This document shows positions 1-59,552 of a DNA stretch of 59,552 nucleotides, in pieces. Source of the stretch: Deltaproteobacteria bacterium. Its GTDB lineage: Bacteria; Desulfobacterota; Syntrophobacteria; Syntrophobacterales; Syntrophobacteraceae. Each line of letters begins with the position of its first letter. The stretch's first letter is position 1. Location of the stretch: positions 1 to 59,552 of the forward strand of contig JAJYTC010000005.1 in the NCBI GenBank assembly GCA_021793275.1, in the 5' to 3' direction. Under the pieces are notes generated by a model. It was not told the origin of the DNA. It worked only from the letters and a program-made list of their open reading frames with translations, and ran no database searches. A program made the translations under genes and the position numbers.

Positions 1-27
1 CCGTCTAAATCTTTCTATGAAAGTTTT

Positions 28-1038
28 CTATTTGTACCAATCGTACGGATTTCCGAGAGGAACCACGAGGCGCATCATAGCCCAGTCGCCGCCAACGTCG
101 TTCTTCGTATAGACCTGGAAGTTGTAGGTGAACAGCAGACTGCAGGGGCCAAAATTGTAGCCGACGATCGGGCCTGCGGTCCAGTTCTCAGCCATGGTGT
201 TGGGGATCGAGCCGTAAGGTCCCCCGAGAAACGTGATGCCCTTGTCGTTGTTAGTTTGCATCTGGCCTTCCGCGCCAAGACCGAACGTCCACTTGTTGAC
301 CGTGTACGTAAGGGTGTAATCCATCGCCAACTCGTTGCCGTTCTGGATGTCGGAGGCATTGTCCTTGGTCCAGAAGGTGTACATGAATTCGCCGCTGATG
401 TTCCAGCCGCCGTACAGCCAGCTAATGCCGATATCAGGCGTGAACTGGTAGCTGTCGCTGCTCGACCAGGCGTAAAGATTCTGCTTGCTCTGGCTAAGCA
501 GCCTGTCGCCGTAGATTTGAGTCTGAGCGGCCAGGCTGTCTCCCGGCGACGTGGTGCCGTCGTTTAAGCCGACCGCGAATGAAGCGGCCACATGGAAGTT
601 GCACGGGATATTCCAGGACAGGATGAACGGGACAAGAACGGTATTGTACGCGCCCCATTGCGAGCCGGTAATGGACTCTGCCGGCCCAAGCGGAGCCCTT
701 ATAATCGACGAGTCGAATGGTTCCGCAATAGCCATTGCGTACGTTGCGCCCAAAATGGGGCATATGCCGGGGTTCCACAACAGGATGGGAACATCGACGT
801 AGCCGTTGATCTTGGCGCTTTCGCCGGGGAGATAGTTTCCGGCGCCGTTATATTGTTTCCAGTTGCCCAACCAGTAGAAATCGTTGATGAAGTACAGGCC
901 GGCAGGCGGCAGAGCGCCGGAAGCCAGACCTTCGTCAGCACCGCGCAGGTGCCAGTCCCAGAGTTCTTCAGCAAACGCGGAGCTGACCATAGTCAACACC
1001 GCAAGACAAATACAAATTACCATAAGAAATTTCTTCAT
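28..1038 (-). CDS. outer-membrane porin-like beta-barrel protein
   Basis: 336 residues. A signal peptide (MKKF, hydrophobic stretch, then a cleavage-like SSAFAEE) is followed by a Trp/Tyr/Gly-rich mature part with alternating polar/apolar strands and no membrane helices. This resembles the SphA / MetA-pathway-of-phenol-degradation group of outer-membrane channels. The ATG at 1038 is chosen because GAGGAGG lies just upstream; a longer frame from 1068 would put ten acidic residues before the signal peptide. The C-terminus ends in a hydrophobic strand pattern (LVVPLGNPYDWYK), as in barrels. It stands alone, with a 380-bp leader upstream. The substrate is unknown; passage of a small hydrophobic or aromatic compound is inference from the family. 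Confidence 0.6.
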   Translation of the reverse strand: MKKFLMVICICLAVLTMVSSAFAEELWDWHLRGADEGLASGALPPAGLYFINDFYWLGNWKQYNGAGNYLPGESAKINGYVDVPILLWNPGICPILGATYAMAIAEPFDSSIIRAPLGPAESITGSQWGAYNTVLVPFILSWNIPCNFHVAASFAVGLNDGTTSPGDSLAAQTQIYGDRLLSQSKQNLYAWSSSDSYQFTPDIGISWLYGGWNISGEFMYTFWTKDNASDIQNGNELAMDYTLTYTVNKWTFGLGAEGQMQTNNDKGITFLGGPYGSIPNTMAENWTAGPIVGYNFGPCSLLFTYNFQVYTKNDVGGDWAMMRLVVPLGNPYDWYK

Positions 1039-1418
1039 CTCTTCCTCCTCGAAGTGAAAAACCAACATCCTCTCAAAACAGGGCCAGCGAATCGCACCCC
1101 TCGAACCGGCTCTGTCTTGCCCCTTGATCGGGCGACCTCGTTCAACACCTCCTTTCAGCCCATGAATCGGTTAGCGCCGGCGCAAACGATGGCGGGATCA
1201 CGAAAAAAACCCGCTCCGAGCACTGGCCCAACCTCGAAACGCCCCACAGCAACTCGGGCCGAAGAATTGCCCCATCCCGGCAAGAGTTCCTGTGTCTCCC
1301 TCCCTATAATACTTTTGTCAGGTAGTCAAATTAAATTTTGTAAAAAATTCCCATCACAAATTTCCGCCGTCAATCGGTGCATCCGAAGAAACGCTCAACC
1401 AATCGCCATCGTGTCTAT
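1039..1418. other. intergenic leader of the porin gene
   Basis: No convincing gene is seen. On the minus strand the region starts with an A/T-rich stretch holding a TTGACT box (about 1327-1332) followed by TATTATAG, a plausible promoter for the porin, and would give a 5' leader of about 270 bases. A 36-codon frame opening at a TTG near 1145 ends in an ATGA overlap with the porin start. Its start is too close to the nearest AGGAGG, so I do not call it a gene. Confidence 0.3.
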
Positions 1419-2444
1419 TTATCCGGTTTCTTCCTCAGTGCGCTCTACGGCCCTGCGTTGGATTATTTGGTGATCGTCCCCCTCCGACAAACGATCTTTT
1501 CTGAAAACATCTCTTACAATAAAGATGGGACGGGCCCGTACCTGTTCGTGCATGCGCCCCAGGTACTGACCGATAATCCCGAGCACGAACAATTGTATGC
1601 TTCCCATCACCGTCACGACCATCATAAGGCTTGCCCAGCCCTGTGGGGTTTTTCCCACAAACAGCCAGGACCACAGGATGTAGCCAAGCAGCGCCAGGCT
1701 GCACGCCGCAAAGAGCAGCCCCGCCCAGCTCGCCACGGCAAGGGGCCGCACGGAGGAAGCCACAATGCCGTCAAGCGCCAATCGCATCAGGCGCCAGAAA
1801 GGATATTTGGTTTTGCCGGCAAAGCGGCCGTCGCGGTCATAGAGGATAGGCGTCTGCCGAAAACCTACCCAGCTTACCATGCCCCGAATGAACCGGTGGC
1901 GCTCGGGCATCTGCAGAATAATGTCGAGCACGCGCCGCGAAATGAGGCGGAAATCGCCTGTATCGACAGGTATGGGCACCTCCGTAAGCTTACTGAGGAA
2001 ACGATAGAAAACCGAGCAGGCTACGCGCTTAGGAATGCTGTCCCCCGGCCTGCTTCGGCGCTGCGCGTAGACAACATCGGCCCCTTCGTCCATCAGCGCA
2101 AGCATCCCTGGCAAAAGTTCGGGCGGATCCTGCAAATCGGCGTCCATGATCAGGATGCGCTCTCCGGTACAATAATGCAATCCGGCGGAAAGGGCGAGCT
2201 GATGGCCGTGATTGCGCGAAAGGTCAATCGCTGTTACCGCCCGATCGTCCCGGCTGAGTTCGATCATCCGATCAAGGGTATCGTCGGTAGAGCCGTCGTT
2301 CACAAGGACAATTTCATAAGGCCTTCCGAGTGAATCGCCAACCGCTTTCACGCGGCGATAGGTTTCCGGAAGCACCGCCGATTCGTTGTAGCAGGGCAAT
2401 AAAAAGCTCACGTAAGGACGAAACGAATCATGTGATCCAGCCAT
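1419..2444 (-). CDS. family 2 glycosyltransferase (GtrB/ArnC/DPM1-like)
   Basis: 341 residues. The N-terminal GT-A domain shows the family 2 hallmarks: LLPCYNES, the nucleotide-binding VNDGSTDDT, MDADLQDPPE (DxD region) and the acceptor-site region MPERHRFIRGMVSW. Two C-terminal membrane segments follow (about residues 225-255 and 265-290). This architecture is typical of enzymes that charge undecaprenyl phosphate with a sugar (GtrB, ArnC, YkcC types). The ATG at 2444 is preferred: it has GAAAGG upstream and leaves a gap after the preceding gene, whereas 2489 would overlap it. It is the last of three consecutive glycosyltransferase genes, so it probably supplies lipid-linked sugar to the two GT-C enzymes upstream. 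The sugar is not predictable. Confidence 0.8.
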   Translation of the reverse strand: MAGSHDSFRPYVSFLLPCYNESAVLPETYRRVKAVGDSLGRPYEIVLVNDGSTDDTLDRMIELSRDDRAVTAIDLSRNHGHQLALSAGLHYCTGERILIMDADLQDPPELLPGMLALMDEGADVVYAQRRSRPGDSIPKRVACSVFYRFLSKLTEVPIPVDTGDFRLISRRVLDIILQMPERHRFIRGMVSWVGFRQTPILYDRDGRFAGKTKYPFWRLMRLALDGIVASSVRPLAVASWAGLLFAACSLALLGYILWSWLFVGKTPQGWASLMMVVTVMGSIQLFVLGIIGQYLGRMHEQVRARPIFIVRDVFRKDRLSEGDDHQIIQRRAVERTEEETG

Positions 2445-2472
2445 GGAAAACCTTTCGAAAGGGCATCGGATA

Positions 2473-3714
2473 TCAAGCCGTTTGCTCACCGCTCCACGCC
2501 TCTCCTTCGCGCAGGACCAGCCAGGCCAGAATGCCGATAAATAAAGCGGTCATCACCGGGTGCCAAAACAGGGCAAAATAGTTGCCGAACACCGGGTGCA
2601 GCAGGTTGGGCAAAAGACTCATGGACAGGGAAATAGCCACAGTCAGCCATCCGAACCAGCGTCTAGGCCCGGAACTCAGCGCCGCAACAGCCCATAGGCC
2701 GAGAGCCGGCGCGAGGATGACATAGCTGTTGGCTTCGTTCATCGGGTTGAACAGCATCAGGTAGGATGCGGCCAGCGCAAGCAGCCACATCGCGCGGAAG
2801 GGCTCCCGCAAACGTCGCGCCCCCGCCACCCACAGCGCCAGGAATATACCCCCGGCCGCAAAGCGCGCTATAACGGATATTCGTTCCGGCAGCTCCCAGC
2901 CAAAGGTTCGGATGACGCCGTCAATATCGGCGAACCGATCCTGGTGGACAGCGGCGCACTTTCCAATATTGGCGAAAAATGCGTGAAACTGTCCACCCAC
3001 ATAGCCAACCGGCGCGAACAGAAAGGGGAAAAGGGCGAGGGCGGCGAGCGCCGTGACCAGGCGAAGGCGCAGCGGCCCATAAACGGCTGCTGCAAGTAAT
3101 AACATCACCATGCCAAGAGGTTTAATTCCTGTCGCCAGCACTATCAAAGCCGCGGCCGCCCACCATCGACGGCGGGCAAGGCACGCTGAGGCATATAACC
3201 CCAGTCCGCCAAGTATGGCGTTAGCCTGCCCGTTGCGTAACGCCGCCAGGCAGAGCGGCATTGTAAGGAGTGAAGCATACAGAAAAGAACTGCTAGCAGT
3301 GAACGGGTGATAACCATTCTTGCCACCACACGTTTCTCCTGGACCGGCGTGTCGAATATCGAATATCGAATAGCTGAAGCTCCAAATTCCGGCTGCAAGC
3401 AGGGCGGCTTCACACCACCGCCAAAAAATGTCGCCCACCGGAATAGGTAGCCAATGAAACGGCGAAAATATAACGGCGAACTGGGGCATGTAGTTCATGC
3501 CGCCCGGGCCGTGATACAGGTCTTTTCCAGCCCACCAAGCCGCGGCGGCGGCGTGATAGAGTGTGGTTACAGTGCGGCGCTGCGGGTCGAGCGCCACAAG
3601 GATGCTTATGACAAGCATGGGTGCAAGCCAGGTCAGGACGCCGAGCTTTATCTCAAGACCTGAAACCTTACGCCTGCAGCATCCGGCCTGCTCGTCAACG
3701 GCTGTCTCGGACAT
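2473..3714 (-). CDS. GT87-type (DUF2029) integral-membrane glycosyltransferase
   Basis: 413 residues with about nine or ten hydrophobic membrane segments. The N-terminal loop DPQRRTVTTLYHAAAAAWW...DLYHGPGGMNYMPQFA matches the first periplasmic loop of DUF2029/GT87 polyprenol-phosphate-sugar-dependent transferases, where an acidic/Arg pair and a YxYPP-like motif (here NYMPQ) form the active site. The start at 3714 is supported by AGGAAA five bases upstream. It lies nine bases downstream of nothing else on its strand and 28 bases before the GT2 gene, so the two are probably co-transcribed. It likely moves a sugar from a lipid carrier to an outward-facing acceptor; donor and acceptor are unknown. 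Confidence 0.7.
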   Translation of the reverse strand: MSETAVDEQAGCCRRKVSGLEIKLGVLTWLAPMLVISILVALDPQRRTVTTLYHAAAAAWWAGKDLYHGPGGMNYMPQFAVIFSPFHWLPIPVGDIFWRWCEAALLAAGIWSFSYSIFDIRHAGPGETCGGKNGYHPFTASSSFLYASLLTMPLCLAALRNGQANAILGGLGLYASACLARRRWWAAAALIVLATGIKPLGMVMLLLAAAVYGPLRLRLVTALAALALFPFLFAPVGYVGGQFHAFFANIGKCAAVHQDRFADIDGVIRTFGWELPERISVIARFAAGGIFLALWVAGARRLREPFRAMWLLALAASYLMLFNPMNEANSYVILAPALGLWAVAALSSGPRRWFGWLTVAISLSMSLLPNLLHPVFGNYFALFWHPVMTALFIGILAWLVLREGEAWSGEQTA

Positions 3715-3723
3715 ATTGTTTCC

Positions 3724-5223
3724 TCAAAAACGTTTGTAAATGACAATTTTACCTATTTGCCGGACCGGTTCGTAGTCCATGAAAAGCACTTCCGAAAGAA
3801 GCGCCGATGCCCTCGGGTGTGCCAGCAGATAGTATACAACGGCAGGCTTGACAATAAACTCCGGTTTTTTGTCCAGGATAGCCGCCAGTTCGGAGTAAGT
3901 GGTCGCGGAAGGACCGTCCAGCGCCTTCATGAGGTATTCTCGCCCTATATTGCTTGGAGTTGTGGCCTCTTTCGAAATGGGTTTTACGCCAAGAAGCCAT
4001 TCGGCCATCTGCGCCCCCATGAAGTAGACGGGTTTACTGCCGGGGTTCGCCGTTTTGAGATATTCGGCGATTTCATAAGAAGCTCCGTAGACAAGCCTCT
4101 CACCGGCCATCGCCCTCGAGACCACAGGCTCGTAGGCCAAGGCGATTTGACGAGCCGGCAGTATCAGGTAGAGGACCGAGAGCAGCAAAACGAGCGGCTT
4201 CCATCGCGTATCGAGAAGCCCGTCGAGAAAAAAGGCGGAAATAATGGTTGCGAAGGGTAAAAGCTGAATGAGGTAGTGTTCGTAAGCAGCGCCGCTCTTG
4301 AGAATGGACACCGCAGTCGCCCCGGCAAAAACTGCGAGCATTGTCATGAATGATTTCGTCGAATCAGGGAAATCTTTCATCCTGTAAAAGTATCTGGGCG
4401 CTCCGCAGGCGATGCAGGCCAAAACAGGGAAATTAACCAGCAGACTGCGAGGTTCGAAAGCCGTGCATATGTACTTATGCATGGCCCCTATCATTGACAT
4501 CTGAGAATCCGCATAACTTAGAGGAGCGTAAATCATCGCGGTCGAAAAGAGACGTTCCTTTCCGGCAATTACATAGGGCAGAAAAACCAGCCCAAGAGGG
4601 ATTGCCCCTCCCGCAACGTAAGAACAAATCCTTGTAAAAAAAGCGGCATGCGGGCGCAGAAACCTGCCGCTCAGCAACAGCAGACCACCTGCAAGCGCTA
4701 CGTAAGCCAGGTTTAGGCGAATGAGGCACGCCAGGGAGATAAAAAAACCTGCAAAGAAAAAATCCCTGGCCCCAACCTTATCTTTTAACATTACCAGCAT
4801 AGCTGCCGTGAGAGGAACAATCGCTATTATCTCGGAAACAGTGCCGGCCCCGGTCTCGCTAAGAGTGGAAGTAATTATGAAAAGAAAGGCGGCAATAAAG
4901 CCTGTTCGAGCCCCCCCCAACCTCTCAGCGCACAGGAAAATCAGCCAGGCCGCCGCAAATGCGCAGAGCAACCCGCTGAACCTGATTGCGGGAATCGATT
5001 TTCCAAAAACGGCTATCGTCGCCGCAAAGAAATAGAACAAAAGAGGGGGCTTGAGGTCCCACAGCTTGTCGTAGGGCAGGTTCCCATCGACGATGTCCTG
5101 CCCCATCAGGGCGAACGTGCCTTCATCCGGATCTATCACGTCATGGAAAAAAAAAGGCAGCCTGACCAGAACCGTGATGGAGGCCACGATAAGCAGGAGC
5201 TTTATCCTTGTGGACCTTTGCAT
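3724..5223 (-). CDS. GT39/PMT_2 (ArnT-like) membrane glycosyltransferase
   Basis: 499 residues. After the first membrane segment comes DVIDPDEGTFALMGQDI, the DxDE-containing first loop of dolichyl/undecaprenyl-phosphate-sugar protein or lipid glycosyltransferases of the PMT_2 family, followed by LPYDKLWDLKPPLLFYF (the KPPL motif). About twelve hydrophobic segments and a soluble C-terminal domain follow. The ATG at 5223 is preferred (GGAG just upstream, 16 bases after the cobS stop) over 5277, which would overlap cobS. It begins a three-gene glycosyltransferase run but sits only 16 bases behind the cobalamin operon, so read-through from there is likely. Function is inferred from the family only. 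Confidence 0.75.
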   Translation of the reverse strand: MQRSTRIKLLLIVASITVLVRLPFFFHDVIDPDEGTFALMGQDIVDGNLPYDKLWDLKPPLLFYFFAATIAVFGKSIPAIRFSGLLCAFAAAWLIFLCAERLGGARTGFIAAFLFIITSTLSETGAGTVSEIIAIVPLTAAMLVMLKDKVGARDFFFAGFFISLACLIRLNLAYVALAGGLLLLSGRFLRPHAAFFTRICSYVAGGAIPLGLVFLPYVIAGKERLFSTAMIYAPLSYADSQMSMIGAMHKYICTAFEPRSLLVNFPVLACIACGAPRYFYRMKDFPDSTKSFMTMLAVFAGATAVSILKSGAAYEHYLIQLLPFATIISAFFLDGLLDTRWKPLVLLLSVLYLILPARQIALAYEPVVSRAMAGERLVYGASYEIAEYLKTANPGSKPVYFMGAQMAEWLLGVKPISKEATTPSNIGREYLMKALDGPSATTYSELAAILDKKPEFIVKPAVVYYLLAHPRASALLSEVLFMDYEPVRQIGKIVIYKRF

Positions 5224-5239
5224 TATCTCCTTCAGACTC

Positions 5240-5980
5240 CTAACGCCACAGGCAGGCGGACAGCGTGAAAAGAACAACCTCGGTGATTTCGTTCGTTGAG
5301 CCTAACACATCTCCCGTTACGCCGCCAAGGCTGCGGTGAGCCAGGGACCTGACAAAAAGGCCGCACGCCACTGCCGATCCGAGCAGAATCGGAGCCTCTT
5401 TCCAACCGGGCGGCAGGGCGAAGACGACCGCGAACAACGCGGCGGCAAGAAGCGAGCCGCCGGTAATGTATTCTATACCGGCCTTGGCGAGCCCTCCAGA
5501 CCGGGCGCAGGAGCTTTTGTACGCGCATACGACGATTGCGAATCGGCCCAGTGCAGGAACAGTCGCCAGGGCAAGCCAGTTCCTCGACACAACGAGGCTG
5601 TAGACGGCGCAGGTCTTGACAAGGAGGGCCAAAATAAGGGCAAGCGCGCCAAATGCACCCGTCGCGCTGTCTTTCATGATCTCCAGGCGCCTTTCCCGCG
5701 TATACCCTCCGCCGAGTCCATCGGCCAGGTCAGCCAAACCGTCCAGGTGAAATCCCCGGGTAACCAGCGCCATGAGAGCGCACGTCCAGGCGGCAAGAAG
5801 AAGCGGAGGCATCACTGAATGCAGCAGCAGGACAGTGAGATAAGCCGTAAGACCCACCAGGAAACCCACGAGTGGAAAGCAGGCATAGCTGCCCCCCGAA
5901 TCGGAGGCGGTTATCTCCCCTGAAACGGGCAGCCCGAATATGGTCAAAAAAGAAAGAGAAACGGCAAATCTACGCCACAT
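5240..5980 (-). CDS. cobS: adenosylcobinamide-GDP ribazoletransferase (cobalamin synthase)
   Basis: 246 residues. This integral-membrane enzyme joins adenosylcobinamide-GDP to alpha-ribazole (or its phosphate), the last step of nucleotide-loop assembly. The CobS signature GFHLDGLADLADGLGGG is present near residue 80, followed by the RLEIMKDSATGAFG block, and there are six or so hydrophobic segments, as in the family. Length matches the usual 240-260 residues when the ATG at 5980 (MWRRF) is used; the longer frame from 6064 adds a hydrophilic tail that overlaps cobT. It is the last gene of the bza-cobT-cobS operon. Confidence 0.93.
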   Translation of the reverse strand: MWRRFAVSLSFLTIFGLPVSGEITASDSGGSYACFPLVGFLVGLTAYLTVLLLHSVMPPLLLAAWTCALMALVTRGFHLDGLADLADGLGGGYTRERRLEIMKDSATGAFGALALILALLVKTCAVYSLVVSRNWLALATVPALGRFAIVVCAYKSSCARSGGLAKAGIEYITGGSLLAAALFAVVFALPPGWKEAPILLGSAVACGLFVRSLAHRSLGGVTGDVLGSTNEITEVVLFTLSACLWR

Positions 5981-6053
5981 AAGGCCCCTGTGAAGTTTTT
6001 TCTCTCCGCCCCAGGCGGTGGTCCAGCGTTTCGCGGGATTTGTTGTGCCGCAC

Positions 6054-7145
6054 TTATCCTGCATTTGGCACGGAGGCCGTCTCCGAGCTCGTTACGCCGG
6101 CCTGCTCGAAAGTGAGCACTTCATTGAAAACACGCACCGCCCCCTCGATGACGCCCATCGCCAGGGCGGCGCCGGTGCCTTCCCCGAGGCGCAGCCCCAG
6201 GTCGAGAATAGGTTCCAGTCCGAGGTAAGCGAGCATTTTGCGATGCCCGGACTCCTCCGAACAATGCCCCGCGAAAACATAATCGACAGCGGCGGGACAT
6301 AACGAGTGAGCGACCAGCGCCCCGGCGGTCGAGATGAAGCCGTCGATCACGGCCGGACGCCTGTGGTATGCAGCCGCCAGGACACACCCTGCGATTCCGC
6401 CGATTTCAAAACCGCCCACCTTGGCAAGAGCATCCAAACCATCCGCTGCGTTCGGGCGATTGATCTCAATTGCCCGCTTAACTATTTCGCACTTATTGTC
6501 CATGGCGCTGTCACCTATTCCCGTCCCCCGCCCCACCATTTCATTGATCGGCTTTCCGGTAAGGACTGCGCCAAGGGCGGCCGAGGGCGTCGTATTACCG
6601 ATGCCCATATCGCCTGTGCCGAGCATCCGCACGCCTGTGGAAAAAAGTTCGGAGGCAATGTTGAAGCCGTGCAGGATCGACTGCTCGGCCTGGGCGCGGG
6701 TCATTGCCGGTCCTCTCGCTATATTTGCGGTGCCTCGGCCCACCTTGCGAATGTGGAACCGGTTCCGGTATTCGGAAGAGCCGGGATCCACGTCCGGAAT
6801 AATCCCCATGTCCACCACCAAAACTTCCGCCCCGACGTTGCGTGCCAAAACGTTGATGCCTGCGCCGCCCCTAAGAAAATTCTTCACCATTTCACCGGTT
6901 ACTTCCTGTGGAAACGCGCTCACGCCATCGGATGCCACGCCGTGGTCTCCGGCCATGACCAGGAAGGCCTTCGAGAAGACCTCGGGCTGGAGCGTCTCCT
7001 GAATCCCGCAAATACGCTCCGAGATTTCGTGCAGTCTCCCCAGGGCCCGTGGAGGGATCGCAAGCTGCAAAGTGTGCTCGCGCGCCTTCTCTACCCACTC
7101 GCTGCCGACCGGTTGGATCTTCTTTACGATTTCTTCCAGATTCAT
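6054..7145 (-). CDS. cobT: nicotinate-nucleotide--dimethylbenzimidazole phosphoribosyltransferase
   Basis: 363 residues. It activates the lower-ligand base (DMB) to alpha-ribazole phosphate. Family blocks seen are VMAGDHGVASDGVSAFPQ, FLRGGAGINVLAR, GDMGIGNTTPSAA, GGFEIGGIAG and the C-terminal EESGH...LGLRLGEGTGAALAM, whose Glu is the catalytic base in known CobT. An upstream ATG at 7151 overlaps the preceding stop as ATGA but sits only two bases from GGAG; the ATG at 7145 has proper spacing and is used here. Its place directly behind the lower-ligand biosynthetic genes mirrors described bza operons, where cobT is included. Confidence 0.95.
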   Translation of the reverse strand: MNLEEIVKKIQPVGSEWVEKAREHTLQLAIPPRALGRLHEISERICGIQETLQPEVFSKAFLVMAGDHGVASDGVSAFPQEVTGEMVKNFLRGGAGINVLARNVGAEVLVVDMGIIPDVDPGSSEYRNRFHIRKVGRGTANIARGPAMTRAQAEQSILHGFNIASELFSTGVRMLGTGDMGIGNTTPSAALGAVLTGKPINEMVGRGTGIGDSAMDNKCEIVKRAIEINRPNAADGLDALAKVGGFEIGGIAGCVLAAAYHRRPAVIDGFISTAGALVAHSLCPAAVDYVFAGHCSEESGHRKMLAYLGLEPILDLGLRLGEGTGAALAMGVIEGAVRVFNEVLTFEQAGVTSSETASVPNAG

Positions 7146-7147
7146 CC

Positions 7148-9562
7148 TCATTTCTCCTTTCTTACCATCTCAAGCATTCTGTTGCATGATGCAGCCAGGT
7201 CATTAAGTGAGAAAACTTCAAGCGAAAGACCGTAGCGGTAACCCTCGAGAAACTTGCAGATAGTTCTCCATTGAACATCCGCTACGTGATTGAGTCCCCT
7301 ATGGTCTTTTCCATTATCGACACCGTGCAGGTGCGCCATCGTGATCGTGTCGAAAAACAAAGTCGTCTGCTCGGCGACATCGTACCCGTAGCGCAGCAGA
7401 TGGCCGATATCGAGGCAAATGGAGAGGTTGAATGCTTTGACGAAGGGTCCAATGCGCTGTAGAGGATACTCGAGGTTTTCGACCGCCGTCTCCCGGAGTT
7501 CCATCCCTTTCGACTGCATGATCCGCAGCGACTCGCACACACGATCCCCCCATGCCGAAACGTTCGGCTCAACCGTTCCGTCGGCTTTCCTGCTGTCCAG
7601 GTGCAAAACATAGCCCGAGGGGGCAAGCGGCAGGGTTCTTTCGTAAAAAGAGAGCGCGGTCTCACAAAATCCTCGCCGCAGGGTCGGGTCCGGATCTGCG
7701 AAAAACAGGTCCGAAGGCAGGTGAACATTATAAGAGACGTTCAGGTCCGATGCGATCCGCGCCATCTCGCGCACCTCGCCCGCAGTGGGAAGATTGTTTT
7801 CGCTGCCGCTTTCAAAAAGTACGAGTTCGATCTCGTCGAAGTATTGTCCAAGGAACTTGACGTTGGGAAGAATCTTGTCTGGAATAATATAGGAAGTCGT
7901 AGCGAGACGAAAAGGAAAACAGCCCTTGAGCATCGGCAACCGAATCTCTTCTGTCTCGCAAGGTTTCGCAGCGCGAAGCCGCGAAGCCGCGAAAGGAGTG
8001 GCGCCATTCTCGGATGGTCCCGGAGGCAGGTGAAAAACCGACTCAAATTCCTCCATGATACCGGAGAGCAATTCTTCCGTTCTGTTTGCATCCGGAGGCG
8101 AGCTCAACTGCTCCGCAAAACCGAGCAGCCTTTTGAAAATCTCGACCAGCAGATCGTTAACCGACCGGTAAGGCTCGTTATTAACCGAATCGCCCGCCCA
8201 GTGAACTACCGAAAAAGGTTTCCCCATTTCCCTCAGGACGAAAAGGCAGATCCTTTTTGCGGTCGAGGCAAGCCATCCGGCCCTCGGGTCCCTGTAAAGC
8301 AGGCGCCCCTCGAAACCGAACAATCCCTGCGGCGCGAGAAGCTTCCTTTCAAAGGCGTCACGGTAACCCGGCGTTCCCTTGAGCGCTATGAAATCATGGC
8401 AGAGCAGATTGGCGGTCCTTCCCAGACGGTCGAGAAGCCGGTTGCGTTCGAGAAATTCGAGGTTCATCCGAATGTCTTCGATTGAGCTTTCGGCATCGAA
8501 CATGATAAAGCCGATCTCCGGTTCGATGCCCGCCTCGCGCGTCACTGCGAGGGCCTTTTCGTTGGAAGCGGCGCTCGTATGCTTGCCCAGCCGCTTCAAA
8601 ACGTCCGGCCTGGCGCTTTCGATGCCCAGGAGCAACCGGGTGAGCCCGGCATCCACCAGTTCCTCCATGAGACCGGGGGTGACGTCGTTTGCCCTGGTTT
8701 CGATTCCAAAGCTGATTTTCAGTTCCGCCAGCCGATGTGCGAGCTTGATGGCCCTTTCCTTCCCCGCCATACCTGGACCGACGAAATTGGGATCTACGAA
8801 GTAGAAGTCCCTTTTCCCCAGGGAAACGAGCCGCGAAATTTCGGAGACGATATTTTCCGGCGAACGTCCTCGCCAGGTTGCCCTCCCGTGCTCGAGACCC
8901 GGAACCAGGCAAAAGGAGCAATTGTTGTAGCACCCACGGCTTGCCAGAACACTAACCGTCTCCTCTGCTTCAAGCGACGGCCTTAGAGGAAAAGCCAGCT
9001 CGTCCGGTGATTCGATCGGAGGCCGCACCCCGGTAAATGTGGCTTCGCCGTTTATTCTCAAAGCAATGCCTTTAATCCCGAACGCGCTCCCCGCCCCTGT
9101 TTCAACTTTTGCCTTTTGCCCCTTTACTTTTGCCTTCTTTAAGTGGAGCGCGAGTTCCACGATGGTTTGCTCGGGTTCCCCCACCACCACGTAGTCAACC
9201 GCAGCAGAGTATTCTAGTATCTCTTTCCAAACCAGCCCCGGGAAAAAGCCGTAAAGACAGATCGGCGCATCGAACCCTCGGTCCCGAATATCCGATAACA
9301 TCCGGAAAAGCAATTGCGTGCCCTCCCAGAAATAGACTGCGTGAACGGCCAGCAAATCCGGACGGGGACCTTCAGCCAACCGATCGATGGTCTCCCCGAA
9401 ATCCAGACGCGTCGCATCTATAATGTCAACCTCGAAACCGGCCCGAACCAGAGCGGTTCCCGCATAACCGGTCATCAGGCACGACCATAGCGGCGTGTTA
9501 GCTATGTCGTTGAAGTGTGCCTCCGAGATTTCCCTCGGATGTTCAAGGAGCAGGATGCGCAT
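7148..9562 (-). CDS. bzaE: B12-binding radical SAM protein (BzaE candidate) fused to a CbiR-like TIM barrel
   Basis: 804 residues in two parts. Residues 1-530 are a B12-binding radical SAM protein: an N-terminal MRILLLEHP Rossmann-like cobalamin domain, then the cluster motif ASRGCYNNCSFC (CxxxCxxC) near residue 210 and the radical SAM barrel. Residues about 544-804 form a separate sugar-phosphate-isomerase-like TIM barrel with metal-ligand-like residues ENLEYP, CLDIGH, HLHG, DHRGLNH and LEVF. This resembles CbiR, the cobamide-remodelling phosphodiesterase described in Akkermansia. In bza operons the last radical SAM enzyme (BzaE) converts 5-methoxy-6-methylbenzimidazole to DMB; that assignment here is by position. 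The linker (DNA 7965-7999) and a Lys-rich insert (DNA 9094-9140) consist of short repeats. The start is MRILLLEH, overlapping bzaD by 20 bases. Confidence 0.7.
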   Translation of the reverse strand: MRILLLEHPREISEAHFNDIANTPLWSCLMTGYAGTALVRAGFEVDIIDATRLDFGETIDRLAEGPRPDLLAVHAVYFWEGTQLLFRMLSDIRDRGFDAPICLYGFFPGLVWKEILEYSAAVDYVVVGEPEQTIVELALHLKKAKVKGQKAKVETGAGSAFGIKGIALRINGEATFTGVRPPIESPDELAFPLRPSLEAEETVSVLASRGCYNNCSFCLVPGLEHGRATWRGRSPENIVSEISRLVSLGKRDFYFVDPNFVGPGMAGKERAIKLAHRLAELKISFGIETRANDVTPGLMEELVDAGLTRLLLGIESARPDVLKRLGKHTSAASNEKALAVTREAGIEPEIGFIMFDAESSIEDIRMNLEFLERNRLLDRLGRTANLLCHDFIALKGTPGYRDAFERKLLAPQGLFGFEGRLLYRDPRAGWLASTAKRICLFVLREMGKPFSVVHWAGDSVNNEPYRSVNDLLVEIFKRLLGFAEQLSSPPDANRTEELLSGIMEEFESVFHLPPGPSENGATPFAASRLRAAKPCETEEIRLPMLKGCFPFRLATTSYIIPDKILPNVKFLGQYFDEIELVLFESGSENNLPTAGEVREMARIASDLNVSYNVHLPSDLFFADPDPTLRRGFCETALSFYERTLPLAPSGYVLHLDSRKADGTVEPNVSAWGDRVCESLRIMQSKGMELRETAVENLEYPLQRIGPFVKAFNLSICLDIGHLLRYGYDVAEQTTLFFDTITMAHLHGVDNGKDHRGLNHVADVQWRTICKFLEGYRYGLSLEVFSLNDLAASCNRMLEMVRKEK

Positions 9563-10910
9563 CTTTATTCCAGTCCTGTTTACCGTTGCCCGCGTTTTCA
9601 AGATAACTTTGAGCGCCCCGGCTCATGCAGAACGCCGTCAGTTCGTGGCGCAGATTGTCCCAGGGCGGCGGATTGAAATAGGTTGGGTAAAGGAGGTCGT
9701 GCGCCGGATCGATCAACCGCTCCCGCAGGACCTTCTCCGTCAGGGGCGTCCCCGGGTAGAGCCTGAGGTTATTGATCACTACGGCCCCGAGATTTCCTCG
9801 CGAAGCATGAAGCGAAAAGACGCTATCGAGCAATCGTAGGGTCTGGTTGACCGAATCTCCGTTTTCCCCGGGCAGATTTACCAGGAAATGATATACGCTT
9901 AATACGCCGCTGCAAGCGGCCAGCCTGGCGGCTTCCACGATCTGTTCGACGCTCAGGTTCTTTCCCAAAATTTTCAGCGCGTGTTCGGAGGCGCCGTCGG
10001 CTGAAAAATACAGAGTTATAAGGCCCGCTTTCCGGTAAAGGTCCAGAGCTTCTTCCGAAAGAGTGTTTTCACGGAAAAAGCCCGTCCATCCTATCTCCAA
10101 TCTACGCTTCAAGATTTCTTTGCAAACGGCCTCGAGGTGATCTTCCGGCTCGTTTACCACGGCATCGGTGAAATGGACGTTTTGAATACCGAAATCGTGC
10201 CGCAGAATTTCAAGTTCATCGACAATCAGTTCGGGCCTTCTAAGGCGCACGTTGCGCCCCTGGAGCACCGGATAGAGGCAATAGCTGCAGTTGTTCCAGC
10301 ACCCGCGCTTGGTTTCGACGCCCATGAAGGCAACATAACGGTTCCTGTCTCCATAGCGGCCGGGGTCAAATATTCGCCAATTAGGCAAAGGCAGGGAATC
10401 GACATCCATGCAATGGGAAATGCCGCTGCTGCTCGATTCCAGTCGGCCCTCTTTTCTCCATAAAACACCCGGGACGGCCCCGGCTCTGGCGAGATTTTCA
10501 AGCAGCAAGGGCAATACGGTTTCAGCCTCACCCGGCACACCGATGTCGACCTCCGGCACCTCCTCCATGATGCGGCGGGCGAAGAGCGTGAAGGCAGACC
10601 CGCCCAGCACTACGACAGCCCGGGGTGCGTGCCGCCTTAAGACTGTCCCGAGGGTCTTCAGATGGGGGATAAAAGAGATGAGATTTCCGGCAAGCGGGTC
10701 GAGGTTACGAAATGAAACGGCGGCCACATCGGGCCTGAACGTGTCGAGTTCGCTCGCCAGGGCAGGCCACGGAAATGGATCGAGATTGAGGTCGATACCC
10801 TGCACTTCGTGCTCGCGGCCGATCACCGCCGCAAGCCTTGCAAGACCCAGCGGGAAAACCATCTCGCCGCAGTCATGCGTCGAGACTGCCTGCACGAGCA
10901 GAATCCGCAT
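9543..10910 (-). CDS. bzaD: B12-binding radical SAM methyltransferase, BzaD candidate
   Basis: 455 residues. It opens with a cobalamin-binding Rossmann domain (MRILLVQAVS, later VVVLGGSAFTLF) and has the radical SAM motif KRGCWNNCSYC near residue 205, then a full radical SAM barrel (TLYFSADGAS, HFLVNLPGE). In the anaerobic DMB pathway BzaD is such an enzyme and methylates C6 of 5-methoxybenzimidazole. The gene order bzaF-bzaC-this-bzaE supports the name, but BzaD and BzaE are related and could be swapped. The ATG at 10910 has AAAGGA five bases upstream. It overlaps the end of bzaC by 38 bases, as expected for tight coupling. Confidence 0.75.
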   Translation of the reverse strand: MRILLVQAVSTHDCGEMVFPLGLARLAAVIGREHEVQGIDLNLDPFPWPALASELDTFRPDVAAVSFRNLDPLAGNLISFIPHLKTLGTVLRRHAPRAVVVLGGSAFTLFARRIMEEVPEVDIGVPGEAETVLPLLLENLARAGAVPGVLWRKEGRLESSSSGISHCMDVDSLPLPNWRIFDPGRYGDRNRYVAFMGVETKRGCWNNCSYCLYPVLQGRNVRLRRPELIVDELEILRHDFGIQNVHFTDAVVNEPEDHLEAVCKEILKRRLEIGWTGFFRENTLSEEALDLYRKAGLITLYFSADGASEHALKILGKNLSVEQIVEAARLAACSGVLSVYHFLVNLPGENGDSVNQTLRLLDSVFSLHASRGNLGAVVINNLRLYPGTPLTEKVLRERLIDPAHDLLYPTYFNPPPWDNLRHELTAFCMSRGAQSYLENAGNGKQDWNKDAHPAP

Positions 10911-12495
10911 GGCGTCCTTTCCTGTCAAAAAGCACAAGCCCCACGTACTTCACGTAGCCTTGCCTGTGCAAAACGGGGTTGAGAGAAAGACCCGCCCGAC
11001 GGGCAGTCTCGTAGACGTCTACGCCGCAAGCCTCGAGCGATGGCCGGGCTTTTTGCGGAAAACGGCAGCGGCCGTCCTCGGGACACGAGGAGCAAACCGG
11101 ACACGGGCCTGCCCCGAAGGCCAGCGCTTCGTAATATCCCTGTAAGAAAAAAAAGCGTTCGAGCGCGAGCAACCTCTCGTGAAAAAGACCCGATGGCGGG
11201 GCGCCCTGAACCAGAAGACCGTACCGGTATCCGGAGATCACGCTCCGCATTTGCTCTTCGTCGAAAGAGAGCGGCGGGCAGTTGAGCGAGTTCCCGTAAC
11301 GAGCGCAGCCGAACCGGCATTTGAGGCGCACCCACGGCTCTATTACGATGTCGCCGGTATCTATCACCCGGGCGTGGGAAAATCCCGACCGGATTGCCTG
11401 AGATACCAGCATCTCCGAGCGGCAAACCTTGCGGTTTTCGCCGCCGGCGCCTGCCTTCGCCAAAAAGATCGACGTATCGCTTTCAAGATGAAAAAACCTG
11501 ACGTCTTCAAGCCCTGCGAAATTGAGCAGGTCAAGCATTTCTTCCAGTTTATAGACGCGCCCGTTGTAGGTGTTTATCAGCATATGAAGATCGTAGAGCG
11601 CTCCCTTCACCGGGTCGTTATCGTGCAGATCCGCCAGGTAGTCATGCACGATGAGCGTTCCTCCCGGCGCGAGGCAGGCGGCGAAATTTGCGAGGATTGC
11701 CGCCGCCTCTTTTCGGCCGTAAGCGTGAATCACGTTGGATAAAACGATCAGGTCGAACGGCCTGCCTGCGATACACGGTTGGAGAATGGAACCCGCAACC
11801 GTTTCGATCCCTTCCCATGCATCCGGCCCCGGATAGAGTTTTCGCGCGGCGCTGAGGGTTTCCGGCAGCTCAAAAAGCACCGCGCGAGCCTCGGGCCATT
11901 GCTTTAGCAAAGCGCGGCACCATGCCCCCGCCCCGCCGCCCGCATCCAGAAGGAGGCTGGGCGGCGAGCCGAGAAAATCCTTTATATAATCGAGCGCCTC
12001 GGCGGCCTTGAGACCCGCCTGAAGATCGAGCGCTCTCACATATGCCAGGGTCCGCTCGCGGTATTGTTCCGGGGATTCATCCACGGGGCGCTCGTTGGCG
12101 CTCGCTCCGTCTTTTATCCTCGATGCTAGCCTTCGCCAGTGAGGGGAAAAGTAGCGCCGGTAAAGAAGGAAATCCCCCAGATAGCCGCGGTTTGCCGGCG
12201 TGAGCCGGCTTGAAGCGAGGGGACCGTTGAAAAACTCTCCCTCATGCTCTACGACCAGGCCCAAGGCAACCAAAACGCCCAACAGACGTGACAATCCATC
12301 GGCATCGTATCCCGTCTTCGCCGCCAGCAGGTCCACAGTCGCAGGACAATCCTCCAGCAGTCCGAAGATGTTCAACTCCAAAGAGGCGAACAGCACTTCG
12401 GAATACCAGTACGCCGTCGCCAAATCTTCCAGTCGCTGGTACCCCTCCAGCGCGACGTCGGCATTTTGGTGAGGTTTGAGTTTCATGACGCGCAT
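10873..12495 (-). CDS. bzaC: BzaC-type O-methyltransferase fused to DUF2284 metal-binding domain
   Basis: 540 residues. Residues 1-120 form the helical dimerisation domain and 170-350 the SAM-dependent fold of the plant-type O-methyltransferase family (motif I LLLDAGGGAGAW; LIVLSNVIHAYG; GGTLIVHDYLADL). In bza operons BzaC makes 5-methoxybenzimidazole from 5-hydroxybenzimidazole, and this gene lies directly behind bzaF. Residues about 365-530 are an added DUF2284 domain with its cysteine blocks RLKCRFGCARYGNSLNCPP and CPVCSSCPEDGRC, followed by ARPSLEACGVDV. That domain occurs alone twice more in this window (37967-38572 and 40178-40675). No strong ribosome-binding site is visible for either in-frame ATG (12495 or 12486). 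The fusion is seen; its purpose is unknown. Confidence 0.75.
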   Translation of the reverse strand: MRVMKLKPHQNADVALEGYQRLEDLATAYWYSEVLFASLELNIFGLLEDCPATVDLLAAKTGYDADGLSRLLGVLVALGLVVEHEGEFFNGPLASSRLTPANRGYLGDFLLYRRYFSPHWRRLASRIKDGASANERPVDESPEQYRERTLAYVRALDLQAGLKAAEALDYIKDFLGSPPSLLLDAGGGAGAWCRALLKQWPEARAVLFELPETLSAARKLYPGPDAWEGIETVAGSILQPCIAGRPFDLIVLSNVIHAYGRKEAAAILANFAACLAPGGTLIVHDYLADLHDNDPVKGALYDLHMLINTYNGRVYKLEEMLDLLNFAGLEDVRFFHLESDTSIFLAKAGAGGENRKVCRSEMLVSQAIRSGFSHARVIDTGDIVIEPWVRLKCRFGCARYGNSLNCPPLSFDEEQMRSVISGYRYGLLVQGAPPSGLFHERLLALERFFFLQGYYEALAFGAGPCPVCSSCPEDGRCRFPQKARPSLEACGVDVYETARRAGLSLNPVLHRQGYVKYVGLVLFDRKGRHADSARAGSLDA

Positions 12496-12564
12496 AAGAG
12501 CGGAAGCAGGTAACCGGAAGCAGGGACCAATAATCCGCCCTTCGCTTCCAGCTTCCAGCTCCTC

Positions 12565-13875
12565 CTATTTTTTGGCCGTCCCGGCAAGGAGATGGCCGAA
12601 AAGGTCGAAAGAGTTCTTGTTGGCGCAGAAATCCCCGCACATGGTGCACACTTTTTTGTCGTGGGGTGCGCGGCTGTCGCGAATTTCCCTGGCCTTTTCC
12701 GGAAAAAGGCCGTTTTTGAACTGGCCTTCCCAGTCGAGGTCCCTTCGCGCCTTGCTCATAGCCAGGTCCCTGGCCCTCGTGCGTTCGGGATATTTGGCCG
12801 TGTCGCCTATATACGCTCCGAGGCGCGCCACCCGTACGCCTTCCGTCACGTCTTCCTCGTTTGGCAGGGCAAGGTGCTCGGCCGGCGTAATGTAGCAGAT
12901 GAGGTCCGCCCCGTATCGCGCGCTGTATGCCGCACCAATCGCTGCCACGACATGGTCGTAGCCTGCCCCAACGTCGGTTGGAATCGGACCCAGCATATAG
13001 TATGGAGCATTGTTGCTCATTTTTTTCTGTAGAATGATGTTTGCCTCGATTTCATCGACCGGAACGTGTCCCGGCCCTTCGACCATCATTTGACAGCCCA
13101 TCTTCCTGCCGATCTCGGCCAGCTCGCAGTTGATCAGAAGCTCCTGCACCATCGCCCGGTCGAAGGAATCCCCGATAGCCCCCGATCTAAGCCCGTTACC
13201 CAGCGAGAGAACCACGTCATATTTCTTGAGTATCTCGACGACGCGGTCGAACCTGGCGTACAGAGGGTTTTCCCGGTTATTTTTCTTCATCCACGCCACC
13301 ATGGAAGTCCCGCCCTTGCTCACCAGTCCGCCGTAGCGGTACCCCTGCCGCTCGAGCCGTTCGATCGTGTAGAGATTGATCCCGCAGTGAATCGCCATGA
13401 AGGATATTCCGTCAGCGCACTGTTTCTCGATAAGATCGAAAAGAAGCTCTTCATCGAGCTTGTTTGGATCTCCATAGCGGCGCGCGGCCTCACAAAAAGC
13501 CTGGTAGAGAGGCACATTGCCCACCGGAAGACTCACCGCGGCAAGGACCTCCCTGCGGATCTTGTCGAGGTCCCCGCCAACTGAAAGCTCCATGAGAGTA
13601 TCGGCCCCGGCAGCCTCGGCAGCCCTGGCTTTTCGCACCTCCGCGTCGATATCCACAATGTCGGTCGAGGTGCCTATACTGGCGTTCACCTTCGAACGAA
13701 GCCCCATTCCTATGCCGACTATCCTGGTCGTACGGTTTGTATTGAGCGGGACCACTATCTGCCCTTCGGCTATCCTGTGGCGAATTAAGGCGGGCTCCAG
13801 TTCTTCCTGCGAAGCTATCTTCTGCATTGCTTCGGTAATTACGCCGTTCACTGCGTGTTCGACTTGCGTAGCCAT
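12565..13875 (-). CDS. bzaF: 5-hydroxybenzimidazole synthase (ThiC paralogue BzaF)
   Basis: 436 residues of the ThiC/BzaF radical SAM superfamily: RIVGIGMGLRSKVNASIGTS near the start, ELSVGGDLDKIR, MAIHCGIN, VVLSLGNGLRSGAIGD, MVEGPGHVPVDEI, YMLGPIPTDVGAGYDHV, and a C-terminal cluster motif CTMCGDFC. BzaF turns aminoimidazole ribotide into 5-hydroxybenzimidazole; ThiC turns the same substrate into the thiamin pyrimidine. I choose BzaF because the gene is under a cobalamin riboswitch and heads bzaC-bzaD-bzaE-cobT-cobS. The ATG at 13875 has AAGGAGA six bases upstream; the longer frame from 13986 runs through the terminator and is not real coding sequence. Sequence alone does not exclude ThiC. 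Confidence 0.8.
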   Translation of the reverse strand: MATQVEHAVNGVITEAMQKIASQEELEPALIRHRIAEGQIVVPLNTNRTTRIVGIGMGLRSKVNASIGTSTDIVDIDAEVRKARAAEAAGADTLMELSVGGDLDKIRREVLAAVSLPVGNVPLYQAFCEAARRYGDPNKLDEELLFDLIEKQCADGISFMAIHCGINLYTIERLERQGYRYGGLVSKGGTSMVAWMKKNNRENPLYARFDRVVEILKKYDVVLSLGNGLRSGAIGDSFDRAMVQELLINCELAEIGRKMGCQMMVEGPGHVPVDEIEANIILQKKMSNNAPYYMLGPIPTDVGAGYDHVVAAIGAAYSARYGADLICYITPAEHLALPNEEDVTEGVRVARLGAYIGDTAKYPERTRARDLAMSKARRDLDWEGQFKNGLFPEKAREIRDSRAPHDKKVCTMCGDFCANKNSFDLFGHLLAGTAKK

Positions 13876-13920
13876 GATTTGTCTCCTTATCCTCGAGGAC
13901 GTTTTGTCTTGCGCAGGGGC

Positions 13921-13960
13921 AAAAAAAAATCCCCCGGCGCACAATTCCCGCGCCAGAGGA
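13921..13960 (-). terminator. intrinsic terminator of the cobalamin riboswitch
   Basis: On the minus strand TCCTCTGGCGC, a 9-base loop and GCGCCGGGGGA form an 11-bp stem (two G-U pairs) followed by nine T residues. It lies between the aptamer and the bzaF start, which is the layout of a transcription-terminating riboswitch. Confidence 0.85.
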
Positions 13961-13985
13961 TTTACCATCTCCCCGGGGCAATACA

Positions 13986-14150
13986 CCGAATGTTAGGTCT
14001 TCTGACTCTCGGATCGACCTACAGGCCGCGCCTTCCCGCCCGGCAAGCTATGGGCAGTGACTTGATGCGGCTTTCGTCCCCGATCACAGCGGCGGGTCCG
14101 TACCGGAATCTCACCGGTTTCCCTTTTATGGCATGGAGGCCAGCATTCGG
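13986..14150 (-). promoter_or_regulatory. cobalamin riboswitch controlling bzaF operon
   Basis: Read on the minus strand, the conserved cobalamin aptamer blocks occur in order: GGGAAACCGGTGAGATTCCGG, then CGGACCCGCCGCTGT, then a B12-box-like AGTCACTGCCC, GGGAAGG and finally GAGAGTCAGAAGACC. The ends CCGAATG (14150-14144) and CATTCGG (13992-13986) pair to close P1. A terminator follows at 13921-13960, so cobalamin should switch off bzaF-bzaC-bzaD-bzaE-cobT-cobS at transcription. Confidence 0.93.
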
Positions 14151-14173
14151 ATAGAAACCAATTTCGTTCTCGT

Positions 14174-14202
14174 CTCTTAATAGAATCAACGCATCTTGTC
14201 AA
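14174..14202 (-). promoter_or_regulatory. possible promoter of the riboswitch/bza transcript
   Basis: A perfect TTGACA (14202-14197, minus strand) lies between the cbiL stop and the aptamer. The best downstream hexamer, TATTAA (14182-14177), is at a short 14-base spacing, so the -10 assignment is weak. Confidence 0.35.
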
Positions 14203-14222
14203 GCGAACAAAACGACCGACCT

Positions 14223-14939
14223 TCACCCCCCTGCATGAACAAGCAGGATAGACAGATAATCGGCTTCCATCCGCTCCTGCCGGAGTTTACGAAGGTCGGT
14301 CGCGACCTGCTGGCCATCCAGCCCGGCACGCGACACGTACACCGCGCGGTCCAGAAAACCGGCCTTTTCAATGAGGTCAAGCACAGCGGCAAGCCTCTTG
14401 CCCACTTTCATCAAAATCACCGTTCCTCCTCCGGCCAGCGCCTCCCCGACAGTATCGAGATTATCGGAAGCAGGCACTATCACAACCCGCTCCCTGCCCT
14501 CGCCTACCGGAAATTCGGCCATAGCGGCGGCCGCGCTGAATGCGGTGATTCCGGGAACGGTTATTGCCTCCACGCCGGGAAGCTGCTCGCGCAAAGACCT
14601 GACCAAGTATATGTAGGTTGAGTACAAAAAAGGGTCGCCAAGGGTTAGAAAACAGGCGTCTTCACCCGTGCCGAGTACTCCGGCGACGCTACGGGCCGCC
14701 TCCGTCCAGCGCAGGGACAGTTCCCCCCTGTCGTCGCTCATAGGAAACACCAGTTCGTGGACCTGGCAACCCGCTCCCAGGTACCGGCCAGCTATGGCAA
14801 GGGCGATGCTCCCATTCTCGCTTCGGGCCTTCGGAACGAAAACATGCCTGCAACGTTCGAGCACCCGTGCGCCCTTCACGGTCATAAGGTAGGGGTCGCC
14901 CGGGCCAACCCCTATTCCATAAAGGATGCCATATTTCAT
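14223..14939 (-). CDS. cbiL: precorrin-2 / cobalt-factor II C20-methyltransferase
   Basis: 238 residues of the tetrapyrrole methylase (SUMT) family: GIGVGPGDPYLMTVKGARVL at the N-terminus, FLTLGDPFLYSTYIYL, VPGITAFSAAAA and GGTVILMKVGKRL. The combination GDPFLYSTY and MKVGK points to CbiL/CobI, which methylates C20 of the early corrin intermediate. With cbiX just upstream and no oxygen-dependent genes, the cobalt-early (anaerobic) route is likely, so cbiL is preferred to cobI. An alternative ATG lies two codons earlier (14945). Other cbi genes are not in this window. Confidence 0.88.
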   Translation of the reverse strand: MKYGILYGIGVGPGDPYLMTVKGARVLERCRHVFVPKARSENGSIALAIAGRYLGAGCQVHELVFPMSDDRGELSLRWTEAARSVAGVLGTGEDACFLTLGDPFLYSTYIYLVRSLREQLPGVEAITVPGITAFSAAAAMAEFPVGEGRERVVIVPASDNLDTVGEALAGGGTVILMKVGKRLAAVLDLIEKAGFLDRAVYVSRAGLDGQQVATDLRKLRQERMEADYLSILLVHAGG

Positions 14940-15045
14940 GACCATTCATCCCCGCTCGGCATCAAAGCCTTGTCTATATATCCGATCGATATCCGATCGC
15001 TCTTGACGATGAGTTCTTCGGTAAGTAAAAAAACACACCGCTTAT

Positions 15046-15573
15046 TTATGTGCGGTATTTCGCCGCCTCGTCCGGAGGCATGGGAACAAATTCGCACTGT
15101 CCTTCCGGCACCGGGTACTTTTCCTTCGGCGGCAGGACCAGTTCCCTTACGTCACTTACGCCTCTTGTCTCTTCGATCCTGGCCCGCAACAGATCGACCA
15201 GGAGTTCGTCGAACCCGAAGCTCCGGCCCATTTGCACGCTGACGCCGGGAAACTTCCGAGCCTCTTCCTTGAGCATTTCCGGAATGTCGAGCAGCAGGTG
15301 AATGCCTGAATGCAAAAAATAGGGAACGACCAGCACCCTGGTTGCTCCCAGTTTTACACATTTTTCAAAAATTTCCGGAAAGTGAGGCCCAAGCCTTGAC
15401 ATAAAACATATCTCGACAAGCGGATAGCCGTATTTCTCGCGGAGACGCTCGGCCACCTTTTCCATATCCTTCCCCGCATCCGGCACCCGGCTGCCGTGGC
15501 CCAGAATTATTACAGCATCGAGCGGGCATGCAGCTTTACCTCTCACCTCAGAACTTTTCTCATCCCTGACCAT
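15046..15573 (-). CDS. cbiX: sirohydrochlorin cobaltochelatase (CbiX)
   Basis: 175 residues. It inserts cobalt into sirohydrochlorin at the start of the anaerobic corrin pathway. Typical CbiX/CbiK features are VIILGHGSRVPDAGKDM (metal-site His), VEICFMSRLGPHFPEIFEKCVKLGATRVLVVPYFLHSGIHLLLDIP-type organisation (second His in HSGIH) and a single-domain length above the 120-130 residues of archaeal CbiXS. The ATG at 15573 has GGAGG five bases upstream; the longer frame from 15735 would translate a terminator. An unusual C-terminal tail of about 50 residues (from residue 125) is charged and Pro-rich. It is followed by cbiL after 100 bases. Confidence 0.88.
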   Translation of the reverse strand: MVRDEKSSEVRGKAACPLDAVIILGHGSRVPDAGKDMEKVAERLREKYGYPLVEICFMSRLGPHFPEIFEKCVKLGATRVLVVPYFLHSGIHLLLDIPEMLKEEARKFPGVSVQMGRSFGFDELLVDLLRARIEETRGVSDVRELVLPPKEKYPVPEGQCEFVPMPPDEAAKYRT

Positions 15574-15631
15574 ACAATCCTCCGAACCCGGACCGCCATT
15601 TATCAAGCCATTCCGAAGAACACGGCCTGAC

Positions 15632-15665
15632 AAAAAAAACCCGGACCATGGTCTTCCGGCCCGGG
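15632..15665 (-). terminator. intrinsic terminator between trxB and cbiX
   Basis: On the minus strand CCCGGGCC, a 10-base loop and GGTCCGGG form an 8-bp stem (one G-U pair) followed directly by eight T residues. It separates the thioredoxin-like/selenoprotein operon upstream from cbiX-cbiL downstream. Confidence 0.85.
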
Positions 15666-15783
15666 AAACCGTCTTTACGAATCTTGGCCCAATTGGCTCC
15701 GTGATGTCAAGGGTATATCTCAACAGCTCGCACAAGCGCCCGCTCCGGCACTCTACGCAAGCTCATATCGAGGTCCGGCGGCT

Positions 15784-16737
15784 TTAGGTCTCCGGCCCGG
15801 TTCGGACGTTACCCCCTTCGAGTCTATTTTTTCTAATGTATTCGAACGCAAAATTTGCCGCTCTCGCCCCGTCGGCACAGGCGGTCACGATTTGGCGCGT
15901 ATCGGTGTCGCGCACATCCCCTGCCGCGAAAAGACCGGGCGCCGAGGTCATCAGTTTCGCATCGGTCTTGAGAAAACCTTCCGGCGTTGTCTTAACCTCC
16001 ACCTGAATAACTCCCAGGTCTGCACCCCACCCGATGGCCATAAAAACCCCGTTGACCGGTAGCGTGCGTTTTTCCTTTCCATTAACGACAACGGTTAGTC
16101 CGTTAATTTCATCGGTTGCCTGAAACTCCTGCACAACAGCATTTAGAACTACCTCGATATTGCCCTTCTCGCCGGCCTCACGAACCAGCGCCGCCTCGGC
16201 TCTTAGACTCGTCCCGCGATGAACGATTATTACGCGTAGCGCAAATGCGGAAAGCGACAGGGCTTCGTGCACGGCCATGTTCCCACCCCCCAACACGGCC
16301 AGTGTAGCGCCTTTGTTTCTGAAAAGCGGCCCGTCGCACAGCGAGCAGTAGTATAAGCCCTTCTTGTCGGAATTCGGAATATCCAGAGTGCGCGGCACAA
16401 CCCCGGAGGCAATTATGGCCGCAGGCGCAAAATATTCTCCGCCCCCATCCAGCGTCCCCAGAAAACCGCTGTCGCGATCCAGAATTTTTTCCAGTCGCCG
16501 CATGGGTACGAACGCACCCTCCGCTTGGGCTTGAGCAAAAACCATTGCGCCCAGTTGGGCGCCGGGCACGCCGCCGGGGAAGCCGGGATAGTTCAAAATA
16601 TTCTCGATCTTGACAAGGTTCCCGCCCGGAGTGTCTCCAAAAACCGCCACCTCCATTCCGAGCCGCCGCCCGTATATGGCTGCGGTCAAACCGGCGGGAC
16701 CGGTCCCAATGATCATCAGGTCAAAGCGATCCGCCAT
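15784..16737 (-). CDS. trxB: thioredoxin reductase family flavoprotein
   Basis: 317 residues. The FAD-binding IIGTGPAGLTAAIYGRRLGM at the start, a second nucleotide-binding GGGNMAVHEALSLS, the redox-active CSLCDG near residue 135 and the C-terminal FAD motif GLFAAGDVRDTDTRQIVTACADGA give a complete low-molecular-weight thioredoxin reductase. The pyridine-nucleotide motif is GGGNMA with no HRRxxxR block (IVHRGTSLRAEA instead), so the electron donor may not be NADPH. It is the last gene of the run of thioredoxin-like genes on this strand, 48 bases behind the CobW-type GTPase gene, and probably reduces one or more of those thioredoxin-like proteins (inference). Confidence 0.88.
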   Translation of the reverse strand: MADRFDLMIIGTGPAGLTAAIYGRRLGMEVAVFGDTPGGNLVKIENILNYPGFPGGVPGAQLGAMVFAQAQAEGAFVPMRRLEKILDRDSGFLGTLDGGGEYFAPAAIIASGVVPRTLDIPNSDKKGLYYCSLCDGPLFRNKGATLAVLGGGNMAVHEALSLSAFALRVIIVHRGTSLRAEAALVREAGEKGNIEVVLNAVVQEFQATDEINGLTVVVNGKEKRTLPVNGVFMAIGWGADLGVIQVEVKTTPEGFLKTDAKLMTSAPGLFAAGDVRDTDTRQIVTACADGARAANFAFEYIRKNRLEGGNVRTGPET

Positions 16738-16785
16738 ATGATCACGCCTTCTTTTCTTTGAGAAATCCGATACGGGTGAGCTAGG

Positions 16786-17802
16786 TCACGCCATGGGTCT
16801 GAACGTGCTCACCTTCACCCAGTTGCCGCCTTCTTCGATTCCTTCCAGCGAGGCTATGGCTTCCGGAGAACCGATGAAGACGAGTATATTCTTATGCGCG
16901 ATACGCTGCGGCGCAATTTTGCATTTCTCGATGCTCCAGTCGCCCATCACATAGCTGAACAGGTAGTTCTCCCCGAGATAAGCGAGAAACCCTTTCGACC
17001 GCAGAATCGAAGAGGGCATCCCTGCCGCAAGACTTTCGACCTGTTTTATATCATCTCCCGCCCATCTGTAGACCGCCGACATGAGGCAGTCGGGAGGCGA
17101 CATCCCGGCGGTAATCGAATCCATCATCTCCTCGAGATAACGGTCAAGTTCTTCACTGGTCATGGAAACCTCTGCGGCCGGCAAACCGGTTCTTACATCG
17201 CCAGCGGTTTGCGGCAGGAAGAATTTTTCCAGCGGCATATCCGCGTAGACAGTCTCATGGAATTGCGGGTCGGGATGAAATTCGCGGATCACATCCTTGA
17301 TTTTTTCGATTATTTCCGGGGTGACCAGATCGACTTTGTTGATCACAAAACAGGTCGAAGACGCTATCTGTTTCTCTATGGCCGCATAGGTTTGATAGGC
17401 GTCTATAAAGTAGCGTGAATCGATGATGCAGAACTGGTGCCTGAACTGAAAACGGTCCTTGAACAGAGGCAGTCTCAAGTCCCTCTTCAGATCCGACGGA
17501 TTGGCTACGCCTGTCGATTCGATGATAAGGACGTCGGGGGCAACGGTCCTGGCGATCTCGTATAAACCCTTGATAAAGTCCGTCTTCACGCAGACACAAA
17601 AGATTGAACCCTTGCTGATTTCCATCATTTCAAGGTCGTCATTTTCTATCAAAGTGCCGTCTACCCCGATCTCGCCGAACTCGTTCATGAGAATCATGAG
17701 CTTTTTGTCCTTCGGGAACCGGCTAATGATGCGATTGAGGAAAGTGGTCTTGCCACTGCCCAAAAAACCGGTGATAAGGAAGACAAATGTGCTGTCAGAC
17801 AT
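16786..17802 (-). CDS. CobW/G3E-family GTPase with altered CxCC motif
   Basis: 338 residues. The P-loop GFLGSGKTTFLNRII, NEFGEIGVDG, the switch region IESTGVANPSDL and NKVDLV identify the CobW/G3E GTPases, which act as metallochaperones or cofactor-insertion factors. The usual GCxCC metal motif after the P-loop is changed to SIFCVCVKTDF, keeping two cysteines as CxC. A CobW C-terminal-like region follows (about residues 245-335). It starts three bases behind a CxxC mini-thioredoxin gene. Two further CobW proteins in this window (27921-29060 and 39185-40141) keep CxCC. The client metal or cofactor is not known; the setting suggests corrinoid or methyltransferase metal loading. Confidence 0.85.
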   Translation of the reverse strand: MSDSTFVFLITGFLGSGKTTFLNRIISRFPKDKKLMILMNEFGEIGVDGTLIENDDLEMMEISKGSIFCVCVKTDFIKGLYEIARTVAPDVLIIESTGVANPSDLKRDLRLPLFKDRFQFRHQFCIIDSRYFIDAYQTYAAIEKQIASSTCFVINKVDLVTPEIIEKIKDVIREFHPDPQFHETVYADMPLEKFFLPQTAGDVRTGLPAAEVSMTSEELDRYLEEMMDSITAGMSPPDCLMSAVYRWAGDDIKQVESLAAGMPSSILRSKGFLAYLGENYLFSYVMGDWSIEKCKIAPQRIAHKNILVFIGSPEAIASLEGIEEGGNWVKVSTFRPMA

Positions 17803-17805
17803 GGC

Positions 17806-18051
17806 TTACATGTTCTCCCTGAGCAATCGGGCGATTTCCTCGACGCCAAGCAGTTTTCCGACGGAGAGGACCCTGCCGTCGATTACGAGCGCGGGCGTTA
17901 TGAATACGCCCATCTTCATGAAATATTGCGGGTCCTTGACCTTTTTCACCTCGACACTTTCGGAGGCGCCCAGATTCGATACCGCCGCCTGCACGTTCGC
18001 ATAAAGCTCTTCACACCTCTGGCAACCAGGCCCCAATACCTCTATTTTCAT
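17806..18051 (-). CDS. CxxC mini-thioredoxin (Thioredoxin_3 / redox-active disulfide type)
   Basis: 81 residues. MKIEVLGPGCQRCEELY begins a thioredoxin fold with the active site C-Q-R-C, and FITPALVIDGRVLSVGKL carries the cis-Pro loop. It matches the small redox-active disulfide protein family (Thioredoxin_3). The ATG at 18051 has AAGGA six bases upstream; the longer frame is not supported. Its stop is three bases from the CobW-type GTPase, the same pairing seen again at 27642-29060. A role as thiol partner of the GTPase or as electron carrier from trxB is inference. Confidence 0.85.
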   Translation of the reverse strand: MKIEVLGPGCQRCEELYANVQAAVSNLGASESVEVKKVKDPQYFMKMGVFITPALVIDGRVLSVGKLLGVEEIARLLRENM

Positions 18052-18107
18052 GCGCCATCCTTCCAGGCAAATGCTCTCGAAGCCCGAGCGAAACCGCGCC
18101 GCAAACC

Positions 18108-18419
18108 TCACTCGCAGGCCGGCAGCGCAAGCCCTTCGTCCATATTTAGCCTGAGCGGGGTCAAACAAAATCTGCAAAATCCCAGTTCCCCGCCATTCGC
18201 AACAAGCAAATGCCAGAGCTCTTTGTAGACGTTAAAATCCGCCGCCCTGAGCACTCCTTCCAAATCCGACGGCGGTTCCAACCGCCTTATGCGGTCCGTT
18301 TTCCCGCAATACGGGCACAGAACGCCGAACAGGGCCATTTCGGTCCTGGGCAGTTCGCATTCGATGATCAGCCGTTTTATTGCTTCTGTCGCTTGCCTGC
18401 CGTCCATATCGCGAGACAC
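18108..18419 (-). CDS. small zinc-ribbon-like protein of unknown function
   Basis: 103 residues from a GTG start with GGAGGG upstream (an ATG at 18407 is an alternative). Two Cys pairs, LCPYCGKTDRIRRL and GFCRFCLTPL, about 45 residues apart, suggest one treble-clef or zinc-ribbon site. The part between is helical. It lies 15 bases behind the SMC-like ATPase gene. I do not recognise the family. Confidence 0.65.
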   Translation of the reverse strand: MSRDMDGRQATEAIKRLIIECELPRTEMALFGVLCPYCGKTDRIRRLEPPSDLEGVLRAADFNVYKELWHLLVANGGELGFCRFCLTPLRLNMDEGLALPACE

Positions 18420-18434
18420 GATGCGACTCCCTCC

Positions 18435-19415
18435 TCAGCAGCATTTGTAGAGCCTGAGCAGTTTCTTATCCATGACAAAATAAAATTTCATGAATGACGA
18501 GCCGTCGGGCCGGCTCCGAACACCGTGAAGGGTGTTCGCCAACTCTATCGTGCTCCTCAAGTGCGTGATCATTATGAGCTGTTTTCGGACTGCGAGGCCT
18601 TTCAGCAGATCCTGCATGCGCTTGTGATTGACGTAGTCAAGGGCCGGTTCGACTTCATCGAGAAGATAAATGGGGCTTTGGAGCTGATCGAAAAGGGCCA
18701 GTTTTGCCGCCAGGGAAGTAACCGTGCGTTCTCCGCCGGATATGAGCTTCGACTTTCTAACTCCTTTGTCCGGAAAAGATATCTCTATCTCCAGCCCGTT
18801 GGTGTCATTATGAGGACAAAGGAAAAGCCGGCAATCTCCCTCGGGCAGCAAAGAATTGAAATATTTCCTGAACCCCCGGTCCCATTCTTCGACAAAAAAC
18901 CTCATGTCGATTCCGGCGCAACTGTCGCCTAAAAATGCTTGAACTTCCTCCCACCTTTTCGCCGGATCCAGGCGCAGCCAGTCATTTAGCTGCTCCTGGC
19001 GCACGAGCGTCTTCAGCGTATCGACCAGCCCGAGACCCTTGAGACGATCAAGATAGGCCGCTCGGCTCAAAACCTTTCCGTCTTCCACAAATGCGTCCTC
19101 TCCGGATCTGAATAAACGCCTCTCAAGACGGCGCCTCAAATCATCCTTGCCTGTCCCTTCGCTAAAAACGAGAGCAACGCTTACGTTTTCGGCCGGCGGA
19201 CGCTCCTTGCTTCCGCTGAAAAACAAATCGCCAGTCTCATAGCAGCGGAGCCGCTCCAAATCGTTTTCTCCGAACGCCCAGGTAATTGCGTCCAAGATGT
19301 TGGATTTGCCGACCCCGTTGTTCCCTATAACGACGCCAATGCCGGGGTTGAAATTCATTTCCGTTTCGGCGGCATAGGACCTGAATCCATCTATTAATAC
19401 CTGTTCGAGAAACAT
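18435..19415 (-). CDS. SMC-like ABC ATPase lacking a coiled coil
   Basis: 326 residues. The N-terminal half has MFLEQVLIDGFRSY and the Walker A GNNGVGKSNILDAITWAFGE, as in SMC/RecF/Rad50 heads. The C-terminal half has the signature SGGERTVTSLAAKLALF, the Walker B YLLDEVEPALD and the D/H-loop TH of IMITHLRST. In SMC proteins these halves are separated by hundreds of coiled-coil residues and a hinge; here only about 110 residues lie between them. It is therefore a bare head domain. The ATG at 19415 is chosen because homology starts there; it is five bases from the selenoprotein stop. Function is unknown; DNA repair is possible but the neighbours are redox and methyl-transfer genes. Confidence 0.75.
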   Translation of the reverse strand: MFLEQVLIDGFRSYAAETEMNFNPGIGVVIGNNGVGKSNILDAITWAFGENDLERLRCYETGDLFFSGSKERPPAENVSVALVFSEGTGKDDLRRRLERRLFRSGEDAFVEDGKVLSRAAYLDRLKGLGLVDTLKTLVRQEQLNDWLRLDPAKRWEEVQAFLGDSCAGIDMRFFVEEWDRGFRKYFNSLLPEGDCRLFLCPHNDTNGLEIEISFPDKGVRKSKLISGGERTVTSLAAKLALFDQLQSPIYLLDEVEPALDYVNHKRMQDLLKGLAVRKQLIMITHLRSTIELANTLHGVRSRPDGSSFMKFYFVMDKKLLRLYKCC

Positions 19416-19420
19416 CCGGT

Positions 19421-19711
19421 TCAACTCCGCTGGTTCGGCCTGTAACGATCCATGATCGCCTGGATCAATTCTTCCTGCGGCGGGATGATCGCCTCGAAAA
19501 CAAGCTCTTCGTTCAGGGCCACACTGGGCAGGGACTTGGCGCGCAACCGCTTGAAACGCTGGATGCCCTCGCGCGTGCGCAGATCCCATTCGTACACTTC
19601 GATAATTTCTTTAATATCGTTCGGCAACGCCTGTACCGATTCCGCCATGTAGACGCATGCAGCTCATTGGCGAAAATCGGTCAGCAGCACATCAACAATC
19701 ACTTTGTTCAC
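19421..19711 (-). CDS. thioredoxin-like selenoprotein (U-A-A-C active site)
   Basis: 96 residues if the in-frame TGA at 19664-19666 is read as selenocysteine (residue 16). A GTG at 19711 has AGGAGG seven bases upstream and opens VNKVIVDVLLTDFRQ, then TGA, then AACVYMAESVQALPNDIKEIIE. The paralogue at 21477-21872 reads DSVQCAACGYMMESIAALPDDVQEMIE in the same place, so TGA replaces the first active-site Cys exactly. The rest (SLPSVALNEELVFEAIIPPQEEL) aligns over its full length and carries the cis-Pro loop. An ATG at 19648 would start after the active site and is rejected. A possible short stem (CGTCT with AGGCG) follows the TGA but is not a clear SECIS. Likely a redox carrier working with trxB; substrate unknown. 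Confidence 0.85.
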
Positions 19712-19726
19712 AGATCGGCCTCCTGG

Positions 19727-20671
19727 TTAATTCTCTACTGGAGTAGACCTGAACTGCACAACGACCCCACCCTTTGTCCACTCGATGAGAGCGTACCGGT
19801 AAAATTCCCCCGACCTGAGCGACCCTACGTTTATCATGTCTACTTCGCCCAGCCGGACGTGCTTCCACTCGCCCGTCGTTCCAAAGAGGACAATGGAGGC
19901 GGAAAAGTGCTTAAGCATGGTTTCCATAGCCGGGAAAACCGACTCGTCGCGCAGATAGTCGCTAAGGTAGCAGACGGAAAGGATTTCAGAGGCGTAGGGC
20001 CCAAAATCGGAAAACCCGGGCAAATCCTGTATGAACCCTCCGTGAAACGCGACTCCATGGCGGTCTCCCAAATTAAACATTCGAATCAGCGGGGTGATGA
20101 GCAACCGATCCCGGTTCGCCTGCTTTACGGAAACTTCCGCCCCGTGATCCCCGAACCGGCCAAGCGCTATCATGCGGTCAATCGGTCCCTGGACAACCCT
20201 TATCCCCTTCTTTACAGCAAGTTCCACTGCGGCGTCGTCTGCACCGTCGCCTCCGCCCCGAGTTAGATTGCCAAGACTGTAAAGGGCCTGCGCTCCTTCG
20301 GCTTTGGAAAGCGCATAGACCCTTTCGATGCCTTCGCTGTCCCCCATAGCCTCCGAAATGACAGCCAGCTTCAGCAGCTCGCCAGCCTCTTCGATTCCTG
20401 TCGTTATTGGATCGGCCTCGGCTATCTCACCGTTCTGCGCCATAAGAAGGGCTTTGCCTAGCTGATCCGGGCATGAAGTGCCGTTGCGGCATACAATCCC
20501 GCGAAGAAAAGGAAGAGCTTTATCCACATCCATGCCCTCGAGCAACCCGGCTATCAGTTGACTGTTACCGATGCAGCCTCCCCCCACCATGCGCACATCC
20601 TTTATGGCATTGTTCTCCAGTGCAAAATGGATCTCGGCCGGGCAGACGCCTTGAGGCTTGAATACATACAT
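19727..20671 (-). CDS. TSCPD domain fused to a decayed calcineurin-like phosphoesterase
   Basis: 314 residues. Residues 1-85 form a TSCPD domain (PQGVCPAEIHFALENN, GGGCIGNSQLIAGLLEGM, CRNGTSCPDQLGKAL). From about residue 95 the sequence follows the YfcE/MJ0936-type phosphoesterase fold, but every metal site is changed: ISEAMGDSEGI for DIHGN, SLGNLTRGG for GDLVGYG, VQGPIDR for GNHD, FGTTGE for FGHTH; only FHGG and INVGS recall the original. It is probably catalytically dead and serves as a binding scaffold (inference). The ATG at 20671 overlaps the stop of a 23-codon ORF as TGATG. The longer frame uses a TTG at 20737 and is less likely. Confidence 0.7.
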   Translation of the reverse strand: MYVFKPQGVCPAEIHFALENNAIKDVRMVGGGCIGNSQLIAGLLEGMDVDKALPFLRGIVCRNGTSCPDQLGKALLMAQNGEIAEADPITTGIEEAGELLKLAVISEAMGDSEGIERVYALSKAEGAQALYSLGNLTRGGGDGADDAAVELAVKKGIRVVQGPIDRMIALGRFGDHGAEVSVKQANRDRLLITPLIRMFNLGDRHGVAFHGGFIQDLPGFSDFGPYASEILSVCYLSDYLRDESVFPAMETMLKHFSASIVLFGTTGEWKHVRLGEVDMINVGSLRSGEFYRYALIEWTKGGVVVQFRSTPVEN

Positions 20672-20742
20672 CAGGCACAGTTCCCGATTCGGGCGGACTC
20701 GAAGGTCCTGCCGCAACAGCCCGAGCAGCGCGGGCAATTCAT
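20671..20742 (-). CDS. 23-residue Cys-rich microprotein candidate
   Basis: The frame MNCPRCSGCCGR...GNCA has five cysteines in 23 residues, including CPRCSGCC, which looks like a small metal-binding knuckle. Its ATG overlaps the preceding stop as ATGA, and its own TGA overlaps the next ATG as TGATG, so it is coupled at both ends. GGAGG lies 11 bases upstream. It could be a real peptide or simply a translational-coupling relay; no homologue is known to me. Confidence 0.45.
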   Translation of the reverse strand: MNCPRCSGCCGRTFESARIGNCA

Positions 20743-21056
20743 TTCAGTACTTCCTCCAGGTACTCTTCCAGTTCCTCGACCGGGGGTATGGAATCAAACA
20801 CCAACCTCTCATTGACGAATATGGACGGAATAGGGGCGACCTTACCCGCTTTCATGGAAAGCGCGGCATAGCGCTGCGCCCCGGCACGCCTTTTGAGCAC
20901 CACCTTTTCCCAGCGAACCCGAGCGCCAAACCTGCCTGCCGCCTCTTCGACCACTTCCGCCATGTATACGCACGGAATGCAGTGATCTCCCTCGTAGATC
21001 ACTTCGACGTGGGCGGTTTTCCGCTCAACATCGGCGCGGGACTCATTTCGCACCAT
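20739..21056 (-). CDS. thioredoxin-like protein, C-I-P-C active site
   Basis: 105 residues. VEVIYEGDHCIPCVYMAEVVEE gives a first strand, a CxxC at about residues 27-30 and helix 1; APIPSIFVNERLVFDSIPPVEELEE gives the cis-Pro loop and last strands. It is a paralogue of the genes at 21043-21378, 21477-21872 and 19421-19711. The N-terminal 18 residues are charged and unlike the relatives. The start overlaps the preceding gene by 14 bases. No signal peptide, so cytoplasmic. Probably a thiol-redox or thiol-carrier protein of the local cluster. Confidence 0.8.
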   Translation of the reverse strand: MVRNESRADVERKTAHVEVIYEGDHCIPCVYMAEVVEEAAGRFGARVRWEKVVLKRRAGAQRYAALSMKAGKVAPIPSIFVNERLVFDSIPPVEELEEYLEEVLK

Positions 21057-21378
21057 TTTCTCGCTCAGACAGGAACCTTTCGATCGATTCTATTAGATCG
21101 TCCTTCACCGGGATGACGTCGAAGACCAACTTGCCGTCAACGAAAATTGAAGGAATAGGAGCGAGCCGCATTTTTCGGTAAGCCTTCTCGCCATAAAGGG
21201 CTATTGAAAGCTCCTCGAACCGCTTGGCATGTTGCTTATTCTTCTTGAACTCGAGCTTCGTTACGACTACCAACTCCCCGTAGCTCCCGACGACATCGAG
21301 CACCGCTTGAGCCATGTAATAGCTCGCCGGGCATTGGTCCCCCTCATAAACGATTTCCAGATGGATCGGCTTCTTCAT
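21043..21378 (-). CDS. thioredoxin-like protein with monothiol C-P-A-S site
   Basis: 111 residues from the ATG at 21378 (MKKPIHLEIVYEGDQCPASYYMAQAV). The fold matches its neighbours (cis-Pro loop APIPSIFVDGKLVFDVIP), but the second active-site Cys is Ser, giving CPAS. A monothiol site cannot resolve a disulfide by itself and suggests a trapping, carrier or glutaredoxin-like role. An insertion of about ten residues (YGEKAYRK) precedes the cis-Pro loop. The longer frame to 21471 runs back over the previous stop region and is not supported. Confidence 0.8.
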   Translation of the reverse strand: MKKPIHLEIVYEGDQCPASYYMAQAVLDVVGSYGELVVVTKLEFKKNKQHAKRFEELSIALYGEKAYRKMRLAPIPSIFVDGKLVFDVIPVKDDLIESIERFLSERENGAK

Positions 21379-21476
21379 GAACCTGCCTGGCATGGCGGCA
21401 TTTTTTCTTCTTGAAGTTAAAGGGGGCATTTCGCAATGCCCCCTCGGAAATTCCAGCGGGAATTCAAACAATGGCT

Positions 21477-21872
21477 CTACGAATCAGCCCTCGTTTTTAA
21501 ACCGGCGCCGGCCTTCTTCAGATTTTCCTGAATCTTGTCGAACTGGAAGCCCTTATCGCGAAGCGACTGAATGCGTTTAGACATCGCTTCGTTGGGGGCA
21601 CGCTTGGCCATCTCGTCAATCAGCTCCTCGTATTGAGGAATGATACTGGGAAAGACCAAGTCCCGTTCGATGCAGATGGTGGGAAGCACTTTTCCTTTGA
21701 GTTCCAGAAACTTGCCTATCCCCTCCTTGTTTTTGATTGACCATTCTTTGTACTCGATCATCTCCTGGACATCGTCAGGCAAAGCGGCGATCGATTCCAT
21801 CATATATCCGCAGGCGGCGCATTGCACACTGTCCAGCGTGAGAACATCAATGTGGATCTTGTCTCCCGCCAT
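21477..21872 (-). CDS. thioredoxin-like protein, C-A-A-C active site, with C-terminal extension
   Basis: 131 residues. HIDVLTLDSVQCAACGYMMES carries the CxxC at about residues 18-21, and VLPTICIERDLVFPSIIPQYEEL the cis-Pro region. A helical, charged C-terminal extension of about 45 residues (from KRAPNEAMSKRIQ) is absent from the paralogues. The ATG at 21872 has GGAGGAG upstream. It follows the selenocysteine-containing methyltransferase gene by 24 bases and is the Cys counterpart of the selenoprotein at 19421-19711. Confidence 0.82.
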   Translation of the reverse strand: MAGDKIHIDVLTLDSVQCAACGYMMESIAALPDDVQEMIEYKEWSIKNKEGIGKFLELKGKVLPTICIERDLVFPSIIPQYEELIDEMAKRAPNEAMSKRIQSLRDKGFQFDKIQENLKKAGAGLKTRADS

Positions 21873-21896
21873 ATTCTTCTCCTCCACTCCGTTGCT

Positions 21897-22931
21897 CTAC
21901 CAGGAATCCGGATATTTGGCATAATACTCTTCGAACCACGCCTTCGCCTCGTACGCCTGATCCATATGTTCCACCGGAACATCGTAGGGCATGTCTCAGC
22001 CAGGTGCGAAGCAGTACCCGGTCGTACCGCCGGCTGCAAGGCTCACAATAGCGTCCTCCCTGGGGGAAAGCAGTCCCAAAGAAAGAGCCAGTGTCAGTTT
22101 CAGGTTTCCCCCGAATCCCACCTTATGCTTAATGGCGATATCGCGAACGAAGTTGAGGTTCAACTGTTCGTCGATGGCAAATCCATGGGTCCCGACCTGC
22201 GCAACCGACTCCAGGACCTTGGTGGCGTCTCCGCAGATAAAAAATGAGGAGGTCAATCCGGCGTCATTGATAACCTTGATGGCGTCCTGGCAATAGGGAT
22301 GCACGAACTCTTTGAAAGTTGCATCCTTTATCTGCGAGGCGACCGGGTCAACTATTGCAATTATATCCGCGCCCATCTCGGCATAGAGCTGTGCGGCCCT
22401 GGCGCCGACCTGCCCCGCGAACTTCAAAACATCGTGGGCCTTTTCCTTGTTTTTGTACACATCGGTGAAAATTCGAACCCCCGCCAGATGCGATGCGAGC
22501 GTCAACGGACCGCAAAAAAGGCCCATCAGGGCACAGTCCATCTGTTCGAGTTGAGGCTTGGCAAGTCTGGCTGCCTCAAACAGAATGGGCCAGCGCCCGC
22601 TTTCCTTGGTCGGCAGTTTAAGTCCCGCCTCCGCCACGCTCTTGTCGGACAGCGGATGGTTGGTCACCGAAGGCACGTTATCGGGCCACCATTTCAAGTC
22701 GCAACCAACCGAATTGGCTTCCACCGACAGGTCGAAAACCAGTGGAATTCCATCCGCATGATACCTCTTGGCGGCAAAAGTGACTCCCTTGGCAAGCAAC
22801 TCAGGGTCCTTGAGCATTTTGTCAGCCGGCTCTCCAATGAGAAAAGCGCAGTGAACTCCTGCGTACGGAACCCACGGTGGGGATGGAGTCTTCTTGCCGC
22901 GGATTGCGTCAATGAGCAACTGTTTTGCCAT
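21897..22931 (-). CDS. UroD/MtaA-family methyltransferase selenoprotein
   Basis: 344 residues if the TGA at 21996-21998 is read as selenocysteine (residue 312). The frame before it is a corrinoid methyltransferase of the UroD/MtaA/MtbA family (ALMGLFCGPLTLASHL, GADIIAIVDPVASQI, FFICGDATKVLESV, GFGGNLKLTLAL). It reaches TGYCFAPG and then TGA, where relatives have PGCD, the Cys being the last zinc ligand. Reading on gives DMPYDVPVEHMDQAYEAK to a TAG at 21897, a normal family C-terminus. The other family member here (33796-34881) has WPGCDLWPD at the same place. A perfect hairpin follows the TGA. The usual H-x-C ligand pair is F-I-C. It probably moves a methyl group between a corrinoid and a thiol or selenol; partners unknown. 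Confidence 0.88.
21966..21982 (-). promoter_or_regulatory. putative bacterial SECIS hairpin
   Basis: On the minus strand ATGTTCC-GGT-GGAACAT forms a perfect 7-bp stem with a GGU loop. It begins 13 bases after the TGA, so the loop is about 20 bases downstream, the position and loop composition expected for SelB-binding SECIS elements such as that of E. coli fdhF (GGU in the loop). Confidence 0.75.
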
Positions 22932-23133
22932 AAACTACCTCCGTCCAGCCTTAAAGGATTTTTCCAAAAACCTCGATCCGGAAAAATCATCGGATCGATG
23001 GCCAGCCGTTCCATGGCTCAATACGAACGAGCCTTGGAACGCCTCCCGCAAAATCGCAGCCAGTAAGGAACCGCAGGACCGGGCGCGCCCTCCGACGTTT
23101 AGCACGGCGCCCTTAATCCGCAATTCCACGGCA

Positions 23134-23475
23134 TTAGGAGCAATCGGGATTCCCTGCTTGATCGCCGGTCAACTCGATAGTGACATTTTTCTTTACCGCC
23201 ATGCCCAACTCGGCCTCGACCGCTTTGATCAGCGCCGTTGGGACCGGACAAGCGGGATGGAGCTTACAACCGGCTGCGGATTGAAATACCCGGTTCATGC
23301 CGAAGGCCGCTCCCAGGATATCTAATAAATCTACTTCATCCATTTCAGCAGCCAATTTCGAGACCTGCCCGCACTGACTTTCCAGCCGGATTGTCGTTTT
23401 GTATTTTCCTTTTCGCCCGACTTCGATCAGGCAGATGAAACCACAAGCTCCTGGATCAACACGTACTTTTGTCAC
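23134..23475 (-). CDS. small Cys-rich protein, DUF6951-like
   Basis: 113 residues from a GTG start. Seven cysteines: VDPGACGFICLIEV near the start, ESQCGQV in the middle, AAGCKLHPACPVPTALIKAVEAELG and a final DCS. This resembles a small family (DUF6951) that I associate with corrinoid methyltransferase neighbourhoods; the biochemical role is not known to me. It heads the minus-strand run, 202 bases before the selenocysteine-containing methyltransferase. A metal or cluster site is plausible from the Cys pattern. Confidence 0.7.
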   Translation of the reverse strand: MTKVRVDPGACGFICLIEVGRKGKYKTTIRLESQCGQVSKLAAEMDEVDLLDILGAAFGMNRVFQSAAGCKLHPACPVPTALIKAVEAELGMAVKKNVTIELTGDQAGNPDCS

Positions 23476-23744
23476 GATCTGTCACCAGTTAAAGAACGAT
23501 TGAAAAGCACTCCTTATTCCATTTCCGGGGCCGCTGTGCACTCCATAACATCAGGGATCGTGAAATAGGCGGCTTCGAGGGAGAATGCGCAGGGGAAGCT
23601 GGCTTGTAATCGGTATATTCGAAAGCGACCAATACGGCTTCAACTATAATATATAAATAAGCTGGATTCTATCGTCCAAGAGATGATTTTGGAGTTGATA
23701 GCGGTCCAACTGAAGGACGGCTTCGAACTACGTCGCCCAAACTG

Positions 23745-24407
23745 TCATACTTCAACAATTCCGAGTTCTATCGCAAACTGAAAAAGCTGTGCAATGTTCT
23801 CAATTTCCAGCTTGTTCATGATGTTGGCACGGTGTGTCTTGACGGTGCTCATGCTCACGCATAGAGTATCCGATATCTCTCTTGTGGACCTTCCTTCGGC
23901 CATCATCTGGAAAACCTCCCGCTCCCGATCGGAGAGTTTGGCGTAGAGGTTTTCCTCCGTGGATTTCACCCGCTTTATCGAGACGTAATCTTCGACCACC
24001 CTGCGGGATATGGAGGGGCTCAGGTAGGTGTCGCCGTTCACCGCCGCGCCTATGGCCTTGATGATGTCGTCGCCGGTCGAGTCTTTGAGAAGATACCCCG
24101 ATGCGCCCAGGCTGAACAGTTCGCTTATGAACCTGTCGTGAGAATGCATCGAAAGTATGATCACCTTGGTGTTGCGTGACACTTTCCTGATTTGCCGGGT
24201 CGCCTCGATTCCGTTCAACACCGGCATCGCTATGTCCATCAGGACGACATCGGGCTTCAGTTCTTCAACCTTGGTTATTGCTTCCCTGCCGTTTTTGGCC
24301 TCTCCAATGACGCTCAACTCACCCTCTCCGTCAAGGAGTTTGGCCAGTCCCTGCCTGACAATCGTATGATCGTCCGCCAAAAGTATGGTCACTGTCCTGC
24401 TGTTCAC
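23745..24407 (-). CDS. NarL/LuxR-type response regulator
   Basis: 220 residues. Receiver domain with ILLADDHTIVRQGL (acidic pocket DD), VVLMDIAMPVLNG (phospho-Asp) and VIILSMHSH (Thr/Ser), Lys in LLKDSTGDD; then a LuxR-type helix-turn-helix LSDREREVFQMMAEGRSTREISDTLCVSMSTVKTHRANIM-like block. The start overlaps the end of the histidine kinase gene by 77 bases, so the two are coupled and form a pair. Targets are not visible; the corrinoid genes on either side are candidates. Confidence 0.93.
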   Translation of the reverse strand: MNSRTVTILLADDHTIVRQGLAKLLDGEGELSVIGEAKNGREAITKVEELKPDVVLMDIAMPVLNGIEATRQIRKVSRNTKVIILSMHSHDRFISELFSLGASGYLLKDSTGDDIIKAIGAAVNGDTYLSPSISRRVVEDYVSIKRVKSTEENLYAKLSDREREVFQMMAEGRSTREISDTLCVSMSTVKTHRANIMNKLEIENIAQLFQFAIELGIVEV

Positions 24408-26439
24408 TAGACTTTTCTCCCACTGGAATTAAAATCCGTACCTTCGTTCCCCTCCCAACCGAAGAGCGGATGGAAAAAGTACCGCCGATCATGGCAACCC
24501 GTTCTCTGATGCCGAGCAATCCCAGCCCTTGCATGAACGATTTGGACATGTCGAACCCCATCCCATCGTCCTCGGCAACAAAAATGATGTTTGGGAACCC
24601 TTTGATGATGGAAAGTCTGAACAGTTCAGCGCCAGAGTGCCTAAGCACATTTGTGATGACTTCTTGGGAAATCCGGTACAAAATGGTTTCAATCTCGGGC
24701 TTCAAACGATTCTCGAATCCAATCATTCTGAAGTCGATTTCCATGCCGCTGTAGCGTCCGATGCTTTGCAGATACGCCTCCAGCGCGGGCTCCAGGCCCA
24801 GATCGCTTAGCACCGCCGGATGCAGTCTGTGGGACATGCTTCGGATATCCTGGTAAGTGCGGCTGATTTGTTTTTTTACATCGCCGATTTCTTCTATCAG
24901 ATGGGAATAGTGCGGAGGGATGTTCCTGCAGACGTTTTCAAGGGCGTAATTTATGCCCGTCAAGGCCTGGCCGGCCTCGTCGTGCAACTCCCTGGCAATC
25001 CGGCGCCGTTCCTCCTCCTGCGAGTTGAAAAGCCTGGCATTAAGCTGTTTGAGTTCTTCCCTGTGCTGATTAACAGTCTGAATCAGCAACGAATTTTCAA
25101 TGGCGCTTCCCAGAAAGTTTCCGAGGGAACCAAGGATACGCTGGTCGGGCTCACTGATTCGTCTTGGAGAAGGCACCTCCAGGGCCAAAAAACCCGATGC
25201 CCTGTCCTTCCTGTTTATCAGAAAGCAGGTAAGCTCAATGCTGAAGTCGGCCCCGCTTTCTTTCAAAGTCGCCTTGAAAGGCGGAAACGACTTTAAAGTG
25301 CTAAGCGGTACCGTTCCCCTGAGCAGAAAGCGCATCAGCGCCTTATCATGGAGCCTTACTTGGACCGCGCCGCTCGAAACGCCGGCCGGAAAACCATGTT
25401 GTACCCTCAGCGTGAAGTCTCTATCTTCATCGATTAGAAAAACCCCTCCGGAAGGAAGCCCCAAAACGCTGAGCACCTTTTTCAGGGCCACCATGAGAAT
25501 GTCGTCCAGATGCTGAGAAGCATTCATCGCTACTGCTACGGCATGGATGAGAGACAACTTCCGGTATTGCTGCTGCATATGCCTGATGCCGTCCATGCGA
25601 GCCGTAATATCTTTTGCAATCCCCTCGTATCCAACGATTTTTCCGTCTGCATCCTCGACCGCATTGCCGCTCATCAGGCAGTAAAGAGGCGTCCCATCCT
25701 TTTTGCTCAAAGCAGCTTCATAGTCTTTCACAAAGCCGTGCCGGTCGATCTGTTCCCTGAAAACCCTCCAATGCATGGGGTTGCCGAACGCCTTTTCCAC
25801 CGATTCGAGCGAAAGCACTTCCTCCTTATTCTTATAGCCCAGCAGATCCACGGACGCCTGATTCAAATCCTTGAAAACTCCATCCTTGGATGTGATGAAT
25901 ATCATGTCCTTGGATCCATCGAACAAGCGCCGGTATCTGTCTTCGGAACTTTTGAGATCCTCCTTGAGCTGTTTGCGGTCCAGGATATCCCGGAATACAT
26001 ACATCGTCTTGTCGATCGCAGCCCCCTCCGGGCCGGTCAGCGCGCATATTGTGCAGAGAATGGGAAAGCTCCGGCCGTCCCGCCTCTTCAAGTCGAATTC
26101 TCGGATAAAAACAGTCTTTCCATCGCCGAATTTATGCAGGGTGCAATCATCTTTGCAAAAGCCGCCACAGAATATTTCACTGCAATGCCTGCCTATCGCG
26201 TCCGAAGCCGTGATGCCTGTAATTCGTTCGGCGGCGGTGTTGAAGTAGTCGACTCGGTTGCCTTCTCCTGTCGTAAAGAGACCGTAGGGGAGATTATCAA
26301 GGACTTCCATGAGTGCTTTTTGCTTCCTTGAAACGGCCTCGGCGATTTCCGAACTGACGCACACTATGTCGTCGGAAACAAATATGGGAAACTGCTGAGT
26401 TGACTTCTCGCTGTTTTTTTTGACAACGAGGTATATCAC
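24331..26439 (-). CDS. PAS-PAS-GAF histidine kinase (NarX/DegS type)
   Basis: 702 residues, no membrane segment. Two PAS domains (about 40-160 with a Cys-rich loop CSEIFCGGFCKDDC, and 165-285), a GAF domain (about 305-450), then a HisKA_3 dimerisation domain with ERRRIARELHDEAGQALTG (phospho-His) and a HATPase domain (NVLRHSGAELF, DDGMGFDMSKSFMQGLGLLGIRERV). GTG start at 26439 with GAGGAG eight bases upstream. The cysteines in the first PAS are close in sequence (CxxxxCxxxxC) and might bind metal or a redox signal, as in a cytosolic sensor of redox state; that is inference. Confidence 0.9.
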   Translation of the reverse strand: MIYLVVKKNSEKSTQQFPIFVSDDIVCVSSEIAEAVSRKQKALMEVLDNLPYGLFTTGEGNRVDYFNTAAERITGITASDAIGRHCSEIFCGGFCKDDCTLHKFGDGKTVFIREFDLKRRDGRSFPILCTICALTGPEGAAIDKTMYVFRDILDRKQLKEDLKSSEDRYRRLFDGSKDMIFITSKDGVFKDLNQASVDLLGYKNKEEVLSLESVEKAFGNPMHWRVFREQIDRHGFVKDYEAALSKKDGTPLYCLMSGNAVEDADGKIVGYEGIAKDITARMDGIRHMQQQYRKLSLIHAVAVAMNASQHLDDILMVALKKVLSVLGLPSGGVFLIDEDRDFTLRVQHGFPAGVSSGAVQVRLHDKALMRFLLRGTVPLSTLKSFPPFKATLKESGADFSIELTCFLINRKDRASGFLALEVPSPRRISEPDQRILGSLGNFLGSAIENSLLIQTVNQHREELKQLNARLFNSQEEERRRIARELHDEAGQALTGINYALENVCRNIPPHYSHLIEEIGDVKKQISRTYQDIRSMSHRLHPAVLSDLGLEPALEAYLQSIGRYSGMEIDFRMIGFENRLKPEIETILYRISQEVITNVLRHSGAELFRLSIIKGFPNIIFVAEDDGMGFDMSKSFMQGLGLLGIRERVAMIGGTFSIRSSVGRGTKVRILIPVGEKSSEQQDSDHTFGGRSYDCQAGTGQTP

Positions 26440-26651
26440 TCGGCACTCCTCGTCAGGACACTTCAGGGGTGGAATAATCTACCGGCCGTTTCGACCGGAC
26501 CGGTCTGAAAACATCGGAGTTGTCCTGGCGGCATGCCGGGAACAACGTGACTCATAGGTGCAAAGAGTGAACAGTTAGATGACGACAGATGAAAAAACGC
26601 GCTGGGAGATGAACTGGAGCGAACAGATATTAACTCATGGCCGACAGCCGA

Positions 26652-27584
26652 TCAAGGACCAATCGGCGTTTCTTCAACTGCCATGGCAATGGACGGGCGA
26701 CTTTGAAGGATTCCCGAAGCACGGGGGGGCTGTTGGCATGCGCACGCCGCCGTCCTTCTTTTCATGATCGGCTCGATCACCTTGCCGAAAACCAGCGCGG
26801 ACAGTGTCCCTCCGGTGAGCGGGCCTAGAACGTAAACCGTCAAAAAACCGCCGGAAGAACCTGGAATGGCGATGCGTCCCCACCCGGCAAAATAGGAAAA
26901 TAAGCGCGGCCCGAAGTCCCGGGCCGGATTCAGCCCTGCCTGGGTCAGCGGAGCGAGCACTCCTATGATCGCGGTGACCGTGAGACCGATCAATACTGGC
27001 ACGATCTCGCTCGACGGTCGGCCCACATTGCAATCCTCGGTCAGCATGAAGATAGTGAAGACCAGCAGCGCGGTGCCCGCCCCTTCGACAAGAAAGGCAA
27101 GAGGTAAAGAAACCGAAACTATCGCGGATGGAGAACCCGGATTGGGAAAATAGTCGCCGAATATCATCGCCGTTTTTACAGATGCCGCGCTACCCCTGGT
27201 TATGTGGTGGACGGATTCGAAATGCGCGATGGAACCCGAAAAGATCGCATAGATCAGCATGCCGGCAGCAAAAGCCCCCAGCACCTGCGCCAGCCAGTAA
27301 TAAGGCAGTTTGCGCGCCCGCATCCTTCCCGCCACGACCATGCCCAGGCTCACGGCGGGATTGAGATGAGCGCAGGAAAGATGGCGCGTGCAGTAAATGG
27401 CAAGGGATACGCCGATTCCCCACATGAGCGCCACCTGCAGCAACCCCGAGAGGGCGTTAAAAAGCACCGCAACCGCTACTGAACCGGTTCCGAAGAAAAC
27501 CAGTATAAAAGTGCCGAGCAACTCTCCTGCAAAACCCTGCACAACCTCATGACTTATCACTCGTTCCCAGACCTTGCCCTTCAT
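26652..27584 (-). CDS. aquaporin / aquaglyceroporin (MIP family)
   Basis: 310 residues with six membrane segments and two half-helices: SCAHLNPAVSLG and QAGLNPARDFGPRLF. The Asp after the second NPAR is the glycerol-facilitator-type residue, so small polyols or alcohols may pass as well as water. About 35 cytoplasmic residues follow the last helix (CACQQPPRA). The ATG at 27584 has GGAG five bases upstream and is better than the GTG at 27590. It is last in padR-cobW-mini-thioredoxin-this gene; a facilitator for a methylated substrate of the corrinoid enzymes is a possible but untested reading. Confidence 0.88.
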   Translation of the reverse strand: MKGKVWERVISHEVVQGFAGELLGTFILVFFGTGSVAVAVLFNALSGLLQVALMWGIGVSLAIYCTRHLSCAHLNPAVSLGMVVAGRMRARKLPYYWLAQVLGAFAAGMLIYAIFSGSIAHFESVHHITRGSAASVKTAMIFGDYFPNPGSPSAIVSVSLPLAFLVEGAGTALLVFTIFMLTEDCNVGRPSSEIVPVLIGLTVTAIIGVLAPLTQAGLNPARDFGPRLFSYFAGWGRIAIPGSSGGFLTVYVLGPLTGGTLSALVFGKVIEPIMKRRTAACACQQPPRASGILQSRPSIAMAVEETPIGP

Positions 27585-27641
27585 CGTCACTCCGGTGTCC
27601 TTGCTTATTATTTGAATATCAGTTATGAGCGCCTATGCCCC

Positions 27642-27887
27642 TCAGCCTCCAAGCAGACCGACGAGCTTTTCCACCGAGAAGACTTTGCCCTGAGATACCA
27701 CCATGCCATCGATTACAAGCGCCGGACTGAGCAGAAGACCGTACCTGTCGCGAACCTCCCGCGAGAGTGTCCAACGCTTGAGCACCGTAGCGTCAATTTT
27801 AAGCAACGCCAGCGCTTCATTGACATTTTCCAACAATCGCGTGCACCACTCACAGGGTGGGTCCAGACCGATCACTTCAATCTCCAT
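27642..27887 (-). CDS. CxxC mini-thioredoxin (Thioredoxin_3 type)
   Basis: 81 residues. MEIEVIGLDPPCEWCTRLLEN carries the CEWC site; LSPALVIDGMVVSQGKVFSVEKLVGLL is the cis-Pro loop and final helix. It is closely similar in layout to the protein at 17806-18051, and like it sits next to a CobW-type GTPase gene (34 bases downstream of it). No signal peptide. Reducing partner and client unknown. Confidence 0.85.
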   Translation of the reverse strand: MEIEVIGLDPPCEWCTRLLENVNEALALLKIDATVLKRWTLSREVRDRYGLLLSPALVIDGMVVSQGKVFSVEKLVGLLGG

Positions 27888-27920
27888 TTTTCGGCTCCTG
27901 TAACAGATTTGACGTGCCCG

Positions 27921-29060
27921 TCAGCTTTCCCTTGTCAGATAAGGCGGATTCGGATAGGCCGGGCTGAAGCATTGGAGGTCAATGAATTCCGTTGCAACGC
28001 CTGCTTCCGCGGCCGTTCCGGCTACCGCCGCACGGACCAGGGATTCCAGCTCTGGAGGCTCCATCTGCACCCGGGCATTAACAAGCAGCGTCGCACTGAG
28101 TGCATCGCCCAAATGGCGGTCACTAAAAGAAGGTTCGCTGTTCAGTTGTACCAGATTACCCCAGATCGACCGGCCCTGGGTTGTCGCGGCTAATTTGACG
28201 TGGCCTATGGCGGCGTTAAGAGCGCGAAAACCGTCTCTTAAGCGCAGGATAACTTTTTCCAATATATCCATGGGGTTGAAGGCCCGATCTCCTGTGATCT
28301 TTACCGCCGCATTCAGCCAGCCCAGCACGGCTTCGGCGTGAGCATAGCGATCATAGTCGATCTGGGCTAGAACCGTTCCAGCCCCCGGCCGGCCCGTAAT
28401 CAACTGCTCGACCCATGTCTCCAGGCCCTCTCCTTTCAGGGCAGATAGAGGCAAAACCTGTTTGGAAGGGAAGCGCTCGCGCAACAACCCCGCAATACGG
28501 TTTGATTCTTTGATACCCAACCGGTCGATCTTGTTAAGAACTATCAGGTCGGCCTCTTCGAGCTGCTTACTGAAAAGGTAGGCGACATCTTCCGGAAAAG
28601 TGGTCGAGGTTTCTCCGAACAGAAGTTCGCGAACTCTGTCGGGGTCAACCATTGTGGAAAACGGCGCAAAGACAAATTGATCCCGATAATTGATTTTAAC
28701 AGGGTTTGCCACTGAAGCAACGAAGTCCGTGCAACTGCCAACCGGTTCCCCCAGAAGAATATCCGGCTCATGGGCGAGGACCTTCTCCACATGATCGATC
28801 AGTTCGTCGAACTTGCAGCAGAAGCAGCCGCCGACAACTTCTTCCACCGGTACATCCAGTTTTTCAAGCATCTGGCGAACGACGAGCGTGTCGGTAAGGT
28901 TGCCGCTTTGATCGTTGGTTATTATTCCGACTTTCTTGCCTCGCCTGATGAGCAGTCTGGCCATCGCTCCCAGGGCCGTCGTTTTCCCTGAGCCCAGAAA
29001 GCCGCCTGCGAATATCAGTCTGACCGGTTTCTTTACGGTAAGCAGTCTAGGTTTATTCAT
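27921..29060 (-). CDS. CobW/G3E-family GTPase
   Basis: 379 residues. P-loop GGFLGSGKTTALGAMA, metal motif GGCFCCKFDEL (CxCC), VLNKIDRLGIKESN and a long C-terminal part. The motif between P-loop and CxCC reads IITNDQSGNLTDT rather than NEFG, as in a subgroup of G3E GTPases found near corrinoid proteins. The gene overlaps the end of padR by four bases (ATGA), so the two are coupled, and is followed by a CxxC mini-thioredoxin. A role in loading a metal or cofactor of corrinoid enzymes is inference from family and neighbours. Confidence 0.85.
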   Translation of the reverse strand: MNKPRLLTVKKPVRLIFAGGFLGSGKTTALGAMARLLIRRGKKVGIITNDQSGNLTDTLVVRQMLEKLDVPVEEVVGGCFCCKFDELIDHVEKVLAHEPDILLGEPVGSCTDFVASVANPVKINYRDQFVFAPFSTMVDPDRVRELLFGETSTTFPEDVAYLFSKQLEEADLIVLNKIDRLGIKESNRIAGLLRERFPSKQVLPLSALKGEGLETWVEQLITGRPGAGTVLAQIDYDRYAHAEAVLGWLNAAVKITGDRAFNPMDILEKVILRLRDGFRALNAAIGHVKLAATTQGRSIWGNLVQLNSEPSFSDRHLGDALSATLLVNARVQMEPPELESLVRAAVAGTAAEAGVATEFIDLQCFSPAYPNPPYLTRES

Positions 29061-29494
29061 GATAGCTCCTTCGGTGCCATTGGCTGGTCGGAGGTCAAGG
29101 TCACCTTGGGTAAAATCGCATTGGAAAACACTTTTTGTGCTTCATCCATGAATTTGCCGATCAAGGTCGCATGAGTGCTCAGGGTGCTGAGCCATCGCCA
29201 CATACATTCTTTGCCGGCCTCTGTGAGAAAAAACTTGCGCTTGGCCGGTCCCGGCCCGCTCGTATCCCATGTCGAAGTCAGCACACCACGCTTTTCCAGT
29301 TGATTGAGGTGACGGTAGAGACCACCCGGGTTGAGTCCAAAGCCCAGTTCCTGCAGTTGGCCAAGGATGATCTTCTGAATGTCGTAGCCGTGCAAACCGT
29401 CATTTTGATGAAGAGTCAGAAGTATCCAGGGCGCCACCAGGGTGCTGATGTTTTTGCCCGAACAGGGGCATTCGTCGAAATCGATAATTGGCAT
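29057..29494 (-). CDS. PadR-family transcriptional regulator
   Basis: 145 residues. A winged helix-turn-helix of PadR type: APWILLTLHQNDGLHGYDIQKIIL, LNPGGLYRHLNQLEKRGVL and TEAGKECMWRW, with a C-terminal helix for dimerisation. The N-terminus carries DECPCSGKN with two cysteines, which could bind a metal or cluster. The 19-bp palindrome 18 bases upstream of its start is a probable operator, so it likely represses its own operon and perhaps the divergent btuFCD. The effector is unknown; a cobamide or the transported substrate is possible. Confidence 0.85.
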   Translation of the reverse strand: MPIIDFDECPCSGKNISTLVAPWILLTLHQNDGLHGYDIQKIILGQLQELGFGLNPGGLYRHLNQLEKRGVLTSTWDTSGPGPAKRKFFLTEAGKECMWRWLSTLSTHATLIGKFMDEAQKVFSNAILPKVTLTSDQPMAPKELS

Positions 29495-29511
29495 TATTCA
29501 TCCTGATCATA

Positions 29512-29530
29512 TAGTCTACATTGTAGACTA
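29512..29530. promoter_or_regulatory. 19-bp palindromic operator, probably for PadR
   Basis: TAGTCTACA-T-TGTAGACTA is a perfect inverted repeat with 9-bp arms. It lies 18 bases upstream of the padR start, between the divergent padR and btuF transcripts. PadR proteins bind palindromes of this kind near their own promoters. Confidence 0.7.
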
Positions 29531-29544
29531 GCACCTTAAGCTCT

Positions 29545-29583
29545 AAAAGATCAAAACGCAAGCCTGTTTTCGCGTGATCTTTT
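29545..29583. repeat. inverted repeat in the padR-btuF intergenic region
   Basis: AAAAGATCA (29545-29553) and TGATCTTTT (29575-29583) form 9-bp arms around a 21-base loop, with CGC/GCG able to extend the stem. It lies between divergent genes, so a regulatory site or a transcript-end hairpin for antisense reads are both possible. Confidence 0.4.
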
Positions 29584-29722
29584 GCCGCCGGCACAGGGCC
29601 GGGATAGCCCCCCACTCACCCATTCACCCATTCACCGACTCTCCAATTGACGCAAAGCGAATAAAAAGTGAGAATAGCCCCGCACGTGATCAAAGTGGCG
29701 TCAAGCCGATTCGAATCGCACA

Positions 29723-30670
29723 GTGGTGGATAATCGAGCATTGAAAGCATTACGCTGTTTTTTCGCGCTGATGTGCGCAGCATTGACGGCTGTGTGGCCG
29801 ATTGCGTCTTACGCCTCGATGGCGGCGACGGGGCGAGTGGTTTGCGATGAGGCGGGACGGCGTGTGCTTGTGCCCGATACCCCCCGAAGAATTATTGCGC
29901 TGGCCCCCAGCATTACCGAGATGATCTATTCGCTCGGCCGCGAGGATCGACTGGTCGGAGTCGCTCAGCAGAGCGACTATCCCGCTGCCGCGAAATCACT
30001 GCCAACTGTCGGAACATTCGTTCGCCCCGACATCGAAAAAATTGTGGCGCTCCGGCCCGACCTGTGTATCGCTACGACTGAGGGCAATCCGCCGTACGCT
30101 ATAAGCAGGATTCAATCTCTGGGCATACCGGTTTACGTCACCCGGCCCGTGGACCTCAACGGAATAATGAGGTCCTTGCTCGATATTGGCGACCTGCTCG
30201 GAGTCAAACGAAAGGCAAAGGCCGTGGTAGGGTGCATGCAAGCCAGGATCGATCATGTGAAAGACCTTGTTGCCATGGCCAGGTCCCGTCCGAGAGTATT
30301 CTTCGAACTGGGCTTCGCACCTCTTGTATCTGCGGGGAAAAACTCATTCGACGGGCAATTGATAACCTATGCGGGCGGGGTGGATATATCGAGGGGGCCT
30401 GAACCTTATCCCCGAATCTCCATGGAGCAGGTACTGGCCGGCAAGCCTGACGTCATCATCATAGCTTCGATGGCCAAACGCGGGAATCCCGAACAGGTGA
30501 AGTCCGAATGGGACCGCTGGACGAGCCTGCCTGCCGTCAGGGACAGGCGTGTTTATGTCGTGGACCCGAACTTGTTCGATCAGCCTTCGGTCCGGCTGGT
30601 CGACGCCCTCGAACTGCTGGCCCGGCTGATTCATCCCGAATTGTTTGAAAAACCCCATTCTAGGACTTGA
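29723..30670 (+). CDS. btuF: periplasmic cobalamin-binding protein of ABC importer (BtuF-like)
   Basis: 315 residues. A signal peptide (LRCFFALMCAALTAVWPIASYASMA) precedes a class III substrate-binding protein: RRIIALAPSITEMIYSLGREDRLVGV, VGTFVRPDIEKIVALRPDL, a rigid backbone helix, and ISMEQVLAGKPDVIIIAS. This is the BtuF/FepB fold; SITEMIYSLG and the operon with BtuC and BtuD types plus the corrinoid setting favour cobalamin over iron chelates. The GTG at 29723 is taken as start but has no clear ribosome-binding site; a TTG at 29738 is an alternative. Four bases overlap with the permease gene. Confidence 0.8.
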   Translation: MVDNRALKALRCFFALMCAALTAVWPIASYASMAATGRVVCDEAGRRVLVPDTPRRIIALAPSITEMIYSLGREDRLVGVAQQSDYPAAAKSLPTVGTFVRPDIEKIVALRPDLCIATTEGNPPYAISRIQSLGIPVYVTRPVDLNGIMRSLLDIGDLLGVKRKAKAVVGCMQARIDHVKDLVAMARSRPRVFFELGFAPLVSAGKNSFDGQLITYAGGVDISRGPEPYPRISMEQVLAGKPDVIIIASMAKRGNPEQVKSEWDRWTSLPAVRDRRVYVVDPNLFDQPSVRLVDALELLARLIHPELFEKPHSRT

Positions 30671-31680
30671 CCGTCTTGCAATCAGCCCCGCTCCTGAAAC
30701 GCATTATTTTTGTTTCCGCTCCACTGGCGCTTGTACTGCTCCTTGCCGCCGTCACAGGGCTGTTTGTAGGAACGACCGATCAGAGTATTGCCAAAGTGCT
30801 TTCGGCCATTATTTCAAGAGGCTGTTCAAACTCCACTGTTTCAGAGATAGTATGGAGCATCCGTTTGCCTAGAGTGGTTCTCGCCATGCTCGCGGGTGCA
30901 GCGCTTTCGCTGGGCGGCCTGGTTTTCCAGGCCCTGCTGAGGAACCCTCTAGCCGAACCATATATTCTGGGTATATCAGGCGGATCGGCTGTGGGGGCAT
31001 TATCAGGCATTCTGCTTGGCTTTTCGCAACTCTGGGGGCTGGCGTTTTTCTCCTTTGGCGGAAGCCTGGCCGCCCTCCTGCTGATCCTTGCGATCGCATC
31101 GGGCGGAATGATCTTGAGGAAAGATTCCCTTATACTGGCCGGAGTTATGGTAAACGCATTCTGCGGCGCGATAATCATTTTCCTCATATCCCTGAGCAGT
31201 AATACGCAAGTGTTCAATATTCTCTTCTGGCTGATGGGGGACCTGTCGATGGCTTCCACAACCCAGGTCATTATCCTTGCAGCCCTGCTGATCCCCTGCT
31301 CGATCGTCATCTATTCGTTTGCAAAACCCATGAACCTGCTCATGATGGGTGAGGAACTGGCGGGCAATATGGGTCTGAACGTGCGCACGACCTCTCTTAT
31401 ACTGCTGTTGGTGACCTCTCTGATGGTGAGCGCCACTGTTTGCTGTACCGGCTTATTGGGCTTCGTCGGTCTCGTCATGCCCCATCTGCTTCGCCTCCTG
31501 CTCGGTCCGGACCACAGGGTCTTGGTGCCTGCCTGCATTTTAGGAGGCGGCACCTATCTTGTTCTCTGTGACATGATGGCAAGGGTCCTTCCTCCGCACG
31601 GGGAAATGCCCGCAGGCGTCATTACCGCCATGATAGGCGCTCCGCTGTTCATTTCCCTTTTATGGAGATCGAAACGATGA
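30667..31680 (+). CDS. btuC: FecCD/BtuC-type permease of cobalamin importer
   Basis: 337 residues, about ten membrane segments. Family blocks include WSIRLPRVVLAMLAGAALSLGGLVFQALLRNPLAEPYILGISGGS-type order and GLVMPHLLRLLLGPDHR with the coupling helix near the C-terminus (PAGVITAMIGAPLFISLL). The start is uncertain: a TTG at 30667 overlaps the btuF stop, and a second TTG at 30676 is better spaced from AGGA (30662-30665). Cobalamin as substrate is inferred from neighbours; iron-siderophore transport cannot be excluded from sequence. Confidence 0.85.
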   Translation: MTVLQSAPLLKRIIFVSAPLALVLLLAAVTGLFVGTTDQSIAKVLSAIISRGCSNSTVSEIVWSIRLPRVVLAMLAGAALSLGGLVFQALLRNPLAEPYILGISGGSAVGALSGILLGFSQLWGLAFFSFGGSLAALLLILAIASGGMILRKDSLILAGVMVNAFCGAIIIFLISLSSNTQVFNILFWLMGDLSMASTTQVIILAALLIPCSIVIYSFAKPMNLLMMGEELAGNMGLNVRTTSLILLLVTSLMVSATVCCTGLLGFVGLVMPHLLRLLLGPDHRVLVPACILGGGTYLVLCDMMARVLPPHGEMPAGVITAMIGAPLFISLLWRSKR

Positions 31681-32486
31681 GGCAGGCGGTCGCCGTGCAC
31701 GACCTGAGCATATCATACGGGAAGCGGCCCATACTCCGGGACGTCGCGTTTTCGGTCGCCGAGGGGGAGTATTTCGTTATCATCGGCCCCAACGGCTCCG
31801 GTAAGACCACGCTAGTCAAGGTTATCTCAGGTTCCTTGAAACCGCAAACCGGTCGCGTCGAGATCGTGGGCCGGTCCATCGAGGCGATCGCACGGAGGGA
31901 ATTGGCGAGGGCTGTTGCCTTGGTGCCTCAGCATGCGCCCGTGGACGTCCCCTTTACCACGGCGGAAGTCGTGCTCATGGGGCGGTCTCCGCATCTTGGA
32001 CTGCTCTCGATCGAAAGCCGCGAAGACATGGAAATTGTCGAACAGTCCATGCGCTTCACAAATGTAGAACATCTTGCGCGCTCCAGGCTGGACCAGTTGA
32101 GCGCCGGCGAGCGCCAGAGGGTCCTTATTGCCAGGGCCGTCTGCCAGCGGGCCGGCACGATCGTTCTCGACGAACCGACGGCTTCGCTGGACATCGCCCA
32201 TCAAATGCACATCATGGACCTTATGGAGAAGCTAAGAAGGGAACAGGGCGTGACGGTAATCATGGTTTCCCACGACCTGAACCTGGCGGCGATGTATGCG
32301 AACCGCATACTGTTGCTCAACCATGGCAAAGTCGCGCGAATCGGGACTGCGGACGAAGTGTTCCAGCCGGGTGTGATCGAGCCCGCATACGGCTGCAGTC
32401 TGCTTATCGACCGAAACCCTCTCAGGGAGGTCCCAAGACTTACTCCCGTACCAGGAGAATTCACCGGGTCGGGCCCTGTCAAATAG
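31677..32486 (+). CDS. btuD: ATPase of cobalamin ABC importer
   Basis: 269 residues. Walker A GPNGSGKTTLVKVI, signature LSAGERQRVLIARAV, Walker B TIVLDEPTASLDIAHQ and H-loop MVSHDLN. The Q-loop reads VPQHAP. The ATG at 31677 overlaps the permease stop as ATGA and has GGAG nine bases upstream; the frame also opens at 31662. The C-terminal 30 residues after the ATPase fold (NPLREVPRLTPVPGEF) resemble those of other BtuD/FecE-type subunits with an added tail. Confidence 0.88.
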   Translation: MRQAVAVHDLSISYGKRPILRDVAFSVAEGEYFVIIGPNGSGKTTLVKVISGSLKPQTGRVEIVGRSIEAIARRELARAVALVPQHAPVDVPFTTAEVVLMGRSPHLGLLSIESREDMEIVEQSMRFTNVEHLARSRLDQLSAGERQRVLIARAVCQRAGTIVLDEPTASLDIAHQMHIMDLMEKLRREQGVTVIMVSHDLNLAAMYANRILLLNHGKVARIGTADEVFQPGVIEPAYGCSLLIDRNPLREVPRLTPVPGEFTGSGPVK

Positions 32487-32799
32487 ACCGATCCTCTGTA
32501 GCTGGACTGCCGAGTCGAACCTGTGGTATGGAGTGAATCGTAAACTTTAATTTTCACAGCACCTGTTCCTGCTCCCTGATCATATCCAAGGCGATTAGCG
32601 CATTTCATCCCGACGCGCCGTGCATGTTCGAAATCGTCTGCCGCTTTCTCCAAAATCATCTCCGGGACTATTTCCAGCTTCTCATCAACTCATGTATTTA
32701 GATCATGCAATACCTTGCGGTGCGTACAAAGAATGCCCTCAGGCGCGAATACGAGCGGCACAACCAGCTATGAGCCTTTTTAGAGCAGGAGGATCGGCC
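32487..32799. other. intergenic region before the methyl-transfer cluster
   Basis: 313 bases with no gene I can support; the plus-strand frame running through it (from 32620) has no ribosome-binding site and no family similarity before the MtrH start. No strong terminator, riboswitch or promoter consensus was recognised. It must hold the promoter of the MtrH gene. Confidence 0.4.
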
Positions 32800-33753
32800 A
32801 TGTTTCCTTTCGAATTCAAAAATGAACCGAAAGTCTGTGAAATCGGAGGAGTAAAATTCGGAGGACAGCCCGGTGACTACCCGTGCGTTTGCGTCTCCTC
32901 TATCTTCCAGAAGGGCGACAAAGTGTTCGAGGGTAAGCGCAAAGAGGGCTTCAATGAACAGCGTGCGGCGGAGCTGCTCAAAACGCAGGACAAACTCTGG
33001 GCTGAAACAGGTGTGCCCGGAATGGCGGACATTGTCGCCAACACCGGCCAGGAGTTCAAAACCTATATCGATTTTGTCACATCCGTGACCAATATGCCCT
33101 TTTGCGTTGATGCATGGGTGATGAAGCCCAAGCTTGAAGGCGCCGCTTATTGCGCCGAAAAGGGTCTTCTCGACCGTATGTTTTACAACAGCCTTACCGT
33201 TTGGGAACAGGATCTGGAAACCGAAATCCGCGAGATTTCCCAGATAGGCGTAAAGCACGTCCTGCTCGTCTCTTTCGACCAGAGCGACCAGATGCCGACC
33301 GGACGCATAACCGGCACACAGAAGATATTGGACATCATCGACAGGGTTGGGGCCAGGTTCAAGAGTATTTTCGTTGATACATCCGTCATGAACGGCCCGG
33401 CTACAGCTCTTTGCGGAGTAGCCAACCAACTGGTCAAGGAAAAGTGGGGCTTTCCGGTTGCCAGCGCCCCCAGCAATGGCTCCTACATGTGGAAAAAGGC
33501 TCGAGAACTTTGGGGCTTCAAGGGCTGGGCGGCTGCGGACGCAGCCCTTGAAGCCCTGTCCGCATTCTATTATCACGACATGATCTTCTCCGGGCCTATG
33601 GCCGGGGCTGAACGCATCATGCCGGCAGTGGCCATGGCTGAAGCGTTCAAAGCAACCGCACGTTTCGCGGAGAGCAAAAAACTTCCCAAAGATTCCAGTC
33701 ACCCTCTGTTCAAGCTTTTTCCGGAATTCACCGAACAGTTGCAGACCCTTTAA
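32800..33753 (+). CDS. MtrH-family corrinoid:pterin methyltransferase
   Basis: 317 residues. MFPFEFKNEPKVCEIGGVKFGGQPGDYP and SIFQKGDKVFEGKRKEGFNEQRAAELL match the start of MtrH, the methanogen subunit that moves methyl between tetrahydromethanopterin and a corrinoid; TGVPGMADIVANTGQEFKTYIDFV and MNGPATALCGVANQLVKEKWGFPV continue the TIM barrel. In bacteria such proteins (MtvA/MtgA types) use tetrahydrofolate. The ATG at 32800 has AGGAGG eight bases upstream. Followed by a UroD-family methyltransferase and a corrinoid protein, it should be the pterin-side enzyme of a three-component methyl-transfer system. Substrate side unknown. Confidence 0.85.
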   Translation: MFPFEFKNEPKVCEIGGVKFGGQPGDYPCVCVSSIFQKGDKVFEGKRKEGFNEQRAAELLKTQDKLWAETGVPGMADIVANTGQEFKTYIDFVTSVTNMPFCVDAWVMKPKLEGAAYCAEKGLLDRMFYNSLTVWEQDLETEIREISQIGVKHVLLVSFDQSDQMPTGRITGTQKILDIIDRVGARFKSIFVDTSVMNGPATALCGVANQLVKEKWGFPVASAPSNGSYMWKKARELWGFKGWAAADAALEALSAFYYHDMIFSGPMAGAERIMPAVAMAEAFKATARFAESKKLPKDSSHPLFKLFPEFTEQLQTL

Positions 33754-33795
33754 AGACAGACCACGTTGGAGACAAAACCTGAAAGGAGCTTTTCA

Positions 33796-34881
33796 ATGGC
33801 CGAGATGAGTGGTTACGAACGAGTAATGCGTACATTCGGGCGCGAACCCGTGGATACGATGCCTTTTTTCAGCGGCATGGGAATGGTGCTTCAACCGGCG
33901 ATCAAGAAGCTGGGCTACAAGTTTCCCCAGGTGCATACCAGTGCGGAGAAGCTCGCCCGCTCGGGTATCGAGTCGGCGCGCATGTTCAATCTGGATTCTG
34001 TCGTAATCCCCTACGACATGTGTTGGGAATCGGAAGCCCTTGGCAACAAAATCAGCCTCTATGAGGATTCCGAAGATATCCTCTATCCCACGATACCCAA
34101 CAAGAACTGGACCGAACTGGACCAGGTGAACATCACCGACAACGATATCGAGACCATAATGTCGCGGGGACGGATGCAACTGATCCCCGAAGCCATAAAG
34201 ATCGTAAAGAAAGAAGCTCCCGAAAAAGCCCTTGGGGCATGGCAACTCGGCCCCTTCACGCAGATGGGACAAACCATCGAACTCGACAAGGTCCTTAAGG
34301 CCGTATTCAAGCAGAAAGCTAAAGTCGAGGCCATATTGGACAGATTTACGGAAATGATCATCGAGATAGGCAAATCCCTTCAGGCAGCCGGAGCGGATTT
34401 CATAACGCTGCGGGAACCGGGAGTCGCCGCCGACCTTATCAGCCCTAAAACCTTCAAGGAAATCATTAAACCTCGCCTGACCCGCATCCTTGATGCATGG
34501 AAATCTCCAAAGGTGCTTCACATTTGCGGATCGACCGACTCCTTGATAGAAATGATGCACGACTGCGGGGCCGACGCCCTCAGCGTCGATATAAAGAACA
34601 ATTTGATCGAGTCGAGAAAAAAGCTCGGGGACAATGTTCTTCTCTTCGGAAACTTCGATGTTTTCGCTCTTCCGTGTAAAGCCGAGACCACGGTGGAACA
34701 AGCCGTAGCCGGAATGAAGACCAACATTGACGGGGGAGTCGACGCTGTTTGGCCAGGCTGCGATCTTTGGCCCGACATCAAGGAGGAGAATTTCAGAGCC
34801 ATGGAGCAGACGGTAAGAGAATACGGCAGGAAAGCCAGCCCTGCCCTGGGACGTACCGACGGTGGAAGTCTTAAAAAGTAA
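33796..34881 (+). CDS. UroD/MtaA-family corrinoid methyltransferase
   Basis: 361 residues. MSGYERVMRTFGREPVDTMPFFSGMG is a typical MtaA/UroD-family start. Zinc-ligand candidates are His and Cys in VLHICGSTDSL and Cys in VWPGCDLWPD, the H-x-C...C pattern of MtaA/MtbA. The ATG at 33796 has AAAGGAG eight bases upstream. It sits between MtrH and the corrinoid protein and most likely transfers methyl from an unidentified donor to the corrinoid, or from it to a thiol. Comparison with the selenoprotein at 21897-22931 shows the Cys that is replaced there. Confidence 0.85.
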   Translation: MAEMSGYERVMRTFGREPVDTMPFFSGMGMVLQPAIKKLGYKFPQVHTSAEKLARSGIESARMFNLDSVVIPYDMCWESEALGNKISLYEDSEDILYPTIPNKNWTELDQVNITDNDIETIMSRGRMQLIPEAIKIVKKEAPEKALGAWQLGPFTQMGQTIELDKVLKAVFKQKAKVEAILDRFTEMIIEIGKSLQAAGADFITLREPGVAADLISPKTFKEIIKPRLTRILDAWKSPKVLHICGSTDSLIEMMHDCGADALSVDIKNNLIESRKKLGDNVLLFGNFDVFALPCKAETTVEQAVAGMKTNIDGGVDAVWPGCDLWPDIKEENFRAMEQTVREYGRKASPALGRTDGGSLKK

Positions 34882-34892
34882 GGAGAATTCAA

Positions 34893-35567
34893 ATGAAGAA
34901 AAAAGAGGATCTGTTGAAGGAACTCAAAGACACCGTTATCAACTACGATGAAGACGGGTGCAAAGCTGCAGCACAGGAATATGCGGATGTAAACTACCCC
35001 GCTCTTGAGGGGATAATGGACGGATTGGCCGCCGGAATGCAGGTGGTTGGCGAACTCTATGAAAAAAACGAGTACTTCGTCCCTGAGGTGCTGATGTGCG
35101 CGGATGCTCTTTATGCGGGACTGGCGATTCTAAGGCCCCTTGTCCCGAAAGCCGGTAGAGGTCCCAAGTCCCAGGTGGTCATCGGCAGTATACAGGGAGA
35201 CGTTCACGACATCGGAAAGAACCTGGTCAAAATGATGTTCGACGTCGCCGGCTGGGAAGTCTACGATCTGGGTAGAGATGTTCCTCTTGAAGACTTTGTC
35301 AAGGAACAGATGCGCACCGATTCGGAAGTCGTTGCCATGTCTGCAATGATGACCACCACCATGCTGGGCATGAAAAAGGTCATCAAGATGATCAAGGAGA
35401 AGAACCCCAACGTCATGATCATGCTGGGCGGGGCGCCCGTTACAAAGGATGTGGCCAAGCTCTTCGGGGCGGACGGCTACGCCGAGTCGGCCGGAAATGC
35501 CGTGCAGGAAGGCATACGCATGATCGGCAGACTTCGCGAGTTTGAAGCCTCCAAGGCTGCCTCCTAG
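34893..35567 (+). CDS. corrinoid protein (MtaC/MtbC/MttC type)
   Basis: 224 residues. A helical cap (residues 1-90, EYFVPEVLMCADALYAGL) is followed by a B12-binding domain with the His-on motif GDVHDIGKNLVKMMFDVAGWEVYDLGRDVP, then SAMMTTTMLGMKKV and MLGGAPVTKDVAKLFGADGYAE. It carries the methyl group between the two methyltransferases encoded just upstream. AAGGAG lies in front of the start, which is 11 bases from the previous stop. A short C-terminal tail follows the fold. Confidence 0.93.
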   Translation: MKKKEDLLKELKDTVINYDEDGCKAAAQEYADVNYPALEGIMDGLAAGMQVVGELYEKNEYFVPEVLMCADALYAGLAILRPLVPKAGRGPKSQVVIGSIQGDVHDIGKNLVKMMFDVAGWEVYDLGRDVPLEDFVKEQMRTDSEVVAMSAMMTTTMLGMKKVIKMIKEKNPNVMIMLGGAPVTKDVAKLFGADGYAESAGNAVQEGIRMIGRLREFEASKAAS

Positions 35568-35768
35568 GATTTTTCACCGGTCGGCATATCCACCGTTCCC
35601 GGCTTTTGTTCGGTTACTGAGGCAAGCAAAGATCGTGATATCGATCCAACCCTGGTGGTGCGCCCGCTGCCGGGATGACTTCGATGGCCGGTTCGCAAAA
35701 GCCTGCGGGCCAAGGTAAAACGCCGGTCGAACCCGGAAGGGAAAGGAAAGGTTTTAGAGGAGATTCCA

Positions 35769-37865
35769 ATGAGTGACGACAAAGTGATGGTGATCTTTCA
35801 ACCCTCCGGGAGAAGGGGCTTCGTTCCGAAGGGAATTAACCTCATAGAAGCATCTCGCCTGCTCGGCGTGGACATCGAAGCTCTGTGCGGGGAAAAGAAG
35901 GTTTGCGGCAAATGTGTCGTCCGCATCGAGGAGGGGCATTTCGAAAAGTACAACATTACTTCGGCCCAGTCGCATGTGAGCAGATGGCAGCAGGAGGAAG
36001 AGGGCAAGTTCATCAATGAGGCGCGAAAAAAACAGGGCTATCGCCTGGCCTGCGTCTCCAAGCTCCACGGGGACGTGTTGGTGTTCGTTCCGGAAGAATC
36101 CAGGGCGGGAAAGCAGATTGTAAGCAAGGCGGCGAGAGATATCCATATCGAACACGATCCTGCTGTGAGAACATATTTCGTAACGGTGGATAAACCGACA
36201 TTCCAGGACCCGACCGGCGACTTCGAACGGGTCTGCTCGGCCCTGGAGAAAGAGTACGGAATCAAGGGACTAACCGCCGACATATTTTCGTTGCGCTCCC
36301 TGCCGGTCGCTCTGCGCGACGGTGACTGGTCTGTAACTGTAAGCGTTTGGAATGATAAAGAGATCATTAGATTCAGGCCGGGAAGAAAAGAAGGTTCCTA
36401 CGGGGTGGCCATAGATATCGGCACTACCACGGTGGCCGGCTACTTATGTGATCTTCGAACTATGGAGGTCATCGACACCATTTCCCTTATGAACCCGCAG
36501 TGCAAGTACGGCGAAGACGTGATGGCCCGCATCACTTTTCACATGACAACCGAAAACGGTCTCACCAGGATGAGCGACGACATCGTCGAGGGGCTCAACT
36601 GGCTGATCGACCAGGCCGTTAAGAATACTCATCCGCCCAGGAAAAAAGTCAAACAGCCCAAGGATTATGATGGACCCGAGGAGTTCGTAGAGGCCCCCGA
36701 GAAGGGCAAGACTTATCTACGGCTAAGCAGGGATGATATCGAGGATATTACGATCGGCTGCAATACAGCCATGCATCATATTCTGCTTCAGCTAAATCCC
36801 GAGTTTGTGGGTCTGGCGCCTTTTCCCCCGGTGCTTCACCACAGCCTCGATATCAAAGCGCGCGACCTCGGGATTCATATCAACCCTTCCTCCTATATCT
36901 TTGTGCTTCCAATCGAAGCCGGGTTCGTCGGCGCCGACAACGTCGGCGTGCTGATCGCCGAACAGCCTTACAAATCCCTCGAAAACCAGCTCATAATAGA
37001 CATCGGAACCAACGGAGAGCTGGTGTTGGGTAACAAGTTCAAGATGATTTCTTCCTCTTGCGCCACCGGACCGGCGCTCGAGGGAGCGCAGATCGCCTTT
37101 GGCATGCGCGCTGCTCCCGGCGCCATCGAGCGCATAAAGATAGACCCCGAAACCCATGAAGTCGACTACAAGGTGATCGGACGCGACGCATGGCGGAGTT
37201 TTTCGCAAACCAAAGATATGAAGGCCAAGGGGATTTGCGGATCGGGAATTCTCGATGTTCTGGCGGAGCTGTTCGCCAGCGGCGTTGTCTCGAAAAGCGG
37301 CGTTTTTGCCAAGGGCCTTACAACGAAAAGATTCCGCAGAAATCCTGACAATAATCAGCCGGAATTCGTTCTCGCGTGGGCTGAAGAGACCAGTATCGAC
37401 AAGGATATCGTCATCACGCAGAAAGACATCAGGCAGATTCAACTCGCAAAAGGGGCGCTTTACGCCGGATGCAAGTTGATGATGCGCAGAATGGGCCTCG
37501 AAAAGGTTGACAAGGTCAAGATTGCCGGGGCCTTCGGGACCCACGTAGATCGCACGAAGGCATTGATAATGGGATTGTTTCCCGATTGCGAAGTTGACAA
37601 GATCGAAAGCGTCGGCAATGCGGCGGGAGACGGTTGCCGTGCGGCTCTGCTCAACCGCAGGAAAAGGAATGAAGCCGACTGGTGCGCCAGGAATGTCGAA
37701 TATATCGAGCTTACCGTGGAAAAGGATTTCCAGCAACAGTTCATGGAGGCCATGCAGTTGCCGCATATGACTGATGAGTTCCCTCATCTTGAAGGAATCG
37801 TTCGAGACGAGATACTTCATCAGCAGGGTATGGGAGCAAAGGTGGCCAACGCCAGGGGCGTATAA
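35769..37865 (+). CDS. RACE-type reductive activator of corrinoid proteins (2Fe-2S + ASKHA)
   Basis: 698 residues. The N-terminal ferredoxin-like domain binds a 2Fe-2S cluster through CGEKKVCGKC and a later Cys (RLACVSK); a linker domain follows, and from about residue 210 an actin-like ATPase (ASKHA/DUF4445) domain: GVAIDIGTTTVAGYL, IDIGTNGELVLGN, GAFGTHVD. Such proteins use ATP and an electron to bring inactive cob(II)alamin back to cob(I)alamin. RBS AGAGGAG. The gene is 201 bases behind the corrinoid protein and surely serves it. An insert rich in Lys/Pro (about residues 285-315) lies in the ASKHA domain. Confidence 0.92.
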   Translation: MSDDKVMVIFQPSGRRGFVPKGINLIEASRLLGVDIEALCGEKKVCGKCVVRIEEGHFEKYNITSAQSHVSRWQQEEEGKFINEARKKQGYRLACVSKLHGDVLVFVPEESRAGKQIVSKAARDIHIEHDPAVRTYFVTVDKPTFQDPTGDFERVCSALEKEYGIKGLTADIFSLRSLPVALRDGDWSVTVSVWNDKEIIRFRPGRKEGSYGVAIDIGTTTVAGYLCDLRTMEVIDTISLMNPQCKYGEDVMARITFHMTTENGLTRMSDDIVEGLNWLIDQAVKNTHPPRKKVKQPKDYDGPEEFVEAPEKGKTYLRLSRDDIEDITIGCNTAMHHILLQLNPEFVGLAPFPPVLHHSLDIKARDLGIHINPSSYIFVLPIEAGFVGADNVGVLIAEQPYKSLENQLIIDIGTNGELVLGNKFKMISSSCATGPALEGAQIAFGMRAAPGAIERIKIDPETHEVDYKVIGRDAWRSFSQTKDMKAKGICGSGILDVLAELFASGVVSKSGVFAKGLTTKRFRRNPDNNQPEFVLAWAEETSIDKDIVITQKDIRQIQLAKGALYAGCKLMMRRMGLEKVDKVKIAGAFGTHVDRTKALIMGLFPDCEVDKIESVGNAAGDGCRAALLNRRKRNEADWCARNVEYIELTVEKDFQQQFMEAMQLPHMTDEFPHLEGIVRDEILHQQGMGAKVANARGV

Positions 37866-37966
37866 GTTGATTGCGTCCGTCCCATGGCGGCGCGCGGCGC
37901 CGTATAGCGGTTGGGCCTGGTAGGAGTCGGGGCCGGAGAAGTTTTTCCTGGACGGGGGGTATTTCA

Positions 37967-38572
37967 GTGGCTGAGGCCATGGAAACAAAGGTCGTATCTT
38001 TCAAGAATACAGCTATGCTGCCTCCATCGCTCTTGTCACGCCTCGCTGAGGCGGCAAGGCATAATGGGATAGAGAGTCTGCGTCCTTTCTCTCCCGAACA
38101 GATAATCGTCGCCGAATGGGTGCAGCTCAAATGCCGCTACGGTTGCTCGAACTTTAACCGTAGTTGGTGCTGCCCCCCTGCAACCCCGACTCCCGAGAAG
38201 GCCCGTGAAATCATTGCCGAGTATTCGTTGGCGCTTTTGCTGGAAAGCACCCACTTTCTGCCGAATTTCTATCGGGATGACGGGCGCAAACGGGCCAGTC
38301 TGGTGCGTTGCTGGAAGGGAACCGTAAGCCTTGAGAGGGCGCTTTTCCTCGAAGGCTATCACAAGGCCTTCAGCTTGGTCGGGGAAAGCTGTTCCCTTTG
38401 CAAAAAATGCGTATACCCGAGGAATTGTCGATTTCCACGGGAAAAAAGACCGTCCCTGGAATCGTTTTCGATAGATGTAATAGGAACCCTTCAAGGGCTG
38501 GGAATTACGCCAAACCTGGCCGCCGACGTTCACGAGGCCTTCAAATACTATGCGGTTATCCTGGTAACATGA
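37967..38572 (+). CDS. stand-alone DUF2284 metal-binding protein
   Basis: 201 residues. Three cysteine blocks: VQLKCRYGCSNFNRSWCCPP near residue 45, then SCSLCKKCVYPRNCRFP and KRPSLESFSIDV. The total of at least nine Cys suggests one or two iron-sulfur clusters or a zinc site. GTG at 37967 (GGGGGG seven bases upstream) is preferred; an ATG at 37979 is possible. It follows the RACE gene and overlaps tail-to-tail with the PduO gene by 17 bases. The domain also occurs at 40178-40675 and fused to BzaC. Role unknown; association with corrinoid enzymes is clear from context. Confidence 0.75.
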   Translation: MAEAMETKVVSFKNTAMLPPSLLSRLAEAARHNGIESLRPFSPEQIIVAEWVQLKCRYGCSNFNRSWCCPPATPTPEKAREIIAEYSLALLLESTHFLPNFYRDDGRKRASLVRCWKGTVSLERALFLEGYHKAFSLVGESCSLCKKCVYPRNCRFPREKRPSLESFSIDVIGTLQGLGITPNLAADVHEAFKYYAVILVT

Positions 38573-39152
38573 AGTCGGAGTCGGGGCCTTGCCAGTGGGT
38601 TTCTTTTACTCCGTGCAGCCAGTTCAGGTAGCGGGCAAGCACAAACAGGTATGCGGAGAGGCGATTGAGGTACTTGAGAATCCCCATCAGTTCGTCGTGC
38701 GCTTTCCCCTCGCTCGATTCGGCGGCCAGCAGAACGACGTGCCTTTCGGCCCTTCGGCATACGGTTCGAGCGATATGGGCAAAGGCAGCCGAAAAGTGGC
38801 CTCCGGGAAGAAGAAATTCATTCAGGCGTGGCAACTCGCTGTCCATTCGCACGATAATCTGTTCGAGGGCTTTAGTCTCGATCTCGGCTACGCTGCCGAC
38901 CGCTCCGAATTCCGGCGATTCGGGAGTGGTGGCGAGCCAGGTGCCGGCCACAAAGAGAAGCGATTGGATATGCTCTGCCTGGTCCTTTAAATCGGTTTTA
39001 TCAGCCGGTAAAATAGAGATTAGCATCCCTATGACGGAGTTCAGTTCATCGATATCGCCGAAGGCCTCGACTCTGGGGTGACTCTTGGTGACTCGCTCAC
39101 CGCTGAAAAGGTTGGTTTTGCCTCGATCCCCCCTGCCGGTATAGGCCTTCAC
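38556..39152 (-). CDS. pduO: ATP:cob(I)alamin adenosyltransferase, PduO type
   Basis: 198 residues. YTGRGDRGKTNLFSGERV is the PduO ATP-binding start, followed by VEAFGDIDELNSVIG and the C-terminal PGGHFSAAFAHIARTVCRRAER and YLNRLSAYLFVLARYLN. It adds the adenosyl group to cob(I)alamin or cobinamide. GTG start with GAGGAG upstream. It is on the opposite strand from the methyl-transfer genes around it, and its 3' end overlaps the DUF2284 gene. The 3' side of the protein has a tail of about 15 residues beyond the usual end. Confidence 0.92.
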   Translation of the reverse strand: MKAYTGRGDRGKTNLFSGERVTKSHPRVEAFGDIDELNSVIGMLISILPADKTDLKDQAEHIQSLLFVAGTWLATTPESPEFGAVGSVAEIETKALEQIIVRMDSELPRLNEFLLPGGHFSAAFAHIARTVCRRAERHVVLLAAESSEGKAHDELMGILKYLNRLSAYLFVLARYLNWLHGVKETHWQGPDSDFMLPG

Positions 39153-39184
39153 CTTTGCTCCTCATCCTATGAAAGAAGATTGCG

Positions 39185-40141
39185 ATGCAAAATGGTCGCT
39201 GCAGTGTCGTATTGATTGCCGGCTTCCTTGGCGCAGGCAAAACCACTCTTTTAAAAAATATCCTCAATTGGCCCGTCAACCTATCAGGGACAGCCGTATT
39301 AGTCAATGAGTTTGGCGCGGTCGGCATCGATGGCGAACTGCTCCAGGGCTACGACGCCAACGTGGTGGAAATGGCGAACGGGTGCATATGCTGTTCTCTC
39401 CAGGTGGATTTCAGGCGCAGTGTAGCGGATATTATCGACCGGTTTCATCCCGACCGTCTTCTGATCGAGGCCACGGGCGTAGCCGACCCCAATGATATCC
39501 TTACAGTCCTTAACGAAGTCCAATTCAGCCAAAAGCTGAGTTTAGCCAAAACAGTGACGGTTGTTGACGTCGATTACTGGGAGGCCAGGGAGAATTTCGG
39601 ACGTCTGTTCGATAACCAGATCAGGGCGGCCGACCTGGTGCTGCTAAACAAGGTCGATTTGCAGCCCCCCGAGATGGTGGCAGAATTCATCTCCGAGATG
39701 CGGCGCGCGTTTCCGTCCTGCTCCATAATGCCTACCTGCCATTGCCGCATCGACCCGGATGACCTTTGGGGTCTTCAGGACACGCCGGATCGCCGGCTAA
39801 ATTCCCTTTTCCCCATGCACCGGGAAAATTGCGGGGGCGGCGAACACACTCATCACGAGGCGGGTGCGAGTGAGCTCGGTTTTTTATCCTTTTCTTTTGA
39901 AACCACCTCTCCTCTCGACGAAAAGTGTTTTAACCTCTTCATGGCATCGGCCCCCGTTCATCTCTATCGCATAAAAGGGTATGTGTTTTTCGGGGAGAAA
40001 TGGAGCTTTATAAATCATGTGGGCGGAAAAACCGAGTGGGTGGATTCGGTTGCCAAGGACCGCACCAGGCTCGCCTTCGTAGGCTGGCAGGTGGATAAAG
40101 AAGCTCTACTGGCACGGCTGAAAGAGTGCCTCACGGAATGA
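39185..40141 (+). CDS. CobW/G3E-family GTPase with His-rich loop
   Basis: 318 residues. P-loop AGFLGAGKTTLLKNIL, VNEFGAVGIDG, metal motif NGCICCSLQVDF (CxCC), IEATGVADPNDI and LLNKVDLQ, then a His-rich loop HRENCGGGEHTHHEAG and the CobW C-terminal domain (HLYRIKGYVFFGEKW). It is the most canonical of the three CobW proteins here. It lies 32 bases from the divergent PduO gene and is followed by a DUF2284 gene. Metal or cofactor delivery to the corrinoid system is inference. Confidence 0.88.
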   Translation: MQNGRCSVVLIAGFLGAGKTTLLKNILNWPVNLSGTAVLVNEFGAVGIDGELLQGYDANVVEMANGCICCSLQVDFRRSVADIIDRFHPDRLLIEATGVADPNDILTVLNEVQFSQKLSLAKTVTVVDVDYWEARENFGRLFDNQIRAADLVLLNKVDLQPPEMVAEFISEMRRAFPSCSIMPTCHCRIDPDDLWGLQDTPDRRLNSLFPMHRENCGGGEHTHHEAGASELGFLSFSFETTSPLDEKCFNLFMASAPVHLYRIKGYVFFGEKWSFINHVGGKTEWVDSVAKDRTRLAFVGWQVDKEALLARLKECLTE

Positions 40142-40177
40142 TTTTCACATACCGGCTATACAGGAAGGGAACTGCAG

Positions 40178-40675
40178 ATGTATGAATCGTTGTGCGGCAG
40201 GGCAATCGAACTGGGCGCCCTCGAAGCGAAGCTGATCGATACCGGGCGGATTGTTTTCGATCCCAGGTCGTTTTTGAAATGTCGTTTCGGGTGTAACCGC
40301 TGGGGCAGATATTGGACTTGTCCGCCAAATCTGTCCCTAGGCCCCGAAGAGTTCATGAAAGCTTTCGATAGATACAGAAAGGCAATTATCATCAAAGCCC
40401 CGGACCCGAGGACCGGACAGGAAATCGGCCTGGCCGTCGAAAAGGAGGCTATGATGGCCTGCGGGTCCATGTTTGCCTTTTCGATGTTTTTATGCGTGCT
40501 GTGCGAAAAGTGCGCCTTCCCTGCCCCCTGCCTCCATCCTCACGAGGCCCGGCCCTCGATGGACGCCTACGGCATAGATATCGGTAAAACCATCGAACCC
40601 CTCGGGTTCACGGTCCAATTTGACGGTGAAGGCAAACTTCTGCCCGCCTGGTACGGCATGGTGCTCCTGGATTGA
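40178..40675 (+). CDS. stand-alone DUF2284 metal-binding protein
   Basis: 165 residues. FLKCRFGCNRWGRYWTCPP, then CVLCEKCAFPAPCLHP and ARPSMDAYGIDI are the domain blocks. It is the shortest of the three DUF2284 sequences in the window and matches the domain without extras. RBS AGGAAGGGA. It follows the CobW-type gene by 36 bases, so the two are probably co-transcribed. Eight cysteines fit a metal or cluster site; function unknown. Confidence 0.75.
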   Translation: MYESLCGRAIELGALEAKLIDTGRIVFDPRSFLKCRFGCNRWGRYWTCPPNLSLGPEEFMKAFDRYRKAIIIKAPDPRTGQEIGLAVEKEAMMACGSMFAFSMFLCVLCEKCAFPAPCLHPHEARPSMDAYGIDIGKTIEPLGFTVQFDGEGKLLPAWYGMVLLD

Positions 40676-40964
40676 CATGTTTTCACCCGGCCGAGGAAGC
40701 ATGAGTCATGGGCGCTATATTCATGCAGATCGGTTTCGAATACACCTGCCGTAGAATATTCTGCGAACGAACCCGAGTCTGTCTATGAATTAAGTATAAT
40801 TCACTCCGGCCTTTCTCCGCCCCGTTGTGCAAATGACTTGTTGATCCCTGTCAGCAGAGACCTTCTTCAACACGGTTAATGTCGGGTTGCCGTCAAACGC
40901 TGTTTGCGTCCCTCTCAGTTTATGCCGCCCTCCGGCTGATGAGCGATGTTTACACCCCTCTTGA
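40676..40964. other. intergenic, no gene seen
   Basis: 289 bases between the last DUF2284 gene and the otsB remnant. No intact frame, hairpin with T-run or promoter consensus was recognised. It may contain further decayed otsB sequence, but I could not align any. Confidence 0.4.
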
Positions 40965-41237
40965 GAATGCGGAATCGAGATTTTGCCGCAAGGATGGAAC
41001 AAGGGCAGTGCGGTTTTGAGACTGCTCGCCCGATCCGATGCCGATCTCCCGGTATATATAGGGGATGATACTACCGATGAAGACGTGTTCAGTGTCCTTG
41101 CAGGACGGGGTATAGGGATCAGGGTCGGCCGCCCGGAAGCCCCGCCCACGGCGGCCGACGGGTTTCTGCCAGACTGCGACGCAGTAAGGGAGTTGCTTAA
41201 AACCTGGCTTTTGATAGATTCCAGCAAGGGGCGCTGA
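40965..41237 (+). pseudogene. C-terminal remnant of trehalose-6-phosphatase (otsB-like)
   Basis: An open stretch after a TGA reads ECGIEILPQGWNKGSAVLRLL, then LPVYIGDDTTDEDVFSVLAGRG and IGIRVG. These are the GWxKG and GDDxTDEDxF motifs of the HAD-type OtsB phosphatase. Only about 90 C-terminal residues remain; the N-terminal DYDGTL motif and the first two thirds are missing, and there is no ribosome-binding site. I call it a decayed fragment. Confidence 0.75.
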
Positions 41238-41301
41238 CATGGAGTCCCGAAATTTTGTAGTTGTATTAAAAGGACTTACATGTTATCAAAATTACATCCG
41301 A

Positions 41302-41319
41302 CCATGACGAAAGTCATGG
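41302..41319 (+). repeat. 7-bp hairpin with GAAA tetraloop
   Basis: CCATGAC-GAAA-GTCATGG is a perfect stem capped by a stable GNRA loop, in the 184-base space between the otsB remnant and a small membrane protein gene. There is no T-run after it, so it is not an intrinsic terminator. Confidence 0.4.
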
Positions 41320-41421
41320 AGCGGGATATGCCTCTACTAAGGTAAAATCTCAAAACATACAACAAAATCCTCGTAGGACCGGGTCGACTGCTTCCAAGTT
41401 TAATCGGCCCCGGAGAAAAAG

Positions 41422-41661
41422 ATGAAGTTTGCGAAAATTCTTGGTTTACCACTGTCCGTAATAGGTTTGATACTCTATTCCCCACCTTTGCAAAAAATTC
41501 TCTCCCACATCTTCGGAAAAGATGCACGAATAGGCGCGGCGATCATATTCGCATCCGGATGGGCCTTGCTTCTCGGCTATATCCTTTTTCATCTGGGTAT
41601 GAAAACTCAGGAAAAGGAATCGCAGGAAATATCGAGGCAGAGCAGCCGAGAGCTTCAATAA
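41422..41661 (+). CDS. small two-helix membrane protein of unknown function
   Basis: 79 residues: MKFAKILGLPLSVIGLILYS (helix 1), a short charged turn with SHIFGKDARIGA, AAIIFASGWALLLGYILFHLG (helix 2), then a polar tail rich in Gln, Glu and Ser. GGAG lies about eight bases upstream. The 3' end is 21 bases from the convergent TPR-protein gene. No family recognised. Confidence 0.6.
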   Translation: MKFAKILGLPLSVIGLILYSPPLQKILSHIFGKDARIGAAIIFASGWALLLGYILFHLGMKTQEKESQEISRQSSRELQ

Positions 41662-41682
41662 ATCCGATAGAATCGGTTACCG

Positions 41683-43245
41683 TCAGCATTGCAACCCGGC
41701 TTCCCGAACTATATCGGCAACCACCCCGGCCCAGTCTCCGGGGACTTTTTGTCGGAATAGTCGCGCGGTGGGATACCAGGGGGAATCAGAACGATCAAGG
41801 AGCCACCGCCACTCTCCGGAATACCGCAGCATAATCCAGACGGGCTTCCCCAGTGCTCCGGCGAGGTGAGCGATTACCGAATCGACGCTGATCACCATGT
41901 CGAGATTTTCTATCAGGGCTGCAGTTTCCGCGAAGTCGGACAGTTCTTCGCCCGGGCGGGCAATTTGCCCAATGGACTCAAGGACCGGCCTGTCCTCGTC
42001 GGGCACTTCCTTTTGAAGGCTTATAATATCGGCGTCAAGGCGAATCAGGGGATCGAACAATTCCAGTCGCATATCGCGGGTGTGGTTGACGGGCTCCCGC
42101 CTGCGGCCCGCCCAGGCAAGGCCGATCCTGGGCCTGCTCCGGGCGCCGAGCCTGATTCGCCACTTTTCTACCTGCTCGCTTTGCGCGCTTAAGTATGGAA
42201 TATCCGCCGGGATAGTCTCCAGTTTTGAGTCCAACGCCAGGGGCAGGCTCATCAGCGGGCAATGGAAGTCATGGGCGGGCAAAGCGTCGCCGGTGGATAT
42301 TACCGATACGCGGCAGCCAAGGGATTTCGCCAGTGACTGTAACCCTGCGGGGACCCTCAGGACAGTCGCCCCGGCAATCCGCGCTACAAGCGGCACATAG
42401 CGCAAAAACTGGATGGTGTCCCCGTACCCCTGTTCGGCCCAGAGCAGAATCGTTTTCTTCGCAAGGTTTTCTTTTCCCAGCCAAAGCGGTTGGGATGATC
42501 CTGACCTCACTTGTCTCAATTGAGCGGTTTCCCACCTCGATTCATATTCGCGAAAACCTCGTTCGAAGTCTCCCGTCGCCAGCCTGCAATGACTTCGCTC
42601 CATCTTTGCCTCCGCCAGATCGGGCCTAAGTTCCAATGCCCGGTCGTAATCCGCGACGGCTTCATCCATTCGGGCAAGCTTTTGGAGCACATTGGCGCGG
42701 TTAAACAACAAGGAAGCATTGGTGGGAAGCAATTCGAGGGCGCGATTATAACCATCCAGAGCATCCTCTGGCCTGTCGAGCTCCAGCAACGCATTAGCGC
42801 GCTTGTTCAATATGATTGCAACCTCGTTTACCCGTATTCCCAGGGCCGCGTTATAATCTCGCGCCGCATCCTCATAGCGGCGCAGACGCTGCAAGATGTC
42901 CGCCCGCCTGAGAAACACCTCCACGTTTTCCCGGCTTTCCTCAAGCATGCGGTCACAGTTGGCCAAGGCGTGTTTTAGACACATGTCGCGCAACTCGCGT
43001 ACCTGCGAGTTGCCGCTCGACTTCAAGAACTGATCGAAAGATTCGATCGCCTCTTCCGACCGGCCGGATTCAAACAGAACAATGCCTTTTTCAACCAGTA
43101 TCGGAAGATACCCGGGATAAACGGTCGCGGCTTCCTCGAGACGTCTCAGCGCTTCTTCGTGCCGCTTCTCCCGGCGAAGAGAAACACTTTCGGCTATGAG
43201 GTCAAGCGCCCGCTGAGCATGGGAATTTCTCTGCATTGCCTGCAT
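41683..43245 (-). CDS. TPR protein with GT9-like glycosyltransferase domain
   Basis: 520 residues. Residues 10-250 contain about six TPR units (for example AILNKRANALLELDRPEDALDGYNRALELLP). From about 255 a GT-B-like domain follows: LWLGKENLAKKTILLWAEQGYGDTIQFLRYVPL, RIGLAWAGR, and DMVISVDSVIAHLAGALGKPVWIML, the last being the nucleotide-sugar pocket of heptosyltransferase-like (GT9/GT41-like) enzymes. TPR plus this domain is common beside flagellin genes. Its start is 14 bases behind fliD on the same strand, so modification of flagellar proteins is likely (inference). Confidence 0.8.
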   Translation of the reverse strand: MQAMQRNSHAQRALDLIAESVSLRREKRHEEALRRLEEAATVYPGYLPILVEKGIVLFESGRSEEAIESFDQFLKSSGNSQVRELRDMCLKHALANCDRMLEESRENVEVFLRRADILQRLRRYEDAARDYNAALGIRVNEVAIILNKRANALLELDRPEDALDGYNRALELLPTNASLLFNRANVLQKLARMDEAVADYDRALELRPDLAEAKMERSHCRLATGDFERGFREYESRWETAQLRQVRSGSSQPLWLGKENLAKKTILLWAEQGYGDTIQFLRYVPLVARIAGATVLRVPAGLQSLAKSLGCRVSVISTGDALPAHDFHCPLMSLPLALDSKLETIPADIPYLSAQSEQVEKWRIRLGARSRPRIGLAWAGRRREPVNHTRDMRLELFDPLIRLDADIISLQKEVPDEDRPVLESIGQIARPGEELSDFAETAALIENLDMVISVDSVIAHLAGALGKPVWIMLRYSGEWRWLLDRSDSPWYPTARLFRQKVPGDWAGVVADIVREAGLQC

Positions 43246-43259
43246 TTCAACGGCGAAGG

Positions 43260-45584
43260 TTACAAGCTTGCCAGTTGGGCGCTCAGATAGCTCTGCATCT
43301 GGTCAAGCTGGGCGACGGTGGTGTTCATGTTCTGGTATTCCTGACTAAGCGTCTGCATCTGCTGGTTGATGTTGTTCTGCATGTCGGTCATCTGTTGCTG
43401 GAGCCCGGTTACGGAATTGTTCAGGCCGCTATCCTCGGCGGTGATTATACCGCTTACTGGATCGGTGTATGTGTTAACAAGTTCATTGAAAAGACTGGCG
43501 ATTCCTCGACTTACGGTAACCGTTGCGCTGGCGGGATAAGTTCCCCCCGAATAACTCACCTCGAGACCGTTCGCCCCGCTCGTAGAACCGCTGAGGCCCC
43601 AGGCATTCCCGTTGACAGTGGCCGCCTGGCCGTCAATAGTTCCAGATGACGCCGAAGATAGAGAGATGGTGTACGTGCCCGATTGTGTCGTACTGGTATT
43701 GCTCACGTACTGGAACATGCTGTTGCTGGTCGTTCCCGAGTCCTGAAAAATATTGGAAACGCCCTGAAAATCGGATGAAATCGCCTGTTCGAAAGTCGAA
43801 TTATCCATGCTCATCATGCCGTTTGCGCCTATCGTTATCCCTACGCTTGCAAGACTGTTGTATGTGCCTGAGCCTGCTTGACTCAAAACCGTGTCTTCCA
43901 GTTGCGCTTTTAAACCCTCAAGGGTGGGGTCGCCGAAAAGCGGACCGCCTGTTGTATTTGTCGATGAATTGTATGTGTTTTGTGCGTTGATGTCCGACAT
44001 GACATTATTGTAAGCGGAAATCATGCTGTTGACTTCCTTTTCGATCCCGCTCATATCGTGAGTCACGTTGACCGTAAGGGTCGTGCTGGGGCTTGCTCCA
44101 AGCAGGTTTAACGTCACACCCGAGATTGCGTTGGTAACCGTGTTCGAGGAACTGGTCATGTTCATTCCATCAACGCTGAAAGAGGCATCAGTGCCTTGCT
44201 GGAGTACGTACTGGCGCACTGTACCGACCGTTCCGAAAGAGCCGAAGCTAAGGGTGGAATTTGTGTTTTGTATGTTTGGCGTAAGGCTCAGTGAGAGTTC
44301 GCTGGTCCCGGTTGCGTTGTCCACCACCTGGATTTGCCCGCTGGAAGTAACTGAAGCCGTGACGTTGCCGAAAAGGCTCTGAATCTCGCTCAGCAGATTC
44401 TGAACGGTAGTGGTGCTGGTTATGGCGAAACTGGTCGGCGAGACGGTTGTCCCGCTGTGAGTCGTTCCGGATATGGTTATCGAGTCTCCGGATGTCCAGG
44501 TGTTGTAGCCGTAAATCCCGGTGATCAGCGTTGATGCCGTGATCGGGGTGGTGCCGTTCGTGGTGTTTGCCGCGCTCCCTGTGACGCCGACTTCGCTGGT
44601 TCTGTCTCCCTGGATGAAACCAAGGATTTGCAGCACGTTGTTATTGTCCGTAAAGGAGTTGATGCCGCCCGCAATTTGCAGCCTGTACTGGGTGGTCGAA
44701 CCGCTGGTCGAAGAAACTATCGAGGTCGAAAGGCCCGCCGAATTAAGCGCGGACGATATTTGTTGCAGGCTGTCGGAGAGATTGAGCGTGACGCTTACGC
44801 CGTTTATGGTGACGTTGCCTGTCTGGGTGGGTACTCCCAGCAGAGTATTGACCGCGGTGCTGGTGCTCGTGAAGGGGTCGCTCTGGGCGCCTCCGGTCAC
44901 CTGGTTTTTGACCGTCGCAGACCCAGTCCCGTTGAACCCCAGGGACTCGAGCACATTATTGGTATCGCCGTCGAGAAGGCTGATTCCCGAGGCGCCGGTG
45001 TTATCGCTGGCGAGCACCAGCCTGTAGGAGTTCGAACCGTCCTGGACCACGGATGCCGTTACGCCGGTAGGATTGCTGCCCGAATTTAAGGAGTTGATTT
45101 TGCTCTGCAAGCTCTCAAGAGTGTCGCTTGAGGAAACTGAAACCGCCTGGTCGTTCACCAGGAAGGTCCCTGAAACGTTAAGCGCGCTTGTTTCCGAGGA
45201 GAAGCTGCCCGATGCCAGTTGTTCAGCCTGCGCAACGGAGTTGATCACCACGTTGTAGGCGCCGACGTTTGCCGTGGAAGAGGCCGTTGCCGTAAGCAGT
45301 GACGAGGCGCTGGTGCTTGAATTCGATGACACGTTTGCCGAGTACAGATCGAGGCCCGTCGGGCTTGCCAGGGTATTGGCGGCTGTCTGGAGCGAGCCTA
45401 GGTCGCTCGAGATCGTTCCCCAGGCCGATATCTGCGTGTTGTAAACGCTGACTTCATTGTTGTAAGGTACAAGTTCCTCCTCCGAAGCCTGGGTCAACTG
45501 TTTGACGATGGACTGCCAGTCAATGCCGGTCCCGAGCGCCGTGAGGCTGATGGGGGAAGGGGTAACCGAAGACACTGTCGACAC
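43260..45584 (-). CDS. fliD: flagellar hook-associated protein 2 (filament cap)
   Basis: 774 residues, long for FliD (450-650 is usual). The N-terminal block ISLTALGTGIDWQSIVKQLTQASEEELVPYNNEVS and the C-terminal coiled coil SGLNNSVTGLQQQMTDMQNNINQQMQTLSQEYQNM...LSAQLASL are FliD_N and FliD_C; the middle is a Ser/Thr/Gly/Asn-rich variable part, likely surface exposed, almost free of charged residues. GTG start with AGGAGG six bases upstream. A sigma-28-like promoter lies about 140 bases upstream. Extra length is in the variable domains. Confidence 0.9.
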   Translation of the reverse strand: MSTVSSVTPSPISLTALGTGIDWQSIVKQLTQASEEELVPYNNEVSVYNTQISAWGTISSDLGSLQTAANTLASPTGLDLYSANVSSNSSTSASSLLTATASSTANVGAYNVVINSVAQAEQLASGSFSSETSALNVSGTFLVNDQAVSVSSSDTLESLQSKINSLNSGSNPTGVTASVVQDGSNSYRLVLASDNTGASGISLLDGDTNNVLESLGFNGTGSATVKNQVTGGAQSDPFTSTSTAVNTLLGVPTQTGNVTINGVSVTLNLSDSLQQISSALNSAGLSTSIVSSTSGSTTQYRLQIAGGINSFTDNNNVLQILGFIQGDRTSEVGVTGSAANTTNGTTPITASTLITGIYGYNTWTSGDSITISGTTHSGTTVSPTSFAITSTTTVQNLLSEIQSLFGNVTASVTSSGQIQVVDNATGTSELSLSLTPNIQNTNSTLSFGSFGTVGTVRQYVLQQGTDASFSVDGMNMTSSSNTVTNAISGVTLNLLGASPSTTLTVNVTHDMSGIEKEVNSMISAYNNVMSDINAQNTYNSSTNTTGGPLFGDPTLEGLKAQLEDTVLSQAGSGTYNSLASVGITIGANGMMSMDNSTFEQAISSDFQGVSNIFQDSGTTSNSMFQYVSNTSTTQSGTYTISLSSASSGTIDGQAATVNGNAWGLSGSTSGANGLEVSYSGGTYPASATVTVSRGIASLFNELVNTYTDPVSGIITAEDSGLNNSVTGLQQQMTDMQNNINQQMQTLSQEYQNMNTTVAQLDQMQSYLSAQLASL

Positions 45585-45721
45585 TGTGCCCTCCTTTTTT
45601 AGCTTTTTCTTTCAAAATCAGACCGGGAAATGGCGGAGTTCGAATCGTCCCGTACAAAAGAACGTAGCTCCAAGTCCATCCCGATCCCCGGATCGGTTCA
45701 CGCTGAAACTATCCATCAGTA

Positions 45722-45749
45722 GAATCGGCAAATTCGAGACAAGACTAAA
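45722..45749 (-). promoter_or_regulatory. possible sigma-28 (FliA) promoter of fliD
   Basis: Minus-strand TTTAGTCT (45749-45742), 12 bases, then GCCGATTC (45729-45722). The -10 matches the GCCGATAA consensus at six of eight positions and the -35 at five of eight. It lies upstream of a late flagellar gene, where such a promoter is expected. Confidence 0.45.
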
Positions 45750-45810
45750 GCAAAAAATGAAAAATATTTTTCCGACTCGGAATTTTTGCGAAAGTTGTTG
45801 CGGGTAGGAT

Positions 45811-46233
45811 TCAGACGGAGCCAGCCGAAAACTTCGTCAATTTTTCGTAAGCGAGGATGATTTGTTTGCTCTTTTCCTCCGCCAGTTTTCTAAATTCCGG
45901 GGCAAGGCTGCCAAACTTATCGGGGTGGTATTTTTTTATGGCAGAAAGATAAGCCCTGTGAATCTGGTCCATGCTGGCGTTTGATGAAAGGTTCAATATC
46001 TCCAGGTTATCATCGGCCTGCCGGCTTGAGACGGCGTTTTTAGAAGCGGCATCTTCTTTCGAATAAGTCTGATTCTTTAATCCCGACAAAAACTCTTTTG
46101 ATTTTTGCACTCCTTCGCCGGAAATCCGCACCCTATCCTGGATCTGCAAGACCGGGCCGCGCGATTTGTAATCGATGCGCGAAACTTCTGTATATGCCTT
46201 CAAAACGCTCGTTATCCGAACGGGTCCTGTCAT
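45811..46233 (-). CDS. J-domain protein with FlgM-like N-terminus
   Basis: 140 residues. The C-terminal half is a J domain: NLEILNLSSNASMDQIHRAYLSAIKKYHPDKFGSL, with the HPD tripeptide that stimulates DnaK. The N-terminal part, VRITSVLKAYTEVSRIDYKS...QIQDRVRISGEGVQKSKEFL, loosely resembles the start of anti-sigma-28 factor FlgM. The ATG at 46233 is better spaced from AGGA than the GTG at 46236. It precedes fliD on the same strand. A chaperone or regulator of flagellar assembly is inference. Confidence 0.75.
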   Translation of the reverse strand: MTGPVRITSVLKAYTEVSRIDYKSRGPVLQIQDRVRISGEGVQKSKEFLSGLKNQTYSKEDAASKNAVSSRQADDNLEILNLSSNASMDQIHRAYLSAIKKYHPDKFGSLAPEFRKLAEEKSKQIILAYEKLTKFSAGSV

Positions 46234-46236
46234 CAC

Positions 46237-46618
46237 GTATCCTGGAGCGGCGGATTGTCAGGTAAAAGAGATCGAATCTCTCCCCCTCACCAATTTCCAG
46301 GCAACCCGGCCGTCTCCTGCGAGACCCGATGGCTTTCCGACCCCGGCTCACGCCGGGTTTGGCTTTAACAGGAATTTTGCTATACTATGATACTCAAATT
46401 CATGTGTCAATACCTTATTCCTACTGTTTTTCATCAGATTCCAACCGCTTGCCTGCTTCTTCAGCAGCACCGCACAAAAGCTCGAAGCACCAACGCCTTT
46501 GTAATTTCCAGCCTGCAATACGCTAACATTCCTTTACAAAATTTAACTCGCTCTTTAGCGAGCGTTCTTATATTAATTCGATGTGGACTTAACATCAAAT
46601 TCACGAGGAGAACGCGAA
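46237..46618. other. intergenic with promoter-like box and hairpins
   Basis: No gene supported. Visible elements: hairpin CCCGGC-TCAC-GCCGGG followed by TTT (46342-46360); plus-strand promoter-like TTGGCT (46359-46364), 16 bases, TATACT (46381-46386); and hairpin CTCGCT-CTTT-AGCGAG (46547-46562) shortly before the Spy-like gene. The last hairpin could be a stress-regulator site or part of the mRNA leader. Confidence 0.4.
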
Positions 46619-47149
46619 ATGAAAAAGACATTGACTGGATTTGCCATAGTTCTTGTAGCGGCGCTTTGGATGACTGGATCATGGGTATTCTTCAATTCCA
46701 TTGCGCTTGGCGCGCAGACCACTCCCGCCACCACCGCAAAGGAGGCGAAGACCACCACGCACCCAATGCACGCGCGCCATTGCAATTGGCATCATTGCCA
46801 TGCAAATTTCTGGAAACAGCTCAATCTGACCACGGCGCAAAAAAAGAAAATCAAAGCCATAAGAGCGCAAGCGCGTCCGAAAATTCAACCGCTCGTGAAA
46901 GAACTGAGGGCCGGACGCAACGAGCTTATGGCGCTCCGCAAGACCGGCAAGTTTGACGAGGCGAAAGTGCGGGCCATTGCCGATCAACAGGGCAAAACGC
47001 TGGCAAATCTGATCGTTGAAAGAGAAAGTGTGATGTACAAAATAAGAGCGGTGCTGACTCCCGAGCAGCGCACAAAACTCGAACAATTGCACAAGACGTG
47101 GAGGGCCAAACACTTAAAGCAGTGGAAAGAATGGCACAAAAAACACTAA
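46619..47149 (+). CDS. Spy/CpxP-family periplasmic protein, His-rich
   Basis: 176 residues. A signal peptide (MKKTLTGFAIVLVAALWMTGSW) is followed by a His-rich stretch with HPMHARHCNWHHCHANFW and then two LTxxQ-type repeats, NLTTAQKKKIKAI and VLTPEQRTKLEQL, the mark of the Spy/CpxP stress chaperones. GAGGAG nine bases upstream of the ATG. The His/Cys stretch suggests metal binding. It is convergent with a Cpx-like two-component system, whose target or accessory it may be. Confidence 0.8.
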   Translation: MKKTLTGFAIVLVAALWMTGSWVFFNSIALGAQTTPATTAKEAKTTTHPMHARHCNWHHCHANFWKQLNLTTAQKKKIKAIRAQARPKIQPLVKELRAGRNELMALRKTGKFDEAKVRAIADQQGKTLANLIVERESVMYKIRAVLTPEQRTKLEQLHKTWRAKHLKQWKEWHKKH

Positions 47150-47165
47150 TCGCAGCGGCCGGGAA

Positions 47166-47194
47166 CCATTGCCTGGTAATGGACCATTTTTTTT
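47166..47194 (+). terminator. probable intrinsic terminator of the Spy-like gene
   Basis: CCATT-GCCTGGT-AATGG (or the alternative TGGT-AATGG-ACCA) is followed by eight T residues at 47187-47194, 17 bases after the stop codon. Stems are short, so efficiency is uncertain. Confidence 0.5.
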
Positions 47195-47368
47195 CTCACC
47201 GGCTTAGCTTTACAATTTTTCATTCCAGCACGCATTGACAGTTTTACCCACTGTGCACCGGGACCTTCGGCAAAACAGCATGCCGGAGGCCCCTACCTGC
47301 CCCCAAAATCCACGCAGCTATGCATCTCCCTTGCGTGACACCCGGAAACCCCGAAAAGTTCCATCCTC

Positions 47369-48844
47369 TCAGCGCTCTCTGCGACTCTGCGGTGCGGTGG
47401 ATTCCAATGCAGGAAGCTCGATGGTAACGATTAGCCCGCCGCCGGAAGCGTTTTTCGCCCACACCCGGCCTCCGTGCATTCTGACCGCACGCTCCGTGAT
47501 GGCCAGCCCCAGTCCCGTTCCGCCCCGCTTTCTGTCGCGAGCATCCCCTACCCTGTAGAATGGAGAAAAAAGATAGGCCAGCGACGATTCGGGAACGCCC
47601 GGCCCCTCGTCAAGCACCTCGATCACGGCGTGAGGGCAGTTGCCGTCTTTGTGCAAGTACCGCAACGCAACCGTTACCCGGCTGCCTTCCGCCGTATGGC
47701 GCACTGCATTGCGCAATACGTTTTCCACGGCGCTGCGCAGCAATTCCCTGTTTCCCACAATAGAACTGTTCTCGGCCGAAACGCTTTGGACCCTGCAATT
47801 GCGTGCTCGCGCTTCGAAGTCGGCGTCGGCAACCAGTTCCTCCACCAGTTCTGCCATGCTGACACGCTCTTTTTCCAATTCTTCCACGCCGCTCTCAAGA
47901 CGGGCCAACATCAATAATTTGCTGATAAGCGCATTGAGCCTCTCAGCTTCCAGCCCTATTCGTTCCAGCGCGTTCATCGTCTCCCTGTCCTCGCCCCTTC
48001 GCGCTATCTCGAGTGCGACAGTCAATCTCGCAAGCGGGGAACGGAACTCATGAGAGATGTCCCGCAGCAGTCGCTTCTGGGAGCCGATAAGAGATTCCAA
48101 CCGCTCAGCCATTTGGTCGAAATCCCTCCCGAGTTCGGTAATCTCATCGCGTCTGCGACCCAGAATCGAGCCGACGCGGACCTTGAGATCTCCGTCGGCA
48201 AGATTTCTCGCTGCGGCCCCAAGCTTGCTGATCGGCGTCGAGATATATCGAGCGAGCCAGTAACATACCCCTCCCGCCGTAATGAAGATGATGATGAGAT
48301 TCATTGTCCAGAAGCGGTAACTGCCCAGAAGAAAGTGGTGAATCGGAATCCTGGTGATCAGTGTATAGTTTTTGCCGCTTGGCCCGATGAGCTGCTGGGC
48401 CAAAAAAATGGCGTTTTCGGTCCGTTTGAAATCAAGCCCCTCTTTACTGTGGTGCAAAGCGAACCACTTCACTTCCACGGGCGCCGGGCCTGCGGTCAGC
48501 TTCTCATTTCGGTCATCGTAGATAAAAAAGTCGATGCGGACAGCCTTTTCAAGCTCGCTCACGTAATGTAAAAACGGTGTTTTGCCTTCATGTTCGTATA
48601 TCTGGACGGCCGTCTGGCCCGAGAGCCTGAGGGAATTTCCCGCTACGCTGGACCACCGGTCGTACGAACCCGGTTTTATCTCCAGATGGCCTTCAGCGGG
48701 CGGGCGAATGATGAGTCTTGCGAACCACGGTAAGGCAAAAAAGGGATGCGACTGGGTGGCGACAGCCGAAAGGAAGGAGCCAAAACTGACGAGGGCCATC
48801 GCGACCCAGAACCAGAGGAAAATTTTTATAAAAAGGCTTCTCAT
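47369..48844 (-). CDS. membrane sensor histidine kinase, CpxA-like
   Basis: 491 residues. Two membrane segments (about 8-28 and 185-205) flank a periplasmic sensor domain; a HAMP domain (RYISTPISKLGAAARNLADGDLKVRVG), HisKA with LLRDISHEFRSPLARL (phospho-His) and a HATPase (VENVLRNAVRHT, DEGPGVPESSLAYLFSPFYR, GGTGLGLAI) follow. The layout and the SHEFRSPLARL block match CpxA. It is 27 bases behind its response regulator. Signal probably envelope stress. Confidence 0.88.
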   Translation of the reverse strand: MRSLFIKIFLWFWVAMALVSFGSFLSAVATQSHPFFALPWFARLIIRPPAEGHLEIKPGSYDRWSSVAGNSLRLSGQTAVQIYEHEGKTPFLHYVSELEKAVRIDFFIYDDRNEKLTAGPAPVEVKWFALHHSKEGLDFKRTENAIFLAQQLIGPSGKNYTLITRIPIHHFLLGSYRFWTMNLIIIFITAGGVCYWLARYISTPISKLGAAARNLADGDLKVRVGSILGRRRDEITELGRDFDQMAERLESLIGSQKRLLRDISHEFRSPLARLTVALEIARRGEDRETMNALERIGLEAERLNALISKLLMLARLESGVEELEKERVSMAELVEELVADADFEARARNCRVQSVSAENSSIVGNRELLRSAVENVLRNAVRHTAEGSRVTVALRYLHKDGNCPHAVIEVLDEGPGVPESSLAYLFSPFYRVGDARDRKRGGTGLGLAITERAVRMHGGRVWAKNASGGGLIVTIELPALESTAPQSRRER

Positions 48845-48871
48845 CGAAATTTTCGCTCCCGGCGCATCCGC

Positions 48872-49606
48872 TCATTTCAGGGCTGAGTCCTTGTCGGTCC
48901 TGAATGGATTTGCATATACATAGCCGGCGCCCCTGACCGTCTTGATCCGTTCGAATTCGCCGAACCTGTGTCCGAGTTTCTTTCTGAGGCTGCTCAGATG
49001 CACGTCCACGCTGCGATCGTAGGCTGTAAGACTACGGCCGAGGACGCCCTCGGCCAGTTGCTCGCGGGTCACCAGGTGACCGGCTGCCCTAAGCAACATT
49101 TCGAGACAACCAAACTCAACTGATGTCAAGTCCACCTTTTCCCCGTTGCGGCGCACTATCCGGCTTCCCGTATCCATTTCGATATCGCCCACGGCAATCA
49201 TTTCGGGCGTTGCAGGAAAAGCACTTCTGTCATGGCGGTCCCTGGTTCGACGCAGTATGGCCCTGGCGCGCGCAATCAGTTCACGGGGGTTGAACGGCTT
49301 GGGCAGGTAGTCGTCTGCGCCCATCTCGAGACCGACGATGCGGTCCACTTCTTCGTCTCGCGCGGTCAACATCAGCACGGGCGTATCCAGTTGCGAGCGC
49401 AGGCGCTGCAGAACTTCGAAACCATTCATCCCCGGGAGCATAATATCCAGCACGATCAGGTCGTATCCGCCCGCTTCGGATATGGCCCTTTGCAATCCCT
49501 GTTCGCCGTCGTGGACCGAGGTGATTTGAAACCCCTCCGGTTTGAGATAATCAGCGAGCAACTCGCACAGCTCGGTATCGTCGTCTATTACCAAAATGCG
49601 GCTCAT
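48872..49606 (-). CDS. OmpR-family response regulator, CpxR-like
   Basis: 244 residues. Receiver: ILVIDDDTELCELLADYL, LIVLDIMLPGMNGFEVL (phospho-Asp) and LTARDEEVDRIVGLEMGADDYLPKPFNPREL. C-terminal winged helix: VEFGCLEMLLRAAGHLVTREQL and DVHLSSLRKKLG. ERIKTVRGAGYVYA closes the wing. It precedes the kinase gene. The nearby Spy/CpxP-like gene is a likely target, though no CpxR box was identified with confidence. Confidence 0.9.
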   Translation of the reverse strand: MSRILVIDDDTELCELLADYLKPEGFQITSVHDGEQGLQRAISEAGGYDLIVLDIMLPGMNGFEVLQRLRSQLDTPVLMLTARDEEVDRIVGLEMGADDYLPKPFNPRELIARARAILRRTRDRHDRSAFPATPEMIAVGDIEMDTGSRIVRRNGEKVDLTSVEFGCLEMLLRAAGHLVTREQLAEGVLGRSLTAYDRSVDVHLSSLRKKLGHRFGEFERIKTVRGAGYVYANPFRTDKDSALK

Positions 49607-49783
49607 CGGCCCCCCCTAAAGTTCGAATACGCCGTTCGAAATTCCATTCTATCAAAAGTCCCCATCGGTGAGGACCTTATTCTTGAAATCGAAAAAGTGC
49701 GTGAAGAAATTGCAAAGACCTGCCGATCATATTATTTGCACGACTATTCCTTCAACAACTTTACAGTCACCGGGGTAGTAATC

Positions 49784-50863
49784 ATGGCTTACCAAACGGG
49801 CATTTTGTTAAAGACCGGCACCAACGAAATGGAAATAGTGGAATTCTATCTCGATGAATCGGCCGGTGGATACGGCGGACGTGAGGGCGAAGCCCTCCGG
49901 GTGTGCTACGGGATCAATGTGGCAAAGGTCCTGGAAATCATCCGGAAGCCCGCCATAAATAAGGCGCCGCTGTCTCATCCGGCCGTAATGGGCACGTTTG
50001 TTTTGCGAAACAAGGTCATCCCGCTGATAGATTTGACCCTACAGCTCGGCAAAGTCAAGCTGGAGCAGCAGCCGAGCCCTCTGGCCATCATTACCGAGTT
50101 CAACAAAACTACCATGGCCTTCGAGGTTTCAGGCGTAAATCGCATCCACCGTCTTGCGTGGTCCGAGATAGAACCCGCCGAGCCGGTACTCGGGCAATTT
50201 TCCGCCTCGGTCACAGGCATAGTGAAGTTTGAGGACCGAAACGTCTTGATCCTGGACATGGAAAAAATCCTCGCCGAACTGGACGCACAATATGCAATCG
50301 AAGGTTCGGAGGAGAAATCGTGGTGCGGAGTACCGGAAAACGGAGTGAAGGATGACGAACACCTCGGCCCGGATACAGATCCCTGGCCCTCGGACGGCCC
50401 CTGGGCTACCGTCCCTGCTAAAGCGCTAATAGCCGACGACTCCTCCTCCATCAGGAATATGCTGACCCGCAAGCTCGAAAAGGACGGTTTCACAGTCAGA
50501 ACCGCCAGCGACGGAGAAAAGGCGCTCACAATACTCATGGAATTCAAGGAGCGCAGTCAAAAAGAAAACCGGCCGATCCACCACTATGTCGAGATACTCA
50601 TATCCGACATCGAAATGCCGAAGATGGACGGCTACAGCCTTTGCCAGGCGGTCAAAAAAGACCCGGTCCTTGGCGCTTTGCCGGTCATCTTGTTTTCCTC
50701 TCTCATAAACGATCGGCTGCTTCATAAAGGCAGATCGGTTGGCGCCGACGAACAGATTACCAAACCCGAGGCCGCGAACCTTTCGCAAAGTGCTCGCCGC
50801 CTGATCGCGCGAAGTAAGGGCAGGATTGACGGTTCGATCGGAAGTCAGCGAACCGGCGTATAA
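49784..50863 (+). CDS. cheV: chemotaxis coupling protein CheV (CheW-receiver)
   Basis: 359 residues. Residues 1-190 form a CheW-like domain (GTNEMEIVEFYLDE, VAKVLEIIRKPAINKAPLSHPAVMG, LRNKVIPLIDLTLQLG, VNRIHRLAWSEI). A linker of about 45 acidic residues leads to a receiver domain (KALIADDSSSIRNMLTRKL, ILISDIEMPKMDGYSL with phospho-Asp, FSSLIN, KPEAANL). This is CheV. The ATG at 49784 starts the CheW homology; the earlier frame runs antisense through cpxR. It is convergent with sufB, 12 bases between stops. Confidence 0.9.
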   Translation: MAYQTGILLKTGTNEMEIVEFYLDESAGGYGGREGEALRVCYGINVAKVLEIIRKPAINKAPLSHPAVMGTFVLRNKVIPLIDLTLQLGKVKLEQQPSPLAIITEFNKTTMAFEVSGVNRIHRLAWSEIEPAEPVLGQFSASVTGIVKFEDRNVLILDMEKILAELDAQYAIEGSEEKSWCGVPENGVKDDEHLGPDTDPWPSDGPWATVPAKALIADDSSSIRNMLTRKLEKDGFTVRTASDGEKALTILMEFKERSQKENRPIHHYVEILISDIEMPKMDGYSLCQAVKKDPVLGALPVILFSSLINDRLLHKGRSVGADEQITKPEAANLSQSARRLIARSKGRIDGSIGSQRTGV

Positions 50864-50875
50864 AGTCAGGCCTAA

Positions 50876-52102
50876 TCAAAACGCATCTTTATCGCTTGCA
50901 TCAATAGCCTTGTCGATTTCCGCCTTAAGCATCGGCGGCAATCCTTTAATGTCAACGCTAAGGAAGCCGCGGACAATCGTTGAGATACTTTCCTGCTCGC
51001 TCAACCCCCTGGACATGAGGTAGTAGATCTCTTCGCGGGCCACCTTCCCTACCGCCGCTTCATGGGACATGTCAACGCCTTCGACATGCGCTGAAAGCTG
51101 TGGAATGGAGTCTATAACGCCGCCTTTGAGCAGAAGTCCTTTGCATTCCAAATGGGCTTTGATATCCGGTGCTTCACCAATGAGGTGCCCCCGGTTCATA
51201 ACGTATGCTCCATTGCTGATGGCTCTCTGGATGATTTCCGCGCGGCAGCCCGGTTTTTTCAGAAATATGCGGCCGCCGATATCGAAGTTGGAGCCGGGTG
51301 TTCCAACTACTATGCTGTAGAACATTGCCGTGGAATCCTCACCCACCAGGTGGGTTACAGGATACATCTGAATTGAACGTACCGGCCTCATGCAAATATA
51401 GTTGTTAACGAACAGGCCGCCTTCCTCTACCATGGCGACAGACCTTGGACGCACAGCCATCTCCTCGGCCCAGTTGTGTATCATGGTAAAACTCAGCTTC
51501 GCATTTTTTTTGATGAAGAATTCAGAAATTCCAACGTGGACCCCCCTCTTCATCTTGGGAGAGGTGGTGCAGCCTGTGATGACGTGCAACTCCGAGCCTT
51601 CTTCGGCTATGATCAGGTTGTGGACGTTTTGCTGAAGGTTTTCCTTATCGATATAGAGACAGGCCTGAATCGGATAAATGCTTTTGCTTCCAGGCAGCGC
51701 CCGGATCACGTAGCCGTCGTGGAGTTCAAGAGCGGCCGAGGCCGTATACTTGTCCTGGTCTACCGGAACCAGCTTCCAGAAATAGTCTTTTATCCAGTCG
51801 TATTTTTTAAGCGATTCCTTGATGGGCAGCACTTCAATGCCTTCTTGCAAGCTGCGGCAGTGAACCACCGTCGTATCTTTCTGGAAGAAAGTTCCTCCTC
51901 GGCCTCTGCCGGTGACATCCAGACCGGACATAAGCAGAAGCCGCCGTTCCATTTCAGGCAGTGCGCATATCTCCTCTTCCGCAAGATACTTGTGTGGCAC
52001 AAAGGACCTGTCGTATTTGCCAAGATCAAGGTCCTCGCCGAAAGGGGCCTTTTTGTCCGCAGCAGCCTTAGCTTTTCCTTCTATGTCTTCTAGAGGTTGC
52101 AC
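50876..52102 (-). CDS. sufB: SufB/SufD-family Fe-S assembly scaffold
   Basis: 408 residues. The beta-helix core is recognised by HVITGCTTSPKMKRGVHVGISEFFIKKNAKLSFTMIHNW, the conserved EGVDMSHEAAVGKVAREEIYYLMSRGLSEQES block and the preceding AHLECKGLL. One SufB-type protein with one SufC and no SufD, SufS or SufU alongside is a minimal arrangement. Two GTG starts occur: 52111 is too close to the AGGAG, while 52102 is spaced eight bases from it and is used here. It overlaps the end of sufC by 13 bases. Confidence 0.85.
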   Translation of the reverse strand: MQPLEDIEGKAKAAADKKAPFGEDLDLGKYDRSFVPHKYLAEEEICALPEMERRLLLMSGLDVTGRGRGGTFFQKDTTVVHCRSLQEGIEVLPIKESLKKYDWIKDYFWKLVPVDQDKYTASAALELHDGYVIRALPGSKSIYPIQACLYIDKENLQQNVHNLIIAEEGSELHVITGCTTSPKMKRGVHVGISEFFIKKNAKLSFTMIHNWAEEMAVRPRSVAMVEEGGLFVNNYICMRPVRSIQMYPVTHLVGEDSTAMFYSIVVGTPGSNFDIGGRIFLKKPGCRAEIIQRAISNGAYVMNRGHLIGEAPDIKAHLECKGLLLKGGVIDSIPQLSAHVEGVDMSHEAAVGKVAREEIYYLMSRGLSEQESISTIVRGFLSVDIKGLPPMLKAEIDKAIDASDKDAF

Positions 52103-52845
52103 TTTAAACACTCCTCATATCCCGATATTGCGATGCACTGAAAAATTTCCCTCGGATTGCCCGCACAGGCCAGGATGCCTTCGTAGAGCACCTGCCCCTT
52201 ATCTGCGGGCACATAGTCGAGGATATACCCCGTATGTGTAATGACAAGACCCATCCTTGTCCGGTCTTGTCGTGTCTGCAACATAGACTTGGAACCGTCC
52301 TTGACGGGGGCCTTCTGAAGTAGCTGAGCTATTGTTTTTCCGATGAGGGCCATATTTTCGATATCTACACCCGATTCCGGTTCATCGAAGAGCATGAGAT
52401 CAGGGTTCTGCGCCTTCAGTTGCAGAAGTTCGGACCGTTTAATTTCTCCACCGGAAAAGCCGGCATTGACATCCCGCTCAAGGAAGTCGAAAAAATTGAG
52501 AGACTTGGCCATCTCCTCGGCATCAGCGTGCTTTTTTGCGCAGATATCGATCATCTGCCTCAATTTTAGCCCGTTGATCGTTGGTGGACGCTGATAGGAC
52601 ATTCCAATTCCGAGGCGGGCACGTTCGTCTATGGGAGCATGCGTAATGTCAACACCCTTGAAAGTGATTTTGCCCCTCTTCACTGCATACTGTGGATACC
52701 CCATAATGGTCATGAGAAGGGACGTCTTTCCGGAACCGTTGGGGCCAAAGAGGATGTGGGTTTCACCCGGCAGTATCTCAAGATGAATGTCCTTGAGCAG
52801 GACTTTCCCCTCGAGTTCGACCTGCAAGTCTTCGATCAAGAGCAT
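52090..52845 (-). CDS. sufC: SufC-type ATPase of Fe-S cluster assembly
   Basis: 251 residues. Walker A FGPNGSGKTSLLMTIMG, Q-loop GMSYQRPP, signature GFSGGEIKRSELLQL, Walker B LMLFDEPESGVDIENM (the DEPESGxD form is specific to SufC) and H-loop VITHTGYIL. The ATG at 52845 has AAGGAG seven bases upstream. It heads a two-gene sufC-sufB operon. Confidence 0.93.
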   Translation of the reverse strand: MLLIEDLQVELEGKVLLKDIHLEILPGETHILFGPNGSGKTSLLMTIMGYPQYAVKRGKITFKGVDITHAPIDERARLGIGMSYQRPPTINGLKLRQMIDICAKKHADAEEMAKSLNFFDFLERDVNAGFSGGEIKRSELLQLKAQNPDLMLFDEPESGVDIENMALIGKTIAQLLQKAPVKDGSKSMLQTRQDRTRMGLVITHTGYILDYVPADKGQVLYEGILACAGNPREIFQCIAISGYEECLKCNL

Positions 52846-53015
52846 AGTGATCTCCTTTGTCTTCGGGAGCATCTCGCCGCCTGCAGCATCATCGATGCAT
52901 CGACCGATCATCGTGCTCTCTACTTGACAGGCAGCGCCAAAAAGCCAAGCTTATATCCAATGAACTCCCTTTTTACGTTTCGGCGCCGGCATGAAAACCT
53001 TCGACGGGATCTATT

Positions 53016-53285
53016 ATGAACAAAGCAGCCATAAAAGATTTTGTTTTGCACACCATCAGGCAAATTGCACCGGAGGCTGACATCGAAAATCTCAATCCCG
53101 ACAGGAGATTTCGGGATCAGTTCGATTTCGATTCGGTGGATTTTCTCAACTTTGCCCTGGCGCTCCAAGATGGGCTAAGAATATCGATCCCCGAGGAAGA
53201 TTTCCCCTCACTTGCTACTCTAAACGGCTGCATCGGCTATCTCCTCTCAAAGGATGCACAACTCACAACGCCAAAGACACTTTAA
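53016..53285 (+). CDS. acyl carrier protein
   Basis: 89 residues. A four-helix acyl carrier fold with the phosphopantetheine Ser in FDFDSVDFLNFALAL and the acidic helix II after it. It differs from fatty-acid AcpP (DSLD) by DSVD and by IRQIAPEADIENLNPDRRFRDQ in helix I. Its 3' end overlaps the end of the convergent Pat-like gene by 23 bases. Proximity to acyl-CoA synthetases suggests a specialised role, not fatty-acid synthesis. Confidence 0.85.
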   Translation: MNKAAIKDFVLHTIRQIAPEADIENLNPDRRFRDQFDFDSVDFLNFALALQDGLRISIPEEDFPSLATLNGCIGYLLSKDAQLTTPKTL

Positions 53286-55728
53286 CGATGCCGGCGTCAT
53301 CGGGCATGCGCTTCCACGTAAATCCCAACGTCTTGCAGATCTTGAGCATAGTGAAGTTTTCGCACAGTACCTCCCCGAAAAGCTCTTTGATTCGACGCCG
53401 GCGGGCCGTCTCAATTATCTTCCGCAGCATCATGGGGCCAAGCCCCATTCCAGTCATACCGGGGTGGAGCAAAATAGCGAATTCAGCACGCTCATTGTCG
53501 GCGTCGGCAGAGAAGCGGACTCCGCCTAAAAGCTGCGTTTCTCCCGATCCGCTTTTGCCGATCAGCACCAACGCCATCTCACGATCGTAATCGATCTGCG
53601 TGAGACATGCTGCGAGACTATGCGGAAGAGTCTTCATCGGATGGAGGAAGCGCATCACTATATCCTCGGGCGGCAGACTCTCGAACAGCCTGACATAGGC
53701 AGGCTCATCTTCGGGCCGTATCGGGCGCAACAAAAGCGTTTGGCCGTCAGGCAGCCGAATTGTCTGCTCCAATTCTTTCGGGTAAGGTGCAATGATAAGC
53801 CGTGGCCTGCCGGGATCGACGACTTTGGCTATGCGCACGAAACCCTTCATGACCGAGATTCCGTGGCTGTCGGCAAGCAGCGGATTGATCCGGAGCTCAA
53901 CGATTTGTGGAATATCGCAGATCAACTGAGAGACCTTGACCAGCACAAGCGCGATGCTTTCGATATCTGCAGCCGCCGGCATCCCCTGTCCGCCTTCAAG
54001 CATGCTATAGATCCGCGTGCGTGTCATAACTTCCCGGGCCAGATGCATATTGAGCGGAGGTAGAGCGAATGCCAGGTCATCGATGGCTTCAACCGCTTCT
54101 CCCCCGTGCCCGAACAAAATCACCGGACCAAATTGCGCATCATTAAAAACACCTATGATCAACTGGAATGCAGTTTTGCTTTCAGCCGGTTTGTAGTCGG
54201 TTATACCGTACGCATCGAAAACCCCCTTCATCTCCTGTTCACTGAGTCGGTCACGACCTTCACCAACCGCCCGCTCGATGATCTGCTGCGCCTTTAACAC
54301 ATCGGGGAGGAAGTCTCCCGGGATACTTGGCACTGTCTGCATCAACATTTCCTGATTATGACGGTAGCGCACCATCTGCATGAAACCTGACACGGCCTCA
54401 AGCGGTGTATCGTAGGCGGCAATAGAGCTTTCCGTAAATAAACGGCGCACATCAGCTCCGCTCCCGTCTCCGATCCAGCTCGTGAGCAAGCGATTGAATT
54501 TGGATTTCAACTTGCTCTTCTTCAGTATTTCGAGCATTTCCCGTGCAACTGCGGCGCATGGTTTGAGGGCATTGGAGCAATGAAGGAGAAGAACCGCATC
54601 GATACCTTTATCTTCGAAGAGGATTTGGAGAACTTCGGTGTAACGTCCCGCTGAGGTGTCGCTCGGCAAGTTGAGAGGATTTCCGTGAGACCGTGCAGGT
54701 AATAAAGTATTCAGCCGTTCCCTGGAATCGGTAGACAGCTCCGAGAGGCAGCCTCCCTGGTCGACCAGGGCGTCGGCTGCAAGAACTCCCATGCCCCTGC
54801 CGTTGGTCAGAACGGCGATGCGCTTACCCGGCAGCGCTTTTGCCCTGGCAAGGGATTCAGCCGCACTGAACAATTCCCGTACATCGTGGGCTCGAATCAT
54901 CCCGGCACGGCGGAAAGCCGCATGGTAAACTCCATCCGCACCGGCAGTTTCGCCCCTGCGCAGAATCGATGAGCAGGCAGATTCCCGGTAACGGCCGCCT
55001 TTTAGCACCACCACCGGCTTCATGCGTGATGCCAGCCTTGCGGCCGACATGAATTTTCTGACCTGTGTAACTGCCTCGATATAGAGGAGAATGGCCCGAG
55101 TGTTTACGTCATTTGCCAGATAATCCAGCATATCACCAAAATCGACATCGATCATTTCTCCCAGATCAATCAGATGAGAAAAACCGATATCCCTAGAGGT
55201 CGCCCAGCCCAGAACGGCTGTGAGCACAGTTCCCGATTGGGCGACCAGGGCGAGATTTCCTTTGAGCGGTTGATAGTGCGCAAGGCTTGCATTGAGACAA
55301 GCGCCCGGGGTCATGATTCCAATACTGCCCGGTCCCACAATGCGTATCCGGGAGGGTCCCGCCGCCTCCATTATTGCAGACCGCAACCCCGAGCCCTGCT
55401 CGTTCACACGCTCGGCCTCATCAGGGCTCACGAGGACCGCAGCCTTTGTGCCGAGCCGGCCAAGCCGGTCGATCAGTGTGGGCATCATGCTTTGATCGGT
55501 CACAAGAATTGCAAGATCAGGCGGTTCGGGAAGGCTTTTGATATCGGGATAACAGGTGATCCCCTCAAACAGGCCGCGTTTGGCATGGACTCCAAACAGC
55601 TTTCGCCCATAGCCTGCGCTCAAGAGGTTTCGCGCGACTGCAGCGCCAATTGCAGACAGCTCCCGGGGGGCCGTAATCAAGGCAACTGAGTCAGGTTCCA
55701 ATAAAAAGGAAAGATTTTTTACCGCCAT
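53263..55728 (-). CDS. Pat-type bifunctional acyl-CoA synthetase (ADP) / GNAT acetyltransferase
   Basis: 821 residues: CoA-binding domain (about 5-130; VALITAPRELSAIG, VGPGSIGIMTPG), succinyl-CoA-ligase-like domains (150-460; LVAQSGTVLTAVLGWA), an ATP-grasp domain (480-690) and a C-terminal GNAT domain (from about 690; FAILLHPGMTGMGLGPMMLRKIIE). This is the layout of Pat/PatZ/Pka, which acetylates and turns off acetyl-CoA synthetases. It lies ten bases behind such a synthetase gene. GAGGAG before the ATG. Whether the ligase part is active is not clear from sequence. Confidence 0.88.
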   Translation of the reverse strand: MAVKNLSFLLEPDSVALITAPRELSAIGAAVARNLLSAGYGRKLFGVHAKRGLFEGITCYPDIKSLPEPPDLAILVTDQSMMPTLIDRLGRLGTKAAVLVSPDEAERVNEQGSGLRSAIMEAAGPSRIRIVGPGSIGIMTPGACLNASLAHYQPLKGNLALVAQSGTVLTAVLGWATSRDIGFSHLIDLGEMIDVDFGDMLDYLANDVNTRAILLYIEAVTQVRKFMSAARLASRMKPVVVLKGGRYRESACSSILRRGETAGADGVYHAAFRRAGMIRAHDVRELFSAAESLARAKALPGKRIAVLTNGRGMGVLAADALVDQGGCLSELSTDSRERLNTLLPARSHGNPLNLPSDTSAGRYTEVLQILFEDKGIDAVLLLHCSNALKPCAAVAREMLEILKKSKLKSKFNRLLTSWIGDGSGADVRRLFTESSIAAYDTPLEAVSGFMQMVRYRHNQEMLMQTVPSIPGDFLPDVLKAQQIIERAVGEGRDRLSEQEMKGVFDAYGITDYKPAESKTAFQLIIGVFNDAQFGPVILFGHGGEAVEAIDDLAFALPPLNMHLAREVMTRTRIYSMLEGGQGMPAAADIESIALVLVKVSQLICDIPQIVELRINPLLADSHGISVMKGFVRIAKVVDPGRPRLIIAPYPKELEQTIRLPDGQTLLLRPIRPEDEPAYVRLFESLPPEDIVMRFLHPMKTLPHSLAACLTQIDYDREMALVLIGKSGSGETQLLGGVRFSADADNERAEFAILLHPGMTGMGLGPMMLRKIIETARRRRIKELFGEVLCENFTMLKICKTLGFTWKRMPDDAGIVKVSLAL

Positions 55729-55737
55729 CGATGCTCC

Positions 55738-57507
55738 TCAATCCGGCTCCAGGGTCGATAAATCTCCTTCGGGCAGACCCAGTTCACGGGCTTTGAGAAA
55801 CCGCCGTATGATCTTGCCGGCTTTGTTCTTTGGCAGATTGGGCTGGAATTCGATCTCCTTCGGAGATACCACAGCTCCAAGGCGTTTTCGGGCAAACGCC
55901 GTCAGTTCGAGCCGTAGCTCCTCTGCCGGCTCGAACCCCGGTTTGAGTGCAACAAACGCTTTGACCAACTCTCCCGCCAGGGCGTCCGGCTTCCCGATAA
56001 CGCCGGCTTCCGCCACTGCGGGGTGTTCCATCAACACACTCTCGACCTCGAAGGGTCCTACCATGTGCCCGGCGGTCTTGATAATGTCGTCGGCTCGGCC
56101 AACGAACCAAAAAAAGCCGTCTTCATCGCGCTTGACCAAATCTCCCATAAGATACCAACCACCGGCAAAGCACTTTCGGTAGCGCTCCTCTTCGTGGAGG
56201 TAACCGCGGAACATGGAAGGCCACCCCGGCCTGAGTGCAAGTTCTCCCTGCATGTCAGGTTCCTCCAGGACCCCGACCTTGTCCCCATTCAGGCGACGGA
56301 CTACAGGCGCCTTGATTCCCGGAATCGGGCGGCCCATGGAACCTGGCCTGATCTCCATGCACGGGAAATTGGCAATCATGATCCCGCCCGTTTCGGTCTG
56401 CCACCAATTGTCATGGATGGGCAGGCCCAGAGCATCCTCACCCCACAAAACAGCCTCGGCGTTGAGCGGTTCACCGACACTGTGAATCAGTCTCAAATGA
56501 CTCAGGTCGTATTGCAGGCGCGGCCGCTCTCTCAAACGCATCAGCCTTCTAATGGCTGTAGGCGTCGTATACCAGACGCTTACCTTTTGGGTTTCCAGAA
56601 TTCGGCACCAACGCACCTCGTCAAAATCAGCCTCATCGATGATCGTTGTAATGCCGTGGAGCAAGGGCGAAATGATCCCGTAGGAGATCCCGGTTACCCA
56701 ACCCGGGTCGGCCGTGCACCAGAAAACGTCACAGGGATGAAAGTCCAGGACATACTTTCCCGTTGTATAGTGGGTGAATATCGCCTTGTGCACATGCACC
56801 GCCCCCTTGGGCATTCCAGTGGTTCCGCTCGTAAAGTGCAACACTGCCATATCCTCGGCAGAGGTCGAGGGAATCGAGAATTCCTCGCCTGCCTCGCTCA
56901 TCATTTTTCGTAACGACAGAAGACTCTCATCAAAATGCTCTTCAACATCAACGAGCAGCACATAGCGGAGTTCGGGCAGTTGTTTAGCAAAGGGGGCGAC
57001 TTTTCGCTGATAGTTCGACTCGGTAGTTACCAGGACCCGAGCGTCCCCCCTGCTCAGGCGCTGGCGAACCGGCTCGGGACCGAAGGCCGAAAACAACGGG
57101 CAGAAAACGGAACCATTCTTCAGAGTGCCAAGGGCCGTTAGGTAGAGCTCGGGTATTCGCCCGGTCAGAACGCAGACCGTATCCCCTTTGCCCAGACCCA
57201 GACCCCTTAGAACGTTGGCAAAGCGGTTGCTCAGTCGTTTCAGGTCGCAATAAGTGAAATCGAGGACCGCACCGCCCTGGCCAAGCCACCGCATGGCCAG
57301 TCGGTCTCCCGTCACCATTTCGGCATGGCGGTCGACCGCCTCGTGGGCGATGTTAAGACCCTTACCGTTTGGAAGCCAGTCGAATTCGCGACCAACCTCA
57401 TCCCAGCAGAAACCGGCGCAGGAATTTTCGTAATCCAAAAGGTTGGGCTGTAAGCTCCACAAACCCGGATGTTTCTTGATTGTTTCCAGGGGCAAGGCGT
57501 CACTCAC
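55738..57507 (-). CDS. acs: AMP-forming acetyl-CoA synthetase
   Basis: 589 residues. AMP-binding motif [18 protein letters not shown], the acetate-pocket WW of [31 protein letters not shown] and the C-terminal [13 protein letters not shown], whose Lys is the residue acetylated by Pat enzymes. Length is shorter than classical Acs (about 650) and fits the acetyl-CoA synthetase group found next to Pat proteins. GTG start without a clear ribosome-binding site. Adjacent to its probable regulator. Confidence 0.88.
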
Positions 57508-57901
57508 TTTGCGAGTTCGATCACCGTGTCGGCAGCGGTTTCACTTGGGAAAACAAGAATCCATGCTGCCGCTACATTTGCCTGAAACACTCCTTTCACT
57601 ATTTGATTGCGGCTTACGGGAGATCGTTAAAGGTGAGCCAGTTCAAACAAAGCCTGTTTTTATCCCATGATAAAGAAAAAGCCGTTGAAGTCAATAGGGT
57701 CAGATACTCATCTCTCCAGTGAAACACCCCATAAAATAGGCCTGTTTCTATGGGGAATAGTCAAAGAAACGGGTAGTTCACCGTTTTGACATAATTGAAA
57801 AAAGCTAGACAATTTTATTTGAAATATGTCTTTCCACTCTTTCAGTTACAGAGCGCGGCAACAGTGGCTGATTGAGGTGGCTGGTTGAAAGGGAGGCTTC
57901 A
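57508..57901. other. intergenic with promoter and two inverted repeats
   Basis: 394 bases without a supported gene. Visible are the inverted repeats CCCCATA/TATGGGG (57727-57755) and AAACGG/CCGTTT (57767-57786), and a plus-strand promoter-like pair TTGACA (57786-57791), 16 bases, GACAAT (57808-57813), which would drive the small ORF and the CBS and stress genes downstream. Confidence 0.45.
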
Positions 57902-58048
57902 ATGGCAAGCAACTTCAAGATCTCTATTCGCCGGGATAACAACCGCCTGTATCGAAAAGGGATATATTGCAAAAAAAATCTGAACCTTTTCACGGAAAGA
58001 GGCATAGACATTGCCTTCACCGGTGAAAATGCCGGGCAGATAGCTTAG
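57902..58048 (+). CDS. 48-residue small ORF of unknown function
   Basis: MASNFKISIRRDNNRLYRKG opens a basic 48-residue protein. AAAGGGAGG lies six bases upstream, a strong ribosome-binding site, and the promoter-like pair at 57786-57813 precedes it. The start resembles that of small deltaproteobacterial proteins beginning with NFKI and an NLHLKL-type strand, but the rest diverges after residue 17 in a region with a run of eight A (57971-57978), so it may be a frameshifted remnant. Confidence 0.45.
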   Translation: MASNFKISIRRDNNRLYRKGIYCKKNLNLFTERGIDIAFTGENAGQIA

Positions 58049-58139
58049 GAACACGACCGCGACTGAGATTGTCTGGCGCATCTGGTATGCAGGCTTTTTT
58101 TACGAACCGGCCAATGAGACGAACGGAAGGAGGGGCTCA

Positions 58140-58592
58140 ATGAAAGCTGGAGACTTTTGCACCCGTGAGGTTGTGATCACAGGAAAGGACAGCACGATAG
58201 TTGAGGCGGCACGTCTCATGAGGGACTACCATGTTGGAGACCTGGTAGTGACGGAGGAAAGAGACGGTGAGCAGATACCGATCGGGATACTGACGGATCG
58301 AGACATTGTGGTCGAAGTGGTTGCAAGGGAGTCGGACTATCTGCGCTCGTTGGCGGTGGGCGACATAATGAGTACGGAACTCGTCACGGTCCGGGAGAAC
58401 GACAGCCTGTCCGATACGCTTAAGAGAATGTGTGCTCTGGGGATTCGCAGAGTTCCTGTTGTGAATAATCGAGGCGCCCTCGTGGGGATACTTTCCGTTG
58501 ATGATTTGGTCGAGCAGGTGTGCGAGGAATTGACGGATATCACAAGGCTCATCGCCTGGCAGCAGAAACGGGAAAAACAGGAAAGGACTTGA
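58140..58592 (+). CDS. CBS-domain pair protein
   Basis: 150 residues: two CBS domains in tandem (MKAGDFCTREVVITGKDSTIVEAARLMRD..., then VGDIMSTELVTVRENDSLSDTLKRMCALGIRRVPVVNNRG). Such pairs bind adenosyl nucleotides and sense energy state. GGAAGGAGGGG before the ATG. It is followed after 39 bases by a universal stress protein gene; the pair is common in anaerobes. Confidence 0.9.
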   Translation: MKAGDFCTREVVITGKDSTIVEAARLMRDYHVGDLVVTEERDGEQIPIGILTDRDIVVEVVARESDYLRSLAVGDIMSTELVTVRENDSLSDTLKRMCALGIRRVPVVNNRGALVGILSVDDLVEQVCEELTDITRLIAWQQKREKQERT

Positions 58593-58631
58593 GAGGTTTG
58601 AGCTGGAGCATATACAAAGGATGCTGCATTC

Positions 58632-59498
58632 ATGCAAAAGAAGCTTCTCATTACAGTCAGTGACGAGATCAGTTGCCTTCACGGGGTGAGGTTCGTCGGC
58701 TCGTTTTTCCGGAACAAATCGGCCGTGAGCGCCACGCTTTTCTATGTTGCGCCCCGCGCCAATATCGCCGGCACAGATCGGCCAAGACCTGTCGAACTTG
58801 ACCGGAAAGCGGCCGAAGCAGGTCAAGATCAGGCCCGGAACGCTCTCGATACCGCTCGGCAGATGCTCTTAGACCGCGGGTTTGCTGCCCGAAACCTCAA
58901 CACCAAATTCATATTCAGGCAGTTCGGGACAGTTAAAGACATTATAAGGGAGGCAAAATCGGGACAATATGATGCGGTCGTTTTGGGCAGGCGCGGCTAT
59001 CTGCTTTTTGAAGCAACCCTTGCAACCAGTGTCACCAGACAAATCCTGGACAAGGAGATTGATTTCCCCATCTGGATCTGCAGACGCCCCGAGGAAAACC
59101 GCAGAAACGTTCTTCTTTGCCTTGACGGCTCCGAATCCAGCCTTCGGATGGTCGATCATGCGGGCTTCATGCTTAAAGACGAAAGCGAGCATTGCGTAAC
59201 GCTTTTGCATGTGGATACGGGGGAAGGGGAAAGCAAAGAGGCCATCATGAGTGAGGCCAGAAGAAAGCTTCTTGATAACTGGGTTTGCGATGGAAGGATT
59301 TACAGCCTTGTGGCAGCCTCGGCGATAACCGGAGTGGCGAGAATTATCCTGGAAGAAGCTCAGGCCAAGGGCTATGCAGCGGTTGGCGTCGGAAGAGTGG
59401 GCATTAAAAAAGGGCGCCTCAAAGAATGGCTCGTTGGCTCAAGAACGATGAAACTCGTTGAGGCAATCGAAAAAGCTGCCTTGTGGGTAAGCCGCTAG
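58632..59498 (+). CDS. tandem universal stress protein
   Basis: 288 residues with two Usp domains. The second (from about 150) begins RNVLLCLDGSESSLRMVDHA and ends GVGRVGIKKGRLKEWLVGSRTMKLVE; the G-2x-G-9x-G(S/T) ATP-loop of UspFG-type is recognisable as GRVGIKKGRLKEWLVGS. The first domain is more divergent (ITVSDEISCLHGVRFVGSF, VVLGRRGYL). No signal peptide. Confidence 0.85.
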   Translation: MQKKLLITVSDEISCLHGVRFVGSFFRNKSAVSATLFYVAPRANIAGTDRPRPVELDRKAAEAGQDQARNALDTARQMLLDRGFAARNLNTKFIFRQFGTVKDIIREAKSGQYDAVVLGRRGYLLFEATLATSVTRQILDKEIDFPIWICRRPEENRRNVLLCLDGSESSLRMVDHAGFMLKDESEHCVTLLHVDTGEGESKEAIMSEARRKLLDNWVCDGRIYSLVAASAITGVARIILEEAQAKGYAAVGVGRVGIKKGRLKEWLVGSRTMKLVEAIEKAALWVSR

Positions 59499-59531
59499 GA
59501 CTGCCCGAGAATTGCGAATAAGCGGGTTTTC

Positions 59532-59552
59532 GTAGGAGCGGCTTCCAGCCGC
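59532..59552 (+). repeat. REP-like palindrome at window end
   Basis: GTAGGAGCGGCTTCCAGCCGC ends the window; GCGGCT-TCC-AGCCGC is a 6-bp hairpin. GTAGGAGCGGCTTC-type units are dispersed extragenic palindromes in several proteobacteria. Only one copy is seen here and the unit is cut by the window edge. Confidence 0.5.

Follow-up and report, generated by a model that had tools for sequence, protein, structure and literature searches.

An apparent selenoprotein family in the UroD/MtaA superfamily, with an altered active site and a thioredoxin-like partner

The corrinoid methyltransferases MtaA, MtbA and CmuA share a TIM-barrel fold and a set of three zinc ligands, His-Cys-Cys. Across the superfamily, the S-methyltransferases use His-Cys-Cys, whereas in the O-methyltransferases one or both Cys are replaced (Kountz and Balskus, PMC10418091). 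The MtaA-like proteins (Mlps) of the type 1 MGCs of anaerobes are also corrinoid methyltransferases of the URO-D superfamily and are found beside a corrinoid protein and an activase; they keep His-Cys-Cys with few exceptions among Mlps1, and selenocysteine (Sec) is not reported in Mlps in that paper (PMC10418091). Another related system is the mec cassette for dichloromethane, in which URO-D paralogues occur with a corrinoid protein and MTII; neither a thioredoxin-like partner nor Sec has been reported for it. On the selenoprotein side, a 2026 inventory of 119 prokaryotic families and subfamilies has no UroD/MtaA member (PMC13188914), and a search by terms did not find one in a 2022 review or in the GOS survey. 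Here we describe a gene, called Sec-UroD below, that resembles MtaA over its whole length and has an in-frame TGA at the position of the last zinc ligand. It lies in a contig stretch of 59,552 nucleotides, referred to as the window. The central features are the following.

22931-21897, minus strand: Sec-containing URO-D/MtaA-like protein of 344 amino acids, with Cys233 and Sec312 at active-site positions
21998-21996, minus strand: in-frame TGA read as selenocysteine, residue 312 (Cys in the relatives L085, L119 and L144)
21982-21966, minus strand: SECIS-like hairpin ATGTTCC-GGT-GGAACAT, 13 nt past the TGA

The initial annotation had pointed to a methyltransferase frame that meets a TGA where relatives have the Cys of PGC(D), and all the features that it described are present; it had not given the strand, which is minus. 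The frame starts at 22931 and ends with a TAG at 21899-21897, and when TGA is translated as U there is a single U, at residue 312, in the context FAPG-U-DMPYDVP. A plus-strand reading of 21897-22931 was rejected, as its translation contains no family-like protein. The match to the Pfam URO-D family (PF01208) is strong (E 2.3e-50, 172 bits, gathering score 23.9). Among the 15 URO-D matches in the source genome, only this gene has a stop inside it. The local paralogue with WPGCDLWPD was found as described (33766/33796-34881, plus strand), as was the hairpin with its 7 base pairs, GGT loop and 13-nt distance from the TGA. The frame stays open for 32 residues past the TGA, again as had been claimed, and these residues are conserved like the rest of the protein.

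Conservation of the codon was followed by aligning homologues across the TGA, a check that had been proposed together with a search for the sel genes. A scan of genome contigs gave 75 relative loci, of which 74 reach the TGA site. In 73 of these 74 relatives, all from other genomes, TGA stands at exactly the same codon; the remaining one (L085) has TGC. Cys codons at the site are also found in L119 (TGT) and L144 (TGC), and Cys occurs in the wider family. In the Desulfobacterota sample, eight of nine close genes (not counting the window's own) have one TGA, and the ninth, L119, has none; in the class of genome G161, one TGA is found in 30 of 31 full-length genes, the exception being L144. The TGA form is also present in five Bacillota genomes of a sample of 398. 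It should be kept in mind that these counts come from separate draws that overlap, with some genomes shared with the first scan. A chance TGA, a frame error or an error of a single assembly is ruled out by this recurrence in dozens of genomes. On the tree, two changes between Sec and Cys are needed for L085 and L119, and L085 is nested beside the Sec form L118. Amino acid identity to the window gene is nearly the same before the TGA (76.8%) and after it (75.8%), while the fraction of identical codons rises from 32% to 51%. Such an excess of codon identity is as expected of an RNA element within the coding sequence.

Coding constraint falls far short of explaining how well the hairpin is kept. 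A complete stem of 7 pairs is formed in 52 of 71 distinct sequences, compared to 1.8 ± 1.3 expected and a maximum of 8 in 2000 synonymous shuffles, which used each gene's own codons. Since the sequences are related, these counts overstate independence. For the Val in the stem, 73 of 75 sequences use GTT, a codon that accounts for 26% of Val codons gene-wide. Compensated stems are seen in L083 (GCTCC/GGAGC), in L086 and L097 (GTGTTCC/GGAACAC) and in L091 (ACGTTCC/GGAACGT). As to the Cys genes, the fold is lost in L085 (z +1.5), the stem sequence is lost too in L144, and L119 has kept part of the stem. Covariation at one fixed register is modest and only slightly above that of the shuffles, and RNAalifold returned no consensus structure for 31 sequences. 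The RNAalifold result is probably due to a clade whose pairing register is shifted, for which reason the synonymous-codon shuffles were relied on instead; in the Bacillota-type clade the register of the hairpin is shifted and its signal is weaker (z -0.95).

The sel-gene search found selA, selC (tRNA-Sec) and selD in the source genome, and selD itself has an in-frame TGA for Sec. In the case of selB, only the 3' part is in the assembly: the C-terminal wing domain of SelB, by which the true gene was located, lies at the start of contig C90. The remainder was not found in the source genome assembly and has probably been lost at the contig edge. The best TIGR00475 matches in the genome (L024, L025 and L027) were considered as pieces of selB but read as EF-Tu. 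SelA was present in all 16 tested genomes that carry a Sec-UroD gene, Cys carriers included. Selenocysteine insertion, as first proposed, is thus supported by TGA/Cys exchange, by conservation downstream, by a SECIS-like hairpin and by the sel genes. There is strong support for the decoding of UGA 312 as selenocysteine by SelA/B/C/D, aided by the hairpin just downstream, though there are no mass-spectrometry or selenium data.

The AlphaFold model of Sec-UroD (pLDDT 94, pTM 0.93) meets the first of the two features shared by MtaA, MtbA and CmuA, the TIM-barrel fold, as far as a predicted model can. The best structural match is MtaA of Methanosarcina mazei (Foldseek E 1.5e-21), and the comparison with MtaA structure 4ay8 gives Z 41.5 and an rmsd of 1.8 over 324 residues at 25% identity; uroporphyrinogen decarboxylases score clearly lower (Z about 35). 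The zinc ligands do not follow. When the sequence is aligned with 4ay7, Sec312 takes the place of the last Cys (APGC) and Cys233 that of the Cys of HICG, i.e. the third and second ligand positions of MtaA, but Phe231 falls on the His, so that His-Cys-Cys has become Phe231-Cys233-Sec312. Cys233 is invariant across the family, and the His of the HxC motif is absent throughout, being nearly always Phe (Leu in L085 and L118). Distant Cys relatives also lack it (FFVCG...LAPGCDMPY), so the loss of His appears older than Sec. The initial annotation had placed Sec at the last zinc ligand; the placement holds in so far as Sec aligns with the last Cys of MtaA, but with Phe in place of the HxC His this is not a plain Cys-to-Sec swap in an otherwise normal site, the ligand-swap picture needs amending, and a metal site is not assured. 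Judged by its residues, Phe-Cys-Sec fits neither the S- nor the O-methyltransferase pattern, and binding of a metal by Sec312 is inferred, not shown. The protein stays far below the curated cut-offs of the known models: TIGR01463 gives 133.5 bits (cut-off 235.4), MtaA 104.2 (400) and MtbA 91.9 (600). Its NCBIfam matches are only to general MtaA/CmuA and HemE models, all below cut-offs, and NCBIfam (June 2026) has no specific model for it.

A further difference from MtaA is a thioredoxin-like partner, listed here with other genes of the same strand.

21872-21477, minus strand: thioredoxin-like partner with an invariant QCAAC, directly downstream of Sec-UroD and fused to it in distant relatives
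21471-21043, minus strand: second HUIPC-related protein, with CPAS replacing CxxC
21056-20739, minus strand: HUIPC-family thioredoxin-like protein in CIPC form (NF047660, above cut-off)
19711-19421, minus strand: paralogue of the CAAC partner with UAAC, in-frame TGA at 19666-19664
18060-17806, minus strand: ArsE/MTH895-type small thioredoxin
17802-16786, minus strand: CobW-family GTPase of metallochaperone type, a neighbour in 59 of 74 loci
16737-15784, minus strand: thioredoxin-reductase-like protein

Of the 73 loci for which enough sequence is available, 68 have the gene for the CAAC partner directly downstream and on the same strand. The predicted model of the partner is thioredoxin-like; Foldseek and VIA list mostly thioredoxins for it, at weak scores. 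The closest described family is the HUIPC motif thioredoxin-like (seleno)protein NF047660, of which the partner is a distant relative (31 bits, cut-off 105) with its own QCAAC motif and a C-terminal extension; a true HUIPC member sits in the same window cluster. In five distant relatives of Sec-UroD (L120, L121, L145, L148 and L149) the URO-D domain and this same thioredoxin-like domain are fused into proteins of about 450 residues, URO-D first and then the thioredoxin-like part with CAAC or CPPC. These fused relatives have 35-42% identity, and a CobW GTPase gene adjoins most of them. The fusion is the strongest functional link between the URO-D protein and the thioredoxin-like domain. As a separate matter, the CAAC-partner paralogue with the in-frame TGA is likely a second selenoprotein, and U-forms of such paralogues (UAAC, UTAC, UTPC, ULAC, UIPC) recur in related loci. 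A CobW-related selenoprotein is also known (NF041053), and the Sec-UroD neighbourhood likewise has a CobW-family GTPase, but the one in the window is without Sec, and its score of 62 stays below the cut-off of 180.

Like MtaA, Sec-UroD has corrinoid genes in its surroundings.

23475-23134, minus strand: DUF6951 protein, conserved upstream neighbour
32800-33753, plus strand: MtrH/MtgA-like methylcorrinoid:pterin methyltransferase, which adjoins Sec-UroD in other genomes
33796-34881, plus strand: paralogous MtaA-like protein UroD_b, canonical HICG...PGCD (WPGCDLWPD)
34893-35567, plus strand: corrinoid protein of MtbC/MtgC type
35769-37865, plus strand: corrinoid-protein reductive activase of RACo/AcsV type

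Of the 35 long loci, 30 have at least one corrinoid methyl-transfer gene nearby. The arrangement seen most often in Desulfobacterota runs MtrH, UroD_b, corrinoid protein, activase, DUF6951, DUF2284 and then Sec-UroD, which is followed by the CAAC thioredoxin, the ArsE-type thioredoxin, CobW and the thioredoxin reductase. In the window the first four of these are separated from the rest and lie at 32.8-37.9 kb, on the plus strand. A second type of locus (L083, L094, L095 and others) combines a corrinoid protein with two further proteins, one of the MtmB family and lacking an in-frame TAG, the other of the MttB family. Full open MtmB-family frames without TAG (non-pyrrolysine MtmB) were seen beside Sec-UroD at L083:3144-4526, L124:9276-10655 and similar places.

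Taken together, the best reading is a Sec-dependent, corrinoid-linked and probably thiol-directed methyltransferase that is served by its own thioredoxin. The fuller version, in which a protein of MtaA fold holds a metal with Cys233 and Sec312 and works with the thioredoxin-like partner, we regard as reasonably probable in the absence of any biochemical data. From fold and neighbourhood, Sec-UroD would act in a corrinoid methyl-transfer pathway together with the corrinoid protein, the activase and either MtrH/UroD_b or an MtmB/MttB-type methyltransferase, the methyl group passing to or from a thiol or selenol; no enzyme assay supports this step. Cys233 and Sec312 would most likely still hold a metal, probably zinc, which may be delivered with the help of the adjacent CobW GTPase. 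In methylcorrinoid:thiol transfer, the selenolate could improve the thiol or selenol bound there as a nucleophile or leaving group. Because the two are fused in relatives, the CAAC partner may be expected to dock on the Cys/Sec site, where it could keep an easily oxidised pair reduced or present the thiol. Some clusters contain MtrH and others MtmB, which points to the Sec protein as a component common to them and not as the substrate-defining enzyme. MtrH is a usual acceptor-side enzyme, and as it is often also present, it is not clear which step the Sec protein would carry out. In addition, no coenzyme M pathway has been shown for Sec-UroD, which is another difference from MtaA.

Two other readings of the site take the missing His at face value. 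In one, no metal is bound without it, and Cys233 and Sec312 form a selenenylsulfide or thiol-selenol pair, which performs a redox or reductive step and is turned over by the CAAC partner and the nearby thioredoxin-reductase-like protein. The Phe in nearly the whole family, the adjacent or fused thioredoxin-like partner, the nearby thioredoxin reductase and ArsE-type thioredoxin, and the view (PMC13188914) that the majority of known selenoproteins have redox functions all agree with this. However, the spacing of Cys and Sec and the fold match the metal-ligand positions of MtaA, a metallochaperone-type CobW GTPase is found in the 59 loci mentioned and beside the fused relatives, and the neighbours are methyl-transfer genes, which leaves a purely redox role possible but unlikely. 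In the other, the classical zinc site is lost as well, and the Cys233/Sec312 pair itself reacts and is regenerated by the thioredoxin-like domain, with a transient Se-methyl-selenocysteine or a selenenylsulfide that would form at each turnover. This too can only be held as a tentative, minority option; if it were true, the selenium-dependent chemistry of this corrinoid-linked methyltransferase would have no described precedent. Much less support exists for an organometal or metalloid substrate, where Cys233, Sec312 and the following Asp313 would bind methylated As, Se, Hg or similar and pass the methyl group to the corrinoid protein. The site does have two soft ligands, and the neighbours include an ArsE-type thioredoxin and DUF2284, which is also found in arsenite-methyltransferase and metal-binding selenoproteins, but resistance genes for arsenic, mercury or selenium are not consistently next to Sec-UroD and the canonical paralogue UroD_b (P0003) has the Asp too, so we consider this improbable. 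The view that the TGA, a normal stop codon in this genetic code, truly ends the protein at 311 residues, short of the last loop and helix, can draw on the only partly assembled SelB of the source genome, but it has next to no chance in the face of a TGA kept at this codon by 73 of 74 relatives, equal conservation past it, Cys in other relatives, a hairpin under nucleotide selection and the sel genes.

We therefore return to the preferred reading of a Sec-dependent, corrinoid-linked methyltransferase. Within a superfamily that is already known, this appears to be an unreported selenoprotein family whose active site is altered, although it is possible that it has been mentioned elsewhere in the literature. 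Known prokaryotic selenoproteins are mostly redox proteins, whereas here Sec occupies the place of a zinc ligand in a superfamily of corrinoid methyltransferases; Sec, the loss of His and the thioredoxin domain fused in relatives suggest an altered methyl-transfer chemistry. Standard gene calling would end Sec-UroD 33 codons early. Many sulfate-reducing bacteria carry Sec-UroD: it is found in about one in ten genomes of the sampled Desulfobacterota class and in several Bacillota sulfate reducers. Cultured carriers are Desulfofundulus australicus, Desulfatitalea alkaliphila, Desulfospira joergensenii and Desulfocicer vacuolatum, the Delta 1 symbiont of Olavius has two copies (L039 and L086), and plasmid records hold one distant relative only. 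In the broader family TGA occurs at the same site in L149:4717-6072 (42% identity, fused) and in L141:2924-1968 (39%, unfused), so Sec and Cys have probably been exchanged more than once there. The natural Sec and Cys forms allow a direct comparison of their chemistry.

It is worth noting that two genomes with the Sec form also have a second copy at 54-57% identity (L142:4335-3316 and L143:10563-11582), in which PGCN and SFLTCG/IFLTCG replace PGUD and FFICG; these are Cys paralogues with the site further altered. Several other genes around Sec-UroD recur in the related loci. A short SMC/RecF-like ATPase (18435-19589, minus strand) and a small CPYCGK protein (18108-18419, minus strand) are conserved neighbours, and a protein with a TSCPD domain near its N-terminus (19727-20737, minus strand) is conserved in nine of 74 loci. 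A second, distinct CobW-like GTPase at 27921-29060 (minus strand) is also found in 12 loci of the neighbourhood set. Finally, genes for cobalamin biosynthesis (CbiX-like and precorrin methyltransferase-like) and a BtuF/C/D-like ABC transporter, assigned only by eye from their translations, flank the cluster at 14223-15735 (minus strand) and 29723-32486 (plus strand).
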